Assembly: GCF_030160015.1 (NCBI RefSeq)
Contig: NZ_BSNN01000002.1
Span: forward strand, 806,001 to 870,000
DNA length: 64,000 nt
Origin: Amylibacter marinus
GTDB taxonomy: Bacteria > Pseudomonadota > Alphaproteobacteria > Rhodobacterales > Rhodobacteraceae
Direction of reading: 5' to 3'
The notes below the pieces were generated by a model, which was not told the DNA's origin, did not search any database, and worked only from the letters and a program-made list of their open reading frames with translations. Shown in pieces: positions 1-64,000 of the stretch (the first letter of the stretch is position 1; every line of letters starts with the position of its first letter). Position numbers and translations under genes: made by a program.

Positions 1-606
1 CAGGTTCTGGCGGCAAAACAGGGAGAATTACTGGCCTCTACGCCACTGACGCTAGCCGAGACAGCATCTGTGTTTGGCGAAATGCTGACTTTTCAAAAAT
101 TGCTGGATAACGCCCCAGATCAGGCAGCGCGCAAGCGCCTGTTGGCGGGCAAGGTCGAGGATATGATCAACACCGTGGTGCGCCAAATCGCCTTTTACGA
201 TTTTGAATGCAAATTGCATGCGGCGCGTGCCAATGGTGAGCTGACACCGGATCAAATCAATGAAATCTGGATGTCTGTCCAAGCAGAGAGTCTAGGGCCG
301 GTTTTCAACTTTGTTGAAGGCTATGAGACATTCTGGACTTATATCCCGCATTTCATCCATTCGCCATTTTATGTCTATGCCTATGCCTTTGGTGATGGGT
401 TGGTGAACGCGTTATATGCAGTCTACGAAGAGGGCGACGCGGATTTCCAAGGCAAGTACTTTGACATGCTCTCTGCGGGCGGCTCCAAGCACCACTCCGA
501 ATTGTTAGCGCCCTTCGGGTTGGATGCCAGTGATCCGAAATTCTGGGACAAGGGGCTTAACCTGATCAGCTCGATGATTGATGAGCTGGAAGCGATGGAA
601 GACTAG
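1..606 (+). CDS. pepF: M3-family oligoendopeptidase F (PepF), 3' part only
   Basis: The frame is open from the first base, so the gene begins outside the window and only the last 201 residues are seen. The fragment opens with QVLAAKQGELLASTPLTLAE, which in M3 peptidases follows directly after the HExxH zinc motif. The Glu in LAETASVFGE fits the third zinc ligand. The rest is the helical C-terminal half of the family. The known role is cytoplasmic cleavage of oligopeptides by a zinc-dependent mechanism. The gene ends at TAG, followed by a hairpin and a convergent kinase-like gene. The family is clear; whether the missing part is intact cannot be judged. Confidence 0.9.
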   Translation, partial: QVLAAKQGELLASTPLTLAETASVFGEMLTFQKLLDNAPDQAARKRLLAGKVEDMINTVVRQIAFYDFECKLHAARANGELTPDQINEIWMSVQAESLGPVFNFVEGYETFWTYIPHFIHSPFYVYAYAFGDGLVNALYAVYEEGDADFQGKYFDMLSAGGSKHHSELLAPFGLDASDPKFWDKGLNLISSMIDELEAMED

Positions 607-614
607 GTAACTAT

Positions 615-638
615 GGCCAAGCGATCACGCGCTTGGCC
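615..638. terminator. Hairpin between convergent genes (possible bidirectional terminator)
   Basis: A 9-bp perfect stem (ggccaagcg / cgcttggcc) with a 6-base loop sits between the pepF stop and the stop of the convergent kinase-like gene. Neither side has a good T-run, so it may be a weak terminator or only a transcript-end stabiliser. Confidence 0.4.
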
Positions 639-640
639 TA

Positions 641-1588
641 TTAGTCCTGGAACAAGGAAGTCAGACGATTCAGAACCGTTTCTGATTTTTCTGGTTTGCT
701 CTTCTTGGTTTCATAAAAATCAATCTGATTTCGTGCGTACCGCAGCCCTACCAACCGCGTGATAAAGCACAGGCGGTCAATATCCACCCCAGCATAATGA
801 TGGGCATATTCCGCAAGCTTTGGACGCAACGGCGCGCTCGCACTATAGCAACTGGCAAGGGCCATTTTTGCTAGATCAAATTCTGGAATATCATAACGCC
901 ATTCTGAGAAATCGATGCAATACATCTCGCCCTGTTCGAATAGAATATTTGCATCGTGTAAATCACCGTGGCAAAAAACCATATCGAGGTGTGCCTCTGG
1001 CATCGTCGCCGCCATTTGTGACAGCTGTTCGAAACAATCCAGCAGGGTTTCCTTGGCGCGGGCAGAGGTCAATGCTGCTATTTTTTCTTCGAAGTCCTGC
1101 TCGTGTAAAATCTGGGTGGCTGCCCAGAATTGTTGTTTTGGGCCTTTGGTGTGATGCAGTGTTTTGACCCAATTGAAAATCGCCTCGTTAAACTCTGGCC
1201 GAGATAGTTGTGCGTTTTGACGCAGATTTTTCCGCAGATCATTGCCTTTGACTCGCGTCATAAAAATACAGGGAACATCTGGGTCAAATCCCAAAACCTC
1301 GGGATAGCGAAAACCTGCTTGTATCGGATTTTCCCGAGATAGGATTTGATAGGCTTCGTGCTCTTTGGCCAAACTTTGATCAGATTTATCAAGAATGATT
1401 TTAACAATCACCTCTTTGCCCGTTGTCAATTGGCGGCACCGAAACAAAAAATGAGGGCGCGCGGCTGCAAGATTGGCCGAGACCAACTTGATGTCCTTTG
1501 AGAGAGAGAGTTCTACGAACAGAGGGGATTTGCGACAGGCCTTTAGCGCCGCAGTTAACTTTAGAAAATATTGGAAACGTTGTCGCAT
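641..1588 (-). CDS. Aminoglycoside phosphotransferase / LPS-kinase-like protein
   Basis: A protein of about 315 residues with the APH/choline-kinase fold signature. The catalytic loop VFCHGDLHDANILF lies near residues 205-218, and the metal-binding segment CIDFSEW about 15 residues further on. An N-terminal ATP lobe contains EVIVKIILD. Such proteins phosphorylate small molecules or sugars; here the substrate is unknown, and lipopolysaccharide core kinases are distant relatives. The ATG at 1588 is preferred; a TTG at 1624 would add 12 residues. It lies just downstream of rpoH on the same strand with about 75 bp between them. A resistance function should not be assumed. Confidence 0.7.
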   Translation of the reverse strand: MRQRFQYFLKLTAALKACRKSPLFVELSLSKDIKLVSANLAAARPHFLFRCRQLTTGKEVIVKIILDKSDQSLAKEHEAYQILSRENPIQAGFRYPEVLGFDPDVPCIFMTRVKGNDLRKNLRQNAQLSRPEFNEAIFNWVKTLHHTKGPKQQFWAATQILHEQDFEEKIAALTSARAKETLLDCFEQLSQMAATMPEAHLDMVFCHGDLHDANILFEQGEMYCIDFSEWRYDIPEFDLAKMALASCYSASAPLRPKLAEYAHHYAGVDIDRLCFITRLVGLRYARNQIDFYETKKSKPEKSETVLNRLTSLFQD

Positions 1589-1664
1589 GTGTACTTTTAA
1601 TTTGAACTGAGCCAACCCTACCAATAATCACCACAGACGCATAGGTCTATTTGAAGTATATGGA

Positions 1665-2561
1665 TCAACCTTCGGCAGTTAACATACCCTGTTCTTGAGC
1701 CAGCTCTTGCATGCGTTTTTGCAGTTTTTCAAAGGCCCGCACCTCGATCTGGCGAATGCGTTCGCGGCTGACATCATACTGACCAGACAGCTGTTCTAAT
1801 GTGGTGGGTTTATCCAGCAATCTGCGTTGATGTAGGATATCCTGTTCGCGCTCGTTTAGGATTTCCATGGCCTGCGCCATTAATTCACGCCGTGCAACCA
1901 ATTCATCCTTCTCTGCAAAATCAGAGGCTTGGTCTGCGTTCTCATCCTCTAGCCAGTCTTGCCATTCCGCCTGCCCTTCGGTCGGGTCGCCAATCTGCGC
2001 ATTCAGGCTGGCGTCACCGCCAGACATGCGCCGGTTCATAGATACCACCTCTGCCTCGGTCACATTCAGATCATTGGCAATTCTAGCCACGTTTTCAGGG
2101 CGCAAATCACCTGCCTCGATCGCACCAATTTTGTTCTTGGCCTTGCGAAGGTTGAAGAACAGCTTCTTCTGTGCGCTGGTCGTGCCGATTTTCACCAAAG
2201 ACCAGCTGCGCAGAATGAATTCTTGGATGCTGGCGCGAATCCACCACATGGCATAAGTGGATAGACGAAAGCCCTTTTCCGGATCAAATCTTTTAACCGC
2301 CTGCATCAAGCCTACATTTGCCTCGGAAACGACCTCGGCAGTTGGCAGACCATAGCCGCGGTACCCCATGGCGATTTTTGCGGCCAGTCGCAAATGTGAT
2401 GTTACCATCCTATGGGCGGAGTCAGAGTCCTCGTTCTCGACCCACGCTTTTGCCAGCATATACTCTTCGTCTTTTTCCAACATTGGAAATTTACGAATCT
2501 CCTGCATATAGCGGTTCAACCCCTGTTCAGGCGATGGCGTAGGTAAATCTGCGTAACTCAC
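1665..2561 (-). CDS. rpoH: RNA polymerase sigma-32 factor (RpoH)
   Basis: 298 residues, normal length for RpoH. Region 1.2/2 (NRYMQEIRKFPML, then LMQAVKRFDPEKGFRLSTYA) leads into the promoter-melting segment MWWIRASIQEFILRSWSLVK. Next comes the RpoH box QKKLFFNLRK, which separates sigma-32 from other group factors. The C-terminal helix-turn-helix is [20 protein letters not shown]. It directs RNA polymerase to heat-shock promoters. The start codon is GTG (not ATG) at 2561, with a well-placed GGAG about 6 bases upstream. Many alphaproteobacteria have two rpoH genes, so this may be one of a pair. The 149 bp upstream to rluD must hold its promoter. Confidence 0.95.
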   Translation of the reverse strand: MSYADLPTPSPEQGLNRYMQEIRKFPMLEKDEEYMLAKAWVENEDSDSAHRMVTSHLRLAAKIAMGYRGYGLPTAEVVSEANVGLMQAVKRFDPEKGFRLSTYAMWWIRASIQEFILRSWSLVKIGTTSAQKKLFFNLRKAKNKIGAIEAGDLRPENVARIANDLNVTEAEVVSMNRRMSGGDASLNAQIGDPTEGQAEWQDWLEDENADQASDFAEKDELVARRELMAQAMEILNEREQDILHQRRLLDKPTTLEQLSGQYDVSRERIRQIEVRAFEKLQKRMQELAQEQGMLTAEG

Positions 2562-2710
2562 TTTTCACTCCGAAAAATTAATATCTATAAATACTTGGGT
2601 ATTTCAAAGCATTGTTCCAAGGGTACAGTTGAAAAACCTGCGGTTATCGCCCTAACTATTCAGATATTTTATTTAAAATCAAGAAGTTAATAAAGTGTGA
2701 CGTTGGGGAA

Positions 2711-3736
2711 TTATTTTCGCAAAACTACAAGTAGTTTCAAAAAATCAGCAGGTGCATCACAAGTAAATTCCACCTTGGCTCCTGTTGCAGGGTGCACAAA
2801 CCCCAATGAACGCGCATGCAATGCTTGGCGATTAAATGCCTGAATCACTGCCCTACCCGTATCATCAAAGCGCGTCTGGGGCATTTGTTTACGATGGCCA
2901 TAGATCGGATCCCCGATCAGCCCGTGCCCGATGTGGCTAAAATGTACGCGGATTTGGTGGGTGCGCCCTGTTTCCAACCAGCATTCCATCAATGCAGAGT
3001 GATCAAAATCCTCGAGGACTCGCGCCCGCGTGATGGCATGACGCCCCGCATCCTGCACAACCGCCATGCGCTTGCGGTCGGTCTTGTGGCGCGCAATATT
3101 TGTACCAATGCGAATAACACCGCCATCTTCAAACCCAACGCCACGTTGCCCCGCGAGGCGCGGATCAGATTTCTGCGCGACCCCTTTGGTGATGGCAAGG
3201 TATTGGCGCGAAATCGAGTGATCGCGGAATTGATTGGCCAGACCTTGATGCGCCTCGTCGGTTTTGGCAACCACCAACAGCCCAGAGGTATCCTTGTCAA
3301 TTCTATGCACGATACCGGGCCGTTTTTCGCCGCCCACCCCAGACAGATCTCCGCCAAAATGATGCAACAGCGCATTCACCAGTGTTCCTGTCTCTGATCC
3401 AGGCGCAGGATGCACGACCATGCCCGCAGGTTTGTTCACCACAATCAGATGCTCGTCCTCAAAAACCACATCCAAGGGGATATCTTCGGGCTGGGCGTTT
3501 TCGTAATCCTCAACCTTTGGCATCACCACTTTAAACTCTTGGCCCGCCTGAGCCTTGTATTTCAGATTGTCGATCACTGTGCCATCCATGGTCTGCACAG
3601 CACCTGCTTGGATCAATTTACCCAATCGCGAGCGGCTAAGGGTAACATTCTCTGGTACTACGCCTGCCAATGCCTTATCCAAACGCGGAGCGGGGCTATC
3701 GCCCAGTGTCAAAATGATTGTAAGAGGCTCGGACAT
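2711..3736 (-). CDS. rluD: 23S rRNA pseudouridine synthase, RluD type
   Basis: 341 residues with an N-terminal S4 domain (SRSRLGKLIQAGAV) and the RluA/RluD catalytic domain. The catalytic Asp is in GIVHRIDKDTSGLLVVAKTD (HRIDKDTSGL motif), and GRTHQIRVHF is present near the C-terminus. The RluD family converts uridines of 23S rRNA helix 69 to pseudouridine and supports ribosome assembly. The start MSEPLTI is chosen because the family begins there; a longer reading to 3898 adds an unlike, basic N-terminus inside the opposite gene. The start codon overlaps the divergent DUF6476 start by two bases (shared CATG). Confidence 0.93.
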   Translation of the reverse strand: MSEPLTIILTLGDSPAPRLDKALAGVVPENVTLSRSRLGKLIQAGAVQTMDGTVIDNLKYKAQAGQEFKVVMPKVEDYENAQPEDIPLDVVFEDEHLIVVNKPAGMVVHPAPGSETGTLVNALLHHFGGDLSGVGGEKRPGIVHRIDKDTSGLLVVAKTDEAHQGLANQFRDHSISRQYLAITKGVAQKSDPRLAGQRGVGFEDGGVIRIGTNIARHKTDRKRMAVVQDAGRHAITRARVLEDFDHSALMECWLETGRTHQIRVHFSHIGHGLIGDPIYGHRKQMPQTRFDDTGRAVIQAFNRQALHARSLGFVHPATGAKVEFTCDAPADFLKLLVVLRK

Positions 3737-4040
3737 GAATGATACCTTGGAAACACCCGTTGAACCCGCAAACCTACGGTTTCTGCGGCGCTTGGTGACC
3801 CTTTTGTTGATCGTGATGATTTTGGGGTTCATAACCTTGATTGCATTGTTTGTCATGCGCTTCTCTGCAGAAACAGAAAGAAAACCGCTAACCAGCATTA
3901 CCCTCCCCGCCGGCGTGACCGCCAGCGCCTATACCCGTGGCGGAGATTGGTATGCGATTGTAACGGCTGATAATCAAATTTTGATCTATAACCAATCAGA
4001 TCAGTCCCTACGCCAGAGCATCCAAATTGAACCAAAGTAG
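3735..4040 (+). CDS. DUF6476 family membrane protein
   Basis: 101 residues. One membrane segment (LVTLLLIVMILGFITLIALF, about residues 20-40) is followed by a small soluble domain ending in QILIYNQSDQSLRQSIQIE. I recognise it as the short Rhodobacterales family DUF6476; its function is unknown. Its ATG at 3735 shares bases with the rluD start on the other strand, so each gene's ribosome-binding site lies inside the other gene. The next gene, dnaG, starts 57 bp downstream on the same strand. Confidence 0.85.
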   Translation: MNDTLETPVEPANLRFLRRLVTLLLIVMILGFITLIALFVMRFSAETERKPLTSITLPAGVTASAYTRGGDWYAIVTADNQILIYNQSDQSLRQSIQIEPK

Positions 4041-4097
4041 CCAAAAACACCCCACCCCACCCTTGCGCCGCACATCGCGCGCGCGCATATTACAGCC

Positions 4098-6056
4098 ATG
4101 AGTCTGCCCGATGGTTTTATAGAAGAATTACGCAATCGTTTGTCCCTGTCTTCTGTGGTGGGGCGCAAGGTGATGTGGGATACGAAAAAGTCCAATACAG
4201 CCAAAGGGGATTTTTGGTCGCCCTGCCCCTTTCATTCGGAAAAAACCGCATCCTTTCATGTGGATGACCGCAAGGGGTTTTATTACTGTTTTGGCTGCCA
4301 CGAGAAGGGCGATGCCATAACGTTTGTGCGCAATACCGAGAACGTAGGTTTTATGGAGGCGATCGAAATATTGGCGCGCGAGGCCGGCATGACCATGCCC
4401 GCCCGTGACCCTCAGGCCCAGAAAAAAATAGACCGCAACAAGGTTTTGGCCGATGTGATGGAACAGGCGGTGCAGTTCTATCGCCTACAGTATAACACGG
4501 CCCAAGCAAGTGATGCGCGGGATTACATCCAAAATCGCGGACTATCTCAGCAGACCCAAGATACATTCGAAATCGGCTTTGCCCCCAGCCAGCGCGGCGC
4601 TCTTTCTCAGCATTTGCGCGCAAAGGGGGTCGACGAGGCCCAGATCATCGATGCCGGGCTGGCAATCAAGCCCGATGATGGTGGCGCGGCCTTTGATCGA
4701 TTTCGCGGGCGTATCATGTTCCCGATCCGGGACGCGCGGGGGCGGTGCATTGCCTTTGGTGGTCGCGCCATGGATCCGAATGCACGGGCTAAATATCTGA
4801 ATTCAAACGAAACCGCCCTGTTTGACAAAGGCCGCAGCCTTTACAATCACGCCCCCGCCCGCGAGGCCGCAGGCAAGGCAGATAGCCTGATTGTGGCCGA
4901 GGGTTATATGGATGTGATCGCGCTGGCGCAGTTCGGGTTCAAGCATGCGGTGGCCCCGCTGGGCACCGCCATCACCGAGGGTCAGCTGGCATTGATGTGG
5001 CGCATGCACCCAGAGCCGATTATAGCGCTGGATGGCGATACCGCCGGATTGCGTGCGGCACTGCGATTGATTGATCTAGCACTACCGTTAATCGAGCCGG
5101 ACAAATCCCTGCGGTTTTGCATTATGCCAGAGGGCAAGGACCCTGATGATCTGCTAAAGGCCGATGGGGCCGATGCGATGCAGGCGCTGTTAGACAGCGC
5201 CCAACCCATGGTAAACCTTCTGTGGAAGCGCGAAATAGACGGCAAGGTTTTTGACAGCCCAGAGCGGCGCGCAGCACTGGATGCATCGCTGCGCACGGCC
5301 ATTCGCACAATCAAAAACCCCTCGGTTCGCCAGCATTATGGTGCGGCGATCAAGGAATTACGCGACACCTTATTCGCGCCAGCAGGGTCAGCAAAATTCC
5401 CACCGCGCGGCCCCTTTCAGCCTTGGAGCAAACGCGACATAAAGCATGGCCCAACAGAGGGGGTTCGATCGTCGATCCTTGGCGGGCAATCAGATCAAGG
5501 TGCCTATCATATCCGCGAAGCAGTGATACTTGTGGCGGCGCTTCGCAACCCGGCAGCGGCATTGACCCACGAGGCCGGACTAGAAAGATGTCAGATCACC
5601 ACGCCCGAGCTGAAAGAAATTATGAATTGCCTCTTGGCAAACCTACATATCGACCTACCTGATACAGATGGTACCGAAATCTTGGTAGGGGTAATGCAAG
5701 AAACATTGGGCTATTCGCCGCTTGAACGACTGTTCCAACTGAAACCAATTCAGAGCCACCCGTTCCTACACGCCAGCGCTGATCCTGAAAAAACCGAGCG
5801 TACGCTGCAAGAGGAATTGGCAAAGCATTCTGCGCTAATTGGGGCATCAGCCGAAATCAGAGACGCAGAGCAAGAGTTGCTAGGGTTAGCGGACGAGGGC
5901 CTGACTTGGCGCCTACAACAGGCCGCCGATGCCAAGGTAAAGGCCACCGCCGCAATCGAAAAAGAGGGCGCGACAGCAGGTGAAGATGTGGATGCGATGA
6001 AGAAACAGTTGCAAAATATGCTCGATGATCAGGTTTGGGTAAAGAAAAAGCACTAA
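4098..6056 (+). CDS. dnaG: DNA primase DnaG
   Basis: 652 residues, typical length. The CHC2 zinc finger uses Cys43, His46, Cys64 and Cys67 (CPFHSEKT ... [12 protein letters not shown]). The TOPRIM centre shows [13 protein letters not shown] and the acidic pair in [12 protein letters not shown]. The C-terminal part is the variable helicase-interaction region. The enzyme makes RNA primers for chromosome replication and works with DnaB, which is encoded at 56.8 kb in this window. It is followed after about 100 bp by rpoD, the conserved dnaG-rpoD pair. A run of alternating CG (about 4075-4086) lies just upstream of the start; no strong Shine-Dalgarno is visible. Confidence 0.96.
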
Positions 6057-6153
6057 ACACCATTGCGAATCATCGATTCGATGTGTTGATTCGACAAAAC
6101 CGATAGTGATTCGTTTTAATCGGGCACTTGCCCATGTGATAGGAGCCGCCAAT

Positions 6154-8124
6154 ATGGCCAAAGACGACAATTCTAAAAAAGACGAAGCCAACGCAGGCAT
6201 GGGCGATATGAGCCAAGCCGCCGTCAAGAAAATGATCGCAGTGGCGCGGGAACGTGGCTATATCACCTATGACGAGCTGAATGATGTTATGCCCCCCGAT
6301 CAGGTCTCATCCGAGCAGATCGAGGATGTGATGTCGATGCTATCGGAAATGGGCATTAACATCATTGAGGCAGACGAGCTAGAAGACGATGATACCCCCA
6401 AGGATGTCGCGGTGGTGGCCAGCGATCCAAAAGAGATCACATTGGCATCAACCGGCAAGGAAACGCTGGATCGAACAGACGATCCCGTACGCATGTACCT
6501 GCGGGAAATGGGCTCTGTTGAGCTGTTATCACGTGAAGGCGAGATCGCCATTGCCAAGCGTATCGAGGCCGGTCGTAAAACCATGATCGAGGGCCTCTGC
6601 GAAAGCCCCCTGACCTTCCAAGCGATCACCATTTGGCGCGACGAATTGCTGGAAGAAGAAATCCTTTTGCGCGATGTGATTGACCTAGAGACCACATTCA
6701 GTGGCACCATGGAAGATGACGACGAAGAGCCCGTGGCCGATGCCGCAAAGACCGCATCCCCCAAAGCCGATGGCGAAAAGCCCCGCGAACTGGACGCAGA
6801 CGGCAACCCGATTATCGATGACGATGAAGATGATGACGAGGATGAGGTAGCGAACCTGTCTCTGGCCGCAATGGAAGAGGCACTAAAGCCCGAAGTTCTG
6901 GCAACCTTGGCAAAAATTGCCGGCAATTATAATAAACTGGCCTCCATGCAGGACGAGCGCATCTCGGCCACGATTAACGACGATGATACATTTTCTGACA
7001 AGAGCGAAAAATCCTATCAAAAGCTGCGCAAAAGCTTGGTAGAGATGGTCAACTCTTTACACCTACATAACAATCGGATCGATGCGCTGATTGACCAGCT
7101 GTATGGTATTAATCGGAAAATCATGTCAATCGATTCAGGCATGGTAAAATTGGCGGATCAATCTCGTATAAACCGTCGTGAATTCATCGAAAAATACCGT
7201 GGTTACGAATTGGATCCAGTATGGTTAGACACAATCGCAGATGAGCCAGGCCGCGGCTGGCAGACCTTTATCGAAAAACACCGCGACAAGGCCGAAGATC
7301 TGCGCGCGGATATGGCCCAAGTCGGCCAATATATCGGCGTAGATATCCCCGAATTCCGCCGCATCGTGAACCAAGTGCAAAAGGGTGAGAAAGAAGCCCG
7401 CATTGCGAAGAAAGAAATGGTAGAGGCCAACCTACGTTTGGTAATTTCCATCGCGAAAAAATACACCAACCGCGGCCTACAATTCCTAGATTTGATCCAA
7501 GAGGGTAATATCGGCCTGATGAAGGCGGTGGATAAATTTGAATATCGCCGCGGCTACAAATTTAGCACCTACGCCACATGGTGGATCCGTCAGGCGATCA
7601 CCCGCTCTATTGCAGATCAGGCCCGCACCATCCGTATCCCTGTGCATATGATCGAGACGATCAACAAATTGGTGCGCACCGGTCGCCAGATGCTGCACGA
7701 AATCGGCCGCGAACCAACGCCCGAGGAATTGGCATCCAAATTGCAAATGCCTCTGGAAAAAGTACGCAAGGTGATGAAAATTGCCAAAGAGCCTATTTCC
7801 CTTGAGACCCCAATTGGCGACGAGGAAGACAGCCAACTGGGCGATTTCATCGAGGATAAAAACGCGATCCTACCATTGGACAGCGCGATCCAAGGCAACC
7901 TAAAGGAAACAACAACCCGCGTGTTGGCATCCCTGACCCCGCGCGAAGAGCGCGTGTTGCGCATGCGCTTTGGGATCGGCATGAACACCGATCACACGCT
8001 AGAGGAAGTTGGCCAACAGTTCAGCGTGACCCGCGAGCGGATCAGACAGATCGAGGCGAAGGCGTTGCGGAAACTGAAGCATCCAAGCAGAAGTCGCAAG
8101 TTGCGGAGTTTCTTGGATCAGTAA
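6154..8124 (+). CDS. rpoD: RNA polymerase sigma-70 factor RpoD
   Basis: 656 residues from the ATG at 6154, which has AGGAG 7-8 bases upstream; an upstream in-frame start at 6106 lacks this. Domains in order: sigma-70 region 1.1 at the N-terminus; region 1.2 ([20 protein letters not shown]); a long acidic non-conserved region around residues 185-235; region 2 ([18 protein letters not shown], then [18 protein letters not shown]); region 3; and region 4 with [20 protein letters not shown]. It is the primary sigma factor for housekeeping promoters. The gene ends one base before the next start codon. Confidence 0.97.
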
Positions 8125-8125
8125 A

Positions 8126-8737
8126 ATGGCCGATGTGATCTACATCCTAACAAATGAAGCAATGCCTGGTCTTATCAAAATTGGTAAGACCAAAGCACAT
8201 TTACTTAAACGAATAAAAGCACTAGATACGACCGGCGTCCCTTTACCCTTCGAATGTTTCTATGCAGCCGAGGTTGCCAGTTGCGATTCTGCTGAGCGTC
8301 TAATTCATGATGCCTTTGACGATCATAGAGTTCGAAAAAACAGAGAGTTTTTCGAAATCAGCCCTGAACGTGCTGCATCTGCATTGAAGTTGGCAACTAT
8401 CAAAGAGGTAACTCCACATGATGACATCTTTCAAACTAAAGAAGATTCTATAGCTGTTGCAAAAGTTAAAGAGCGCCGAAGCCGTTTCAACTTTAAGATG
8501 GTTGATATTCCGGCTGGCTCGATCTTACTCCACAACAAAGACGAGACTGAAACATGCCAAGTTGTTGATAACAGGACTGTTATTTATGACGATATTGAAC
8601 AAAGCCTTTCACAAGCTGCGCTAACTGTGTTTCATAAACTTGGTTACACATGGTCGGCAGTTTCTGGCCCTGAATCTTGGATGTTTGAAGGTGAAACATT
8701 AGATGCGCGGCGCAAACGTTTAGAAAACGAAGACTGA
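8126..8737 (+). CDS. GIY-YIG nuclease-like protein with C-terminal DUF4357/RAMA-like domain
   Basis: 203 residues. The N-terminal 90 residues resemble the T5orf172/MUG113 branch of the GIY-YIG fold: VIYILTNEAMPGLIKIGKT (motif YIL..IKIG), a conserved RIKALDTT segment, and a Glu-containing helix SAERLIHDAF followed by NREFFEI. The C-terminal part (about 125-203) has PAGSILL, SLSQAALTVFHKLGY and SGPESWMFEGETL, which resembles the DUF4357/RAMA domain seen on restriction-modification and GIY-YIG proteins. Its ATG is one base after the rpoD stop, so it probably rides on the rpoD transcript or is translationally coupled. Codons look more AT-rich than in rpoD, suggesting acquisition. Nuclease activity, target and any partner are unknown. 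Confidence 0.65.
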   Translation: MADVIYILTNEAMPGLIKIGKTKAHLLKRIKALDTTGVPLPFECFYAAEVASCDSAERLIHDAFDDHRVRKNREFFEISPERAASALKLATIKEVTPHDDIFQTKEDSIAVAKVKERRSRFNFKMVDIPAGSILLHNKDETETCQVVDNRTVIYDDIEQSLSQAALTVFHKLGYTWSAVSGPESWMFEGETLDARRKRLENED

Positions 8738-8929
8738 CAGCACACATTGAGAAAACATCACAACACAGTGCTTCACCAGCCAAAGGGCTATCAAACTCAC
8801 AACCCCGCTGACCAGTTTATCCCCGCCAAGTAACACAAACATCATAGAAGCCAAAACCCTCACACCCTCGCCAACCTGCCGATAACAGGCTGGCCATGCA
8901 CGGCGGCCTATGGCCTTGATTTCGTGCAA
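8720..8929 (-). CDS. Possible small membrane protein (uncertain)
   Basis: A 69-codon reading frame opposite the end of the GIY-YIG gene, with a hydrophobic stretch (VRVLASMMFVLLGG ... VVSLIALWLVKHCVV). The only start at full length is TTG, and no clear ribosome-binding site is seen. It overlaps the GIY-YIG gene by 18 bp. It may be chance; it is listed because the 245-bp gap 8738-8982 otherwise holds nothing I can name. Confidence 0.2.
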   Translation of the reverse strand: MHEIKAIGRRAWPACYRQVGEGVRVLASMMFVLLGGDKLVSGVVSLIALWLVKHCVVMFSQCVLSVFVF

Positions 8930-8982
8930 ATACCCCCGCCACAGCGCATTGCCCTTCGCCGCCCGTCGCGTTACCCTACCCC

Positions 8983-9393
8983 ATGCAACAAACCCAATTC
9001 ACCATCCAAACCAACGGCCAAGGCCTCTATGAATTCACCCGCCATGTCATCAATTGGGTCGATATAGGTACGGGCCTGCTGACATTGTTCGTTCAACACA
9101 CGTCCTGCTCTTTGCTGATCCAAGAAAATGCAGACCCAGAGGTACAAACAGACTTGCGTAATTATTTCGCTCGCCTTGTCCCGCCTACAACGGATCCGAC
9201 TATGTCATACCTTAGCCACACCTATGAAGGCCCCGATGATATGCCTGCCCATATCAAGGCCGCGATGATGCCGGTTTCGCTCTCTATCCCCGTGACCAAG
9301 GGTAGAATGGCATTGGGCACATGGCAGGGCATATACCTATTCGAACATCGTGATGCCCCGCATCAGCGCCGTGTCATCGCGCATTTGGCCTGA
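8983..9393 (+). CDS. yjbQ: YjbQ family protein (UPF0047)
   Basis: 136 residues, the usual size. Family motifs are visible: TGLLTLFVQHTSCSLLIQEN, then the histidine-bearing YLSHTYEGPDDMPAHIKA, and the C-terminal GTWQGIYLFEHR. The family forms trimers; weak thiamine phosphate synthase activity has been reported for some members, and the cellular role remains unclear. The stop directly abuts the stop of the convergent gene, with no bases between. Confidence 0.88.
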   Translation: MQQTQFTIQTNGQGLYEFTRHVINWVDIGTGLLTLFVQHTSCSLLIQENADPEVQTDLRNYFARLVPPTTDPTMSYLSHTYEGPDDMPAHIKAAMMPVSLSIPVTKGRMALGTWQGIYLFEHRDAPHQRRVIAHLA

Positions 9394-9930
9394 TTACCAT
9401 TCTTTGTGGTCTTGAAGGTTCATGAAATCTGGCACCTCATAATCTTCTTGGAAACTTTCGTCCCACTGGATGCACTTCACCCCGCAGAGCAATCGTGATG
9501 TCTGTTCCTCTGCATTGTTAAACCAGACCCTCCCGCCAGGGGTGGCAACGTAGCCATCCACGCCTTCGGAAATATCCGCCTGCAAATCATCCAAAGAGGG
9601 CACTTCGCTATCATGGTCCTGCGAATATCCACCATGGGTGTGATAAGAGGCCAAGAGTTCTAAATCAGGATCGGGTTCATCAGCGCGGCAAAATTTCTTG
9701 GTGCCCTCGGTCGGCTTGCTGGCCACAAATTCACCTTGCTGGTTAATCCCAATATATCCACAGTATTCGCGGTTATTCTCAAAAGAGCGTTGTTGCAGAT
9801 CCTCTAGAACAGATTTCGCAAATTCTATTTCGCCCCGAGATTGGGGTTGAATACGCTCTATAGGGGCTGCGATATCAGTTGAATTCTCTACACAACACGT
9901 CAACACAAAGGGAATCAACAACCAACGCAT
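9394..9930 (-). CDS. Predicted exported DUF4329/JAMM-like protein
   Basis: 178 residues from ATG 9930, chosen because GGAG lies 5-6 bases upstream and the start opens a hydrophobic signal (MRWLLIPFVLTCCVEN). LTC could serve as a lipobox. The core reads EYCGYIGINQQGEF, then LLASYHTHGGYSQDHDSEVP followed by SLDD. This gives HxH and a later SxxD, the metal-binding pattern of JAMM/JAB peptidases and of DUF4329 proteins. It may be a cell-envelope zinc hydrolase, or a DUF4329 protein related to toxin JAB domains. No neighbouring immunity gene is evident. It is convergent with yjbQ. Confidence 0.55.
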   Translation of the reverse strand: MRWLLIPFVLTCCVENSTDIAAPIERIQPQSRGEIEFAKSVLEDLQQRSFENNREYCGYIGINQQGEFVASKPTEGTKKFCRADEPDPDLELLASYHTHGGYSQDHDSEVPSLDDLQADISEGVDGYVATPGGRVWFNNAEEQTSRLLCGVKCIQWDESFQEDYEVPDFMNLQDHKEW

Positions 9931-10704
9931 ATTAACTCCAGTTTCAATAGACAAACAAATTGAACGCGCTCACTATTTATCAGCGCACCTTCCCCTTACC
10001 ATATGCTAGCCGTAAAAAACATCCCCTCGAGTTTGAGATGCTGGATAAACACATTTAGCTACGCCACCTTCATAAAATTAGGGCAATGGATGCCAGATGA
10101 TATCTATGCCATCCGCCATTTTGTGCGCCTGAATACCGCGCCGCATCTACAAATTTTGCGATTGGCGATAGATGTATCAACCACATACCGTCCCAAGGAT
10201 TTCAACAATTTCCCTATGAAATTGTCTGTGCCGCGCAAACCGATAACCCCATACCAAACGCTGTGGGAGGGCTTTTTATCGGTTGCGCCTTTCTGATCTC
10301 TGTTGATCAGGGATGCTTCTTGGGGGCTGCGCATTGCCAAGTGTTTTTTGCTGTTTGAAAATTGAAAGGGACATTTTGGCCTGATTTTCATTTCGAGCAG
10401 AACTCTTGATACAAGGGACCAAGCCACAGTTTTCTTGAATCACGAGAAACGCAAGTAATTTTCCCGACGCAACAGCGCTGCGCTACAAATTCCCTTCGAT
10501 TCCACCGAACCCTAAACCGCTATCGTATTTTTCAACGTCACAGAGATATCTGGATCATCAGCGTTGATCTGCGCATCCCGCACAAATACACGGAATACAA
10601 ATGTCGCCGCGAAAATAGTTGTGAAAATAGGTCAATTGGCTAAATTTTAGCCATCAGTGCTGGGTTCCATTTACCTTTAACAATGCGTTAGTTATTGTTT
10701 GGCT
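9931..10704. other. Long stretch without a convincing gene
   Basis: 774 bases between the JAMM-like gene and tdk. Frames of 97 (10003-10296, +) and 107 codons (10104-10427, -) overlap each other and match no family I recognise. A minus-strand frame ending at about 10518 (..FVRDAQINADDPDISV..) looks protein-like but has no credible start, so it may be a decayed gene end. The last part must carry the tdk promoter. No tRNA or known small RNA pattern was recognised. Confidence 0.5.
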
Positions 10705-11283
10705 ATGGCAAAACTATATTTCAATTACTCTACCATGAACGCAGGAAAATCCACCCTGTTGTTACAGGCCAGCTATAATTACCGCGAGCGCGGCATGGGC
10801 ACGTTTTTATTAACGGCCGCCCATGATGATCGCGCTGGCGAGGGCATTATCGCATCGCGTATCGGGATAGATCAAAAGGCCACAACCTATTCCCCCGATG
10901 ATGATCTGTACCGCATCATCGAAAAGCGCACGAAAGAAACCCCCACCGCCTGTGTTTTTGTAGACGAGGCGCAATTCTTAACCCCAGATCAGGTCTGGCA
11001 ATTGGCGCGCGCGGTAGATCACTGGAATGTACCAGTTATGTGCTACGGGTTGCGGGTAGATTTTCTGGGCAATGCATTCCCTGGATCAGCGGTTTTACTG
11101 GCCCTTGCGGATGAAATGCGCGAGGTGAAAACAATCTGTTTTTGCGGCAAGAAGGCCACCATGGTGGTGCGACAGGATGGCGAAGGAAATGTACAAAAAG
11201 AAGGTGACCAGATCCAAATTGGCGGTAATGAAACCTATGTTTCCCTGTGCCGTCGCCACTGGTGCGAGGCGGTTGGGAAATAG
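10705..11283 (+). CDS. tdk: Thymidine kinase
   Basis: 192 residues. The P-loop is MNAGKST (residues 12-18), the Walker B-like segment FVDEAQFL, and the lasso/zinc domain carries CFCGKKATMVV and CRRHW cysteines. It phosphorylates thymidine to dTMP in the salvage pathway (type II, cytosolic kinase). The ATG at 10705 is preferred over TTG at 10699. The gene stands alone, with about 113 bp before nrdR. Confidence 0.96.
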   Translation: MAKLYFNYSTMNAGKSTLLLQASYNYRERGMGTFLLTAAHDDRAGEGIIASRIGIDQKATTYSPDDDLYRIIEKRTKETPTACVFVDEAQFLTPDQVWQLARAVDHWNVPVMCYGLRVDFLGNAFPGSAVLLALADEMREVKTICFCGKKATMVVRQDGEGNVQKEGDQIQIGGNETYVSLCRRHWCEAVGK

Positions 11284-11396
11284 GCTAAACCACCACCCCT
11301 AGTGTTGCCAAAGTGACTCTACCCAAATATGGGAATACTGTGTATAAGATCCCTAAATTATACTAAAACCGAGCACAAACCCAAGGATCAGGCCCC

Positions 11397-11867
11397 ATGA
11401 GATGTCCGTTTTGCGGTAATACCGATACCCAAGTGAAAGATAGCCGCCCAGCCGAAGACCATGTGGCGATCCGACGCCGCCGGTTTTGCCCCTCTTGTGG
11501 GGGTCGTTTCACCACATACGAGCGTGTTCAGCTGCGCGATCTAGTAGTGGTCAAGAAAAATGGCAAACGCGAGGATTTTGATCGCGACAAACTGGCCCGT
11601 TCCATCCGAATGGCGCTGCAAAAGCGCCCCATCGAGGCTGATCGCATTGAACAGCTGATCTCTGGCATTGTGCGTCGCCTAGAAAGCATGGGCGAGGCAG
11701 ATATCGATAGCGCCAAGATTGGGGAAATTGTCATGGATACCATGGCCCGCATTGATACTGTGGCCTATGTGCGTTTTGCCTCCGTATATAAAAATTTCCA
11801 AGCGGCTGATGACTTTGAAGAGTTTGTCAAAGAGTTGCGCCCACCAGAACCCAAAGAAGAGGATTGA
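11397..11867 (+). CDS. nrdR: Transcriptional repressor NrdR
   Basis: 156 residues. The N-terminal zinc ribbon has Cys3, Cys6, Cys31 and Cys34 (MRCPFCGN ... [13 protein letters not shown]), followed by an ATP-cone domain starting at [16 protein letters not shown]. NrdR senses ATP/dATP and represses ribonucleotide reductase genes. The stop overlaps the ribD start in TGATG, so translation is probably coupled; nrdR-ribD is a widespread pair. Confidence 0.97.
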
Positions 11868-12958
11868 TGCAAACGGTTGCTGCTGACCAGCGCTGGATGC
11901 GATTGGCACTGGCGCTTGGCGCGCGTGGCGCGGGCACCACGTGGCCTAATCCTTTTGTGGGATGTGTAATTGTCAAAAATGGCATCGTTCTGGGCCGCGG
12001 CTGGACACAAATAGGGGGCCGACCCCACGCGGAACCCATTGCATTGGCACAGGCCGCTCAGCAGGCCCACGGTGCCACGGCCTATGTTACACTGGAACCC
12101 TGCGCACATCATGGCCAAACCCCACCCTGCGCCGAGGCCCTGATCAAGGCAGGCATCGCACGGGTAGTGGTCGCCACCACGGATCCAGATCCGCGGGTAT
12201 CTGGGCGCGGCATCTCTATGTTGCGCGCAGCGGGTGTCGAGGTAACAACAGATATCTGCAAATCCGAGGCGGATCATCAACACGCCGGTTTTTTCAAGCG
12301 GATACAGGAGAACCGCCCCTTTGTTACGCTAAAGTTGGCAACAACACTGGATGGTAAAATCGCCACAAGAACTGGCGATAGCCAATGGATAACAGGGCCC
12401 AACAGTCGCAAATATGTTCACCTTTTGCGCTCGACCCATGATGCGGTAATGGTCGGCCGCGCCACCAGCACTGCAGATGATCCCAGCCTAACAGTTCGCG
12501 AATTTGGCGCAATAAAACAACCCGTTCGCATTGTTCTGGATCGTCAGTTGCAATCAAGTCCAACCGGCAATCTTGGGCAAACGGCACAGGAAATTCCCGT
12601 TTGGATGTGCCACGCACAGGGGGCGCAGACCCAAGGCTGGGCCAAAACCGGGGCAGAGCTGATCGCCTGTGCCTCTGGGCCTGCTGGGGTTGATTTGGGC
12701 GATGCCCTTGGGAAAATCGCGGCGCGGGGCATCACGCGGGTTTTTTGCGAAGGCGGGGGCACCTTGGCCGCATCCCTATTGAGGCACGGGGTGGTGGATC
12801 AGCTGATCACCATTACCGCTGGCGTGGCAATTGGCGCCGAAGGCATCGGTGCATTGGGCACAATGGAGGTTTGCGCCCTTGCGGATGCGCCACGCATGAA
12901 GCTGGTGCAGAGCAAATCATTTGGAGGCGATATCATTTCCACATGGCACCCCGCCTAG
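11867..12958 (+). CDS. ribD: Bifunctional riboflavin deaminase/reductase RibD
   Basis: 363 residues. The N-terminal deaminase has HAEPIALAQA and LEPCAHHGQTPPCAEAL (zinc ligands His and two Cys). The C-terminal reductase begins near FVTLKLATTLDGKIATRTGD and holds FCEGGGTLAASLL. It converts the GTP-cyclohydrolase product to 5-amino-6-ribitylamino-pyrimidinedione 5'-phosphate. The start ATG overlaps the nrdR stop by one base. Its stop shares the CTAG palindrome with the stop of convergent kpsC. Confidence 0.95.
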   Translation: MQTVAADQRWMRLALALGARGAGTTWPNPFVGCVIVKNGIVLGRGWTQIGGRPHAEPIALAQAAQQAHGATAYVTLEPCAHHGQTPPCAEALIKAGIARVVVATTDPDPRVSGRGISMLRAAGVEVTTDICKSEADHQHAGFFKRIQENRPFVTLKLATTLDGKIATRTGDSQWITGPNSRKYVHLLRSTHDAVMVGRATSTADDPSLTVREFGAIKQPVRIVLDRQLQSSPTGNLGQTAQEIPVWMCHAQGAQTQGWAKTGAELIACASGPAGVDLGDALGKIAARGITRVFCEGGGTLAASLLRHGVVDQLITITAGVAIGAEGIGALGTMEVCALADAPRMKLVQSKSFGGDIISTWHPA

Positions 12959-15024
12959 CGCCATAGATAGGCAAATCCCGAAAATCGCGCTTGTAGCTTG
13001 GCTAGTGCGCGATTAAGTGGCCCACGCCGAGGCGAAGCTTGGCCTGTGGAAAACCTCTCGAGCACCACTTCTGGCGGGCAGGGTTGGCCTGACACAGGAT
13101 CCCAGTAGCGCGGATAATCGATCAAGGTCGCATGGATCAATTGCGTAAGGTTGGGTCTGGATTTTCGGCGATCTGGCATGGCCGCCAAATCCTCGGTTAA
13201 CCCCCACCCCGCATAAAACGGCACCCCAAAGCACACCACATGGCGCTCTTGCATCAGTGCCTCGAACCCCGCCAAAGAGGTAATGGTACACAGCGTATCG
13301 CAGCGCCCAATCAGATCAGAAATATCCCCCTCCGACAGAACCAAATCTGCCGTGGCCCGTAGCGTTTCCTGCCCCACCTCTCCTCGCCGCAGTCCCGCAA
13401 CAACATCAGGGTGGTGTTTGTAGATTATATACTCATTTGGAAATTTTTGCCGCGCCGCCCACAGAAGCGCCTTGTTGGTTTTAACCTGATCTGCCCCCAA
13501 CAAAACCGAGGCATCATCCTCGACTTGGCCAACAACCAATATAATCCGCTGGCCCTTTTTGGGCGCTATCTTCACCTCTGCTGCACCCAAGTTGTATTTA
13601 GATATCCCTGCCTTAATATAAGATCGCTTCAACGCAGTGGCGCGCGACAGCTGGGTTTCGGATAGAGAAATAGAGGCGTTGATCTGGGTTTCTAGGTCAC
13701 TGGGGTAGTTGGGGTCATAATAGATGCCGCTGTGATCAAAAACCAATGAACAAGGTGTGATTAAATGCGCTCCTAGGCCACTAGAACGGATAAACCCATC
13801 CTCGACATTGATCAAATCAACCCCGGCCTTTTGCGCTCGCACCACCAAATCACTACCACCCTTCTGACCCCAACGGTAAATCGGGGCTGGCTGGCGCTGC
13901 GCCATGGTAATGGCATCTGCAACAGTCTTGGCAAAAAGCACTGGCTTGCGCGCACCGCTGAGGTATTTGCGCATAAACCCATGCTTCCATAGGCGCATGC
14001 CATACATCACCGCACCCGATGCGCCATCCCGCCAGTTCTGCCCCTGAGCCACAAGGATCTCTGTGGTACGTTGGAAATCCGATGCCCGATTAAAAAACGG
14101 ATCAAAGTACAACGCGTATTTCAAATAGGTCGCCCAAAATATATGTTCAGGTTCGCGCCATCCCTTGACCACCGACTTGGGATGGCGATCATCGCTTAGC
14201 CCCCAACCGGCATAAAATGCCCGCCCGAAAACCACCGGTTTGTGGCCTGCAAAAATCGCCTCTGCACCCATTTGCGAGGTAACGCAGTAAACCGCCTGCG
14301 CCCTATCAAACAACGCCCAAGGAGAAACCGCGCGGTCATAGAGCTGAACGTTATCATCCTGATCTTCAGTGTTGAAATGCCCTGCCCGCGTGCCCGCCAT
14401 CGTTTCGGGATGGGTCTTAATCAATATCTTAGATCCAGGATTTTCATCGCGCGCCACCTGTAGCATATGCGCAAAGGTCTCGGCATCAGCGCCGCCCTTG
14501 CTGATAGACGCATCACCTTTGGTTTGGTCAATTACCAGCACAAATTTCGATGGCAGCAGCGGGTCGTCCAGCGCAAAGGCATTGTATTTCGACAGGTTTT
14601 GGCGCTGCATCATCTGCATAGCACCCCGCGCTTGGCCTAGTTCCTGTGCTGATAGGCCTATGCTGTGATGGATAAACTGGTGTAGATCGTTTTTAGTATT
14701 CGCATCAAAGAAAATGCCATTGCGATCCTGTATCACGCCTAAACTGGGCGCCCCCTGACGCCCGGTACGTACAGAACGAAGAAAGCTATCCTCTACCGTC
14801 AGCAAAGGCAGTTTTCGCCGCTTGGCAATTAACCGACCGCGCCTTGATGACTTCTTGCGCCCCCAAACAGCGATCATATCGCCCTTGGCGCGCGGCCAAC
14901 CAAAGCGGATTTTATACCCATGGGCCTGTAGAATTTGTCTGGGCCTGCGCGAAAACAAAAGCCCCAAGCTGTACACATACAACCCAGAGCTTTCTATTTT
15001 CTTCTTTGCCTTAACTAAGGCCAT
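12955..15024 (-). CDS. kpsC: Capsule polysaccharide beta-Kdo transferase KpsC
   Basis: 689 residues, with two related halves as in KpsC. Each half carries a copy of the pattern LTVEDSFLRS / INVEDGFIRSSGLGAH, a QDRNGIFFDANT / FDHSGIYYDPNYPSDLE block, and a late GWGLxDD / YAGWGLTED block. KpsC adds alternating beta-Kdo residues to the phosphatidylglycerol anchor of group 2 type capsules, at the inner membrane face. It is the last gene of kpsS-kpsD-kpsC, only 5 bp after kpsD. The stop overlaps the ribD stop by 4 bp. Confidence 0.9.
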   Translation of the reverse strand: MALVKAKKKIESSGLYVYSLGLLFSRRPRQILQAHGYKIRFGWPRAKGDMIAVWGRKKSSRRGRLIAKRRKLPLLTVEDSFLRSVRTGRQGAPSLGVIQDRNGIFFDANTKNDLHQFIHHSIGLSAQELGQARGAMQMMQRQNLSKYNAFALDDPLLPSKFVLVIDQTKGDASISKGGADAETFAHMLQVARDENPGSKILIKTHPETMAGTRAGHFNTEDQDDNVQLYDRAVSPWALFDRAQAVYCVTSQMGAEAIFAGHKPVVFGRAFYAGWGLSDDRHPKSVVKGWREPEHIFWATYLKYALYFDPFFNRASDFQRTTEILVAQGQNWRDGASGAVMYGMRLWKHGFMRKYLSGARKPVLFAKTVADAITMAQRQPAPIYRWGQKGGSDLVVRAQKAGVDLINVEDGFIRSSGLGAHLITPCSLVFDHSGIYYDPNYPSDLETQINASISLSETQLSRATALKRSYIKAGISKYNLGAAEVKIAPKKGQRIILVVGQVEDDASVLLGADQVKTNKALLWAARQKFPNEYIIYKHHPDVVAGLRRGEVGQETLRATADLVLSEGDISDLIGRCDTLCTITSLAGFEALMQERHVVCFGVPFYAGWGLTEDLAAMPDRRKSRPNLTQLIHATLIDYPRYWDPVSGQPCPPEVVLERFSTGQASPRRGPLNRALAKLQARFSGFAYLWR

Positions 15025-15029
15025 CGATG

Positions 15030-16181
15030 TTACAAATCTTCGATGGTATTGACCAAACGATCCCCAGTGCCCAGCACACCCAAGAACGTCGAAATAACCT
15101 TGGTGAATTGCGAATAGGGTGCCTCGGTTACAAACATGATGTCATTGTCGCGAATCTCAAAATCCTGTGCCAAGAATAGACCATCAGGCTGAACGATATT
15201 TAGCACATAGAGCACACGGCGTGATTGCACAAAATTGGAAACACCGGTCAGCTGAGAGACAATCTCTGGCTTTTCATCTCGCAATACAAAAATGCCAGTG
15301 GAATCCCCTGAATACGAATTAACGCCACGGCTTTGCGCGATGGCCTCAAGGGCATTGATCTTGGGCTTAGAGAAGCTGCGCAGCCCTGTGTTACCGACCT
15401 GCCCCATCACAGTATAGGATCGCACATCCTGCGAGATAATGATCCGATCATTGGGGCGCACATGCACGTCATTGCGTGGATTGGTATAGAGATCCTGCAA
15501 CCAAACACTGCCGGTTTGCGACCCGCGTTGTAGCGTGACCTTGGTCAGGTCTTCTTGCCCCGTGGCAATGCTGGAACCGCGGCTGGCCTGTGCCAATATG
15601 CCCGTCAGATGACGGGTGGAATTATCGATCTGATAGACGCCCTGCCCCATGGTGCCCAATACCGTCACGGATGCGCCGGTGCCTTCGGCACGGGCCAGTT
15701 GCACCTGCGGATCAGGGGTTTGTGCTGCGAGGCTGGCCTCGATAGATCTGCGCAATTCTTCTGTGGTCTTACCAGAGGCAGGGATGCGCCCAGCATAAGG
15801 TACAAAAATATGACCTGTTTGATCCACCTGAATGTGGTTGATCACTGATGGCAAACCTGCGCTGCCTAAAATCCCGGCCTCTACATTCTCATAAACCGTT
15901 AGCACCAGAACATCGCCACTGCGCACTACATCTGTGTTCATCCCGCCTGATTGTAGAAATGTACTTGGGAAGCGCAGGGTCTCATCGACATTGGTGATAT
16001 CTGCAACGCGTTGTGTAACCTGAACCAGTAATGTTTCACCGCCACGTTTGGACGATCCCGCCAAAAGCTGGCTTTTGCTTGGGCCCGCTGTTGGGAAAAT
16101 AGTACAAGCGGCTATTCCAAATAACAGCCCCCCAAATGTCAATGTTTTAACAGCAGTGCCAATAAAATTTTTGCCGCGCAT
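15030..16181 (-). CDS. Polysaccharide export lipoprotein, Wza/KpsD-type OPX
   Basis: 383 residues. A lipoprotein signal ends in FGIAAC (Cys about residue 26). The polysaccharide-export domain contains VVRSGDVLVLTVYENVE and VDQTGHIFVPYAGRIPASGK, followed by SLBB-type repeats (SVTVLGTMGQGVYQID, RSYTVMGQVGNTGL). Such proteins form the outer-membrane exit channel for capsule. It sits between kpsS and kpsC, 69 bp after the former. Inner-membrane exporter genes (kpsM, kpsT, kpsE) are not in the window. Confidence 0.85.
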   Translation of the reverse strand: MRGKNFIGTAVKTLTFGGLLFGIAACTIFPTAGPSKSQLLAGSSKRGGETLLVQVTQRVADITNVDETLRFPSTFLQSGGMNTDVVRSGDVLVLTVYENVEAGILGSAGLPSVINHIQVDQTGHIFVPYAGRIPASGKTTEELRRSIEASLAAQTPDPQVQLARAEGTGASVTVLGTMGQGVYQIDNSTRHLTGILAQASRGSSIATGQEDLTKVTLQRGSQTGSVWLQDLYTNPRNDVHVRPNDRIIISQDVRSYTVMGQVGNTGLRSFSKPKINALEAIAQSRGVNSYSGDSTGIFVLRDEKPEIVSQLTGVSNFVQSRRVLYVLNIVQPDGLFLAQDFEIRDNDIMFVTEAPYSQFTKVISTFLGVLGTGDRLVNTIEDL

Positions 16182-16250
16182 TAATCCGCCCTATCTTTTT
16201 TGCAAAGCTTTACCCAATTCTAGGTAGAATTCCACCAAAGAATGCAAAAA

Positions 16251-17564
16251 TCATTTTATCAGTTTGATCTGTTGCATTGGCGCGGCAGGAGATTGCGAAA
16301 TCAGGTCGTATGGGTCGCTGGATGACAGCACCAGATCGACCGCTTGGCGCGTAAGGCGCGCGCGGCTTTTGCGCGCATAAAAACCACCGGTTATCTGCGA
16401 GGTCACCAGTAAAAACCGCCGATAATCGCGATAGGCGTTTAAATCTGGCGTGTTTGGCTGCGCGAAAAAATCTGCGGTTGTTTGCTGGGATACCAATTCT
16501 GGCTTGGAATAAACACTGCGGCCCAGTGTTTTTACCGGCAGCCCACGCCACAGCGCCTGTTGTGCCGCGGTGGAATTTATGGTGATAACCGAGCGCGCGA
16601 AATCTAAGACAGCCGCCAATTTACCGCCGTGCAAAAAATGCACCCGTGCGGCCACACCGAATTCTGCGGCAATCTGGGCAACCACCCGATCGGGCCGTTC
16701 ACGGTAGTCCTCTAGGGGATGTGCCTTAAAAACCAGATGATGGTGAGCAGGCGCCTTTTTCACAAAGCCTGAGATAACATCGTGAATGAATTCTGCATTG
16801 TCGCGATAATCGCTATGCTCGGCAATGGACGAGTCATGACCCAATTGCATCAAGGCCACATGGTATACATAGCCTTTGTTTGTAATTCTGCGCGTAGCGA
16901 TCATCCGCTTTGCCCAGCGATAGGGCATTAGGATCAAACGCTTGCAATGCGCCCATAGCTCTTGACCAAGGGTAGCAGTCCGGTGCCCTCGATAATTCGG
17001 GTATTTGCGCCGACCAAGAAACAGGTTCAGATGATAGATCGCCCCATAAAGTGCATGGCGACGCAATTCGCCCCAGCGGGCCGGCGCCTCTGGCTGATCC
17101 TCATCAATACGGCCTAAACAGCTGCGCATTTCATCTATCGACATATTCATTAGCCGAGAATGCCCATTCACGCCACCGCGCTCATAGGTTGTCCAATAAG
17201 GGCGCATATAGCCCTCTTCGAAACAATGGATGGTAACGCCCGCGTCTTTCGCGATCTTGATCGCCTGTGCATGAAAAACCCTATGATCCCCATAGATCAC
17301 CAGATCCGTTACCCCCCGAGCCAGGTAGTCCGATAGGTACTGCGCCCACTCATCCTGTGGCTGTTTAAAGGCGATATAGGTTTTATGATCGGGCCAAAAC
17401 CGCGCATCCCCCTGATTGAATCCGATCTTTACGATCTCTGCACCAGAGCTTTGCAATATCCGCGATAGTTCATAGAAAAACGGGCCATGCGGCCCCTGAA
17501 GAAAGACAAACTTGCGCTTGGGGCGCGAAATTTCGCGAAGAGATGCCAATTCAATTCCTTGCAA
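16251..17564 (-). CDS. kpsS: Capsule polysaccharide beta-Kdo transferase KpsS
   Basis: 437 residues, single-domain relative of KpsC. The N-terminal KFVFLQGPHGPFFYELSRIL, the middle CFEEGYMRPYWTTYERGGVN, and the later HHLVFKAHPLEDY and VITINSTAAQQALWRGLPVK blocks are characteristic. KpsS adds the first beta-Kdo to phosphatidylglycerol; KpsC then extends it. It is the first gene of this minus-strand capsule operon; the 183 bp towards ribE should hold divergent promoters. Confidence 0.9.
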   Translation of the reverse strand: MQGIELASLREISRPKRKFVFLQGPHGPFFYELSRILQSSGAEIVKIGFNQGDARFWPDHKTYIAFKQPQDEWAQYLSDYLARGVTDLVIYGDHRVFHAQAIKIAKDAGVTIHCFEEGYMRPYWTTYERGGVNGHSRLMNMSIDEMRSCLGRIDEDQPEAPARWGELRRHALYGAIYHLNLFLGRRKYPNYRGHRTATLGQELWAHCKRLILMPYRWAKRMIATRRITNKGYVYHVALMQLGHDSSIAEHSDYRDNAEFIHDVISGFVKKAPAHHHLVFKAHPLEDYRERPDRVVAQIAAEFGVAARVHFLHGGKLAAVLDFARSVITINSTAAQQALWRGLPVKTLGRSVYSKPELVSQQTTADFFAQPNTPDLNAYRDYRRFLLVTSQITGGFYARKSRARLTRQAVDLVLSSSDPYDLISQSPAAPMQQIKLIK

Positions 17565-17747
17565 CGCCAGCGTGTGCTGGTAAACAGCACCGTCATACCG
17601 GTATTTTTTAAAAACTATGTTAAAAACTTATACCGAGTTCTATATCTGATAAGCAATATGGATAAAAGGACAGTTTCGGTGGCAATTTGCTGGCATTCGT
17701 ACGGGTAAATAGCTACTAGTTTTCAGTGAAATTCAGAGGAATCGAAA

Positions 17748-18437
17748 ATGTTTACGGGTATTGTCACCGACATCGGCGAAGTCATCGCACTAGAGCAAAA
17801 TGGGGATATGCGCGCGCGTATTCAAACCCGCTATGATGCGGATGATATTGATCTCGGGGCATCTATTGCCTGTAACGGGGTCTGCCTGACGGTTATAGAA
17901 AAAGGCAAACTTGAAACCCACAGCTGGTTTGATGTGGAAATTTCATCGGAATCTCAGAGCATTACCAACATCGGCTCTGGCAACAAAGCTTGGAAAATCG
18001 GCACCAAGCTGAACCTAGAGCGCGCGCTAAAATTAGGCGACGAGCTGGGCGGGCATATGGTTTCGGGGCATGTGGATGGTCTGGCCGATCTGGTTCAGAT
18101 GGATCAGGTGGGCGACAGCACAGTCGTGACCTTTGAAACCAGCGATAAATTATCGCAGTTTATTGCAGAGAAAGGTTCCGTAACGCTGGACGGCACATCC
18201 CTTACGGTCAATCAGGTTGATGGCAGTCGGTTTAACGTAAACCTGATCCCCCACACAAAAACCTGTACAATATGGGGGGATATGGCGCTTGGGGATAAAA
18301 TAAATCTGGAGATTGACACGCTGGCGCGTTATGTGGCGCGTCTAGCGCAGGTGCGCGAGGCTAAACCACGCCCCGATAGCTTTAAGTCTGATGCGGACTT
18401 TATCGATATTGCCGGCCAAGCGAGTAAAACAACATGA
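17748..18437 (+). CDS. ribE: Riboflavin synthase alpha chain
   Basis: 229 residues with two lumazine-binding barrels. The first begins MFTGIVTDIGEVIALEQ and holds SIACNGVCLTV; the second begins LGGHMVSGHVDG and holds SVTLDGTSLTVNQV. It dismutates two 6,7-dimethyl-8-ribityllumazine molecules to riboflavin. The C-terminus (after about 205) is an extra basic tail. GAGGAATCG precedes the ATG. Its end overlaps nusB by 4 bp. ribB and ribH, which often lie between ribE and nusB in relatives, are absent here. Confidence 0.95.
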   Translation: MFTGIVTDIGEVIALEQNGDMRARIQTRYDADDIDLGASIACNGVCLTVIEKGKLETHSWFDVEISSESQSITNIGSGNKAWKIGTKLNLERALKLGDELGGHMVSGHVDGLADLVQMDQVGDSTVVTFETSDKLSQFIAEKGSVTLDGTSLTVNQVDGSRFNVNLIPHTKTCTIWGDMALGDKINLEIDTLARYVARLAQVREAKPRPDSFKSDADFIDIAGQASKTT

Positions 18438-18901
18438 ATGTCGCCCTTAAGAGACAAATGAAATCCGCCGCGCGGCTCTATGCTGTACAGGCATTGTTCC
18501 AAATGGAAGCCTCGGATCAGACTATGGATGCGGTGCGCGAACAATTCGTCGAGCATCGCTTTGGTGCAACCTACGAGGGTGACCAATATGCGCAAGGCAA
18601 TATCGCCCATTTCGAAACCGTGATCTACGAGGCAGTGAACCAGCAAGCGCTGATCGATCAAATGACAGATCGCGCCTTGGCAAAAAAATGGCCAATTGAT
18701 CGCATCGATCCAACCATCCGCGCAATCTTTCGTGCGGCTGGGGCCGAACTGGTAAAACAGAACACCCCCCCCAAGGTCGCGATTAGTGAATATGTAGATG
18801 TGACCAAAGCGTTTTTTCCAGAGGGTCGCGAAGCCAATTTCGTAAACGCCGTATTGGATCATATGGCCCGCGAAGCAAACCCAGACGCCTTCGCCGAATA
18901 A
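18434..18901 (+). CDS. nusB: Transcription antitermination factor NusB
   Basis: 155 residues, all-helical NusB fold. It begins with the RNA-binding arginine-rich segment MKSAARLYAVQALFQME and contains PIDRIDPTIRAIFRAAGAEL and PPKVAISEYVDVTKAFFP. With NusE (S10) it binds boxA RNA and supports rRNA antitermination. It overlaps ribE by an ATGA, and metG follows after 24 bp, so ribE-nusB-metG may be one transcript. Confidence 0.95.
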   Translation: MNVALKRQMKSAARLYAVQALFQMEASDQTMDAVREQFVEHRFGATYEGDQYAQGNIAHFETVIYEAVNQQALIDQMTDRALAKKWPIDRIDPTIRAIFRAAGAELVKQNTPPKVAISEYVDVTKAFFPEGREANFVNAVLDHMAREANPDAFAE

Positions 18902-18925
18902 AACTCTTCATTATTGGAATAACCC

Positions 18926-20635
18926 ATGACCCGCACCCTGATCACATCCGCCCTGCCCTATATCAATGGTGTAAAACACCTCGGGAACCTAGTGGGCAGC
19001 CAGCTACCCTCTGATGTCTATGCGCGCTACTGCCGCGCTATTGGCCACGAGGTCATGTATATCTGTGCCACAGACGAGCACGGCACCCCCGCAGAATTAG
19101 CGGCGAAGAAAGCGGGCCAAGGTGTCGAGGAGTTCTGTACACAGATGCACGAGGTTCAAGCAGAATTGGCCCGTGGATTTCGACTATCATTCGATCATTT
19201 TGGCCGCTCTTCCAGCCCGCAAAACCACAAGCTTACGCAATATTTCGCAGGGCGGTTAGCCGAGAATGGTTTGATCGAAGAGGTCAGTGAAAAACAGGTC
19301 TATTCCAACACTGATGGCCGCTACTTACCTGATCGTTATATTGAAGGCGAATGCCCCAACTGTGGTTTTGCGGATGCGCGCGGAGATCAGTGCGAAAATT
19401 GTACCAAACAGCTAGACCCGACCGATTTGATCAACCCGCGCTCTGCAATTTCTGGATCTACTGATCTAGAGGTACGCGAGACCAAGCATCTGTATCTGCG
19501 CCAATCCAAACTGCGCGATACCTTAGACAAATGGATTTCAACACGCGAGGGCTGGCCAGTTCTAACCACATCGATTGCAAAAAAATGGTTGCATGATGGT
19601 GATGGATTACAGGATCGCGGCATCACGCGTGATTTGGATTGGGGGGTGCCCGTAAAGCGCGGCACCCAAGAGTGGGACGGCATGCAGGGCAAGGTCTTTT
19701 ATGTCTGGTTTGACGCACCGATCGAATACATTGCCGCCACGGCAGAGTGGGCCGAGGCCAATGGTCACGAACCGGCCGAATGGCAGCGTTGGTGGTGCAC
19801 CGACAAGGGCGCGGATGATGTGAATTACGTTCAATTCATGGGCAAAGACAACGTCCCCTTTCACACCCTATCTTTCCCTGCCACGATCATGGGCGCGGAT
19901 GACAATTGGAAATTGGTGGATTATATCAAGTCCTTTAACTATCTAAATTACGATGGCGGGCAGTTCTCGACATCCAAGGGGCGCGGGGTGTTTATGAACC
20001 AAGCCCTGGATATCCTGCCCTCTGATTACTGGCGCTGGTGGTTGCTGTCGAATGTACCAGAAAGCTCGGATAGCGAATTCACATGGGAAAGTTTCCAATC
20101 TGGCGTGAACAAGGACTTGGCCGATGTTCTGGGGAATTTCGTGTCCCGCATCACCAAATTCTGCCGCTCTAAATTCGGCGAAGAAGTGCCCGCAGGGGGC
20201 GTGTATGGCGCGGCCGAGCAGGCAGTCATCGATCAGATCAATGCCCGCCTTGCCTCGTATAACGCCAATATGGCTGCGATGGAGGTACGTAAATCCGCTG
20301 CTGACTTGCGGGCCATTTGGGCCATTGGTAACGAATACCTACAGGCGGCGGCTCCTTGGTCATTGTTTAAGACAGATCCAGAGGCCTCGGCAGCGATTGT
20401 GCGCTTTGCCTTAAATCTGATCCCGCTTTATGCCGCCCTATCTCAGCCCTTTATCCCCGATGCCGCCCAGACTATGGGCGAGGCCATGAATGTGGATCTA
20501 AGCTGGCCACAGGATGCAGCAGAGGCCCTACAGACCTTAACCGCAGGGCATAGCTTTAGCGTACCAGAGGTGATGTTTGCTAAAATCAGCGATGATGCGC
20601 GGGATGAAATGGAGAGCCGCTTTGCAGGCGTATAG
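18926..20635 (+). CDS. metG: Methionyl-tRNA synthetase
   Basis: 569 residues. The class I HIGH-like motif is [11 protein letters not shown]. The knuckle zinc domain is [17 protein letters not shown]. The KMSKS-equivalent loop reads [13 protein letters not shown], a normal variant. The anticodon-binding helical domain fills the C-terminus, and there is no C-terminal dimerisation (tRNA-binding) domain. It charges tRNA-Met. It is followed by a strong hairpin terminator shared with the convergent acyl-CoA synthetase gene. Confidence 0.96.
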
Positions 20636-20679
20636 GGCGCCGGCACAGCCGCTGTGACCCATGTCAGACCTAGAGACTA

Positions 20680-20718
20680 AAAGGGCTGGTGCAGAGAGTG
20701 CACCAGCCCTAATTTTTT
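20680..20718. terminator. Bidirectional intrinsic terminator
   Basis: A 12-bp perfect stem (agggctggtgca / tgcaccagccct) around a 5-base loop, flanked by A's on one side and TTTTTT on the other. It lies between the convergent metG and acyl-CoA synthetase genes and should serve both. Confidence 0.88.
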
Positions 20719-20733
20719 GCGCTGATCTCGTGC

Positions 20734-22632
20734 TTATTCAGCCCATTCCCAACCTTGGATAAACCCACCCAATACTGCGGTGACAGCCTCGTCGGATGCA
20801 TCGCCACTGGCCTGCAACATCGCCACCAAACCCTTTTTCTTGGTTTCAACAACCAAGGCCACGGAAACCGGCAGGCCGGCATCTGTCAGTGCTTGGTCAT
20901 AAATACGAGTGATCGCCATTTTGCGCAGGTCGGGCTTAAACACCTTGCCCACGGCTGTTTTGGGCAATTCTGGTAAGATTTCCATATATTTTGGCCGTGC
21001 GGCGCGCTCGTGCACATGGTCGCCAACATAGGTCATCAGCTCGTCGATCGTCACCTCGCCACCGTCTACCAATTCGACAAAGGCGCAAGGCAATTCTCCG
21101 GCTTTAATATCTGGTTGACCAATAGCTGCCGCAAAGGCAACAGCAGGATGGCCCGCCAAGGCTTCTTCGATGACCGCAGGATCAATGTTATGCCCCCCAC
21201 GTATGATCAAGTCTTTCGCGCGCCCCGTGATCCATAGATAGCCCTCGGCATCAATGCGGCCCAAATCGCCGGTGCGCAAATGCGTGCCATTGGCAAAAAG
21301 GCCGGTGTTTTTATCCGCCTCAGTATAGGTCTGCCCAATGGCAACACCAGGATTAGAGACACAAATCTCCCCAACCTCATCAACGCCCATCTCGGCCAAA
21401 ACCTTACCCTCGGCATCACAGTCATAAATGCGCACATCCGTATGGGGGAAAGGAAACCCGACAGAACCAATGCGTCGTTCGCCATCTGTGGGGTTACAGG
21501 AGACCAAACAGGTGGCCTCGGACATGCCGTAGCCTTCGATAATTTCCACACCCGTGGCCTTTTGGAAATTTTTAAACAGCTCCACAGGCAGTGGGGCAGA
21601 TCCACAAAATGCGGCACTAAGACTAGAAACATCAGCATTGACGGGGCGTTGCATCAAGGCCGCCGCAGCCGTTGGCACAGTGACCAGAAAGGTCACTTTC
21701 CAGCGCTCGATCAGCTGCCACATATTGTCAAAAACACCATCACCGCGATAGCCCGCAGGGGTCGGCAAAATCATATGCGCACCAGATTTCAAACACCCCG
21801 CCCAGATAGGATAGGCCGCAAATACGTGGAACAATGGTAAAGGGCAAAGCACTACGTCTGTTTCCTTGTATAACAGGGTGCTGCCAATCCAGCCATTATA
21901 CAACACACCCGATTGTTGGTGTTGTACGATTTTGGGGCGCCCTGTGGTGCCACCGGTGTGAAACAATGCACAGAATCGATCATCCGCACTTTCTTCGAAA
22001 TCCAACGCATCGCCATTTTGCTCGGCCAGTGCCGAATGGAAATCGATAACCTTGGCAGAATGCTTTATTTCAAATTTAGGCCGGATCAGCGGTACGATCC
22101 ACTTGAGAGGCGGTGTTAGATGCTCCAGCAGATCTACCTCTACAACCGTTTCTACCGAGGGGGCCTCGGCAGCAGCGGCATGGGCCAATTCTGCAACATT
22201 GGTTTTTGGGAAAGAACGCATGGTAACCAATACCTTAGCACCGGTTTCGCGGAGCAATGCGGAAATATGTTCCGGTTCTAATGTGGGATTGATCGGGGCA
22301 ACCTTACCCGCGGTCATCCCCCCCATCAGGGTGACCAACGTCTCGGTCGTGGTCGGTAACAGATAGGCTACCACGTCGTTTTCACCAACCCCCAGCGCGC
22401 GGAACAGATTGGCTGCCTTGGTCACCTGCTGTGTCAACGATTTCCATGACAGGGTCTGGGCTTTATCCTTTGGGCCGGACTTCAGCTGAAAGCTAACAGC
22501 GCCACGTTCTGGGAAATTATTCTTTGTTTCCAACAGCTGCTGATAGGGTGTTTTTACTGATACGATCTCGGCAACCGATGTGCCCTCTTCGATTTTCTTT
22601 ACATCTTGTGTATTTCTAAATTGATATGTCAC
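20734..22632 (-). CDS. Acyl-CoA synthetase (AMP-forming), ANL superfamily
   Basis: 632 residues. The adenylation P-loop is FHTGGTTGRPKIVQHQQ, followed by EGYGMSEATCLVSCNP and the hinge GYLWITGRAKDLIIRGGHNI. The C-terminal catalytic lysine is in PKTAVGKVFKPDLRK. It activates a carboxylic acid (probably a fatty or aromatic acid) with ATP and CoA. The substrate cannot be read from sequence. About 100 bp upstream is the terminator of the LysM gene, so it is probably transcribed on its own. Confidence 0.85.
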   Translation of the reverse strand: MTYQFRNTQDVKKIEEGTSVAEIVSVKTPYQQLLETKNNFPERGAVSFQLKSGPKDKAQTLSWKSLTQQVTKAANLFRALGVGENDVVAYLLPTTTETLVTLMGGMTAGKVAPINPTLEPEHISALLRETGAKVLVTMRSFPKTNVAELAHAAAAEAPSVETVVEVDLLEHLTPPLKWIVPLIRPKFEIKHSAKVIDFHSALAEQNGDALDFEESADDRFCALFHTGGTTGRPKIVQHQQSGVLYNGWIGSTLLYKETDVVLCPLPLFHVFAAYPIWAGCLKSGAHMILPTPAGYRGDGVFDNMWQLIERWKVTFLVTVPTAAAALMQRPVNADVSSLSAAFCGSAPLPVELFKNFQKATGVEIIEGYGMSEATCLVSCNPTDGERRIGSVGFPFPHTDVRIYDCDAEGKVLAEMGVDEVGEICVSNPGVAIGQTYTEADKNTGLFANGTHLRTGDLGRIDAEGYLWITGRAKDLIIRGGHNIDPAVIEEALAGHPAVAFAAAIGQPDIKAGELPCAFVELVDGGEVTIDELMTYVGDHVHERAARPKYMEILPELPKTAVGKVFKPDLRKMAITRIYDQALTDAGLPVSVALVVETKKKGLVAMLQASGDASDEAVTAVLGGFIQGWEWAE

Positions 22633-22683
22633 GATAAGTCCTCCCAGTCTTCTCTCAAGGATGACGCAAGATTACGTTAACGT

Positions 22684-22713
22684 CAAAGAAAAAGGGCAGG
22701 ATAGCCTGCCCTT
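22684..22713 (-). terminator. Intrinsic terminator of the BON-LysM gene
   Basis: On the minus strand a 9-bp stem aagggcagg / cctgccctt is followed by TTTTCTTTG. It lies 27 bp after the stop of the BON-LysM gene and before the acyl-CoA synthetase start. Confidence 0.8.
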
Positions 22714-22738
22714 AAAATCATTTTGACGCATCGTCGTA

Positions 22739-23164
22739 TTATGTAGGAATACGCAAGACCTGACCTGGATAGATTTTATCAGGATGGGTTAGCATTGGCT
22801 TATTTGCCTCAAAAATCTCTTCGTACTTGGCGCCATTGCCCATGGTTTTTTCAGCAATTGCCCATAGGGTATCGCCTGATTCAACCGTATGGAAAACACC
22901 TTCCGAGTCATCCTCGGAATTGTCTTGAACACCAGCAATCCCCTTAACATTGCCAAGGGCAAGCATCAGCTTCTCTTTGATAGATTTAGATGCTGGTTTT
23001 CCAGTTAGAACGACTTCGTCGCCCTGAACCGCGATTTCGACGCCCTCTGCATCCAAGCCCAGATCGGCGATCTCGGTGTTCAATGCCTCGGTTGCTGTTG
23101 CTTCGTCGTCATCCTCGCCGAACAATTTCTTGCCAACGTTTTTCGCAAAATTTAATAGGCCCAT
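22739..23164 (-). CDS. BON and LysM domain protein (YgaU/LysM type)
   Basis: 141 residues. A BON domain comes first (TEIADLGLDAEGVEIAVQGD ... VVLTGKPASKSIKEKL), followed by a C-terminal LysM (HTVESGDTLWAIAEKTMGNG ... NKPMLTHPDKIYPGQVLRIP). E. coli YgaU (Kbp) has the same build and binds potassium ions; LysM can bind peptidoglycan. No signal peptide is visible, so it is probably cytoplasmic like YgaU. It stands alone with its own terminator. Confidence 0.85.
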   Translation of the reverse strand: MGLLNFAKNVGKKLFGEDDDEATATEALNTEIADLGLDAEGVEIAVQGDEVVLTGKPASKSIKEKLMLALGNVKGIAGVQDNSEDDSEGVFHTVESGDTLWAIAEKTMGNGAKYEEIFEANKPMLTHPDKIYPGQVLRIPT

Positions 23165-23226
23165 TTACCCCTCCTGATTTGTTAGTCACAGGGGAAATGT
23201 AGGGCCCTATTCACCTATTGCAAGGT

Positions 23227-25023
23227 CTATACTGTATCTGACGTAAATTGTAATTTGGCTAAACGCGCATATAACCCACCGCGGGCAATCAAATCATTAT
23301 GCGTGCCCTGCTCGATGATGCGCCCTTCGTCCAAAACCACAATACGATCGGCCTTTTTCACCGTGGCCAACCGGTGTGCGACGATAATGGTCGTACGCTC
23401 CTTGGCCAACGCATCTACGGCCAATTGCACCGCTTGTTCACTCTCGGCATCTAGGGCCGATGTGGCCTCATCCAACAACAGGATCGGCGCATCGCGCAAA
23501 ATCGCCCGCGCAATTGCCAAGCGTTGCTTTTGCCCACCAGACAGCATCACCCCCTGCTCGCCCACATAGCTATCGTACCCATCTGGCAAGGCGATAAGGA
23601 AATCATGTGCCGCGGCGGCCTTGGCGGCGGCAATCACCTCTTCGTCTGTCGATGCTGGGCGACCAAATCGGATGTTTTCCATAGCCGAGGTCGCAAAAAT
23701 TACCGGATCTTGGGGTACCATGGCCAAATGTTGGCGGAACTCTTCACGCGCCAAAGTGTTGATGGGTAGCCCATCGATACAGATTGTACCACTTTCTGCA
23801 TCAAAGAACCGCATAAGCAGTTGAAATACTGTGGATTTACCAGCCCCGGAAGGGCCGACCAAGGCGAGGGTCTCACCAGATTTGACATTTAAATTCAGCT
23901 TATCCAGCGCGGTCACCTTGGGGCGCGCTGGATAGCGAAAGGTCACATCCTGAAACGTGATTTCGCCAACAACTGGGTGCTGCAATTGTTGCGGATTCTG
24001 GGGATCCAGCACCTCGTCTTCGGCATTCAATAACTCAACCAAACGCTCAGTTGCCCCAGCCGCACGTTGCATTTCGCCCCAGAACTCGGCAAAGGCCGAA
24101 ACCGAGGCCCCCACAATTACCGCATAGATCACAAACTGTACCAAAACACCTGCTGTCATTGTACCTGCACGTACATCCCGTGCACCAATCCATAGCACCG
24201 CGACAATCCCTGTGAATATCAGGAAAATTACAATCGCCGTCATCACCGCGCGGATAGTGACCCGTGCGCGGGTTGCATCATAGGCCTGTTCTGTTAGCGC
24301 ACCAAATCGCGCCCGCGATACGGCCTCATGCGTAAAGGCCTGAACCGTCTGCGCTGCCAAGAGGCTTTCGGATGCGTTGCCAGAGCTCTGGGCGATCTTG
24401 TCTTGGTTGATCTTGCTTAGGCTACGCACTCTGCGTGCCAAGGCGAAAATTGGAATCAGAATAAACGGTACCAAAAGTAAAACCAAAGCAGTTAGTTTTG
24501 CCGATGTGATAAACAAAAGGATCAATCCACCAAGGAACATCAGTAAATTGCGCAGGGCAAAAGACAAATATGATCCTATCACCGAAAGTATAAGCGTGGT
24601 GTCCGTGGTGATGCGGCTAAGCACCTCGCCAGTAAGCAGTTTTTCATAGAAAGCGGGGCTCATGCCGATCATTTTATCGTAAACCGCACGGCGAATGTCC
24701 GCGACCACCCGCTCACCCAACCGTGTGACCAGAGCATAGCGCACCGCAGATCCCACCGCCATCAAACCGGCGACAAAAATCGCCGACATGAAGTAGCGAT
24801 CAAGTAGCGCAGGATCGCTCTCTTGTTGAAATCCATCAACAACGCGGCGGACCGCCAGCGGAAGTATCAGGGAAATCGCTGCCGTAAACGTCAACATAAA
24901 CAGTGCCGAGGCCACGAGCCAGCGATAGGGCTTTAGAAACGGAATAAGACCTTTTAGGGCGCCAACCCGTTTGCCCTTTTGGCGGTCTTCTGCGATTGCG
25001 GCGGTAGATTCTGGTGTAGACAT
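23227..25023 (-). CDS. ABC transporter, fused permease-ATPase (MsbA-like exporter)
   Basis: 598 residues. A six-helix permease domain (from FLKPYRWLVASALFMLTFTA) is followed by an ATPase domain with Walker A LVGPSGAGKSTVFQLL, signature VMLSGGQKQRLAIARAIL and Walker B ILLLDEATSALD. It is a half-transporter expected to act as a homodimer. The lipid or drug substrate is unknown; relatives include lipid A flippases. The start MSTPESTAA (25023) is preferred over an upstream in-frame start at 25071. It is preceded by 188 bp of AT-rich DNA shared with a divergent small gene. Confidence 0.88.
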   Translation of the reverse strand: MSTPESTAAIAEDRQKGKRVGALKGLIPFLKPYRWLVASALFMLTFTAAISLILPLAVRRVVDGFQQESDPALLDRYFMSAIFVAGLMAVGSAVRYALVTRLGERVVADIRRAVYDKMIGMSPAFYEKLLTGEVLSRITTDTTLILSVIGSYLSFALRNLLMFLGGLILLFITSAKLTALVLLLVPFILIPIFALARRVRSLSKINQDKIAQSSGNASESLLAAQTVQAFTHEAVSRARFGALTEQAYDATRARVTIRAVMTAIVIFLIFTGIVAVLWIGARDVRAGTMTAGVLVQFVIYAVIVGASVSAFAEFWGEMQRAAGATERLVELLNAEDEVLDPQNPQQLQHPVVGEITFQDVTFRYPARPKVTALDKLNLNVKSGETLALVGPSGAGKSTVFQLLMRFFDAESGTICIDGLPINTLAREEFRQHLAMVPQDPVIFATSAMENIRFGRPASTDEEVIAAAKAAAAHDFLIALPDGYDSYVGEQGVMLSGGQKQRLAIARAILRDAPILLLDEATSALDAESEQAVQLAVDALAKERTTIIVAHRLATVKKADRIVVLDEGRIIEQGTHNDLIARGGLYARLAKLQFTSDTV

Positions 25024-25211
25024 AGGGAATGAGTATTCACAACCGCGCCCCACCGCAAGCCAAAGCCGCAATTTTGCCCGATTTCAATAAAAGAGTGATA
25101 TTTATCACTTTTACAGAATGTAAAATTAACATAAATTATTTGTAACGAATGTTTATAACCGATTCTGCGTCGGAAATTCTAAGTTGACTTTATAACCTAC
25201 GAGATCTGCCA

Positions 25212-25535
25212 ATGTATAGGAACATAGCCCCCCCGGCAATTGGACCGCAATTGCCCAAAGATTTGATACGCAACCCACAGGATCACCAAGGGGAACTGGA
25301 AGAGTTTTCACGTGACCTGAAAGAGTGGTGGCGCTTGCACAGCACCCGTCTGCGTCCCGATGGATACCACAACCGTATCGCCTATTATAAAATGCACACA
25401 ATGGGTGGCGATGTTAATCTTCCCGAGAGCCTGATTAACTGGATGAAGGATGCGGATATCACGCGTGATCGTCGCTCTTGGAAGGCGGTTGAGAAATCAA
25501 TTTTGACAGGCAAGCTGTTTAAATCCATCGCCTAA
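25212..25535 (+). CDS. Conserved-looking hypothetical protein
   Basis: 107 residues, soluble, rich in charged and aromatic residues (KEWWRLHSTRLRPDGYHNRI, then SLINWMKDADITRDRRSWKA). I do not recognise the family. Length, base composition and codon pattern look like a real gene, divergent from the ABC exporter. The tRNA-Gly lies about 190 bp downstream; nothing else was seen in that gap. Confidence 0.6.
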   Translation: MYRNIAPPAIGPQLPKDLIRNPQDHQGELEEFSRDLKEWWRLHSTRLRPDGYHNRIAYYKMHTMGGDVNLPESLINWMKDADITRDRRSWKAVEKSILTGKLFKSIA

Positions 25536-25722
25536 TCACAGCACCTAAATCTTGGTGGAGCGTGCGTTATATTCCCAATTGCACGCATCTGTCACACGTC
25601 AGCCCTTTGTCGCCAAGTTGTATTTTACTTGGGTGTTTTTGCCGATTTATGCCAATGGAATCAACGCCCAAGCTCAGACATCAGCCCATTATCTTTAACA
25701 TTTCTGGAGATAAATTCTCTGG

Positions 25723-25793
25723 AGCGGGCGACGGGAATCGAACCCGTGTCATCAGCTTGGAAGGCTGAGGTCTTACCATTACACAACGCCCGC
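25723..25793 (-). tRNA. tRNA-Gly (anticodon TCC)
   Basis: A complete cloverleaf on the minus strand. The acceptor GCGGGCG pairs with CGCCCGC, the anticodon loop is CTTCCAA, and the T-loop is GGTTCGATTCC. It reads GGA/GGG glycine codons. The 3' CCA is not encoded (the next bases are CCAG, after discriminator T). Confidence 0.96.
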
Positions 25794-25931
25794 TCTGAGA
25801 ATTCACCTCATATTTCAATCCCCCTGCGCCGTCAAGAAGGTAGTTCATCTGAAATCAAAGTTTTAGTGCACCCAGCACGCGCAATCATGCCTCCCCTGCC
25901 ACGGCATCGCCTTGGCGCCTAGCCGCATAAA

Positions 25932-26114
25932 TTAATCAACCAATTTCCAGCCCAAAAGACCAACCACAATCATCAAGCCAACCGCTGTTACCTGCAGTAT
26001 GGGTGCAAGATTGCTGATAGGCGGTTTACTTGTTTTTGTCGGGCGGGGGGCGCGGTTTCCAACGCTTGTGAAACCACAGCCATTGGCCCAAATTATTTCG
26101 TATTTGATTTTCAA
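25932..26114 (-). CDS. Possible small single-span membrane protein overlapping lpxL end
   Basis: The reading frame ends in a clean hydrophobic helix (LQVTAVGLMIVVGLLGWKLV) with a charged last residue. It lies downstream of the lpxL stop but can only start by overlapping the lpxL 3' end by about 90 bp (ATG 26114), or at an unusual start. The tail looks like a real membrane anchor. The start and the reality of the gene are uncertain. Confidence 0.3.
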   Translation of the reverse strand: MKIKYEIIWANGCGFTSVGNRAPRPTKTSKPPISNLAPILQVTAVGLMIVVGLLGWKLVD

Positions 26115-26904
26115 GCGACAGGTTAAGCGCCTGCATCATCGCCTTCGGGGTGCTATGGGTGACCGGCGCTTCGAAGTGGACCTCGAAGTTCAGACCATCC
26201 GCCAGACGAATACCATAGGCCGGCACCAACAGTGCGTCATACTTCAATGCCATTTCTGCTACCGACAGCGCGGTCAAGGCAGGCTTGCCGAAAAAATCGA
26301 TCTCTATACCAGATTGCATACGTTGATCATGCAACAGGGCCACAGGCCCACCACCGCGCAGATGGCGCACCAAATGCGCCAGCCCCTTGCGGCCCCGCTC
26401 GAACAGCGGGGTACCGATCTGTGAAATGGCCGACAGATAATGGGCGTTCATATGGCGATTGTTCAAGGGGCGATACAGGCCGCCCACCTGATACCCCTGC
26501 CCCGCTAAATAGCCGCGCACCGCATCATAATTCCCGATATGGCCAGAAACGATCAATACAGGGCGACCATCAGCAAGTGCCTGCATCAGCAACGCGTGGC
26601 CTGACCCGCTTATTTTTGGATCCCTTACAATTGATAGAAATTTCTGTGCTGAATACAATTCCATGATCGTGCGCCCAGCGTTATTTGGGGCCTGATCAAC
26701 AACCTGTTCTATTTCTGCTGCAGACAGGTCAGGTAACACATGGCGCAGATTATCGCGCGTACGAGTCCGGTACCCTGCCATTGGCGCTACAACTTTTGAC
26801 ATGAAAACCCCCGCCAGAGGCACACGCAGGTGATAGGGCAACAGAAACAGCCCGCCCATAATTCCCCTTAGGGCGGCATTTTGGATCCAGTATTTTACAG
26901 ACAT
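26026..26904 (-). CDS. Lipid A biosynthesis acyltransferase (LpxL/HtrB family)
   Basis: 292 residues. The HX4D catalytic motif appears as VSGHIGNYDAV (about residues 119-129), with the family blocks LYRPLNNRHMNAHY and GGPVALLHDQRM. A short hydrophobic N-terminal segment anchors it to the inner membrane. The family transfers secondary acyl chains to Kdo-lipid A precursors. It is the last gene of the nonulosonate operon, 9 bp after the SDR gene, which links that pathway with lipid A. Which position it acylates is unknown. Confidence 0.88.
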   Translation of the reverse strand: MSVKYWIQNAALRGIMGGLFLLPYHLRVPLAGVFMSKVVAPMAGYRTRTRDNLRHVLPDLSAAEIEQVVDQAPNNAGRTIMELYSAQKFLSIVRDPKISGSGHALLMQALADGRPVLIVSGHIGNYDAVRGYLAGQGYQVGGLYRPLNNRHMNAHYLSAISQIGTPLFERGRKGLAHLVRHLRGGGPVALLHDQRMQSGIEIDFFGKPALTALSVAEMALKYDALLVPAYGIRLADGLNFEVHFEAPVTHSTPKAMMQALNLSLENQIRNNLGQWLWFHKRWKPRPPPDKNK

Positions 26905-26913
26905 GCCGGCCCC

Positions 26914-27699
26914 CTACCAAGCAGAGTACCCGCCATCCACATTTACAAATTGCCCGGTCATGTGATTAGCACCAGAGCTAGACAAAAACAGTGCGACATC
27001 CGCGATTTCGTCGGGCTGAGCCATACGCCCCTGCATGATCAATTCAGAAACCCGTTTTTGAAACTCTTCGGAATGCCCATTAAACACCGCACCAGGGGCT
27101 AGGGTGTTCACCGTGGCCTTATGGCGCCAAGAACTGGCCAACCACAGTGTCAGCCCATGTATCCCCGCCTTGGTCGCCTGATAGGCGCTAAAGTTTTTGA
27201 ACGGCATACCCTCGTAGATATCGTGATGGGGGGCGCGCAATGCATACATCGAGGCAATGTTGATCAGTTTTAGATCCCATTTCCCCAGGACCTGTCGGTC
27301 AATCTCGCGGGCCAATAGAAACGGCCCCGTCAAGTTTACCGACAAGGCCTTGTTCCAGCTGTCCAGCGTAGTATTGGCCAGATCAGGAAATTCAGCCCCT
27401 GCCTTCATCAGCATCTCGCCAGTGATCGAGGCATTGTTAAAGAACACATTGGGCTTGTGCCCATCTGCCAGAATTTGCGACACCGTATCCCCAACAGCCG
27501 CCTCATCTGCCACATCCATCTCATAAAGGGCAAAATTCTCATTCTGGCCAAATTTTGCAGCCAAGCCATCATAACGCGCACCGGGCAATTCCGAGGCAAT
27601 CACCCGCGCCCCAGCATCCAGCATACGCCGCACATAGGTAGAACCAAGAACCCCACCTGATCCAGTAAGGAATATGCTCTTGTCACTTAGATCGGTCAT
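26914..27699 (-). CDS. Short-chain dehydrogenase, PtmA-like, of the nonulosonate operon
   Basis: 261 residues. The cofactor motif is LTGSGGVLGS, the conserved NNAS motif is FFNNASITGE, and the catalytic residues are SMYA and YQATK. It resembles PtmA-type SDRs, which occur beside CMP-nonulosonate synthetases (PtmB) in flagellin-glycosylation loci. Its substrate is not established; oxidation or reduction of a sugar in legionaminic-type synthesis is likely. The start overlaps the preceding CMP-sugar synthetase stop by 4 bp, indicating translational coupling. Confidence 0.75.
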   Translation of the reverse strand: MTDLSDKSIFLTGSGGVLGSTYVRRMLDAGARVIASELPGARYDGLAAKFGQNENFALYEMDVADEAAVGDTVSQILADGHKPNVFFNNASITGEMLMKAGAEFPDLANTTLDSWNKALSVNLTGPFLLAREIDRQVLGKWDLKLINIASMYALRAPHHDIYEGMPFKNFSAYQATKAGIHGLTLWLASSWRHKATVNTLAPGAVFNGHSEEFQKRVSELIMQGRMAQPDEIADVALFLSSSGANHMTGQFVNVDGGYSAW

Positions 27700-28394
27700 G
27701 CTTGGGCTCTCTTTTTCATCAGGAATTCTACATATTCAAAATCTTCTGGCGAGTCGATATCGAAACACCGCCCTGCGGGCATCAGATAGGGGATGACCCG
27801 TCCGTCAAACAGCGATGAGGCACGACGCAGATAGTCGGGGTCCAAAACATAGGTAGAGGCCGCATGTTCATAGACCACTGGGGCCTGCTGGCGGGCGACC
27901 ACTTTGTTTGGCAGAGGTTTCGACACCTGAAGCGCGCCTGTAGCATCAGGCTCTACCAAATTGAAATAGGGGTTTTTACGTGCATCCGTACAAGACATCA
28001 CCATATCGGGTGATTGGGTTTGATACAGGTTTATCGCATCTGTAATATCTTGGGGAATACGCAGGGGTGATGTGGCGTCCAGATCCACAAAAATATCCGC
28101 CACTTGGCCGGTTTTTTGCTCGACCGCCTCTAGCGCATGTTCCCAGACGTTCCATTTTGATGCTGTGTCCGATGCCAAATAGGCAGGGCGCAGCCCGATA
28201 TCCAACGCCCCCTTAGATACTGCAAAATCCAAATAATCCTGCCCATCCGTTGAGACCACCACGCAGTCAATCTGCGGATGATCCAGCAGCTGATCAAGGC
28301 TCCATTGCAACAACGGTTTCCCGTTAATCTCGCGCATGTTTTTACCAGACAGCCCCTTAGACCCCGCCCGCACACCGATATGTCCAATAATCAT
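27696..28394 (-). CDS. CMP-nonulosonic acid synthetase (acylneuraminate cytidylyltransferase family)
   Basis: 232 residues from the ATG that opens MIIGHIGVRAGSKGLSGKN; a longer reading to 28457 runs back into the upstream gene. The nucleotide-binding motif RAGSKGLSGKN, the metal motif DLDATSPLR and the C-terminal CFDIDSPEDFEYVE mark the family. It activates a nonulosonic acid (sialic, legionaminic or similar) with CTP. It overlaps both neighbours by 4 bp. By sequence alone the true substrate could be N-acetylneuraminate, legionaminate or a relative. Confidence 0.85.
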   Translation of the reverse strand: MIIGHIGVRAGSKGLSGKNMREINGKPLLQWSLDQLLDHPQIDCVVVSTDGQDYLDFAVSKGALDIGLRPAYLASDTASKWNVWEHALEAVEQKTGQVADIFVDLDATSPLRIPQDITDAINLYQTQSPDMVMSCTDARKNPYFNLVEPDATGALQVSKPLPNKVVARQQAPVVYEHAASTYVLDPDYLRRASSLFDGRVIPYLMPAGRCFDIDSPEDFEYVEFLMKKRAQA

Positions 28395-29323
28395 GTTTTC
28401 GCTCCTAAAGTAGAGGTAAATTTGCGCTGTTCGTAGGCGGTACAGATCACTGCACAAGAGGCCATTTCCTTGGCAAAAACCGGCGCGATTGGGTTTTGTG
28501 CCTGTCCACTACGCACAAGTGTGATAAAATCTGCCATAGCATTTTGGAACATCTGCTGGCGATCAATGGATAGATCCAACTGCTGAGCGCCATTATCACG
28601 CTGGATTGTGTAGCGATCATTAGCAAAATCAAATGTGATATTCTGATCCTGCCCGAACAACACCATCCGCCGTGTGCTGATCGGATTTATGTAATCCATC
28701 GCCACAACCCCCTGCGCGGTATCAGAGGTCAACGATAGCTGGCTGGAAAAATCAACACCCGGATAAGCACCATGGCCAACGGCACTGACACCTTGCACTG
28801 TTAGTGGCCCTAAAACCACCTGTGCCATATCGATTTCGTGGCATAAATCCAGCAAAACGCCCCCGCCCTCTGGTTTGGCGGCATAGCTATCCTCAAAGCG
28901 CCAGTTCTGCCGCCATTGAGTGACATCATGGCCGATCTCAAAACAAAAGCGGTAGACCAGTGCATGATCTTGGGCCGCAAGATACTGAACCGCAGGGTGA
29001 TAGCGCATCATATAGCCGACGAAACTGCGCCGCCCCAAATCCCCTAAGAGCGCCTCAATTTCCATCAAGTCCGAAGAGCGAAAGGCCACTGGTTTTTCGA
29101 TATACACGGGGATGTCGTGACGTGCTGCTAGTTCTATCACCGGAATGCGCATCTGGGTTTCTGTACAGATAATCGCGGCTTCTACACCCTCGCCAAAAAC
29201 CGCCTCGACCCCCGACAGCCCCGCCGCGCGCATCGAGATCAGCTGAACCTGCTCGCCCAGCACATCTAAATTATGTGCGTGGCGCTGGCCAATGGCCCCT
29301 GATCCAATTACCGCGATGCTCAT
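28391..29323 (-). CDS. Gfo/Idh/MocA family oxidoreductase
   Basis: 310 residues. The N-terminal Rossmann motif is IGSGAIGQRHAHNL, the conserved EKP block is YIEKPVAFRSS, and the substrate domain has GVLLDLCHEIDMAQ. Members act on sugars and sugar acids with NAD(P). In nonulosonate loci such enzymes (for example PtmF-type) sit near the CMP-sugar synthetase. It overlaps both operon neighbours by 4 bp (ATGA). Its specific role is inferred from context only. Confidence 0.82.
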   Translation of the reverse strand: MSIAVIGSGAIGQRHAHNLDVLGEQVQLISMRAAGLSGVEAVFGEGVEAAIICTETQMRIPVIELAARHDIPVYIEKPVAFRSSDLMEIEALLGDLGRRSFVGYMMRYHPAVQYLAAQDHALVYRFCFEIGHDVTQWRQNWRFEDSYAAKPEGGGVLLDLCHEIDMAQVVLGPLTVQGVSAVGHGAYPGVDFSSQLSLTSDTAQGVVAMDYINPISTRRMVLFGQDQNITFDFANDRYTIQRDNGAQQLDLSIDRQQMFQNAMADFITLVRSGQAQNPIAPVFAKEMASCAVICTAYEQRKFTSTLGAKT

Positions 29324-30717
29324 TTGAATACATCCTTCATTTTCGCACCATGGCGTTGATATCCAGCGCGTACCAGCATGTCAGGCAAATGGGCTACAGC
29401 CTTGGCCCCGCCCCCTTCGTGGGCCTGAAAAAACGCCGCCGCTTTGGCAGACATGTGATCGCGATCTTTAAGCTCATACAGGCGTTCATATAGGCGTTCA
29501 GCCAGTTCATCAGCACTTGCCACCTGTGCCAAAACCCCTGCCTGTAGGGCCTCTTGCGCTGGATATTCAATTGACCAAGTCACTGGTCCCACGAACACAG
29601 GTTTGGCCAAGGCCAAGGGTTCAATGATGTTATGCGCGCCGCTATCCAAAAAACCACCCCCCACGATGGCAGCATGGCATAGATCCAAATAGAAATACAT
29701 CTCGCCAAGGCTATCCCCAAGCAAAACATCGGTTTGCGATTGAACCGGTGTGATCATGTTTAGGTTTTCATCAAATAGATCACAGCGGCGTTCGACCCGT
29801 TGCCCCTGTTCAATCAGCAATTCATAACACTCTTCAAAGCGCTCGGGTGCCCGTGGCACGTAGATAAATAGTGGCAACGGATTACCGGCCTTTCGGGCGC
29901 GTGCCTGAATCTGCTCTATGGCCTGTAGATAGATTGCATCCTCGCCCACCACCACACTGGCCAATGTCACCACTGGGCGTGCGCCCAACACACCAAGGCG
30001 GGTTAAGGCCGCGCTGGCATCCAGCAGATGCGGCGCGATGGGTTGATCAAATCGGGTCTCGCCCATGATTTCAACATTGCTGGCCCCAAATGCACGAAAC
30101 CGCGCCTCTTGGATTTCGGATTTAGCCAAAACCCCCGCATAGCCCGCAATCAAATCTCCGCGCGCGCCTAATATCCGCCCGCTGTCACGCTTGAAGCTGT
30201 GCTCGGGATACTGGGAATTACACAAGAACAGCGCCACACCTGCGCGGCGTGCGGAAAAGACCATCTGCGGCCATAACTCGACCTCCATCACCAACCCAAG
30301 GTTAGGCTTAAACGCCCTGAAAAACCGTGCATAACACCAATGATATTCCGCAGGCGCATAAACCACGGCCAAATCACCCGCCGTGATCGCGCCTTCGAAC
30401 ATCCGCATCGTTTCGCGCCGACCGGCTGGGGTAAAATTGCTGACCACCACGCGCTGACCTCGATCAAGGAAGGCCTGAATGATCGGCGCCGCAGAACGCA
30501 ACTCGCCCAATGAAACAGCGTGAACCCACAAGTCGGCATTTAGATTCTGCCGATAAAAGCCAAACCTTTCACCCAAGAATTGCGTGTACAGGCGATCCTT
30601 TCGCCCTCGCAAAAACAGATAGATCAACGCGAATGGCAGGCCAAGCAGCCAGAACAGCTTGTAGGGCAGCATGGCACAGCGCAGACGCAAAGACGGGAAG
30701 TTTTTCTCAGACGGCAT
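29320..30717 (-). CDS. GT30 (WaaA/KdtA-like) glycosyltransferase in the nonulosonate operon
   Basis: 465 residues. An N-terminal membrane helix (LFWLLGLPFALIYLFLRGRK) is followed by the GT30 catalytic-base region WVHAVSLGELRSAAPI (Glu in SLGE), and by late blocks VLLGDSLGEMYFYLDLCHAA and GAHNIIEPLALAKPVFVGP. WaaA normally moves Kdo from CMP-Kdo to lipid A. This copy lies within the CMP-nonulosonate operon, and a second GT30 lies at 33.0 kb, so this one may use CMP-nonulosonate; that is inference. A later ATG at 30672 is an alternative start. Confidence 0.82.
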   Translation of the reverse strand: MPSEKNFPSLRLRCAMLPYKLFWLLGLPFALIYLFLRGRKDRLYTQFLGERFGFYRQNLNADLWVHAVSLGELRSAAPIIQAFLDRGQRVVVSNFTPAGRRETMRMFEGAITAGDLAVVYAPAEYHWCYARFFRAFKPNLGLVMEVELWPQMVFSARRAGVALFLCNSQYPEHSFKRDSGRILGARGDLIAGYAGVLAKSEIQEARFRAFGASNVEIMGETRFDQPIAPHLLDASAALTRLGVLGARPVVTLASVVVGEDAIYLQAIEQIQARARKAGNPLPLFIYVPRAPERFEECYELLIEQGQRVERRCDLFDENLNMITPVQSQTDVLLGDSLGEMYFYLDLCHAAIVGGGFLDSGAHNIIEPLALAKPVFVGPVTWSIEYPAQEALQAGVLAQVASADELAERLYERLYELKDRDHMSAKAAAFFQAHEGGGAKAVAHLPDMLVRAGYQRHGAKMKDVFK

Positions 30718-30728
30718 CGCGCGTAGCC

Positions 30729-31859
30729 CTAGGTGTTCTTGTCATAATCAACAAAGGTTTTCTGCATATCTGCTTCCCAAAACTTAGGTTGATTGATCAC
30801 CTCTACAAAGCGTTTTGCGGTGCTGCCCGCACCAAAGCTTTGATCCCGCTCAAACCGCCGCCCCCAAGATTGTTTAAAAAAACCTGCGATGGTTTCATGA
30901 TCATTTGCAGCTGCTGCAGTGATTGATTTGGCCTGTGAACGATTGGTCTGGCGCGATCCAATATCCAAACTGGCAATCCCCAGAAAGGGCGCCTCTCGCA
31001 CGCCAGCACTAGAATTACCGATCAGGGCCTGCGCATTGCGCAACAGTTCTGAAAAATAGGCAAATCGCATAGAGGGTATACGTTTGAACCGCTGGGGTGA
31101 TAACCCTTCTAGCACCGCAAAAATATCAACCGAGCCAGGGTCATTGTTTGGCGAAATGACCACAAAGTTTTTGCCGCTTTTGTCCAGATTGTCAAACAAA
31201 TCCCTGGCCTGTGCGCCCATGGTTGCGGCCTCGGATGTGACAGGGTGGAACAGCACCACACCATATTCATCAAAGGGAATTTCATAGTGATCAAGGACGG
31301 TTTGAATATCCAGCCCCGTGGGCACCCCGTGGGTATCCAGCTCTGGCGAGCCAAGCACATAGATCGAGCTCTCGGGCTCGCCCAGAACCTGCACCCGCTC
31401 TTTGGCTTGGTCAGAACTGACGAAATGATAGGTGGCCAATTTAGTGTTACAATGGCGGAATACCTCGTCGATGGTTCCGGATACCTCGCCCCCCTCGATA
31501 TGCGCAAAACGCACATAATTTGTGGCACAAACCAACGAACAGGCCAAAGCCTCGATCCGATCCCCATGCACCACGACCAAATCATGGGGGTTCTCTTTCA
31601 GAAAATCCGAAAACCCCAAAATAGTTTTAGACAGAATCAAATCTTGGGGGTCGCCTTCGACTTGGTTGGTAAATTCGATCAAGCCCACGCCAGAAACGCG
31701 AGAGACCTCGATCTTGGTCAGCCCATAGCGTTCCATCATGTGCATGCCCGTGATGAAAAACGACACATCATGCCCCGCATCCCGCGCCGCAATAGCCAGG
31801 GGCTCGATTTTACCGAAATCCGCGCGGGTTCCAGTGACGAATACAATACGCTTTCTCAT
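30729..31859 (-). CDS. neuC: UDP-GlcNAc 2-epimerase, hydrolysing (NeuC/LegG family)
   Basis: 376 residues. Family blocks: VFVTGTRADFGKIEPLA, LVVVHGDRIEALA, RFAHIEGGEVSGTIDE and ALIGNSSAGVREAPFLG. It hydrolyses and epimerises a UDP-HexNAc to ManNAc (sialic acid) or a dideoxy analogue (legionaminic acid). LegB/LegC/LegH-type genes are not nearby, so the exact sugar is open. It overlaps neuB by 4 bp and precedes the GT30 gene by 11 bp. Confidence 0.87.
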   Translation of the reverse strand: MRKRIVFVTGTRADFGKIEPLAIAARDAGHDVSFFITGMHMMERYGLTKIEVSRVSGVGLIEFTNQVEGDPQDLILSKTILGFSDFLKENPHDLVVVHGDRIEALACSLVCATNYVRFAHIEGGEVSGTIDEVFRHCNTKLATYHFVSSDQAKERVQVLGEPESSIYVLGSPELDTHGVPTGLDIQTVLDHYEIPFDEYGVVLFHPVTSEAATMGAQARDLFDNLDKSGKNFVVISPNNDPGSVDIFAVLEGLSPQRFKRIPSMRFAYFSELLRNAQALIGNSSAGVREAPFLGIASLDIGSRQTNRSQAKSITAAAANDHETIAGFFKQSWGRRFERDQSFGAGSTAKRFVEVINQPKFWEADMQKTFVDYDKNT

Positions 31860-32890
31860 TGATCTTCGAAATCCGACCAGCGCAATTGTTGATTAAAAGT
31901 CACCGCATGTTTCAATGTCTTGCCGACAACCTGATCAAATTCAAACCCCGCAATTTCGCCCGACCCCGGGCGGCGCGCCCAAATATCAGCCTCAGTGATT
32001 ACCTGACCTGCCGGCAGATCACGATCCGCCACCACAGACCCACGAGCAAAGCGATACACGTCTTCCTCCGGGCCGGTACGTTTTTTTGCGTTGTGCAAGG
32101 CCGTGTGTATATCGCGCGATTTCTGCACCATCACCGCCAGTTCTGCGGGATCCATTGAGCAAATGATATCGGGGCCATCGCGTTCCATCGTATCGGTATA
32201 GTGGCGTTCCAAAATACAGGCCCCCAGCGCTACAGAGGCCAAGGCCATTTCAGGCCCAATCGAATGGTCAGAAAATCCGACAACCGCATTGGGGAAGGCA
32301 TTTTGCAAATCAACCACCCCTTGCAAGGATACGATTTCAGGCGGCGAGGGGTAAAGATTGGTGCATTCCAGCAGCGCATATTCAATGCCCGCCGCATCCA
32401 GGATTTCAACCGATGCCCGCACAGTTTCGATGGTTTGCATCCCCGTAGACATGATCACAGGTTTGCCAAAACTGGCGATATGCCGGATCAGGGGCAGGTT
32501 ATCCGCCTCGCCCGAGCCAATTTTAAACGCAGGCACATTAATGTCATTTAGAAAATCCGCCGCTGCACGCGAGAACGGAGTAGAGATATATATCATCCCC
32601 AGCTCTTCTACATAGGCCTTTAGTGCGATCTCGTCTTCCTGTGACAATGCACAACGCTCCATCACCTCCCAGATCGAAACATCCGCATTGGGTGGGAAAA
32701 TTTGACGGGCTTCCTCGGTCATTTCATCAGAAACGATATGGGTCTGATGCTTGATCATCTCGCATCCAGATTCGGCGGCCAAGCGGGCCATTTCCTTGGC
32801 TACGGCCAGATCACCGCCATGGTTAATACCAATTTCAGCGATAACCAATGGGGGGTGTTGAGATGAAATTTCGCGCCCTGCAATTTTCAT
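31856..32890 (-). CDS. neuB: Nonulosonic acid synthase (NeuB/LegI family)
   Basis: 344 residues from the ATG of MKIAGREIS, with AGGCAG upstream; in-frame starts further up give a non-family tail. The TIM-barrel domain begins PLVIAEIGINHGGDLAVAKE and contains KIGSGEADNLPLI and GFSDHSIGPEMALA. The C-terminal SAF (antifreeze-like) domain begins near ARGSVVADRDLPAGQ. It condenses phosphoenolpyruvate with ManNAc or an analogue. It heads the seven-gene operon; the 112 bp to the divergent waaA should hold its promoter. Confidence 0.88.
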   Translation of the reverse strand: MKIAGREISSQHPPLVIAEIGINHGGDLAVAKEMARLAAESGCEMIKHQTHIVSDEMTEEARQIFPPNADVSIWEVMERCALSQEDEIALKAYVEELGMIYISTPFSRAAADFLNDINVPAFKIGSGEADNLPLIRHIASFGKPVIMSTGMQTIETVRASVEILDAAGIEYALLECTNLYPSPPEIVSLQGVVDLQNAFPNAVVGFSDHSIGPEMALASVALGACILERHYTDTMERDGPDIICSMDPAELAVMVQKSRDIHTALHNAKKRTGPEEDVYRFARGSVVADRDLPAGQVITEADIWARRPGSGEIAGFEFDQVVGKTLKHAVTFNQQLRWSDFEDQ

Positions 32891-33002
32891 ATTACTGCCT
32901 TTGTTTTTCTCTGTTTTAGCGGCGAAATCACCCATGCGCAATTCATGTTCGGTTTTTTGTCCATTTCCCAAGCGCAACGAATTGCGTTAGACATCGATAG
33001 AA

Positions 33003-34295
33003 TTGTTAACCCCCTCAACCCCAAGGCGCTACCCATTGTTCGCATCGACTTTCTCTCCGCTGCTTGGCCTCTATTTAGCCCTATCGCACTGCATGGCCCC
33101 CGTGGCATCGCGCCACCTGCAAAAACGCCTAGCTAAGGGTAAAGAAGACCCAGATCGCCTACAGGAAAAACTGGGATTTGCCAGCCACATGCGCCCACAG
33201 GGGCGGCTGATTTGGATGCATGCGGTGGGGGTGGGCGAGGTGCTCGCTTTGCCTGCATTGATCACCCGAATGTCCCAGCTAGATCCCGCGGCGCATTTTT
33301 TGATCACCACCTCGGTTAGAAATGCCGCCACCGCGCTGGCGGATAATCTGCCGCCACGCAGTGTGCATCAGTATTTACCGCTGGATTGCATGCCATTTGT
33401 TACACGCTTTTTGGATCACTGGAAACCAGATCTATCGATCTGGGCCGAACGCGATATCTGGCCGGCGATGATCCATCAATGCCACAGGCGTGCCATTCCG
33501 CTGGCCATTGTAAACGGGCGGATGGATCAGAAATCCTTTGCCTCTAAGGCGCGCTTAAAATCACTGTTTCGTGCGGTTTATGCGCGTTTCGATCTCATTT
33601 CGGTACAAGATACGATCAGCCATACGAATTTTGAGACCCTAACCCCCAAGGGCACGGATATTCAGATTACAGGTTCGCTAAAGGCCAGCGCCCCTGCCCT
33701 ACATCTTGATAAAGAGAAGCTTCACATATGGCGCAGACATCTCGGGGATCGGCCCGTTTGGGTGGCCGCTTCAACCCATCCAAACGAAGAGATGTTCTGT
33801 ATTGAGGCCCACCAAGAGTACCGCAAGTTCGCGCCAGACGCTGCATTGATCATCGCCCCCAGAGATCCCGCCCGCGCGCACCATATCGCCGCCGATACCC
33901 ACCTCAGCAACAGTCTGATCCAAGAGGCCCTACCCAGCCAAAGCGCTAGCATCTATATTGAAACCGAAATCGGTAATATGGGCCTGTGGTATGATCTGGC
34001 CGCTGCGGGGTTTATTGGCGGGTCAATCGCAGATATTGGCGGGCATAACCCCTATGAACCCGCACGCCTAGCATGTGCCATTATCCACGGCCCGAATACC
34101 TATAATTTTGCTGATGATTACGCTCGCTTTCATCAGGCCAAGGCTGCCATTGAAATCACCACCCCCAGTGCGTTGGCACAGGCTCTTCTGGCCCCAAAGC
34201 ATCCAACCGATACCGCTCAAAAATTGGCCACAACCCCGCACCCTGAATTAGAAGGGCTGGCACGAAATTTGCTGGCATTGATTGCCCCTGAATAG
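33003..34295 (+). CDS. waaA: 3-deoxy-D-manno-octulosonic acid transferase (WaaA, GT30)
   Basis: About 430 residues. The GT30 base lies in LIWMHAVGVGEVLALPAL (Glu in VGE), with WAERDIWPAMIHQC and the CMP-sugar site region GGSIADIGGHNPYEPARLAC. The N-terminal segment STFSPLLGLYLALSH is the membrane anchor. The start is uncertain: the first in-frame codon is TTG at 33003, and no ATG precedes the conserved part. It is likely the true Kdo transferase, as it matches the length and style of alphaproteobacterial WaaA. It diverges from neuB. Confidence 0.82.
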   Translation: MLTPSTPRRYPLFASTFSPLLGLYLALSHCMAPVASRHLQKRLAKGKEDPDRLQEKLGFASHMRPQGRLIWMHAVGVGEVLALPALITRMSQLDPAAHFLITTSVRNAATALADNLPPRSVHQYLPLDCMPFVTRFLDHWKPDLSIWAERDIWPAMIHQCHRRAIPLAIVNGRMDQKSFASKARLKSLFRAVYARFDLISVQDTISHTNFETLTPKGTDIQITGSLKASAPALHLDKEKLHIWRRHLGDRPVWVAASTHPNEEMFCIEAHQEYRKFAPDAALIIAPRDPARAHHIAADTHLSNSLIQEALPSQSASIYIETEIGNMGLWYDLAAAGFIGGSIADIGGHNPYEPARLACAIIHGPNTYNFADDYARFHQAKAAIEITTPSALAQALLAPKHPTDTAQKLATTPHPELEGLARNLLALIAPE

Positions 34296-34360
34296 GAAAA
34301 TAGCGCTGGACACAGGCTACTGATTTGGCGCAGCATTCTGAAAAAATCAGCGAGCATTAC

Positions 34361-35563
34361 ATGGAAAGTTCAGCCCAGAATAAAACCTATGATGTGGTCA
34401 TCGTTGGGGGTGCCATTATGGGCTCGTCGGTTGCATGGTTTCTGACCCATAACCCAGATTTCAATGGATCGATTTTGGTAATTGAATGCGATCCCACCTA
34501 TGAATTCGCATCCACCAGCCACACAAACAGTTGCATGCGTCAACAATTCTCAACCCCCGTTAACGTAAAAATATCGCAATATTGTGCCGAGTTTATCCAG
34601 CAATTCCCAGAAATCGCACGCGATAGCCGTATCCCCAAACTTTCGGTGCAGAACTTTGGCTATCTGTATTTGGCCAACACACCAGAATTTGCCACGCATT
34701 TGCAAAACAATCAGATGATGCAGGCACAGCTGGGTGCTGGCACCCGTACATTAGACCAAGAGGCCCTGCGCCGCGCCTATCCCTTTATGAATGTCGAGGA
34801 TATTATTTGCGCCAATTACAATAATCTGAATGAGGGTTACTTCGACGGCAACGCCCTGTTTCAATGGTGGAAACGTTTGGCAATTGCCGGTGGGGCGGAA
34901 TATATTTGCAACAAGGTTGTGGGGATTACCACCGCCCCGGATCGCGCATCGGTTCAGCATATTGCCCTTAACAGTGGCGAAACGATCAGCTGTGGTACGC
35001 TGATAAATGCCGCAGGCCCACGTGCCGCGCAACTGGCGCAGATGGCAGGGCTAAATCTGCCGGTTGAACCGCACAAGCGCCACACCTATGTTTTTGCGGC
35101 TGAAAATCCGCTGGGGGAGGTTCTGCCCCTTACGATAGACCCGAATGGCATGCATGTGCGCTCGGATGGCGACTATTACATGGCCGGATGTACCCCTGAC
35201 ATCGATCCCGCCGTGGCCTATGATGATTTCGCCGAGGATCATGATCTGTGGATGGATAAGCTGTGGCCCAGCTTGGCCAACCGCATTCCGGAATTTGAAC
35301 GGATCAAGGTGATGCACTCTTGGGTTGGGCATTACGCGGTGAATACATTTGATCGCAATGCTATTATTGGCGCCGATACCACTGTAAAAAATATGTTTTA
35401 TATCAACGGATTTTCAGGCCATGGCCTGCAACAGGCCCCTGCAATGGGGCGCGCATTATCCGAGCTGATTACCTATGGTGGGTTTCAGACCCTAGACCTT
35501 GGCGCGCTGGGACCACAGCGCCTATTGGATGGCCGCGCAAAAAACGAAACAGCCCTAATTTAG
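34361..35563 (+). CDS. FAD-dependent oxidoreductase (DAO/FOXRED1-like)
   Basis: 400 residues. The N-terminal dinucleotide motif is DVVIVGGAIMGSSVAWFL and the C-terminal FAD block is NMFYINGFSGHGLQQAPAMG. HTNSCMRQQF near residue 60 is typical of the sarcosine/glycine-oxidase-like DAO family. It likely oxidises an N-methyl or D-amino acid; the substrate is unknown. The ATG at 34361 is preferred to a TTG at 34325. The setting with amino-acid catabolic genes downstream fits that role. Confidence 0.8.
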   Translation: MESSAQNKTYDVVIVGGAIMGSSVAWFLTHNPDFNGSILVIECDPTYEFASTSHTNSCMRQQFSTPVNVKISQYCAEFIQQFPEIARDSRIPKLSVQNFGYLYLANTPEFATHLQNNQMMQAQLGAGTRTLDQEALRRAYPFMNVEDIICANYNNLNEGYFDGNALFQWWKRLAIAGGAEYICNKVVGITTAPDRASVQHIALNSGETISCGTLINAAGPRAAQLAQMAGLNLPVEPHKRHTYVFAAENPLGEVLPLTIDPNGMHVRSDGDYYMAGCTPDIDPAVAYDDFAEDHDLWMDKLWPSLANRIPEFERIKVMHSWVGHYAVNTFDRNAIIGADTTVKNMFYINGFSGHGLQQAPAMGRALSELITYGGFQTLDLGALGPQRLLDGRAKNETALI

Positions 35564-35782
35564 TTGGTTTTGAATTCTTGTACGGCTTTGGGCGTAGACG
35601 CCCTGCCCCCGCAGGTTTTACCATCGAAACGTTTCGCCCCTTTGGGGGCAGCGGCTCTGGGTAGTGTTTGATACGGGGCAACAGGTTTGTATGCGCATTT
35701 TCCGCGCTGGGGGCCGTTTTTTGGTTTCCACAATCGCCTAAACTGCCTAGGCTCTGGCCAAGCAGTAACAGGACAGAGAATT

Positions 35783-36655
35783 ATGGTAAAAGTTGCATTT
35801 TTAGGATTGGGTGTGATGGGGTATCCGATGGCTGGCCATTTGGCAGCCGCAGGGCACAAGGTCACGGTGTATAACCGCACGCCCTCCAAGGCAGAAGCGT
35901 GGGCCAAATCCCACTCAGGAAATGCCGCTGAAACCCCACAAAAGGCCGTACAGGACGCAGATTTTGTAATGGCCTGTGTGGGAAATGACGATGACCTGCG
36001 CGCCATTTGTTTGGGCGATGATGGAGCCTTTGCGGGTATGAAAGAGGGCAGCGTATTCGTAGATCACACCACTGTATCGGCCAAGGTAACTACAGAGCTA
36101 TATGCAACCGCCGCTGATCAAGCCATTGCCTTTGTCGATGCGCCGGTATCCGGTGGCCAAGCAGGGGCAGAAAACGGCGCACTATCGGTAATGTGCGGCG
36201 GGACTCAATCCGCCTATGATCAGGCTGAACCGATTATCGCAGCCTATGCCAAAATATGCCGCCGCATTGGGGATAGCACTGCAGGTCAAGTGACCAAAAT
36301 GTGTAACCAAATCGCCATTGCAGGCTTGGTTCAAGGTCTATCCGAGGCCTTGCATTTTGCCCAGAAAGCCGGCCTTGACGGGCGCGACGTAGTCGAGGTG
36401 ATCAGCCAAGGTGCCGCGGGTAGTTGGCAAATGGAGAATCGATTTGCAACCATGCTCGAAGATCAATTTGATCACGGGTTTGCTGTGGATTGGATGCGCA
36501 AGGATCTAAATATCTGCCTTTCAACCGCTGATGATATCGGCGCCAGCCTGCCCGTTACCGCCCTAGTAGACCAATTTTACAAAGATGTGCAAAAAATGGG
36601 TGGTGGCCGCTGGGATACCTCATCTCTGCTAAAACGTCTGACCAGCGCGGGATAA
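35783..36655 (+). CDS. NAD(P)-dependent beta-hydroxyacid dehydrogenase (HIBADH family)
   Basis: 290 residues from ATG 35783 (GGACAGAG upstream). The cofactor motif is FLGLGVMGYPMAGHL, the substrate motif DAPVSGGQAGAENG and the catalytic lysine VTKMCNQI. The family includes 3-hydroxyisobutyrate, tartronate semialdehyde and succinic semialdehyde reductases. A second member lies at 41.6-42.4 kb. The 219-bp gap before this gene shows no other gene. TSUP follows after 7 bp, so the two are probably one operon. Confidence 0.85.
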   Translation: MVKVAFLGLGVMGYPMAGHLAAAGHKVTVYNRTPSKAEAWAKSHSGNAAETPQKAVQDADFVMACVGNDDDLRAICLGDDGAFAGMKEGSVFVDHTTVSAKVTTELYATAADQAIAFVDAPVSGGQAGAENGALSVMCGGTQSAYDQAEPIIAAYAKICRRIGDSTAGQVTKMCNQIAIAGLVQGLSEALHFAQKAGLDGRDVVEVISQGAAGSWQMENRFATMLEDQFDHGFAVDWMRKDLNICLSTADDIGASLPVTALVDQFYKDVQKMGGGRWDTSSLLKRLTSAG

Positions 36656-36662
36656 CACGGCA

Positions 36663-37412
36663 ATGCCCCCTGATATCACCCTTGTGGTTGCGGCTGCGTC
36701 TTTTTTCCTGGCTGGCGCCATCAAGGGGTTAGTCGGCTTGGGCCTGCCCAGCGCGGCCATTGCCTTTATGTTAATTGCTATCGAGCCTCGCACCGCGATT
36801 GCCTTGGTGATTTTCCCAATGCTCGGCACAAATGTTTGGCAGAGCTACCGAGCCGGTGAATTTTTACGTACCGCAAGGCGTTATTGGGTGTTTGCTGTCA
36901 TTTTGTTTTGCTGTGTTGGGGCTACTTCCTATCTCACCCGCGATATCCCGGATCGCGGTTTGATCGTTGTGTTGGGCATTGGGATATTGATTTTTGTTGT
37001 GGCCTCTTGGCGCGATTTGGTGCCGCCCATTCCGGCTCGGTATGATCGCCATGCACAGGTAGGCTTTTCATTGTTTGCTGGGCTGATCGGTGGGATGACT
37101 GCTGGTTGGGGGCCACCTATGGCGATGTATCTAACCAGCGCGCGCGTCAAGAAAGATGAATTCATTCGCGCCACAGGGTTTCTAATACTTGCAGGCAGTT
37201 TCCCACTGCTAATCAGCTATACCACGATTGGTTTCATGCAGGGTGATCTGGCGTTGGTGTCGATGGCCATGGTCATCCCTACTATACTAGGATTTAGCAT
37301 TGGTGAAAAAATCCGCACCCGCCTATCGGCTGCACAATTTCACAATGCGATCCTGTGCCTGTTTGCACTGCTGGCGCTGAATATGTTCCGCCGCGCGATT
37401 TGGTATGTGTAA
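36663..37412 (+). CDS. TSUP family transporter (TauE/SafE-like sulfite/organosulfonate exporter)
   Basis: 249 residues, about eight hydrophobic helices. The family start ASFFLAGAIKGLVGLGLPSA and the mid-repeat GLIGGMTAGWGPPMAMYLTS are the two conserved TSUP copies. It is an inner-membrane carrier for sulfite, sulfoacetate or other small anions; the substrate is unknown here. It is cotranscribed behind a beta-hydroxyacid dehydrogenase, which may hint at an organic acid. Confidence 0.83.
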   Translation: MPPDITLVVAAASFFLAGAIKGLVGLGLPSAAIAFMLIAIEPRTAIALVIFPMLGTNVWQSYRAGEFLRTARRYWVFAVILFCCVGATSYLTRDIPDRGLIVVLGIGILIFVVASWRDLVPPIPARYDRHAQVGFSLFAGLIGGMTAGWGPPMAMYLTSARVKKDEFIRATGFLILAGSFPLLISYTTIGFMQGDLALVSMAMVIPTILGFSIGEKIRTRLSAAQFHNAILCLFALLALNMFRRAIWYV

Positions 37413-37438
37413 GAGATAGCTATTGCTTTAGTGCAAAG

Positions 37439-37513
37439 TGGTGCCCGGGGGCGGATTTGAACCACCGACACGAGGATTTTCAATCCACTGCTCTACCCCT
37501 GAGCTACCCGGGC
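37439..37513 (-). tRNA. tRNA-Phe (anticodon GAA)
   Basis: A cloverleaf on the minus strand. The acceptor GCCCGGG pairs with CCCGGGC, the D-arm holds GTAGCTCAGGGGTAGAGC, the anticodon loop is TTGAAAA, and the T-arm has GGTTCAAATCC. The 3' CCA is encoded (37439-37441). The following gap to 37667 holds nothing else that I can identify. Confidence 0.97.
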
Positions 37514-37667
37514 ACGGGTTCGACAATGTAGATCACTGTCTTGGGTTGGGGCGTTTTAGGATAGGCAACAGATGCTGGCAAGAGGGAATATGCAGGATTT
37601 CCCATTAATTCTGCATTTGCGATAAACTCCACCATATTCCAATATAATCAGCGCTCCCGATCGGGGG

Positions 37668-38915
37668 TTAATCGGTTATAATTTCTTGCATGACGCACAG
37701 AAATTTTGCGACTTCCTCGAGGCTGTTGTAATGGCACAAAGACACTCGAACACAGTCCAATAACCCCAGTGGATTAAGGATATTCCCGGAATAATGATCT
37801 GCTTTGCGCTCATGCGTACGAATACCACGCAGACGTAGGCGTTCGACCACATCTGCGCTTGGCAGGGACTTGATGCTAAAGGACACCAACCCTTTACGTT
37901 CTGGGTTATCCGCGCCGCCGATAATCTGTACCTGTTCATAATCCGACAGGCCCTTATGATTCCCCACCCCAAACAGCATAGCCTGCGTCAGCGCGCTCTC
38001 TTGAGCATGAATCACGTCGGATGCCGCATCGATTCTGGCGCGGCGGTCCCCAAACGGCACTACAGTACTGCCCAACCAATCAAAATAATCGACGACGTTG
38101 GAAAATGTTGCATAGGCGCCGGTATCTCTTGTGCCCATTTCCCAATTGTCCGCGGGGCCACCGACCAACGAATTATGTGGCAAACGTGCGATGCGATCCG
38201 ATACCCACGCAATGCCATAACCATGGCGCGAGAAAACCTTGTAGGGCGAAATCACATAGGCATCGATACCATAGGCATCTACGTCAATGCCTCCGTGTGC
38301 GGCATGCTGAATGCCATCCACCACAATGAAACAGTCGGGAGAAATCTTACGAATTTCGCGTACAATTGCGGCAACATCCACCACCATGCCTGTAACTGGC
38401 GAGCACTGTAAAATCGTGGCCACCCGTGTATCCGTGGTAACATACGCGCGGTAATCTATATCTGTGACCAGCCCTGTTTCATTATCATGAGGCACACTCA
38501 CGTAGTCCTTGCCAGCAATTGCGGCCCAGCGCTGAGCCGCGCTACGCGATGCGGGGTGCTCGAAACTGCTGCCCAGAACATTACCCTGTGGCGCTGCCGC
38601 CAAAATCGCCACGCTGAGGATCCGAAACAACAGCTCTGTGCCGCTTTCCCCGACAAAGACCTGCCCCCCGCTGGCATTGAAAAGCAAGCATGCGTCCTGT
38701 TTCGCCTTGGTAATCACCTCTGATAACTTTGACGATGCGTCATTCGCGCGGCCTTGGTTATCCGGCAGGCCTGCATAAAAGGCGCTGGTCTCGACCACGC
38801 TCTTTAGCGTCAGCGCACCGCCGGCGTTCTCAAAGAACACCCGCGCACCTTCGAATGGGCAACTGTCTATATGCGTGAAGCGGGCGCGTACCTCTGCTAG
38901 CAGCTCTGGTGTCAT
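37668..38915 (-). CDS. Class V aminotransferase / cysteine-desulfurase-like PLP enzyme
   Basis: 415 residues. The opening FENAGGALTLKSVVE, the cofactor block VVDGIQHAAHGGIDVDAYG and the PLP lysine in VISPYKVFSRHGYG mark the fold type I class V family, close to the VC1184-like cysteine-desulfurase-like branch. The substrate is unknown. The start overlaps the pxpA stop by 4 bp, so it is coupled to 5-oxoproline or lactam hydrolysis, which suggests an amino-acid breakdown step rather than Fe-S assembly. Confidence 0.78.
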   Translation of the reverse strand: MTPELLAEVRARFTHIDSCPFEGARVFFENAGGALTLKSVVETSAFYAGLPDNQGRANDASSKLSEVITKAKQDACLLFNASGGQVFVGESGTELLFRILSVAILAAAPQGNVLGSSFEHPASRSAAQRWAAIAGKDYVSVPHDNETGLVTDIDYRAYVTTDTRVATILQCSPVTGMVVDVAAIVREIRKISPDCFIVVDGIQHAAHGGIDVDAYGIDAYVISPYKVFSRHGYGIAWVSDRIARLPHNSLVGGPADNWEMGTRDTGAYATFSNVVDYFDWLGSTVVPFGDRRARIDAASDVIHAQESALTQAMLFGVGNHKGLSDYEQVQIIGGADNPERKGLVSFSIKSLPSADVVERLRLRGIRTHERKADHYSGNILNPLGLLDCVRVSLCHYNSLEEVAKFLCVMQEIITD

Positions 38916-39685
38916 ATTTTTGCCGCCAGCCCAGCCGATATCGTCACGCCGTTTTTCTCTAGCGAGGCCCGTAGGTTTTGGGCCAGGGATAGCGCCTGAG
39001 GGTGATCGCCATGAATGCAGATACTGTCGATAGGTGTGTTAATTTGGGTGCCATCAAATGCGGTGATACATTGGTGATCTAGCATCCGGTGCACCCCGTT
39101 GATCGCCTGTTCTTCATCATGGATCACCGCGTTGTCAGCGCTACGCGGTACCAAGGTGCCATCTGGCATATAGGCGCGATCCGCGAATACTTCGTTGATC
39201 ACGGGAATATCCGCAGTCGCGCAGGCGCGGCTAAGGGCGGAATTGGGCATCACCATAATCGGCAAGCCGGTTTCCAGCCGTGCAAAGGCCTCGACAAACC
39301 CTGTGGCGATCTCTGGCTCGACCATAGCGATATTACTCAGCGCGCCATGCAGCTTTACATAGGCCATTTTGGCACCATTTGCTGCCGACAAAGCCTGAAA
39401 TGCGCCAATTTGATACAAGATCATGCGGCCAATTTGTTCTGGGCTATCCCCGCGAATAACCCGTCGCCCAAACCCAGCCAGATCCTTAAATCCAGGATGT
39501 GCCCCCATGCGCACCGAATTTTTCAATGCCGCCTTTATGGTTTGATCCATCACATCAGGATCCCCCCCATGAAAACCGCAGGCGATATTTGCAGAGCTGA
39601 CGATCTGTAATAGCGCCTCATCACAGCCGATCTTATATGCCCCAAAACTCTCGCCTAAATCGGCATTTAAATCCACAACACTCAT
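38912..39685 (-). CDS. pxpA: 5-oxoprolinase subunit PxpA (LamB/YcsF family)
   Basis: 257 residues. It begins VVDLNADLGESFGAYKIG, followed by SSANIACGFHGGDPDVMDQT and later VKLHGALSN and VINEVFADRAYMPDGTL; all are family blocks. With PxpB and PxpC it hydrolyses 5-oxoproline (pyroglutamate) to glutamate using ATP. Unlike the usual same-strand pxpBCA order, it is divergent from pxpBC with 85 bp between. Confidence 0.93.
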   Translation of the reverse strand: MSVVDLNADLGESFGAYKIGCDEALLQIVSSANIACGFHGGDPDVMDQTIKAALKNSVRMGAHPGFKDLAGFGRRVIRGDSPEQIGRMILYQIGAFQALSAANGAKMAYVKLHGALSNIAMVEPEIATGFVEAFARLETGLPIMVMPNSALSRACATADIPVINEVFADRAYMPDGTLVPRSADNAVIHDEEQAINGVHRMLDHQCITAFDGTQINTPIDSICIHGDHPQALSLAQNLRASLEKNGVTISAGLAAKI

Positions 39686-39770
39686 ACTCTTCGCCTTTGT
39701 TAGCCATAACCGAGGCTAGCAATCCCCCAATACCCTGTCTATTGTCTTTACTGAAACCAAGCATAAGAAG

Positions 39771-40544
39771 ATGACTCACCAACCTCAGCAATCCCCCGAA
39801 TTCCCCCGTCTTTACCCTATGGGAGATAGCGCCTTTGTGGTCGAGCTGGGCGATGCAGTTGATCCAGGTATAAATCAAGCGGTTCTGGGGCTGGAACTAA
39901 CGTTGAACCACATGAGCATCCATGGCCTATCAGAAATAGTTCCAAGCTATCGATCACTAATGATCCTGTTTGACCCGTTGATATTACCCCTAGAGACACT
40001 AACGCAGAAAATACATCAGGCCCTATTACAGTCCCCTAATACTCCACTTCCCCGTGCGCGCCATTGGACAATCCCTGTGTGCTATGGCGCCGATCACGGC
40101 GAGGATATTACTGAGGTTTCAACCCTGTTAAACATCACCGTACCAGAAATTATTGCCGCCCATACCAACGCCGAGTACCGCGTTTACATGATCGGGTTTT
40201 CCCCGGGCTATGCCTATCTAGGGGGGCTGTCGCCGCGCCTGCATATACCGCGCCGCCAGACACCTCGGCCTGCGGTAAAACCGGGGGCCATTGGGATTGC
40301 AGGACAACAAGCCTGTGTTTTCACCAATGCTGCTCCAACGGGCTGGTATATTTTGGGGGCAACGCCCATTCCAGCATTTGAACCCGCTCGCGATCCTGCC
40401 TGCCTATTTCGGGCCGGCGATCAGCTGAGATTCGCCGAAATCTCGCCTGATCGCTATAACAATTTGGTACTGGATATTCAGAACGGACTAGATATCACCG
40501 CGGCCTTCGCAGCCCCCGCCCCCGCCAATCTAGGCCCCATATGA
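39771..40544 (+). CDS. pxpB: 5-oxoprolinase subunit PxpB
   Basis: 257 residues of the allophanate-hydrolase subunit 1 family. It starts PMGDSAFVVELGD after a short lead and contains FSPGYAYLGGLSPRLHIPR and the block GAIGIAGQQACVFTNAAPTG. The ATG follows AAGAAG. It overlaps pxpC by 4 bp. It works with PxpC and PxpA in cleavage of 5-oxoproline; use in urea-type allophanate hydrolysis is less likely because pxpA is adjacent. Confidence 0.92.
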   Translation: MTHQPQQSPEFPRLYPMGDSAFVVELGDAVDPGINQAVLGLELTLNHMSIHGLSEIVPSYRSLMILFDPLILPLETLTQKIHQALLQSPNTPLPRARHWTIPVCYGADHGEDITEVSTLLNITVPEIIAAHTNAEYRVYMIGFSPGYAYLGGLSPRLHIPRRQTPRPAVKPGAIGIAGQQACVFTNAAPTGWYILGATPIPAFEPARDPACLFRAGDQLRFAEISPDRYNNLVLDIQNGLDITAAFAAPAPANLGPI

Positions 40545-41575
40545 GAGAGATCAATGTCCTAAAAACAGGCCCTGCCAACAGCATTCAGGATCTGGGCCGA
40601 TTTGGCCATCAGCGCCTTGGTATCACGCAATCAGGGCCGATGGATCTAGTGGCCTTTAGAACCGCACAAATCCTGCTGGATAATCCCGACAACGCCCCGA
40701 TGATCGAGCTGGCAGGTATGGGCGGCGATTTCCGCCTAGGCCGCAATTCTTCACCGGTTCAATTCGCGTTAACAGGGGCTAAATTTGCAGCATCCCTTAA
40801 TTCCACCGCCATAGACCTTAATCGCGTCTATATGCTTGGCATTGGCGATGTCCTGTCCATCGGTGCCGCGCAGATCGGTAACTATGGATATTTGGCCCTG
40901 CGCGGTGGGATTGATATTGAGCATGTATTGGGCAGCAGTGCCACCCACAGCCGCGCAGGGCTTGGTGGTCATCAGGGGCGTACCCTGCGAGCAGGCGATC
41001 AATTATCTGTAGGTTCAGCCCCAAAATTAGCGCCGGTGTTGATCCCCTCTGCATCGCGATCAACAGCTGGCATCGAAACCATCCATGTTATTCAGAACCC
41101 GCAATCAGAGATGTTTACGCCCGCCTCTTTGGATCGGTTTTACACCCAAGTCTATAGCGTGACCGCCAAGATGGATCGCATGGGGGTTTATCTTACTGGC
41201 CACCCGCTAAGCCACCGCGCAGGGCATGACATAATTTCCGATGGCAACCCAAATGGTGCGATCCAAATCCCAGGTTCTGGCCTGCCCATTGTGTTGTTAG
41301 CAGATCGCCAGCCCACAGGGGGGTATCCAAAAATCGCCACGATTATCACGGCTGATCTTGGGCGGTTTGCACAACTGCGCGGGGGTCAAAAGTTACGATT
41401 TCAACCGGTTTCCCATGCACAGGCTCTGGAAAAATTGCGCAGGGTTAATACAGCGCTAGAAAACACACCCAAGCTATTGGTATCCGCACCAGATAGAAAG
41501 GAAAGCCGCCTGCTGTCGTACAATCTGATTAGTGGTGCGATTTCCTCAGGGGACACAATGCCTTGGGAGGATTAG
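40541..41575 (+). CDS. pxpC: 5-oxoprolinase subunit PxpC
   Basis: 344 residues of the allophanate-hydrolase subunit 2 (AHS2) family. Markers: TGPANSIQDLGRFGHQRLGI, SGPMDLVAFRTAQILLDN, YLALRGGIDIEHVLGS and ILLADRQPTGGYPKIATIIT-like IVLLADRQPTGGYPKI. It forms a complex with PxpB. The stop shares 4 bp with the convergent dehydrogenase gene. Confidence 0.92.
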   Translation: MREINVLKTGPANSIQDLGRFGHQRLGITQSGPMDLVAFRTAQILLDNPDNAPMIELAGMGGDFRLGRNSSPVQFALTGAKFAASLNSTAIDLNRVYMLGIGDVLSIGAAQIGNYGYLALRGGIDIEHVLGSSATHSRAGLGGHQGRTLRAGDQLSVGSAPKLAPVLIPSASRSTAGIETIHVIQNPQSEMFTPASLDRFYTQVYSVTAKMDRMGVYLTGHPLSHRAGHDIISDGNPNGAIQIPGSGLPIVLLADRQPTGGYPKIATIITADLGRFAQLRGGQKLRFQPVSHAQALEKLRRVNTALENTPKLLVSAPDRKESRLLSYNLISGAISSGDTMPWED

Positions 41576-42447
41576 TCCCCCCGCGTCATTTTTGAAAACC
41601 TTGGTAGCATCGCAGAAAAATCTTGGCCTAATCCATCTTCGTTGTCGACAAATTGCGTATAAATATCACGAGCCAATGCACCCATTGGGGTTGGAGCATC
41701 CACACCTTCTGCCGCTTGTTGCGATAAACGCAGATCCTTCAACATCAACTCTGCGGCGAACCCCGGCTCGTATCCATTATCGGCAGGGCTTTCTGGCCCT
41801 ACACCCGGTGCTGGGCAATAGGCATTCATCGACCAAGAATAGCCCGAAGAGGTTGAAACCACATCAAACATTTTCTGACGCTCAAGCCCCAGTTTATCCG
41901 CCAGCGCAAAGGCCTCGCAAGTAGCCACCATAGTGGCCCCCAAGATCATGTTGTTACAAATTTTTGCCGCCTGTCCTGCACCGCTGGCACCACAATGAAC
42001 CGTTTTCTGGCCCATGATTTCGAACAATGGCAACGCGGTATCAAATGCGCCCTGATCCCCCCCGGCCATAAAGGTCAACGTGCCATTCGCAGCGCCGCCA
42101 ATACCACCAGAAACCGGTGCATCAAGGGCCGAAATTCCGTGTGCGCGGGCCGATTTCGCCACATCCACCGCGGCCTCTACGTCAACGGTCGAGCAATCCA
42201 AATGCACAGAACCGTTTTGCATCTCCGGAAAAATTTCTGCGGCAACAGCACGCAATATCGCACCGTTGGGCAACATCGTGATCACCACGTCCGCGCCGCG
42301 CACCACCTCTGGCGCACTAGAGTGTGCCGCCACGCCCTGCGCGCTGGCCCCTGCCACATCATAGCCGCGAACTTCGTGCCCCGCACTGGCCAAATTTGCA
42401 GCCATCGGTGCACCCATGTTCCCCAGTCCAATAAATCCAACAATCAT
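41572..42447 (-). CDS. 3-hydroxyisobutyrate dehydrogenase-like enzyme
   Basis: 291 residues from ATG 42447, which has GGAGA upstream; longer readings add a non-family tail. The motifs are FIGLGNMGAPMAANLASAG, DAPVSGGIGGAANGTL and the lysine in GQAAKICNNM, with the C-terminal KDLRLSQQAAEG. HIBADH oxidises 3-hydroxyisobutyrate in valine breakdown; the strong match of NNM and ANGTLTFMAGG favours true mmsB-type activity. The Lrp regulator 84 bp upstream on the same strand could control it. Confidence 0.86.
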   Translation of the reverse strand: MIVGFIGLGNMGAPMAANLASAGHEVRGYDVAGASAQGVAAHSSAPEVVRGADVVITMLPNGAILRAVAAEIFPEMQNGSVHLDCSTVDVEAAVDVAKSARAHGISALDAPVSGGIGGAANGTLTFMAGGDQGAFDTALPLFEIMGQKTVHCGASGAGQAAKICNNMILGATMVATCEAFALADKLGLERQKMFDVVSTSSGYSWSMNAYCPAPGVGPESPADNGYEPGFAAELMLKDLRLSQQAAEGVDAPTPMGALARDIYTQFVDNEDGLGQDFSAMLPRFSKMTRGD

Positions 42448-42531
42448 TATAATTCTCCACATCCCATTTGCACTCAGTGTGACAAGTGGTCTGTGCGCTG
42501 GCAATACAAGAGTGGTGAACGCTGTTGAAAA

Positions 42532-42993
42532 TTATATGGGCAGTTCTGTGCCCTCCTTCAACTCTTCCATAACAAAACTGGCTGAAACGTCACCAATTTC
42601 AATTCTCTCTGTTAGGGTTTTATAAAACCTATCATAGGCGGCAATATCCGAAACCCGTACCCGCAAAATATAGTCTAGATCCCCCGTCATCCGATAGGCG
42701 CCGACCACTTCTGGCATATGACAGATAACACGGTGAAACTGATCCATCCACTCTTTGCCATGCGATGCCGCCCGGATCATTACCATAACCACAAGACTAA
42801 GGTTCAGCTGATCCGCATCCAGCAGAGCTACACGTTGCTGGATGAGCCCAACCTCTTCGTACTGTTTAATCCTACGCCAACAGGCATTGCGCGAAAGGGC
42901 AACTCGCTCGGATATTGTATCGATGCTAAGATTTGCATCTTTTTGCAATAACCGCAGAATTCCAAGGTCAATATCATCTAGTTTTACGCTCAT
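42532..42993 (-). CDS. Lrp/AsnC family transcriptional regulator
   Basis: 153 residues from ATG 42993. The N-terminal winged helix reads DDIDLGILRLLQKDANLSID with the recognition helix LSRNACWRRIKQYEEVGLI. The C-terminal RAM ligand-binding domain holds VVGAYRMTGDLDYILRVRV. These proteins sense amino acids and control amino-acid genes nearby, plausibly the dehydrogenase, pxp or argE genes. No good Shine-Dalgarno is seen, so leaderless translation is possible. Confidence 0.9.
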   Translation of the reverse strand: MSVKLDDIDLGILRLLQKDANLSIDTISERVALSRNACWRRIKQYEEVGLIQQRVALLDADQLNLSLVVMVMIRAASHGKEWMDQFHRVICHMPEVVGAYRMTGDLDYILRVRVSDIAAYDRFYKTLTERIEIGDVSASFVMEELKEGTELPI

Positions 42994-43086
42994 ACGGGAT
43001 ATTATCCCAATTATTTTCACTACACAATATATCTTTGGGATCACCTAACGCGGTATTTGCGCTAACCTGACCCAAAGGAGACCCAA

Positions 43087-43296
43087 ATGGCACATAAAGT
43101 TACAGACCTGTTTACCGCGCACCCTGCTTCGGTGGATGAAACATATCTTCAGCACCTTGGATTTGCATTGCGGTTTTCTGGGTGGTTGATATTGGCGGGA
43201 ATGGCGGCGCTGTTGCATGCGCTTTTGCCGTTTCTATTTGAAAAAACGGCCAGCAATATCATCAACACCCTGCATCATCGCATTCACAAGAGGTGA
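43087..43296 (+). CDS. DUF6356 family small membrane protein
   Basis: 69 residues with a strong AAAGGAG ribosome-binding site. The sequence MAHKVTDLFTAHPASVDETY, a helix RFSGWLILAGMAALLHALLP and a His/Arg tail match the short DUF6356 family. The function is unknown. The stop directly abuts the argE stop on the other strand (shared TGATCA), leaving no room for a terminator. Confidence 0.85.
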   Translation: MAHKVTDLFTAHPASVDETYLQHLGFALRFSGWLILAGMAALLHALLPFLFEKTASNIINTLHHRIHKR

Positions 43297-44451
43297 TCAA
43301 ATCAGCCGTCCCCCAAGACGCGTCAGCATATCCAGACACAGCTGCAACTGCTCTGCGCTGACAAATTCATCCGGCTTGTGCGCCTGTTCGATGCTGCCGG
43401 GGCCGCAGAGCACGCTGCTGATTTCTGCATTCGCAAACAGCCCCGCCTCGGTTCCAAAGGCCACAACATCTGTAGAATTGCCCCCCGTCAGCTCTTTGAC
43501 CAGTGCAATCGCCTCGCTGTTGGGATCGGGCTCCAGTCCCTCGGTCTCAGTGCAAACTGTTTCCACAATATCGGCTTTGGCAGATTTTTCCCGCATTTCG
43601 GGGCGCAGAACCTCATCTACAAAACGGGCCATTTCACCGCGCAGATATATGCGATCCGATTTTTGCACTACGCGCATTTCCCATTCTACCGATGCATGAT
43701 TGGGGATCACATTGTGCGCAACCCCCGAATGGCATGCACAGATAGAAGAGGTCGAATATGGCGGATCAAAACGGCACCCATCGGGCGCTAAATCGGGCAA
43801 TTTGGCGCGTACCTCCATTAATTTTGCGATAAAGCGCGTGGCATATTCCAAGGCATTGACCCCTAGATCGGGCTGGCTGGAATGCCCCTCTACCCCATGA
43901 AATTCGGTGGTGTATTCGCACATGCCCTTGTGGCCCTCGATGATGCGCATCGACGTAGGCTCGCCCACAATACAGATGCTAGGCTTTAACCCCGAGGCGA
44001 TCAGCTCGTTTATCAGCACCCGCGCGCCCAGACAGCCGACCTCTTCGTCATAGGTAAAGGCAAAATGCACGGGGCGTTTCAAATTCTGGGCGGCAAAAAC
44101 CGGCGCCATTGCCAAACAGGCGGCAATAAACCCCTTCATATCGCAGGCCCCGCGCCCGTAATAGCGATCGCCATCAACACGCATCTGAAACGGATCGCTT
44201 GACCAATTCTGCCCCGCAACAGGCACCACATCCGTATGCCCCGATAGGATAATTCCGCCATCCACCTGAGGACCAAGGGTGGCAAAAATATTGGCCTTGC
44301 CTGCTACAGCCGAACTGATTTTTACATCTGCCCCTAGGTTTCTAAGATAGTTGGAAATCCAGTCGATACAGGCCATATTACTGTCCGAAGACACGGTCGG
44401 GAACCCGATCAAACGATCCAGAATATCTATGGTCTTTTGAAACCTATCCAT
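43297..44451 (-). CDS. argE: Acetylornithine deacetylase (ArgE, M20 family)
   Basis: 384 residues. Metal ligands appear in SGHTDVVPVAG, YGRGACDMKGFIA and the catalytic TYDEEVGCLGARV, and later GEPTSMRIIEGHKG and the C-terminal CGPGSIEQAHKPDEFV. It removes the acetyl group from N-acetylornithine in arginine synthesis; related M20 enzymes act on other N-acyl amino acids. In this catabolic setting a deacylase of another N-acyl amino acid is possible, but the ArgE blocks are good. Confidence 0.85.
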   Translation of the reverse strand: MDRFQKTIDILDRLIGFPTVSSDSNMACIDWISNYLRNLGADVKISSAVAGKANIFATLGPQVDGGIILSGHTDVVPVAGQNWSSDPFQMRVDGDRYYGRGACDMKGFIAACLAMAPVFAAQNLKRPVHFAFTYDEEVGCLGARVLINELIASGLKPSICIVGEPTSMRIIEGHKGMCEYTTEFHGVEGHSSQPDLGVNALEYATRFIAKLMEVRAKLPDLAPDGCRFDPPYSTSSICACHSGVAHNVIPNHASVEWEMRVVQKSDRIYLRGEMARFVDEVLRPEMREKSAKADIVETVCTETEGLEPDPNSEAIALVKELTGGNSTDVVAFGTEAGLFANAEISSVLCGPGSIEQAHKPDEFVSAEQLQLCLDMLTRLGGRLI

Positions 44452-44561
44452 GCGGCACCCCTAATTGCGGGCGAAAAAACCACCCCATTATATCCTTGGG
44501 ATGGTGATAGAGTGTTTTCATCGGCTCAGCAATAAAACCATTAGAGAAACGACCCGCCAAT

Positions 44562-44592
44562 AAAAAAGCCGCCCACAAAAGGGGCGGCTAAA
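44562..44592 (-). terminator. Intrinsic terminator of the Ala/Glu-rich protein gene
   Basis: On the minus strand the stem agccgcccc / gggcggct, with a short T-rich loop, is followed by TTTTTTATT. It lies 22 bp after the stop of the gene at 44614. Confidence 0.85.
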
Positions 44593-44613
44593 AATTCGCT
44601 GAATACCGCTAGA

Positions 44614-45201
44614 TTAGTTGGCAGCGGCATCCTTTGCGCCCTCGATCAGGGCCTCTTTTGCAGCATCAGTGGCGGCCTCTGTGGCCGTTTCGGTTGCCAC
44701 GTCTGTTACCGCATCGGTCGCGGCATCCATCGCGGCGTCTTTAGCGCTGTCTACAACATTCTCTACAGCACTCTCAACGGCCTCTTCAGTCGCGGTCTCC
44801 ATTTGGTCTTTAACCGCTTCTTTCACCATATCGTCAACCGCATCTGGGACCAAATCGCCTGCTTTTTCCGTCACGCTTTCCATGGCCTCTTTGGCGGTTT
44901 CTGTTGCGTTATCTCCCGCCGCCTTAAGCGCATCCTTGGCTTGCTCTTCAACGGTTTCTACTGCTGTTTCGACGGCCTCTTTCATCGATTCCGCGCCGGC
45001 TTCCATGGCCTCTTTAGCCTCTTCCACGACCTCTTCGACTGCGTCTGATGATGCATCCTTTGTCATCTCATCTGCATCTTTTTTCATGGTTTCCATAGTC
45101 TCGCTATGATCCATATCGCTTTGATCGCCAGTTCCGATAAAGAAATATGCGCCCAGCGCGATTGCGGCCAATAGTGCGGCGATTGGGATTGCTTTGTTCA
45201 T
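44614..45201 (-). CDS. Ala/Glu-rich amphipathic-helix protein with N-terminal anchor
   Basis: 195 residues from ATG 45201. A hydrophobic start (MNKAIPIAALLAAIALGAYFF) serves as membrane anchor or signal, followed by about 160 residues of low-complexity helix made of A, E, D, K, T, V and M with regular small-residue spacing (for example EEVVEEAKEAMEAGAESMKE and TDAVTDVATETATEAATDAA). This resembles LEA-like or apolipoprotein-like repeats rather than an enzyme. It has its own terminator. The function is unknown; stress or envelope protection is one guess. The opposite strand also stays open through this region because of the codon bias. Confidence 0.7.
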   Translation of the reverse strand: MNKAIPIAALLAAIALGAYFFIGTGDQSDMDHSETMETMKKDADEMTKDASSDAVEEVVEEAKEAMEAGAESMKEAVETAVETVEEQAKDALKAAGDNATETAKEAMESVTEKAGDLVPDAVDDMVKEAVKDQMETATEEAVESAVENVVDSAKDAAMDAATDAVTDVATETATEAATDAAKEALIEGAKDAAAN

Positions 45202-45413
45202 TGTTTGCTCCAAATGTTACGGCATAAGTGTCGTTCCGCTTGCAGATGTGCCCTTGCGCACAGATTTACAAGCCCAATTAGATAAAGTTTTAATTTAGGA
45301 GGGAATCCGCATAACTTGGCCATTGCCCCCAGCCCCCGCACTCGGTACAACTTGCATAATGTGCCAATACTTTTAGGCTTGGCATACATCTAACTACAAA
45401 AGGATCAAGAACC

Positions 45414-45968
45414 ATAGCTCGCAGACCACATCACGCGCCACCACAGCGCGACACGGGACCCCGCGCAAACGACCGCGTCGTGGCACCCGAAATCAGACTT
45501 ATTGGCGCAGACGGCCAGAACGTTGGCGTTGTATCGCCAGACCGCGCGAATGCCATGGCCCGCGAGGCAGGGCTGGACTTGGTGGAAATTTCCCCAAATG
45601 CCAAACCCCCCGTTTGCAAAATTATGGATCTCGGCAAGTTCAAGTACGAACAGCAAAAACGAGAAGCCGAAGCCCGCAAAAAGCAAAAGATCATTGAGGT
45701 AAAAGAGGTGAAATTCCGCCCCAATACCGATACGCATGATTTCGATGTGAAAATGCGCAATGTCTACAAGTTCTTGGAAAATGGCGACAAGGTCAAAATC
45801 ACCATGCGGTTCCGCGGCCGTGAAATGGCCCACCAAAACCTTGGGCTGCAATTATTAAAACGCGTCGAAGAAGCGGTGGTCGAGGCCGAGGCTGGTAAAA
45901 TCGAGGCCCACCCCAAAACTGAGGGACGGCAAATGACCATGATGATCGGCCCGATCGCAAAAACCTGA
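45414..45968 (+). CDS. infC: Translation initiation factor IF-3, ATA start codon
   Basis: 184 residues. The family begins with [20 protein letters not shown], which is encoded directly upstream of the first ordinary start (GTG 45480); the only codon in the right place is ATA at 45414, 9 bases after AGGA. The rest is standard: [20 protein letters not shown] in the N-domain, the lysine-rich linker [18 protein letters not shown], and the C-domain [15 protein letters not shown]. Rare start codons (AUU in E. coli) allow IF-3 to limit its own synthesis. A terminator follows. IF-3 binds the 30S subunit and checks initiation codons. Confidence 0.92.
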
Positions 45969-45977
45969 TTTTTTTTT

Positions 45978-46006
45978 AAACCGCCCCGATGGGGGCGGTT
46001 TTTTTT
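45978..46006 (+). terminator. Intrinsic terminator after infC
   Basis: Stem aaaccgcccc / gggggcggttt with a 2-3-base loop followed by a run of eight T's, 10 bases after the infC stop. The A's on the 5' side could also make it work on the other strand. Confidence 0.9.
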
Positions 46007-46033
46007 CTGCCTAGTCTTGTAAAAGCACGTGTT

Positions 46034-47695
46034 ATGAAAATCCTCATTCTTGGTGGTTACGGTGTATTTGGCGGGCGCTTGGCAGAGCTGTTGTGCAATA
46101 TACCTACGCTGGAAATTATTGTCGCTGGGCGCAACCTTGCCAAGGCCAAGGCCCAATGCCGCGCGCTACGCGGTGTGACACATTTCACGCCCTTAGCCTT
46201 GGATCGGGATGACATTCAACCGGCTCTGCTGGCCCACAGGCCTGATATCCTGATCGACGCCACGGGCCCATTCCAAGATTATGGCGAGAACCCTTATGCC
46301 GCCCTAAAGGCCTGTATAGAAACCCAAACCAACTATATAGATTTCGCCGATGGCGCTGATTTCGTCTTTGGTGTTTCCCAATTTGACCAAGCGGCCCAGC
46401 AGGCTGGTGTATTTTGCTTGTCTGGTGTTAGCTCTTTTCCGGTACTTACGGCAGCAGTTATGCGCGAGATTGCCCAAAAGATGGAGATAACCACGCTAAC
46501 AGGGGGTATTGCGCCCTCTCCATATGCTGGTATCGGGCTAAATGTTATGCGCGCGGTGATCAGCTATGCAGGCGGGGAGGTAACCCTGCTGCGCAATGGC
46601 AAAGAAATAAAGGCGAAAGGGCTGGCAGAAAGCCAGTATCACACAATTTCCCCACCCGGCATTTTGCCCTTGCGTCGTATTCGGTTTTCGCTGGTCGATG
46701 TACCTGATTTACGAGTTATCCCCCCAGAACATCCCCAGTTGCGCACCATCTGGATTGGCGCAGGCCCTGTGCCGGAATCTCTACATATTGCGCTAAACTT
46801 GCTGGCTAAATTACGCGCGGCCCTGCGCCTGCCCCCCCTTACCCGCTTTGCCGGACTTTTTTACCGCGTGCTAAATCTGATGCGTTTTGGCGAGCATCGT
46901 GGCGGAATGTTTGTATCCGCCACGGGGATCCATCAGGGGAGGCCCCATCGCATTAGCTGGCATTTAGTTGGCGAGGGCGACGACGGCCCTTATATCCCCG
47001 CGATGGCCATTGAGATCGTTGTTCGAAAAACTTTGGCAGGATCGCCCCCCGCCGCGGGGGCAAGAGAAGCCGTGAACGCAGTGGAATTGGCAGATTACGA
47101 TGCCCTATTTTCCAAACGTGCAATATCCACTGGGTTTCGCGAAACCACCAATTCACATGCGCCTCTGTATCGTCAAATATTGGAAGACAGCTACGATACC
47201 TTGCCAGAAAGCATACAAACACTGCATGATCTCGACGACCGAATGGAATTCAAAGGCCAAGTTGAAATCACATCGCCCCACAAGCGCCTGAACAGAATGA
47301 TTGCACGGCTGTTTCGTTTCCCGACCCAAAGCGGAGAAATGCCCGCCACCGTTCGATTTCAGCGCAATGTAGATGGTTCTGAGCGCTGGTCTCGTGATTT
47401 CAATGGCCATAAGTTCCACTCGGTTCAATCCAAAGGGTGCGGGAAATCCAAACACCTGATTGAAGAACGCTTTGGGCCCATCACCGTAGCCCTTGCGCTG
47501 GTTATCAAAGATCAGAAACTACACCTGATCGCACGCCATTGGAATATTCTGGGCATTCCAATGCCCCGCTTTTGCATGCCCAACGGCAAGGCAGTGGAGT
47601 ATCAACACAACAAAAAGTTTCATTTTGATGTGGAAATTCGCCTGCCGTTTATCGGACGATTGGTGCATTATAAGGGATGGCTTGGCCCTGAATAA
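46034..47695 (+). CDS. Saccharopine-dehydrogenase-like protein with DUF4166 C-terminus
   Basis: 553 residues from ATG 46034. The N-terminal Rossmann domain begins ILILGGYGVFGGRLAELL and has ILIDATGPFQDYGENPY and YIDFADGADFV. The C-terminal part (from about 380: DTLPESIQTLHDLDDRMEFK, MPATVRFQRNVDGSERWSRD) matches DUF4166, often fused to such dehydrogenases. The substrate is unknown. It is not close enough to true lysine-pathway enzymes to claim saccharopine. Confidence 0.75.
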   Translation: MKILILGGYGVFGGRLAELLCNIPTLEIIVAGRNLAKAKAQCRALRGVTHFTPLALDRDDIQPALLAHRPDILIDATGPFQDYGENPYAALKACIETQTNYIDFADGADFVFGVSQFDQAAQQAGVFCLSGVSSFPVLTAAVMREIAQKMEITTLTGGIAPSPYAGIGLNVMRAVISYAGGEVTLLRNGKEIKAKGLAESQYHTISPPGILPLRRIRFSLVDVPDLRVIPPEHPQLRTIWIGAGPVPESLHIALNLLAKLRAALRLPPLTRFAGLFYRVLNLMRFGEHRGGMFVSATGIHQGRPHRISWHLVGEGDDGPYIPAMAIEIVVRKTLAGSPPAAGAREAVNAVELADYDALFSKRAISTGFRETTNSHAPLYRQILEDSYDTLPESIQTLHDLDDRMEFKGQVEITSPHKRLNRMIARLFRFPTQSGEMPATVRFQRNVDGSERWSRDFNGHKFHSVQSKGCGKSKHLIEERFGPITVALALVIKDQKLHLIARHWNILGIPMPRFCMPNGKAVEYQHNKKFHFDVEIRLPFIGRLVHYKGWLGPE

Positions 47696-47768
47696 TACGC
47701 CAATAAATTCCTGTATTGTCCATGAGATTTTGCTTTCATTGGCCTCAAAACACCCCTAGATTGTGCTC

Positions 47769-48671
47769 ATGATAAATTCCTTTAATGGCCTAAGCACGAC
47801 GGCTCGGGCCTCAATTCTGATGATTATTGGCGTCCTATTCTTCTCATTCATGGATGGAATAGCCAAAGGACTTTCTACCAATTTTCACACCCTTGAGATC
47901 ATTTGGGCGCGCTACTTCTTTCAGTTCCTATTCTCTTGCCTTATTTTGTTACCCAACCTCACCCAATTGATGCGTACAAAATACCCAAAACTGCAGCTGA
48001 TCCGATCGCTGTTTCTATTTGGCGGCACTATGGGGTTCTTTTTCGCTATTGCCTATATGCCTCTGGCGGATGCCACAGCCATCTTTGAGGTGGCCCCTCT
48101 GATCATCACCACGCTAGCTTTTGTGGTTTTGAAGGAGCGCGTCGATTTGCGGCGCTGGATTGCAGTGATAGTTGGGCTTTTGGGGGCGCTGATTATCATT
48201 CGCCCAGGTAGCAGCGCCTTTAACATCTATAGCCTCTTACCGTTTTTCGCGGCCTTTTGCTTTGCCTGTTATACCGTATCAACACGCTTCTTAGGCCAAG
48301 AGGAAAATCCATGGACCAGCTTTTTGTACACGGGGCTGATCGGCACAATTCTAGCGACACTAATGGTACCCAGCGTGTGGCAAACACCCGATCTGTTCCA
48401 ATGGTTACACTTAGCGGCGGTTGGGGCATTTGGAATGATAGGGCACTTTTTCTTGATCCGTGCACTATTCATAGGCGAGGCATCATTTTTGGCACCATTC
48501 GCCTATATCAGCCTTGCGTTCAACGCGCTGTGGGGCGTGCTGTTTTACAACGAAGTTCCCGATATTTACGTTTTAATCGGATCCGCAATTATTGTAGGTG
48601 CAGGGATCATTATTTGGCGCATTGAGACCAAACAAAAGAAGAAAATCATCGTCCCCGCACCGCAATTTTAA
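47769..48671 (+). CDS. EamA/DMT family transporter
   Basis: 300 residues with ten hydrophobic helices in two EamA repeats (from LMIIGVLFFSFMDGIAKGLS; second from LLPFFAAFCFACYTVSTRFL). The conserved Glu/Pro region VAPLIITTLAFVVLKERVDL ends the first repeat. An inner-membrane exporter of metabolites or amino acids; the substrate is unknown. ATG 47769 is preferred over GTG 47763. It is convergent with the DUF1223 gene (13 bp apart). Confidence 0.85.
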   Translation: MINSFNGLSTTARASILMIIGVLFFSFMDGIAKGLSTNFHTLEIIWARYFFQFLFSCLILLPNLTQLMRTKYPKLQLIRSLFLFGGTMGFFFAIAYMPLADATAIFEVAPLIITTLAFVVLKERVDLRRWIAVIVGLLGALIIIRPGSSAFNIYSLLPFFAAFCFACYTVSTRFLGQEENPWTSFLYTGLIGTILATLMVPSVWQTPDLFQWLHLAAVGAFGMIGHFFLIRALFIGEASFLAPFAYISLAFNALWGVLFYNEVPDIYVLIGSAIIVGAGIIIWRIETKQKKKIIVPAPQF

Positions 48672-48684
48672 CCAACATATTCTG

Positions 48685-49407
48685 TTATGAGCCAGAGCCG
48701 GCCAATTTGCGTGCGGCAAAAACGGGGCCTGCGTTATATCCTTGGACAATTAGGGCATAATCGCCGGTTTTAGGCAGATCAAAACTGACAGTAGAGTTTG
48801 ATTTACCATCCCAGTTGCCAACCCGCGTAAAGCTTTTGACCGTATTCACATAGGAAATCGTGCGACCCGCATTCTCGCCGCGCTTGATCTTAACTGTTTC
48901 CATCGGCGAATATTCCACCAAATTCAGAACAGCGCGCCCCAATTCACCGGCATTACTGGCCAGCGAGACCTTGATGGTGTTTCCCTTTTGCGTCCAGCTG
49001 ACATCTGCCGCCTCGTGCTGGTTTCTCAGGGCTTTCACCGCCTGATTAATCCGCGAAACACTACGGCCAGATCCGCCCGCTACCTCAGCAACACCATTGA
49101 AAATCATCTGCGGTGTTACACGACGAGAACGTTTGATGATCTGCGCATTGTAGCGTGCCTGACGCTCACCAAATTTTGCGATAGCAAATTGGTCTTTCCA
49201 GCCAAGATAATCCCAGTAATCCACATGCATGCTTAAGGCGATCACATCATCATGTTTGGACAATTTACGCAGTATTTCATCTGCTGGTGGGCAAGAAGAA
49301 CACCCCTGAGATGTAAAGAGTTCTACCACAATCATGGTGTCGTCGGCCTGGGCCGCGGTTGCGGTTGCCAAAACAGCCGCTGATGCTAGTGTTTTAAAAA
49401 AATTCAT
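48685..49407 (-). CDS. DUF1223 exported thioredoxin-fold protein
   Basis: 240 residues. The signal peptide MNFFKTLASAAVLATATAAQ is followed by the thioredoxin-like core VELFTSQGCSSCPPADEIL, with the CxxC pair that defines DUF1223, and ALSMHVDYWDYLGWKDQFA. It is probably periplasmic and redox active; its role is unknown. In relatives this gene usually lies next to acnA and the ccm genes. Here two extra genes and an acnA remnant lie between it and ccmA. Confidence 0.85.
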   Translation of the reverse strand: MNFFKTLASAAVLATATAAQADDTMIVVELFTSQGCSSCPPADEILRKLSKHDDVIALSMHVDYWDYLGWKDQFAIAKFGERQARYNAQIIKRSRRVTPQMIFNGVAEVAGGSGRSVSRINQAVKALRNQHEAADVSWTQKGNTIKVSLASNAGELGRAVLNLVEYSPMETVKIKRGENAGRTISYVNTVKSFTRVGNWDGKSNSTVSFDLPKTGDYALIVQGYNAGPVFAARKLAGSGS

Positions 49408-49489
49408 GCTGTGTCCCACTTCGTCTATCGTTGACCTACCCTAGAAATCTATACGATAAAAAGCGAATAAAGAAAACGCGAGCACAGCG

Positions 49490-49942
49490 TTACAAAAACC
49501 AAACCCACCGCCCGGTACGGGCAAAATAATCCTCGGCTTCACGATCAAATGCCTCGCGCAGCTTACGTTCTTCTGGGGTGATATAATTTTTACCCAAGAA
49601 AAAAAACAGCCAAACCGCTGGCAAAAGCGCCTGAACAGATCCCAATAAAACACCCGTGCCGAGAACCAGTAACACCATGCCCAGATACATAGGGTTGCGC
49701 GAAATAGTGAACGGGCCGCCCACCATCAGGGTGCTCGGTTTTTGGCGCGGTACAATTGTGGTTTTGTACCTGCGAAACCAGATACCGGGCCATATCAGAA
49801 GAACCAGCGAAAGAGTAATCAGCCCATAGGCCAACAGTGGCATATCAAGCAATACAACAGGATAGAGCAAATGCAGCACCACCGCGCAAAAGCTGGCGAA
49901 AATGGTCCAAAACGGTGGGATGTTGAAATGTTTTAGGGTCAT
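49490..49942 (-). CDS. Isoprenylcysteine carboxyl methyltransferase-like membrane protein
   Basis: 150 residues from ATG 49942. Four to five helices (LLYPVVLLDMPLLAYGLITL and others) and the family signature GGPFTISRNPMYLGMVLLVL, then EERKLREAFDREAEDYFART. These are the marks of the ICMT/NnrU-like PEMT fold, which binds S-adenosylmethionine at the membrane. The substrate is unknown (phospholipid or small molecule). It lies between DUF1223 and the repeat protein, 60 bp after the latter, on the same strand. Confidence 0.8.
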   Translation of the reverse strand: MTLKHFNIPPFWTIFASFCAVVLHLLYPVVLLDMPLLAYGLITLSLVLLIWPGIWFRRYKTTIVPRQKPSTLMVGGPFTISRNPMYLGMVLLVLGTGVLLGSVQALLPAVWLFFFLGKNYITPEERKLREAFDREAEDYFARTGRWVWFL

Positions 49943-50002
49943 CGTTTCAAAAAGCACCAATAACTGGTGCTTTTCAAGGGGTAATAAATGAACGCACAAA
50001 GA

Positions 50003-50623
50003 TTAGATGTAATCCAATTCATCTTCTTCGTCCTCATTATGCTCGACTTCGTCATCCTCTTCCGCCGCAGCGTCTGGTGCCAATAACAAAGCAGTAAAGT
50101 TTAGAGGTTCTGCATTATCTGGGCTATCGGATTCTGGCCCCTCCTCTTCTGGCTCTTCTGGTGGGCGACACCGCCAATAGCTATACTTGCTGTACCCCCA
50201 GCGCGAGCCGCCGGCACTGCGAAAATTTGGCTCGGCATTATCTGGGCTATCTGATTCTGGGTCGTCCTCTTCTGGCGAACGGCACCGCCCATAGCTATAT
50301 TTGCTGTACCCCCAGCGCGATCCGCCAACACTGCGGAAACCTGGCTCGGCGTTGTTTGGGCTGTCTGATTCTGGATCGTCCTCTTCTGGCTCTTCTGGTG
50401 GGCGGCACCGCCCATAGCTATACTTGCTGTAGCCCCAGCGCGATCCACCGCCGCTGCGATAGCTTGGCTCGTCATCCTCTTCTTCTTCGTTTTCTTCTTC
50501 GCGTTCGCGCCTGTATCTGCGCCCATAGGATTGATAAGAGCTGCGATCCTGCTCTTCTTCCTCACGCCAGCGTTTCCGCCCTCTTCCACCTCTAGAACCA
50601 TAACCGAAACGGCCACCGCGCAT
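50003..50623 (-). CDS. Tandem-repeat protein with RG-rich N-terminus and acidic C-terminus (unrecognised)
   Basis: 206 residues, no family recognised. Order: an Arg/Gly start (MRGGRFGYGSRGGRGRKRW); a charged section with EEEEQD and RREREEENEEEEDDE; then three copies of a 38-41-residue unit centred on GGSRWGYSKYSYGRCRPPEE (copy 3 has YSYWRC), followed by ESDSPDNAEP; and a very acidic C-terminus. One Cys per unit is kept. It has no enzyme-like core or signal peptide and looks disordered, with aromatic and arginine residues like phase-separating or RNA/DNA-binding proteins. It is on the minus strand between the acnA remnant and a membrane methyltransferase gene. A strong AAGGAG-type site (ttacaaggagaat) precedes the ATG, so it is probably translated. 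Confidence 0.6.
   Translation of the reverse strand: MRGGRFGYGSRGGRGRKRWREEEEQDRSSYQSYGRRYRREREEENEEEEDDEPSYRSGGGSRWGYSKYSYGRCRPPEEPEEDDPESDSPNNAEPGFRSVGGSRWGYSKYSYGRCRSPEEDDPESDSPDNAEPNFRSAGGSRWGYSKYSYWRCRPPEEPEEEGPESDSPDNAEPLNFTALLLAPDAAAEEDDEVEHNEDEEDELDYI
50112..50471 (-). repeat. Three direct repeats (123, 114, 123 bp) within the repeat protein gene
   Basis: Units at 50112-50234, 50235-50348 and 50349-50471 are nearly identical over most of their length. The middle unit lacks 9 bp (three codons of the PEEP stretch). All keep the reading frame, so the array codes for the protein repeats and can expand or contract by slippage or recombination. Confidence 0.85.
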
Positions 50624-50849
50624 AATTATTCTCCTTGTAATAAAATAAATTCACATATTTGGGCCGCACCAAAAAGAATTGGATGTTCAAAATAATTTAA
50701 GAATCAATTTTGGCAGGCTTGCGCCTCAATTTAGACACATTTAAGACATATTTCAAGGCGCCAAAGTGTTAGTGTGGTGATTTTACTCACTAAAAAGCCG
50801 ATTTTAGCAACCTAGATGCAGTCATAATTTCAACATTTCCACCCCAGAT

Positions 50850-51707
50850 TTAGCTGAATTTAGCCAAATCACGCAAAACATAGTGCAGCACACTGCCCTG
50901 CTCGAGGTGTTCAACTTCGACTTCTGTATCGATCCGAGAGCACAGCTCGATATCGATGTTTCCCCAGTGGAATAGGTGATAGTACAGAGGGTAATTGATT
51001 GCGGCTTCAGCGTTCCCTCTTGCCCAGAAATAGTCGCGATCTCCTCGCCCGTTAGGCCAAGAGAATTGCGCGTATCCCCCTTAGGGAATTCAAATGAAGC
51101 AACACCCATACCCACCAAATTCGCGCGATGATCCCGCGCCATATCGCTCGCCCCCAAATATCGCGCAGGAACACATCCTTGCCATTGTCATTTTGGCCCA
51201 TGGGATCGCAGGTAAGATTGATATCCAAGGTGCCCGCAATTGCATCAGCCACAACACGGCCGTGGCGTGCAACTTCTCTACATCCTTAAGAACCAAATCG
51301 GTGCCGATTGTTCCCTCGGTCATCTCACCGGCAGCTCAAATCCAAAGACCTTAGGGATCGGCCTCGATACCCCTACTCCCCCCCAGCCTTGCACAAAGAC
51401 GCAGTTCACCATTGTCGTATGGCTATCGGTGCCCACCAATTTACTAGGATAGGCAATTTCACGCGGGTTATTCCCGCCTGTGCGACTCATGTGCCAAAGG
51501 CCTTGATATCCTCGGAGGAAATTGTCCTACCACCGTCCTCGAAGCGCACTATGTTTTCCAATATCACCCGTAGCACCGCCGGCGGTTTTGAGAAATCCTC
51601 TAATCCCGCCGCCTGAGCAGCAGGGATCGGGTAAAATCTAGCGCCCTCTCGCCAACCTGAAGCGTTCTGCGGGTTCTATTTGTGTCTTGTCTGACAGTCA
51701 CAGTCAT
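50850..51707 (-). pseudogene. acnA: Decayed aconitate hydratase gene (acnA remnant)
   Basis: Separate pieces in different minus-strand frames match AcnA in order. N-terminus: MTVTVRQDTNRTRRTLQVGE from 51707. Then AGLEDFSKPPAVLRVILENI with VRFEDGG (about 51620-51540). Then [20 protein letters not shown] (about 51480-51420). Then TEGTIGTDLVLKDVEKL (about 51320), ADAIAGTLDINL with KDVFLRDIWG (about 51250-51160), YGAGSSRE, NLVGMGVASFEF with SLGLTGEEIATISG (about 51130-51030), and the intact end EHLEQGSVLHYVLRDLAKFS to 50850. A full gene is about 2.7 kb; this is 0.86 kb with frameshifts and large internal deletions, including the Fe-S cysteine region. The start and end positions are those of a normal acnA. 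It cannot make an active enzyme. Confidence 0.93.
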
Positions 51708-51865
51708 GTTGGATCGACAATATTAAAAGGGTTATATTGCGCCTTCTATAAGCGATACCCCCTTCTCAGGCAAGAAATCCGCCTTGGGAATACATAGATG
51801 CGGGCCTCAGGCAAAGCACTGTCGTCAGGCTTCCTTTAGGGTGCGGATTAGGCTATGCCCAGCCC

Positions 51866-52483
51866 ATGAGCCTATTGATGAAAATTGAAAGCCTAACCTG
51901 TAGACGTGCAAGTACGCCTATTTTACAGGGTGTAAATTTAGAACTGCATTCAGGTATGATCACCGTTCTGCGCGGGCCAAATGGATCGGGCAAAACAACC
52001 CTGTTGCGCCATTTGGCAGGGTTGGGCTCTGATACCCAGGGCCTAGACACCGAGGAGATTGTTTTCAGCGGTCATTTAGATGCCATCAAAGCCACACTAA
52101 CCGTGGGGGAGAACCTTCGGTTTTGGGCGGGGGTTTATTCTAAGGCGCTTGATCCGGCGATCATCGAGAATTTTGAACTGTCTGACCTAATCGAGCGCCC
52201 AGCTGGGCGTCTATCGGCAGGGCAAAAGCGACGCTTGGGTCTGGCCCGTGTTGTTCTCTCGGGGGCAAAGGTCTGGCTATTGGATGAACCGACCGTTTCA
52301 CTGGATACGGCCAGCACGGATCGATTGGTTGCCCTGATCGCGGATCACTCTGCCCGCGGGGGGGCCTGTATCCTATCCACCCATATTGATCTTGCCCTAC
52401 CACAGGCACAAATCCTTGATATCACCCAGTTTAAGGCAAGCTCGCAAGAGGCCGATCCCTTCTTGAGTGGGGATTTCACATGA
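51866..52483 (+). CDS. ccmA: Heme exporter ATP-binding protein CcmA
   Basis: 205 residues. Walker A GPNGSGKTTLLRHLAG, signature GRLSAGQKRRLGLARVVL, Walker B VWLLDEPTVSLD. With CcmB it forms an ABC complex that releases holo-CcmE from CcmC in System I cytochrome c maturation. It begins the ccmABCDG operon, 158 bp from the acnA remnant; that gap must hold the promoter. It overlaps ccmB by 4 bp. Confidence 0.92.
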   Translation: MSLLMKIESLTCRRASTPILQGVNLELHSGMITVLRGPNGSGKTTLLRHLAGLGSDTQGLDTEEIVFSGHLDAIKATLTVGENLRFWAGVYSKALDPAIIENFELSDLIERPAGRLSAGQKRRLGLARVVLSGAKVWLLDEPTVSLDTASTDRLVALIADHSARGGACILSTHIDLALPQAQILDITQFKASSQEADPFLSGDFT

Positions 52484-53130
52484 TCCCGATTATTTTGCGC
52501 GATGTTCAATTGGCCCTACGATCCGGTGGGGGATTTGGCCTAACGTTGGCGTTTTTTTTGGTGCTGGTGATGTTTGTCCCCTTTGGGATTGGTGCGAACC
52601 TAGAACTCTTGGCGCGGATCGCGCCGGGCATGCTGTGGATCGGGGCATTGTTGTCCTGCATCCTGTCTCTGGATCGGATTTTCCAACTCGATTGGGAGGA
52701 TGGCACCCTCGAGGCTCTGGCGACCTCGCCCATTCCGCTGTCGGGGATTGTGTTATCCAAGGCCACCGCCCATTGGATCACCACCGGCCTGCCCCTAACG
52801 ATGATATCCTTGCCGTTGGGGTATCTGTTAAATCTGCCGCCTGCACAATATGGGCTGGTTTTGCTCTCTTTGCTCTGTGGCACGCCAGCACTATCATTTA
52901 TCGGGGCCTTTGGGGCGGCCCTGACTGTGGGGGTAAAGCGGGGGGGCTTGTTATTATCGTTGCTGGTGATGCCGCTTTATATCCCCACGCTGATCCTTGG
53001 GGCACAATCGGTGGCGGTGGGCACAGCAGAGCCTGGAATCATGCTGGCACTTTTGGCGGCATTATCACTATGCTGTGTGGTCTTCATACCCGCGGTTAGC
53101 GCACTGGCACTGCGCGCGAATTTGCGATAA
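52480..53130 (+). CDS. ccmB: Heme exporter permease CcmB
   Basis: 216 residues, six hydrophobic helices. Family markers: start IPIILRDVQLALRSGGG, QLDWEDGTLEALATSPIPLS and VMPLYIPTLILGAQSVA. It is the permease partner of CcmA. It overlaps ccmA by ATGA. A gap of 68 bp to ccmC follows. Confidence 0.92.
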   Translation: MIPIILRDVQLALRSGGGFGLTLAFFLVLVMFVPFGIGANLELLARIAPGMLWIGALLSCILSLDRIFQLDWEDGTLEALATSPIPLSGIVLSKATAHWITTGLPLTMISLPLGYLLNLPPAQYGLVLLSLLCGTPALSFIGAFGAALTVGVKRGGLLLSLLVMPLYIPTLILGAQSVAVGTAEPGIMLALLAALSLCCVVFIPAVSALALRANLR

Positions 53131-53198
53131 ATTCGCCGCATTGACCCAACGGTCCCTTCATTCTATGCCACGACTAACAAAACAGGAAACCTTGCCCA

Positions 53199-53924
53199 AT
53201 GTCTTTATGGGAATACGCAAATCCAGCCAAGTTTATGGCGCTTAGCACGCGGGTATTGCCAGCCCTTGCCTGTGCCAGCGCAGTGCTGTTGCTGAGCGGG
53301 CTGATCTGGGGCTTTTTCTTTACCCCAGATGATTACAAGCAAGGCTCTACAGTCAAAATCATATTCCTGCATGTGCCCACTGCCTTGATGGCGATTAATG
53401 CATGGCTGATGATGCTGGTGGCGTCTTTGATTTGGCTGGTGCGCCGCCACCATGTATCCGCCCTAGCGGCCAAGGCGGCGGCGCCAATAGGCATCACCAT
53501 GACCTTGATCGCACTGGCCACCGGTGCAATTTGGGGCAAGCCTATGTGGGGAACCTATTGGGCATGGGATCCCCGCCTGACCTCTTTTATGATTTTACTG
53601 GTGTTTTATCTTGGTTATATGGCGCTGTGGCGCGCGATCGAGGATACGGATTTGGCTGCAGACCTGACCTCAATCCTTTGCATGGTTGGGTCTGTCTTTG
53701 CCTTGCTGTCACGCTATGCAGTGAATTTCTGGTCTCAGGGCCTGCACCAAGGAGCCTCACTCTCGCTGGATAAAGAGCAACATGTCGACAACGCGTTCTA
53801 CTTTCCGCTGGTTATTTGCATGCTCGGGATGGGTCTGTTGTTTATCACCCTAGTTTTGATCCGTACACGTACAGAGATCCGCTTACGCCGCCTATCTGCG
53901 TTACAAAAAAGGACTAGCCAATGA
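53199..53924 (+). CDS. ccmC: Heme-handling protein CcmC
   Basis: 241 residues, six helices. The tryptophan-rich WWD-type motif is WGKPMWGTYWAWDPRLTS, with conserved histidines before (IIFLHVPTALMAIN) and after (NFWSQGLHQGASLSL). It attaches heme to CcmE in the periplasm. It overlaps ccmD by ATGA. Confidence 0.95.
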   Translation: MSLWEYANPAKFMALSTRVLPALACASAVLLLSGLIWGFFFTPDDYKQGSTVKIIFLHVPTALMAINAWLMMLVASLIWLVRRHHVSALAAKAAAPIGITMTLIALATGAIWGKPMWGTYWAWDPRLTSFMILLVFYLGYMALWRAIEDTDLAADLTSILCMVGSVFALLSRYAVNFWSQGLHQGASLSLDKEQHVDNAFYFPLVICMLGMGLLFITLVLIRTRTEIRLRRLSALQKRTSQ

Positions 53925-54085
53925 TTGATCTTGGGAAATATAGCGAAACTGTACTGGTTTCTTATGCAGTTTCTATCTTGCTGTTGGCGCTATTGATCTG
54001 GATCACATTTGCACAATCCAAATCCGCCAAGAAGGCCCTGTTGGCCGAAGAAGCCCGCAACGCGAAGGCCAACGAGAATGCCTAA
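53921..54085 (+). CDS. ccmD: Heme exporter protein CcmD
   Basis: 54 residues: MIDLGKYSETVLVSYAVSIL opens a single membrane helix, followed by a basic, Ala/Lys-rich tail ending KANENA. Size, topology and place between ccmC and ccmG fit CcmD, which helps hold the CcmABC complex and release CcmE. It overlaps ccmC by 4 bp and ccmG by 8 bp. Confidence 0.9.
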   Translation: MIDLGKYSETVLVSYAVSILLLALLIWITFAQSKSAKKALLAEEARNAKANENA

Positions 54086-54602
54086 AATCAATCCTCTATA
54101 CCTGTTACCGCCGGTTATATTCATCGGCCTTGCTGTGATGATGTTCGTGGGCTTGCAACGCGAAAACCCGAATGATCTGCCCAGTCAAATGATCGGACGC
54201 CCGGCACCGACGCTAACCACAACGCCACTTGCCGGCCATGCCATGCTCACGCAGGATGATTTGCAAAAATCAGAGGTGAAGATTGTAAACTTCTGGGCCA
54301 GCTGGTGTGCGCCTTGCCGTGTGGAACATCCCAATATTCAAGCCCTCGCCGATATGGGTATAGCGATATACGGGATCAATTATAAAGACAAAGCAGAGCA
54401 GGCCAATCAATTCCTGAATTCACTGGGCAACCCCTATGCCAAGATTGGCGCAGATGCAGGGCGAACGGGGCTGGACTGGGGATTATACGGAGTTCCAGAA
54501 ACCTTTGTTATCGGCCCCGATGGTCGAGTTTTGTATCGTCACGCGGGCCCCGTTACGACCCGCGTGATGAATGACACAATTCTGCCGCTGCTGGCGAATT
54601 AA
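54078..54602 (+). CDS. ccmG: Thiol:disulfide interchange protein CcmG/DsbE
   Basis: 174 residues from ATG 54078, inside the ccmD end. An N-terminal anchor (LYLLPPVIFIGLAVMMFVGL) is followed by a periplasmic thioredoxin domain with the active site NFWASWCAPCRVEHP and the cis-proline region YGVPETFVIGPDG. It reduces apocytochrome c cysteines for heme attachment. The stop shares TTAA with the ribH stop on the other strand. ccmE, ccmF and ccmH are not in the window. Confidence 0.93.
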   Translation: MPKINPLYLLPPVIFIGLAVMMFVGLQRENPNDLPSQMIGRPAPTLTTTPLAGHAMLTQDDLQKSEVKIVNFWASWCAPCRVEHPNIQALADMGIAIYGINYKDKAEQANQFLNSLGNPYAKIGADAGRTGLDWGLYGVPETFVIGPDGRVLYRHAGPVTTRVMNDTILPLLAN

Positions 54603-55036
54603 TACTCTATCGCATCCATGGCCAAAACGGCGCGCGCTGCCTCGGCGCCCTTTTTGACAAAATGTTTGGTATAAAATTCGATGTGATCTGGCGTCTCCTG
54701 GAATTCATGCGGCGTCAGGGATACGGAATAAACAGGCACGCCTGTATCCATTCCTGCGCGCACCAGCCCATCAACCACCGCCTGTGCCACAAATTCGTGG
54801 CGGTAAATACCGCCATTCACCACCAGCGCGGCACAGACAATACCGTCGTATTTTCCGGTCTCTGCCAGTTTTTTGGCCACCAACGGCATTTCCAGCGCTC
54901 CTGGCACATGGATTTCTTTTACATCGCAACGGCGCTCGGCCTTTTGCATTTCCTCTTCAAACCCTATCTGAGTTTGATCCACAATCGGTGCATGCCAACG
55001 GGCCTTTACGAATGCTATTTTAAGGGGTTTTGTCAT
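54599..55036 (-). CDS. ribH: 6,7-dimethyl-8-ribityllumazine synthase (RibH2-like)
   Basis: 145 residues. Blocks: KIAFVKARWHAPIVDQTQIG, DVKEIHVPGALEMPLVAKKL and ALVVNGGIYRHEFVAQAVVD. The RWHA start and NGGIYRHEF pattern resemble the decameric type II (RibH2) enzymes of Brucella and rhizobia more than standard RibH. It condenses the RibD product with dihydroxybutanone phosphate. AAGGAG precedes the ATG. It stands apart from ribD and ribE and is preceded by an FMN riboswitch. It is convergent with ccmG, overlapping its stop by 4 bp. Confidence 0.92.
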   Translation of the reverse strand: MTKPLKIAFVKARWHAPIVDQTQIGFEEEMQKAERRCDVKEIHVPGALEMPLVAKKLAETGKYDGIVCAALVVNGGIYRHEFVAQAVVDGLVRAGMDTGVPVYSVSLTPHEFQETPDHIEFYTKHFVKKGAEAARAVLAMDAIEY

Positions 55037-55100
55037 ATTTGGGTCTCCTTCTTACAGACAAAACCCAGAGCGAAAGACAGACGGATTGCGCCATCTGCCC

Positions 55101-55222
55101 ATTCTCTACCATCCAGACTATCACTGTCGGCCAAGGGATTTCACCTTGTCTGCTGACCCCTCACAATGAGGGCGCTCGCGGGCTATCACCGCCGGTGGGG
55201 AATTACACCCCGCCCTGAGAAT
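55101..55222 (-). promoter_or_regulatory. FMN riboswitch (RFN element) upstream of ribH
   Basis: On the minus strand the conserved RFN core appears in order: ATTCTCAGGGCGGGGTG at the 5' side, AATTCCCCACCGGCGGTGAT, AGCCCGCGAGCGCC, then CAGACAAGGTGAAATCC, and the closing GGTAGAGAAT. The P1 stem pairs the ATTCTC and GAGAAT ends (55217-55222 with 55101-55106). It binds FMN and turns ribH off when flavin is abundant. About 65 bases to the start codon include a 7-bp hairpin (CAGATGG / CCGTCTG), perhaps the expression platform. Confidence 0.95.
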
Positions 55223-55363
55223 GCGCCGAATATAGCTTGAAAAAATATGTGGTGAAAGCGGAATTTAGGATTGCCGTCGCGTAAAAAACTAGATTTTAAG
55301 CCTCTTGTTTTGTCGAACTAACACTGGCAACTTGATTAGACCTATTGGTTCAAAGGTTTTTTG

Positions 55364-55603
55364 ATGTTGCTCCGTTTGAGTATTGCCCTATCGACGATCA
55401 TCACCGCGATCTTCCTGTCGCTATTTTATCTGCACTACTTTAGGAAGCGTGACTGTTTCAATGCACAAGGGCGTTGTTTCGATCATGAGCATGGGGTGAT
55501 TTATCATGAACAATCAGGATTGTTCTGGCTATCCGGTGCGATCCTTGTAGCAATTATCACCTTGGTGCTTATCAAGCGATTGCGCCGAAAAAAATTCCAC
55601 TAA
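55364..55603 (+). CDS. Small hypothetical membrane protein
   Basis: 79 residues from ATG 55364 (a TTG lies one codon before). Two hydrophobic helices (IALSTIITAIFLSLFYLHYF and FWLSGAILVAIITLVLIKRL) flank a polar loop with CFNAQGRCFDHEHG, whose two Cys and two His could form a disulfide or bind metal. A basic tail ends the protein. I do not recognise the family. It stands between the riboswitch and pyrC. Confidence 0.55.
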   Translation: MLLRLSIALSTIITAIFLSLFYLHYFRKRDCFNAQGRCFDHEHGVIYHEQSGLFWLSGAILVAIITLVLIKRLRRKKFH

Positions 55604-55692
55604 CCGCTGAGCCCTGATCATTCTGTATTCAAACAGCCCATTGCCCCCCAGCCCCATTTGCGATACCCAAAACCAAAGTAATGAGGTGCCCC

Positions 55693-56736
55693 ATGTCAGA
55701 TCAAACCATCACAATTACCCGCCCAGATGATTGGCATTTGCACCTGCGCGACGGCGATATGCTGCGTGGTATTTTGCCCGAAACGGCCCGCCATTTTGGC
55801 CGCGCGATCATCATGCCAAACTTGATCCCCCCCGTGGTCAGCGCCGATGATGCCCGCGCCTACCGCGATCGCATTTTAGCGGCGCGCCCAGAGGGATCTG
55901 GATTTACGCCGCTGATGACCCTGTACCTAACAGATAGAACCGATCCCAGCGATGTGCGCGCCGCGTTTGCGGACGGTGTTGTGAATGCGGTAAAGTACTA
56001 CCCCGCAGGTGCCACCACCAATTCCGACAGCGGTGTGACCGATATCAAGAACGTAATGCCCGTGCTGGAAACCATGGCCGAGATAGGGCTAACCCTATGT
56101 ATTCACGGCGAATCCACCGATCACAGCGTTGATATTTTTGACCGAGAGGCGGCCTTTATCGACACCACCCTTGACCCCCTGCGCCGTGCCCTACCAGAGC
56201 TGAACATCACATCCGAGCATATCACCACCAAAAACATGGTGGATTACGTGTTGTCGCAGGATAAAAACCACGGCGCCACCATCACCACCCATCACCTGAT
56301 GATCAATCGCAACGATATGCTGGTTGGCGGGATCCGCCCGCATTACTACTGCCTGCCGATCGTGAAACGCGAAGAACACCGCCAAGCCTTGCGCGCCGTG
56401 GCCACATCTGGAGATTCTCGTTTTTTCCTTGGCACAGATAGCGCCCCCCATGCTGATCCCACCAAAGAGGCCGCCTGCGGCTGCGCGGGATGTTTCACCG
56501 CCACCAATACCATATCCTGCCTTGCACAGGTATTCGAAGACGAAGGCGCGCTGGATAAGCTAGAGGGCTTTGCATCTCTGCACGGGCCTGCGCATTACGG
56601 TCTGCCCGCCAACAGCGATACCATCACTCTAACCCGCCAAGATACGCCCGTGGACTATCCCGAGACTATCGCAACCGATGCTGGGAGTGTTACTGTATTT
56701 AACCCTCTGGTGCCTTTGCACTGGCGGGTGGGCTAG
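55693..56736 (+). CDS. pyrC: Dihydroorotase PyrC
   Basis: 347 residues from ATG 55693, with GAGGTG upstream; an ATG at 55681 adds four residues. Metal ligands lie in [13 protein letters not shown], the carboxylated lysine in [18 protein letters not shown], and later [12 protein letters not shown] and [14 protein letters not shown]. It closes carbamoyl-aspartate to dihydroorotate in pyrimidine synthesis. It is the E. coli PyrC-like (class II) form. It is followed by 90 bp and dnaB. Confidence 0.95.
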
Positions 56737-56826
56737 TTATCCACAACTTACCCCCAATTTTATCCAGATAGATTTTTCTGCCACATTATGGCATCCTTGC
56801 TCCAGCAATCAGAAATGGGTCATCCT

Positions 56827-58326
56827 ATGAACGAAATTTCTCCAGTGAATGCAGCCCTACCGGCCGAAGCAACCAAAGCAACTGCCCTGCCCCATAACAT
56901 CGAGGCAGAACAGGCATTGCTGGGGGCATTGCTGGTGAACAATGATGTGTTTGATAAAATCACCAGCATCGTCAAGGATATCCATTTCTTCGACCCTGTA
57001 CACCAGCGCCTGTTTGAAACGATCTCGATCCGAATTCAGAAAAATGCGCTGGCCTCACCCGTAACCATCAAGGCGTTTTTCGAGGATGATGAAGGTCTGG
57101 CTGAATTGGGCGGCCCTGCCTATCTGGCGCGCCTTGCGGGGGCCTCGGTTTCGGTCTTTGCGGCCAAAGACTATGCGCAGATGATTTACGATATGGCGAT
57201 CCGCCGTGATCTGATTGCAATTGGTGATGAAATTTCAGATAAGGCGGGATCGGTTGATCTGTCCTCTGAACCATCAGAGCAAATCGTCGAGGCCGAACAG
57301 CGCCTCTATGCTCTATCCGAGCAAGGCCAAGTCGAAAGCGGATTTCAAAGTTTCCTAAAGGCTGTGACGGATGCGGTGAATGTGGCCAACACAGCCTATC
57401 AACGCGATGGTGGCATGGCGGGGATTTCAACAGGCCTTGATGATATGGATAAAAAGCTGGGTGGCCTGCACCGCTCTGATTTGCTCATTCTTGCGGGGCG
57501 CCCCTCGATGGGCAAAACATCTCTGGCCACTAATATCGCCTTTAATATCGCCAAGGCCTATAAGCTGGGCCGCCTGCCCGATGGGTCAGATGGCGCGGTA
57601 GATGGCGGCGTGGTCGGGTTTTACTCGCTAGAGATGTCCGCAGAACAGCTGGCGGGGCGTATCCTATCGGAGGCCTCCGAAGTGCCCTCGAACCAAATCC
57701 GCTCTGGTGACATGACCGAGGATGAGTTTCGCCGTTTTGTACAGGCCGCGAAGGATTTGGAAAATTGCCCGCTGTTTATCGATGACACGCCCGCCCTGCC
57801 GATAAGCCAGCTGGCAGCACGTGCGCGACGCCTCAAACGCACCCATGGTTTAGATGTGTTGATTATCGACTATCTGCAACTGGTACGCCCAGCATCGGCC
57901 AAAGACAGCCGCGTAAATGAAGTATCCGAAATCACCCAAGGCATGAAGGCCATCGCCAAGGAATTGGATATTCCCGTGATTGCCCTATCTCAGCTGTCGC
58001 GTGCAGTAGAAAGCCGCGAAGACAAACGCCCGCAATTATCAGACCTGCGCGAATCCGGTTCGATCGAGCAGGACGCGGATGTGGTGATGTTCGTGTTCCG
58101 CGAGGAATACTATAAGGAGCGTGAGAAACCAGGTGACCACGAGGCCGAAAAGATGGTGGGCTGGCAGGAAGAGATGGAGGCCCTACACGGCAAGGCCGAG
58201 GTAATCATTGGTAAGCAACGCCACGGCCCCATCGGCACAGTTGATCTATCATTCGAAGGGCGCTTCACCCGCTTTGGTAATCTGGTACAGAAATGGCAAC
58301 AGGGCCAAGACGACCAAGGTTTTTAA
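56827..58326 (+). CDS. dnaB: Replicative DNA helicase DnaB
   Basis: 499 residues from ATG 56827 ([14 protein letters not shown]). The N-terminal DnaB domain begins [20 protein letters not shown]; the RecA-like ATPase has Walker [19 protein letters not shown], Walker [13 protein letters not shown] and [20 protein letters not shown]. It unwinds DNA at the replication fork and recruits primase (dnaG at 4.1 kb). It is not in an operon with other replication genes here. Confidence 0.96.
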
Positions 58327-58343
58327 TCCCTTGGCCCGTTCGA

Positions 58344-59690
58344 CTATTTCAAATTAATCGGCAATCCACTGGGCACCACAACCGGTGCGCCCAGCCGAGA
58401 AATCTGGCTGATCGGATCGGTAAGCGTATGTAAAAAGGCCTCGATGCTGTTCACATCCGTATCACTCAGCTCTGTTGTGCCCAGCTCGTTGGCCATGGCA
58501 ATGGCATTGGAATCCCACAGATGCTCCATAACGCGCCAATCCCCTGCCCCCTCTAGATCCACCATACGGGCCTCGTTTGGCTGATAATTGCGAAAGGCGG
58601 TTACGGGATCAAGGTGGTGACGTATAATCCCCTGAAGAGTGGAATACGCGCCCGTATGCCCATAGGGCGCCGTCAGGGCAATGTTGCGTAAACTGGGGGT
58701 TAAAAAGCGATAGTTATCAATCTCTTGCCTCGTAATCCCCCCACGGCCTAAATCCGCCTGAAGGGTCATGCCCTGCCCTTTACCCGGGCCAAACTGTGGC
58801 ATGGCAATGGCATGGAATTTATGGTCTGTCTGATAGGCACCACTGTGACAGTCCGAGCACCCCGCTTCGCCATAAAACAGCTGAAATCCGCGATACTCGG
58901 CCTCGTTAAAGACCGCCTCGCCTTGAATATAGTGATCAAAGGGGCTGTTATCTGCGCGAAATTCAAACTCAATATAGGCCCCAATAGCATTGGCTATATC
59001 TACATAGGACAAATCACGCATCTCGCCATTTACCTTAGCGAAGCCATCAGCATATTCTTTGATGCCCTGCACGCGGTCTGCCAAGATTTGCAGCGCCGCA
59101 AGTTTAGACTCAGGGGTGCCGGGCCGCAGCGCACGAGAGATCTCGTTCTCATCATCGTGTCCGGCCATTTCATCCTCTGCCAATACCGGCAAAAAGGCCT
59201 GTGCAGCGGCGATGCCCTGAACGCCCGCAGGCATCGCAGCACCAAGGGGGTGGTTAAATCCGCTTACACTGGTTTCATCGATAGACAGACGTCCATCATG
59301 GAACACAACGCTAAATTCCGGATCGGCTAGATTGTAAAGTGCGGGCGCATTGCGCGGGATGCGCTGCTTGGGGATATTTCCATCCAGAACACGGCGTTGC
59401 ATCCCAACACCCACCGCCCCATCACCAAAGCCCAGCGATAGACCATCTGAGCTACCGGTACCAAGCCCATGGCAGGTGGCACAAGAAATCTCTTTGCTGC
59501 CGCTGAGAATCGGGTCAAAGAACAAATTACGCCCAAGCGAGACCTGAACCTCGGCGATATCGACCTGAGGCTGGGGGGCAGACTCGGGGCTATTTTCCAC
59601 CTTAGGCGCGAAATAACTAAAGCCAAGCAGGTAAATGAATGTAGCGCCAAGCAATAGGCCAAAACCAAAGCGTTTGAAAAAATCGGGCAT
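58344..59690 (-). CDS. Di-heme cytochrome c peroxidase / MauG-family protein
   Basis: 448 residues from ATG 59690. The N-terminal anchor FGFGLLLGATFIYLLGFSYF is followed by the first c-type heme site EISCATCHGLGTG, a peroxidase block FHDGRLSIDETSVSGFNHPL, and the second heme site EAGCSDCHSGAYQ, with LRNIALTAPYGHTGAYSTLQ. It is periplasmic and probably uses hydrogen peroxide. Maturation would depend on the ccm genes nearby. It is convergent with dnaB and faces der in the same direction. Confidence 0.85.
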   Translation of the reverse strand: MPDFFKRFGFGLLLGATFIYLLGFSYFAPKVENSPESAPQPQVDIAEVQVSLGRNLFFDPILSGSKEISCATCHGLGTGSSDGLSLGFGDGAVGVGMQRRVLDGNIPKQRIPRNAPALYNLADPEFSVVFHDGRLSIDETSVSGFNHPLGAAMPAGVQGIAAAQAFLPVLAEDEMAGHDDENEISRALRPGTPESKLAALQILADRVQGIKEYADGFAKVNGEMRDLSYVDIANAIGAYIEFEFRADNSPFDHYIQGEAVFNEAEYRGFQLFYGEAGCSDCHSGAYQTDHKFHAIAMPQFGPGKGQGMTLQADLGRGGITRQEIDNYRFLTPSLRNIALTAPYGHTGAYSTLQGIIRHHLDPVTAFRNYQPNEARMVDLEGAGDWRVMEHLWDSNAIAMANELGTTELSDTDVNSIEAFLHTLTDPISQISRLGAPVVVPSGLPINLK

Positions 59691-59768
59691 CAATAACTCG
59701 CAAAAATTTGTTCCCGCCCCGCATAGCAAAAATCGCAACCGGGTTCAAATCATTGCACAGCATCGATG

Positions 59769-61256
59769 TTATTTTTTCGGCTTTACCCCACGCCCAGCAG
59801 ACTTGCGGTAGCGCCCCTCTAGGTGCTTGTTCAGCTTGGTCACTTTTTTCTCTTTTTTATCGGCATAGGGATTTTTATCCGACTGACTGCGCATGAACAC
59901 CCGAATCGGCGTGCCGGGCATGTCGAAATCTTCGCGCATACCATTCACCAAATAACGCGAATAGCTGGTGGGCAAAAGATCAGGATGAGAGCACATGATC
60001 ACGAAGCTGGGCGGACGGGTTTTCACCTGTGTCATATAGCGCAATCGAATGCGTCGCCCACCCGGTGCGGGCGGTGGATGCGCATCCAGCATATCAATCA
60101 GCCAGCGGTTCAGGGCGCTGGTGGATATCCGGCGGTTCCATATTTTATGGGCCTGAAGGATCGCGGCATGTAATCGATCCATACCCCGCCCCGTTTTGGC
60201 AGAGATGGTAACCAAAGGCGCTCCGCGCAATTGTGGCAACAGGCGGGTGAACTTCTCGCGGATGTCTTTCAGCTTTTCTTGCTTCTCGTTTTCGATATCC
60301 CATTTATTGACCGCTACGACTACCGCGCGCCCCTCGCGCTCGGCCAGATCAGCAATGCGCAAATCCTGTTGCTCGAACGGGATCTCTGCATCCAGCAGGA
60401 TCACAACGACCTCAGAGAATTTAACCGCCCGCAATCCATCAGACACCGATAGCTTCTCTAGTTTTTCCTGCACTTTGGCCTTTTTACGCATACCTGCGGT
60501 ATCCCACAAACGCATAGGAACCCCATCCCATTCGTGGTTGATGGAAATACTGTCACGCGTAATCCCCGCCTCTGGGCCGGTTAACATGCGGTCTTCGCCC
60601 AGAATCTGGTTGATCAGTGTGGATTTACCCGCATTCGGGCGCCCAACCACCGATAATTGCAGCGGTCGGCTTTTGCTAAAGGTGATCTCTTCGCCGTCAT
60701 CATCATCGTCCAACGCCTCGATGACCACGTCCGTTTCCGGTTCGATCTGACGGCTTTCAAATTCTTTTGAAATCGGCATCAAGACCTCTTGTAGGTCAAT
60801 CATACCCTCGCCGTGTTCGCCAGACAGACGAATAGGTTCACCCAAGCCCAGACTAAAGGCATCGTAATAGCCTGTCTCACCGGCATTGCCCTCTGCCTTG
60901 TTGGCCACCAAAATAACGCGCGCCGATTTCTTGCGCAAAATTTCCGCAAACACACGATCCGCAGGTAAAACCCCAGAACGCGCATCAATCATAAACAAAC
61001 ACACATCGGCCATATCAACCGCGCGCTCGGTCAACATACGCATGCGCCCCTGTAGGGATTCATCCGTGGCCTCTTCTAATCCAGCGGTATCAATGATGGT
61101 GAATTTGATCGGCCCCAGCTTGGCATCACCCTCGCGCAGGTCGCGCGTAACCCCCGGCTGATCATCCACCAGCGCCAAACGGCGCCCGACAAGACGATTA
61201 AACAGGGTTGATTTTCCCACATTGGGACGTCCAACAATTGCAAGTGTGAAGCTCAT
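59769..61256 (-). CDS. der: Ribosome biogenesis GTPase Der (EngA)
   Basis: 495 residues. Two GTPase domains in tandem: [17 protein letters not shown] (with DTAGLEEA and NKAEG) and [17 protein letters not shown] (with [14 protein letters not shown] and VAVNKWDI). A KH-like C-terminal domain ends in a basic tail ([14 protein letters not shown]). It helps assemble the 50S subunit. It lies 48 bp after bamB, in the conserved order YfgM-bamB-der. Confidence 0.96.
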
Positions 61257-61304
61257 GGATCCGCGACCTTTGATATAAGTCGCCCCCCATAACGGATAAA
61301 AACC

Positions 61305-62621
61305 CTATTGAAAAGCGATCAGTTGCCCTTTGGTCGATATCACATACATCCGACCAGCCGCCACCACAACCTGTGATGCGGCACCGCCGGGCAACTCTAT
61401 GGTCGAAACCAATTGCCCATTTGCTGGATCAAACCCGCGAATGACGCCATCGCTACCGGCAACATATAGAATACCCCCCGCCAAAACAGGGCCGTAGTGG
61501 CCATAATTGCCCTTGAATCTCTTAACGGATTTAAACAATGGTAAATCGACATCCCAAACCTGCGCACCGTTCGCCGCATTCAGGCGCTTTAACTTCAGCT
61601 CGTCAGTCACCACAAACAATGAATTCCCCGCAGGCCATACCGGCCCCACGGCGCCTTCTTTCACTGTCCAGTTGCGTGTGCCCGCGGTGCGGTCGATGGA
61701 TACCAGCCGCCCAGAATAGGTCCCCGCATAAAGCGTGTTTCCCTGTACCACCGGATCACCAGAAACGGCAACTATACTGCTTTTGGAATGGCCGACGCGC
61801 CGCCCTGATATGGCCTGATTCCACTGCCCAGCACCGGTATTTAGATCCAGCGAGACAACCTCGCCACTGCTATAGGCAATGATGGCGGAACGATCCGCAA
61901 TGGCAGGGGTGCCCGTGCCTAGAACCGCCGCGCCGCTGGCACCCGAGCTCTGTTGCCACAGGATGCGCCCATTGCGCAGAGCCAACCCGTAAGCCTTGTT
62001 ATCGCGCGCAACGGCCACAACCACATTGCCACTCATCACGGGCGCAGACCCGATAGAGGCCGATACCCGTTGACGCCAGCGAATATCCCCAGATTTGGCC
62101 TCTAACAACAAAACCTCGCCGTCGGCGGTGGTTACAGCCAAATTATCGCCAGCTATGGCCAATCCACCGCCAGATGCGGCTAGCCGTTCGCGCCCTTTGC
62201 TGCTGATTTCGATCGATACCGATTGCTTCCACAATATTTGACCACCCAAGGACACCGCCGTGACGGTATCGCTGGAATCCATTGTAAAAATCCGCCCACC
62301 CGAGACAATCGGATCAGCGCTGATCCGTTGGCCATTGCGATTGCCCGCGCCGATATCCACGGCCCAGATTTTCTGTAATTGGCGCCCCAAGCTTGGGTGA
62401 TGCAAGGCATGCTGGGCATTGCCGTTACGATGTGTCCATTGGTTATTGGTGGTGGCCGCGGGCAAGACCAATGCGGGCGGCTGATCCATGATTTCAATCG
62501 CCTGTGGATCCTGACCATCACGCAATCCCAGGCGCTCACCTGCTAAAATTTCTTCTTTTTCGCCACAGGCGGCCAAAAGGCCCAGCCCCAGACCAAGCAG
62601 AGTGAGAAATTTTAGATGCAT
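61305..62621 (-). CDS. bamB: Outer-membrane assembly factor BamB
   Basis: 438 residues from ATG 62621. A lipoprotein signal ends in GLLAACGEK. The eight-bladed beta-propeller is seen as repeated PQQ-type blocks such as GRIFTMDSSDTVTAVSLGG, LLLEAKSGDIRWRQRV and LYAGTYSGRLVSIDRTAG. It is a subunit of the BAM complex that inserts beta-barrel proteins. It lies between YfgM and der, 37 bp after the former. Confidence 0.9.
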   Translation of the reverse strand: MHLKFLTLLGLGLGLLAACGEKEEILAGERLGLRDGQDPQAIEIMDQPPALVLPAATTNNQWTHRNGNAQHALHHPSLGRQLQKIWAVDIGAGNRNGQRISADPIVSGGRIFTMDSSDTVTAVSLGGQILWKQSVSIEISSKGRERLAASGGGLAIAGDNLAVTTADGEVLLLEAKSGDIRWRQRVSASIGSAPVMSGNVVVAVARDNKAYGLALRNGRILWQQSSGASGAAVLGTGTPAIADRSAIIAYSSGEVVSLDLNTGAGQWNQAISGRRVGHSKSSIVAVSGDPVVQGNTLYAGTYSGRLVSIDRTAGTRNWTVKEGAVGPVWPAGNSLFVVTDELKLKRLNAANGAQVWDVDLPLFKSVKRFKGNYGHYGPVLAGGILYVAGSDGVIRGFDPANGQLVSTIELPGGAASQVVVAAGRMYVISTKGQLIAFQ

Positions 62622-62658
62622 GATATATCCTTTTATCAATCTCAACCGGGGCGCGATC

Positions 62659-63342
62659 TTATTGGTCGTGTTCCGTTGTGGGTACAAGACTGGCACGCGA
62701 TGGTAACTCCCCCCCCAGCGCCACGATCATCTGTTGCACACGATTCTGTTGATTCGCGGTAATCAATGGCTCATCAAGCAGATTGACCAATGCCGCAATC
62801 CCTTCGTCCTGACGTCCCGCATCCAATAATGCAATCGCCTTTTGCTCGAGTGCTAGATTGCGAAAGGGCGCCTCAGGTGCGGCCAATAAATCCAGCGCAG
62901 CTAGGCGCTCTTCGGCCGAGATATCAGATCCACGGATCATTAACGCCTTCAGGCTAGAGATTTGGGCATAAATCGGATCATCGCCTGATGCTAAACGATC
63001 ATAAATTTCTAGGGCCGCCGCCTCGTCATCCTGCTCCAGTAGAACCGCCGCCTGCAACAAAGACGCAAGCGTTGCTTCGCCCCCTTTGTGTGAAACGATC
63101 TCGGCCAACCCAGCACTACGGGCCTCTGGTGTTTCCAGATCCAGTGCCGCAACCAACCCATCGCCGCGCTGTTGCGCCACGGTTTGTTTACGCGATTTAT
63201 CCCATTCTAAATAACCAGCGCCGCCCACAATTAATGCGATCACAGCTCCCGCGATCCAGCCATATTTTTTATACAGTGCAAACAGCTGATCTTTGCGAAC
63301 TTCTTCGCTGACTTCGTCGATAAAACTCTCGGTATTGCTCAC
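62659..63342 (-). CDS. YfgM-like tetratricopeptide membrane protein
   Basis: 227 residues. A short cytoplasmic start (SFIDEVSEEVRKDQLFALYK) is followed by one helix (WIAGAVIALIVGGAGYL), then a periplasmic TPR_21 domain (ATLASLLQAAVLLEQDDEAA, KAIALLDAGRQDEGIAAL). E. coli YfgM works with PpiD at the Sec translocon; this family commonly sits before bamB. It ends 38 bp before bamB. Confidence 0.88.
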   Translation of the reverse strand: MSNTESFIDEVSEEVRKDQLFALYKKYGWIAGAVIALIVGGAGYLEWDKSRKQTVAQQRGDGLVAALDLETPEARSAGLAEIVSHKGGEATLASLLQAAVLLEQDDEAAALEIYDRLASGDDPIYAQISSLKALMIRGSDISAEERLAALDLLAAPEAPFRNLALEQKAIALLDAGRQDEGIAALVNLLDEPLITANQQNRVQQMIVALGGELPSRASLVPTTEHDQ

Positions 63343-63406
63343 AGCGGTCTCCGTTGGTGTAATTGCAGTAGTACCTAGCGCGAATAGTTACGTAGTACCA
63401 GCCAGT

Positions 63407-64000
63407 TCAACCTTTTTTTGTGCTGTAGGTATGCTCAACGGCAGGAAACGACCGATCGCGCACCTCTTGCGCATAGCGCTGAATGCCATCGATCATCATA
63501 TCCTCCATGTTGCCATAGCGTTTTACAAATGTCGGCACGCGTGGGAACAGACCGATCATATCTTCGAACACCAATATCTGGCCGTCGCAATTTACAGATG
63601 CTCCAATGCCAATTGTCGGGATCGAAACGTTGCGAGTGATTTTCTCGCCCAGCTCTGCGGCCACGCCCTCTACCACCACAGCAAAGGCCCCCGCCGCCTC
63701 TACGGCCTTGGCATCAGCAATAACATCTTCCCAAAACTCTTCGTCGCGCACGGCCTTGAAGCCACCGGCCACATTCATCTGTTGTGGCATCAAGCCCACA
63801 TGAGCCATCACCGGAATACCGCGCGCAGACAAATGGCGGATGGTTTCGGCCATTTCACGCCCGCCCTCTAGCTTTACCGCCGTACAGCCGGTCTCTTTAA
63901 TAAGACGCGCGGCATTGCGAAACGCCACTTCTGGGCTTTCTTCAAAACTACCAAAGGGCATATCAACCACCACAAGCGCCTTACTCGCGCCACGCATCAC
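63407..64000 (-). CDS. panB: 3-methyl-2-oxobutanoate hydroxymethyltransferase (PanB), 5' end missing
   Basis: The last 197 residues; the gene runs off the right edge. KALVVVDMPFGSFEESPEVA with its metal-binding Asp, AVKLEGGREMAETIRHL, MAHVGLMPQQMNVAGGF and the catalytic-end SIPTIGIGASVNCDGQILVF are the PanB blocks. It makes ketopantoate for coenzyme A synthesis. It precedes YfgM-bamB-der with 64 bp between. Confidence 0.94.
   Translation of the reverse strand: MMRGASKALVVVDMPFGSFEESPEVAFRNAARLIKETGCTAVKLEGGREMAETIRHLSARGIPVMAHVGLMPQQMNVAGGFKAVRDEEFWEDVIADAKAVEAAGAFAVVVEGVAAELGEKITRNVSIPTIGIGASVNCDGQILVFEDMIGLFPRVPTFVKRYGNMEDMMIDGIQRYAQEVRDRSFPAVEHTYSTKKG

Follow-up and report, generated by a model that had tools for sequence, protein, structure and literature searches.

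A unitary pseudogene of the native aconitase gene acnA beside ccmABCDG in Amylibacter marinus, probably left by a recurrent AcnA-to-AcnB swap in the Rhodobacterales

Escherichia coli possesses two aconitases, AcnA and AcnB. This pair is also named in the abstract of PMC8987015. The locus considered here recalls that pair, as well as two kinds of event that are already known, namely, the unitary pseudogene and isofunctional gene displacement. At the level of titles and abstracts, no account of an AcnA-to-AcnB swap was found among the papers listed. In many cases, gene displacement is deduced solely from a gene being absent; in the present case, the displaced enzyme can be seen at two stages of decay within one genus. 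Specifically, in the 64,000-nucleotide stretch of the Amylibacter marinus genome analysed here (the window), positions 50850-51707 of the minus strand were confirmed as corresponding to a unitary pseudogene of the native, ancestral acnA, given the collinear homology, disabling mutations, native synteny, lack of an intact orthologue elsewhere and relaxed selection found. In what follows, G000 is the genome holding the window, while the genus refers to the GTDB genus containing Amylibacter sp. SFDW26.

The region spanning window positions 45001 to 56000 was searched by tblastn using 15 long ORFs as queries, namely, canonical AcnA from 12 genus relatives and three others, comprising two unrelated or reverse-frame ORFs and the AcnA paralogue of the same genome. 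The 12 canonical AcnA queries yielded collinear minus-strand fragments distributed over three frames (best E value, 1.4e-23), with the matched segments corresponding to residues ~1-25, 25-79, 78-96, 204-261, 263-288, 557-591 and 797-861 and then to residue 896, in the numbering of the 896-residue form. Sequence and alignment alike placed an ATG at 51707 and a TAA, in register, at 50850-50852. Frameshift-aware alignment revealed 185 identical residues out of 280, 284 and 280 aligned to AcnA of G009, G021 and G020, respectively, with 7, 7 and 6 changes of frame, and five deletions of ~124, 11, 270, 179 and 25 codons; ~280 of ~897 codons survive. The cysteines that we take, from their motif, to hold the Fe-S cluster (residues 448, 514 and 517 of the G009 segment) all fall within deleted parts of the relic. 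When the G009 protein was compared by tblastn with the real 858 bases, the best match scored 76.3 bits and eight HSPs had an E value below 1e-3. As a negative control, the same comparison was repeated with 200 dinucleotide shuffles of these bases. Now, the best score was 25.4 bits and no HSP had an E value below 1e-3.

An earlier reading of the window, made from the sequence alone, had drawn the pseudogene between these same two ends and described ordered short AcnA stretches scattered over different minus-strand frames, with both native termini kept and about two thirds of the gene missing, including the Fe-S cysteines. The fragments running from residue 1 to the end, the start and stop codons still in place, the count of surviving codons and the positions of the motif within deletions bear out this description, as does the alignment to acnA of relatives that it had proposed. 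The features of the locus are listed in Table 1.

Table 1. Coordinates of the acnA relic, its neighbours and the AcnA paralogue (window positions unless a contig or locus is named)
Feature	Position	Strand	Basis or remark
DUF1223 gene (PF06764), syntenic landmark	48685..49419	-	Pfam
PEMT/ICMT-like methyltransferase	49490..49999	-	Adjoins acnA in several relatives
acnA remnant (unitary pseudogene)	50850..51707	-	Native start codon to native stop codon; tblastn and frameshift-aware alignment
C-terminal fragment reaching native end	50853..50954	-	tblastn and alignment
C-terminal-part fragments, AcnA aa ~797-861, and short preceding piece	50957..51152	-	~25-codon deletion at ~51132; frame change at ~50956
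Fragment, AcnA aa ~557-591	51154..51258	-	~179-codon deletion at ~51154
Fragment, AcnA aa ~263-288	51259..51329	-	Frame change at ~51263; ~270-codon deletion at ~51259 takes out Fe-S cysteines
Motif-bearing fragment, AcnA aa ~204-261	51332..51448	-	11-codon deletion at ~51380; frame change at ~51331
Fragments, AcnA aa ~26-88	51449..51633	-	Frame change at ~51495; ~124-codon deletion at ~51449-51461
N-terminal fragment, AcnA aa 1-25	51636..51707	-	Frame change at ~51635
ccmA, divergent neighbour of acnA	51866..52483	+	Synteny, Pfam
ccmB, ccmC, ccmD, ccmG	52480..54602	+	Pfam
acnA2, divergent 869-aa AcnA paralogue	G000 contig C2 ~1,227,500-1,230,100; L014 10517-13126		~6 kb from contig end

The order of genes in the window is DUF1223, methyltransferase, repeat ORF, acnA relic and ccmABCDG, and relatives in the genus carry an intact acnA at the same site. 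In 24 acnA-bearing genus loci, several of which are short or ended by a contig edge, ccmA was present in the same locus in 20, lying within 2.5 kb in 18 and 6-7 kb from acnA in L019 and L114, and was not seen in L017, L027, L029 or L122; the DUF1223 gene was found on the far side as well in 10. As such, the proposal that this pseudogene sits in the native place of acnA was upheld. The possibility of a stray inserted fragment, rather than the native gene, was ruled out by this synteny, together with the start and stop codons being in place. Separately, the repeat ORF between the methyltransferase gene and the relic (50003-50623, minus strand) would encode 206 residues, comprising a basic, RGG-rich N-terminal stretch, three ~40-residue repeats (of the GGSRWGYSKYSYGRC... 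type) and an acidic tail, for which a Pfam search returned no match.

Constraint was considered by comparing the 280 surviving codons of the relic with 13 intact relatives. Differences between the relic and intact relatives at codon positions 1, 2 and 3 amounted to 0.252, 0.198 and 0.622, respectively, as compared to 0.125, 0.078 and 0.539 between intact pairs. The excess in the relic was thus 0.127 (CI 0.088-0.165) at position 1, 0.119 (CI 0.082-0.158) at position 2 and 0.083 at position 3, the last being presumably near saturation. An equal excess at the first two positions points to neutral change, with no codon constraint acting on the relic. In a tree, the relic fell among AcnA sequences of the genus on a long branch (0.70, as compared to no more than 0.28 for intact members of the genus). 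The sister species G002 and G007 differ at fourfold sites by a p-distance of 0.196 in total, or ~0.1 per lineage. Set against this distance, an excess of ~0.12 per site suggests, assuming equal rates and neutral fourfold sites, that the loss of acnA is about as old as the split between those sister species. The sequence-only reading had called the loss fairly recent; judged from these distances, the term would hold on the scale of species and needs qualifying beyond it.

The aconitases left to G000 (99.98% complete; 14 contigs) were next considered. A search of the whole genome identified LeuC, a 930-residue AcnB and a divergent AcnA-like protein of 869 residues (encoded by acnA2), and no canonical acnA elsewhere, the only AcnA paralogue being 43% identical. 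AcnB passes the NCBIfam equivalog PRK09238 (953 bits; cut-off, 782) and retains the GSCM and GC-LCMGNQ motifs when aligned to E. coli AcnB (1l5j). On these grounds, it is predicted to be an intact enzyme of the other aconitase family with the same expected activity; speaking against this, it lies below the TIGR00117 acnB cut-off (375 vs. 1287 bits). NADP-isocitrate dehydrogenase, the cycle enzyme looked at besides the aconitases, is also kept (L150; PRK08299, 763 bits vs. a cut-off of 335), hinting that the cell may still require the aconitase reaction. The original proposal had been that the organism either holds another aconitase elsewhere or has changed its central metabolism. The first was found to be the case, with acnB and the divergent paralogue both being present; given these two and isocitrate dehydrogenase, the second is not needed.

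To place this loss in context, 33 genomes of the genus were surveyed. AcnB was found in six, namely, G000, G002, G017, G022, G044 and G048. In the 22 genomes with a completeness of 90% or more and no more than 5% contamination, canonical AcnA is present in 18 (with the G001 copy being split over two contigs) and is absent or found only as a relic in four, i.e., G000, G002, G007 and G022. AcnB occurs in three of these four, as compared to two of the 18 with canonical AcnA, namely, G017 (Amylibacter sp. SFDW26) and G048, each of which thus has both enzymes. At the same site, G002 carries its own, smaller acnA relic, comprising residues ~16-60 and the last 17 residues. No significant AcnA match was obtained in the corresponding interval of G007 (~150 bases) or of G022 (~1.5 kb, containing other ORFs, as judged by eye). 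In the latter (L031, ~11150-11640), a different short repeat ORF, with repeats of the GHQ-D-HEN type, and another ORF were noted by eye where relatives carry acnA.

In a tree of seven proteins from the 24 genomes kept once rows with 400 sites or fewer were dropped, G002 and G007 are placed, with a support of 100, in a group with the acnA-bearing G021, G042 and G047, while G022 and G000 lie outside. This suggests three or more losses of acnA in the genus, barring a regain in the G021 group. Such regain is not favoured, since acnA of that group occupies the native site and no indication of regain is seen in the AcnA tree, although deep support in this tree is weak. A single shared loss is unlikely, since the acnA-keeping G021, G042 and G047 group with G002 and G007 and not with G022 and G000. 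In the AcnB tree, obtained by a quick method and including a G044 row that is a 246-residue piece, the six genus rows need five changes, at least four being forced by well-supported branches, with G022 placed with G002, G017 with G048, and G000 and G044 apart. The simplest reading of this tree is that acnB was gained several times within the genus. In G044 (65% complete), acnB (L125, 3-755) lies ~1.3 kb from ccmA, on the flank that acnA occupies in relatives.

Two further loci in the genus can be described. In Amylibacter sp. SFDW26, acnB stands alone on a contig of 3,699 bases (L022 / L054), while its close relative G048 carries acnB on a 928-kb contig; a small circular acnB plasmid in the former was considered and rejected, as the 3,699-base contig shows no terminal overlap. 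In G045 (79% complete), in which no AcnB was found, acnA is interrupted at L127 ~2973-2975 by a loss of ~28 codons and a frame change, reflecting either a pseudogene at an early stage or an error of assembly.

The distribution of both enzymes was also considered in 390 evenly drawn Rhodobacterales genomes that are at least 90% complete. AcnB was found in 85 and canonical AcnA was missing in 17, as read from the table by eye, with all but G000 (i.e., 16) being rescored; the 17 include G000, with its relic, and G213, whose only AcnA-like protein is 41% identical. Of the 17 genomes lacking canonical AcnA, 16 have AcnB, as compared to 69 of the 373 with canonical AcnA; a few of these 373 might hold only a distant paralogue, as two AcnA candidates were scored per genome and identities were obtained for the best matches only (Fisher p 1e-10, ignoring kinship). 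Counting G213 as an AcnA keeper gave 15 of 16 vs. 70 of 374 (p 6e-10). The 16 AcnB-positive genomes without canonical AcnA span 12 genus-level groups and have a median size of 3.4 Mb, as compared to 4.2 Mb for the 69 with both (rounded sizes; p 6e-4, again ignoring kinship). The exception among the 17 is G430 (99% complete), in which neither canonical AcnA nor AcnB was found; the same holds for G007 (92%) in the genus, and both cases speak against the swap. AcnA is absent in seven of 29 named Rhodobacterales genomes with AcnB, namely, four Shimia, Marivivens donghaensis, Paradonghicola geojensis and Thalassovita mediterranea; these 29 were chosen by title out of 80 loci, carry no completeness figure and overlap the 390. 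Further acnA relics were sought, at an E value of 0.01, in 25 entries corresponding to 22 distinct genomes (G071 and G131, G073 and G394, and G077 and G082 being the same by their coordinates), and matches were limited to LeuC, LeuD, a weakly matching AcnB and the paralogue of G213. Across the ccm loci of 16 genomes, a single match at 1e-3 was obtained, involving a reverse-frame ORF as query rather than AcnA. A similar search does recover the G000 and G002 relics.

In the set of 80 loci, acnB adjoins ccm-like genes in L049 (on the basis of a single weak ccmA-like match), L051, L053, L057, L072, L073 and L079, and next to acnA in L040, L090 and L106, with L040 also being beside ccm and L090 also being near a DUF1223 gene. 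Hence, acnB lies by ccm or by acnA in 10 of the 80, with an eleventh, L094, offering only a ccmG-like match. The presence of acnB beside ccm, next to or instead of acnA, in other Alphaproteobacteria suggests that exchange may be favoured at the ccm locus. AcnB is also encoded by plasmids (38 of 72,556 records), with many of these 38 coming from Rhodobacterales, including Leisingera, Aliiroseovarius, Paracoccus and Ruegeria. As 37 of the 38 are predicted to be non-mobilizable, the case for plasmids as vehicles of acnB is weakened and they may be considered only as possible carriers.

Taken together, these observations make it highly probable that acnA in the window became a unitary pseudogene upon displacement by acnB, and that this swap was repeated in the order. 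Specifically, acnB, encoding a different aconitase family, would have been acquired from elsewhere in the lineage of the window and would have rendered acnA redundant, with acnA then being lost through frameshifts and large deletions. Elsewhere in the order, the same two steps would have recurred, with gain of AcnB, a period in which both enzymes coexist and loss of AcnA. Both the activity of AcnB and its gain having preceded the loss of acnA in this lineage are presumed, and the window would so represent an advanced stage of the AcnA-to-AcnB swap, one that recurs. Whether one may go further, to a one-way exchange repeated throughout the Rhodobacterales, with AcnB arriving by horizontal transfer, coexisting with AcnA and followed by decay of AcnA, more commonly in smaller genomes, with the window and G002 offering two independent fossils and the ccm locus perhaps being a favoured exchange site, is a proposal for which the chances appear about even.

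Because G000 also holds the divergent paralogue, AcnB is not the sole candidate successor. It is conceivable, yet unlikely, that acnA2 took over the TCA cycle step, leaving AcnB in a side role. The acnA2 product is intact, matches the NCBIfam AcnA subfamily PRK12881 above its cut-off (1105 vs. 905 bits) and can be matched along most of its length to human IRP1/cytosolic aconitase, retaining the cysteine and substrate motifs; no other of the 33 genus genomes showed a second AcnA-like protein comparable in length and identity, and G213, which has AcnB and not canonical AcnA, also has an AcnA-like protein, though one only 39% identical to acnA2. On the other hand, the acnA2 product misses the TIGR01341 aconitase_1 cut-off (888 vs. 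945 bits) and is only 43% identical to canonical AcnA, while its gene lies among transporter and catabolic-looking genes (named by eye as those of oligopeptide ABC and TRAP transporters and a GntR regulator), suggesting a substrate-specific role. Plasmids also carry acnA2-like genes, with the best 15 matches listed being 51-54% identical. As judged from its sequence and surroundings, acnA2 possibly encodes a substrate-specific hydratase. AcnB is the better guess as successor, because G002 and G022, which lack AcnA, have AcnB and no acnA2 was seen in either.

The relic could conceivably serve in some residual role, for instance as a small protein or RNA that acts on AcnB or on the expression of ccmA. 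The start codon, stop codon and both ends of the relic are preserved, and a precedent may exist in Synechocystis, where a small protein resembling the N-terminal part of a larger protein is described, in the title of the report, as a regulator of aconitase activity (PMC7336809). Yet, the N-terminal frame of the relic breaks after ~25 codons, codon positions 1 and 2 have changed without constraint, the G002 relic retains a different stretch and G007 and G022 gave no significant match in the interval, making any such role very improbable. Hardly any weight can be given to the idea that a sequencing or assembly artefact disguises an intact acnA, since errors would not delete ~600 codons in five blocks and raise substitutions evenly at positions 1 and 2, in a near-complete genome in which canonical acnA was not found elsewhere, and since G002 carries its own relic at the same site. 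Loss of acnA following its displacement by acnB thus remains the preferred explanation.

A missing acnA in Rhodobacterales does not imply a broken TCA cycle. The wider interest of the locus lies in the swap recurring across the order with a fossil of it still visible in the window. Moreover, the existence of genus relatives with AcnA only, with both enzymes or with AcnB only renders the order of events and the preference for AcnB testable in culturable roseobacters. Like other unitary pseudogenes of housekeeping genes, the relic is a broken orthologue in its syntenic place, with no second copy of that orthologue; here, however, a core step of the TCA cycle is concerned, one covered by an enzyme of another family. 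As in non-orthologous gene displacement, AcnA would have been replaced by AcnB, with the same expected activity, although in this case the displaced gene can still be seen as a fossil and the swap is found in 12 genus-level groups of a single order. Finally, the same two enzyme families make up the AcnA/AcnB pair of E. coli, yet whereas E. coli has both, AcnA is gone here.
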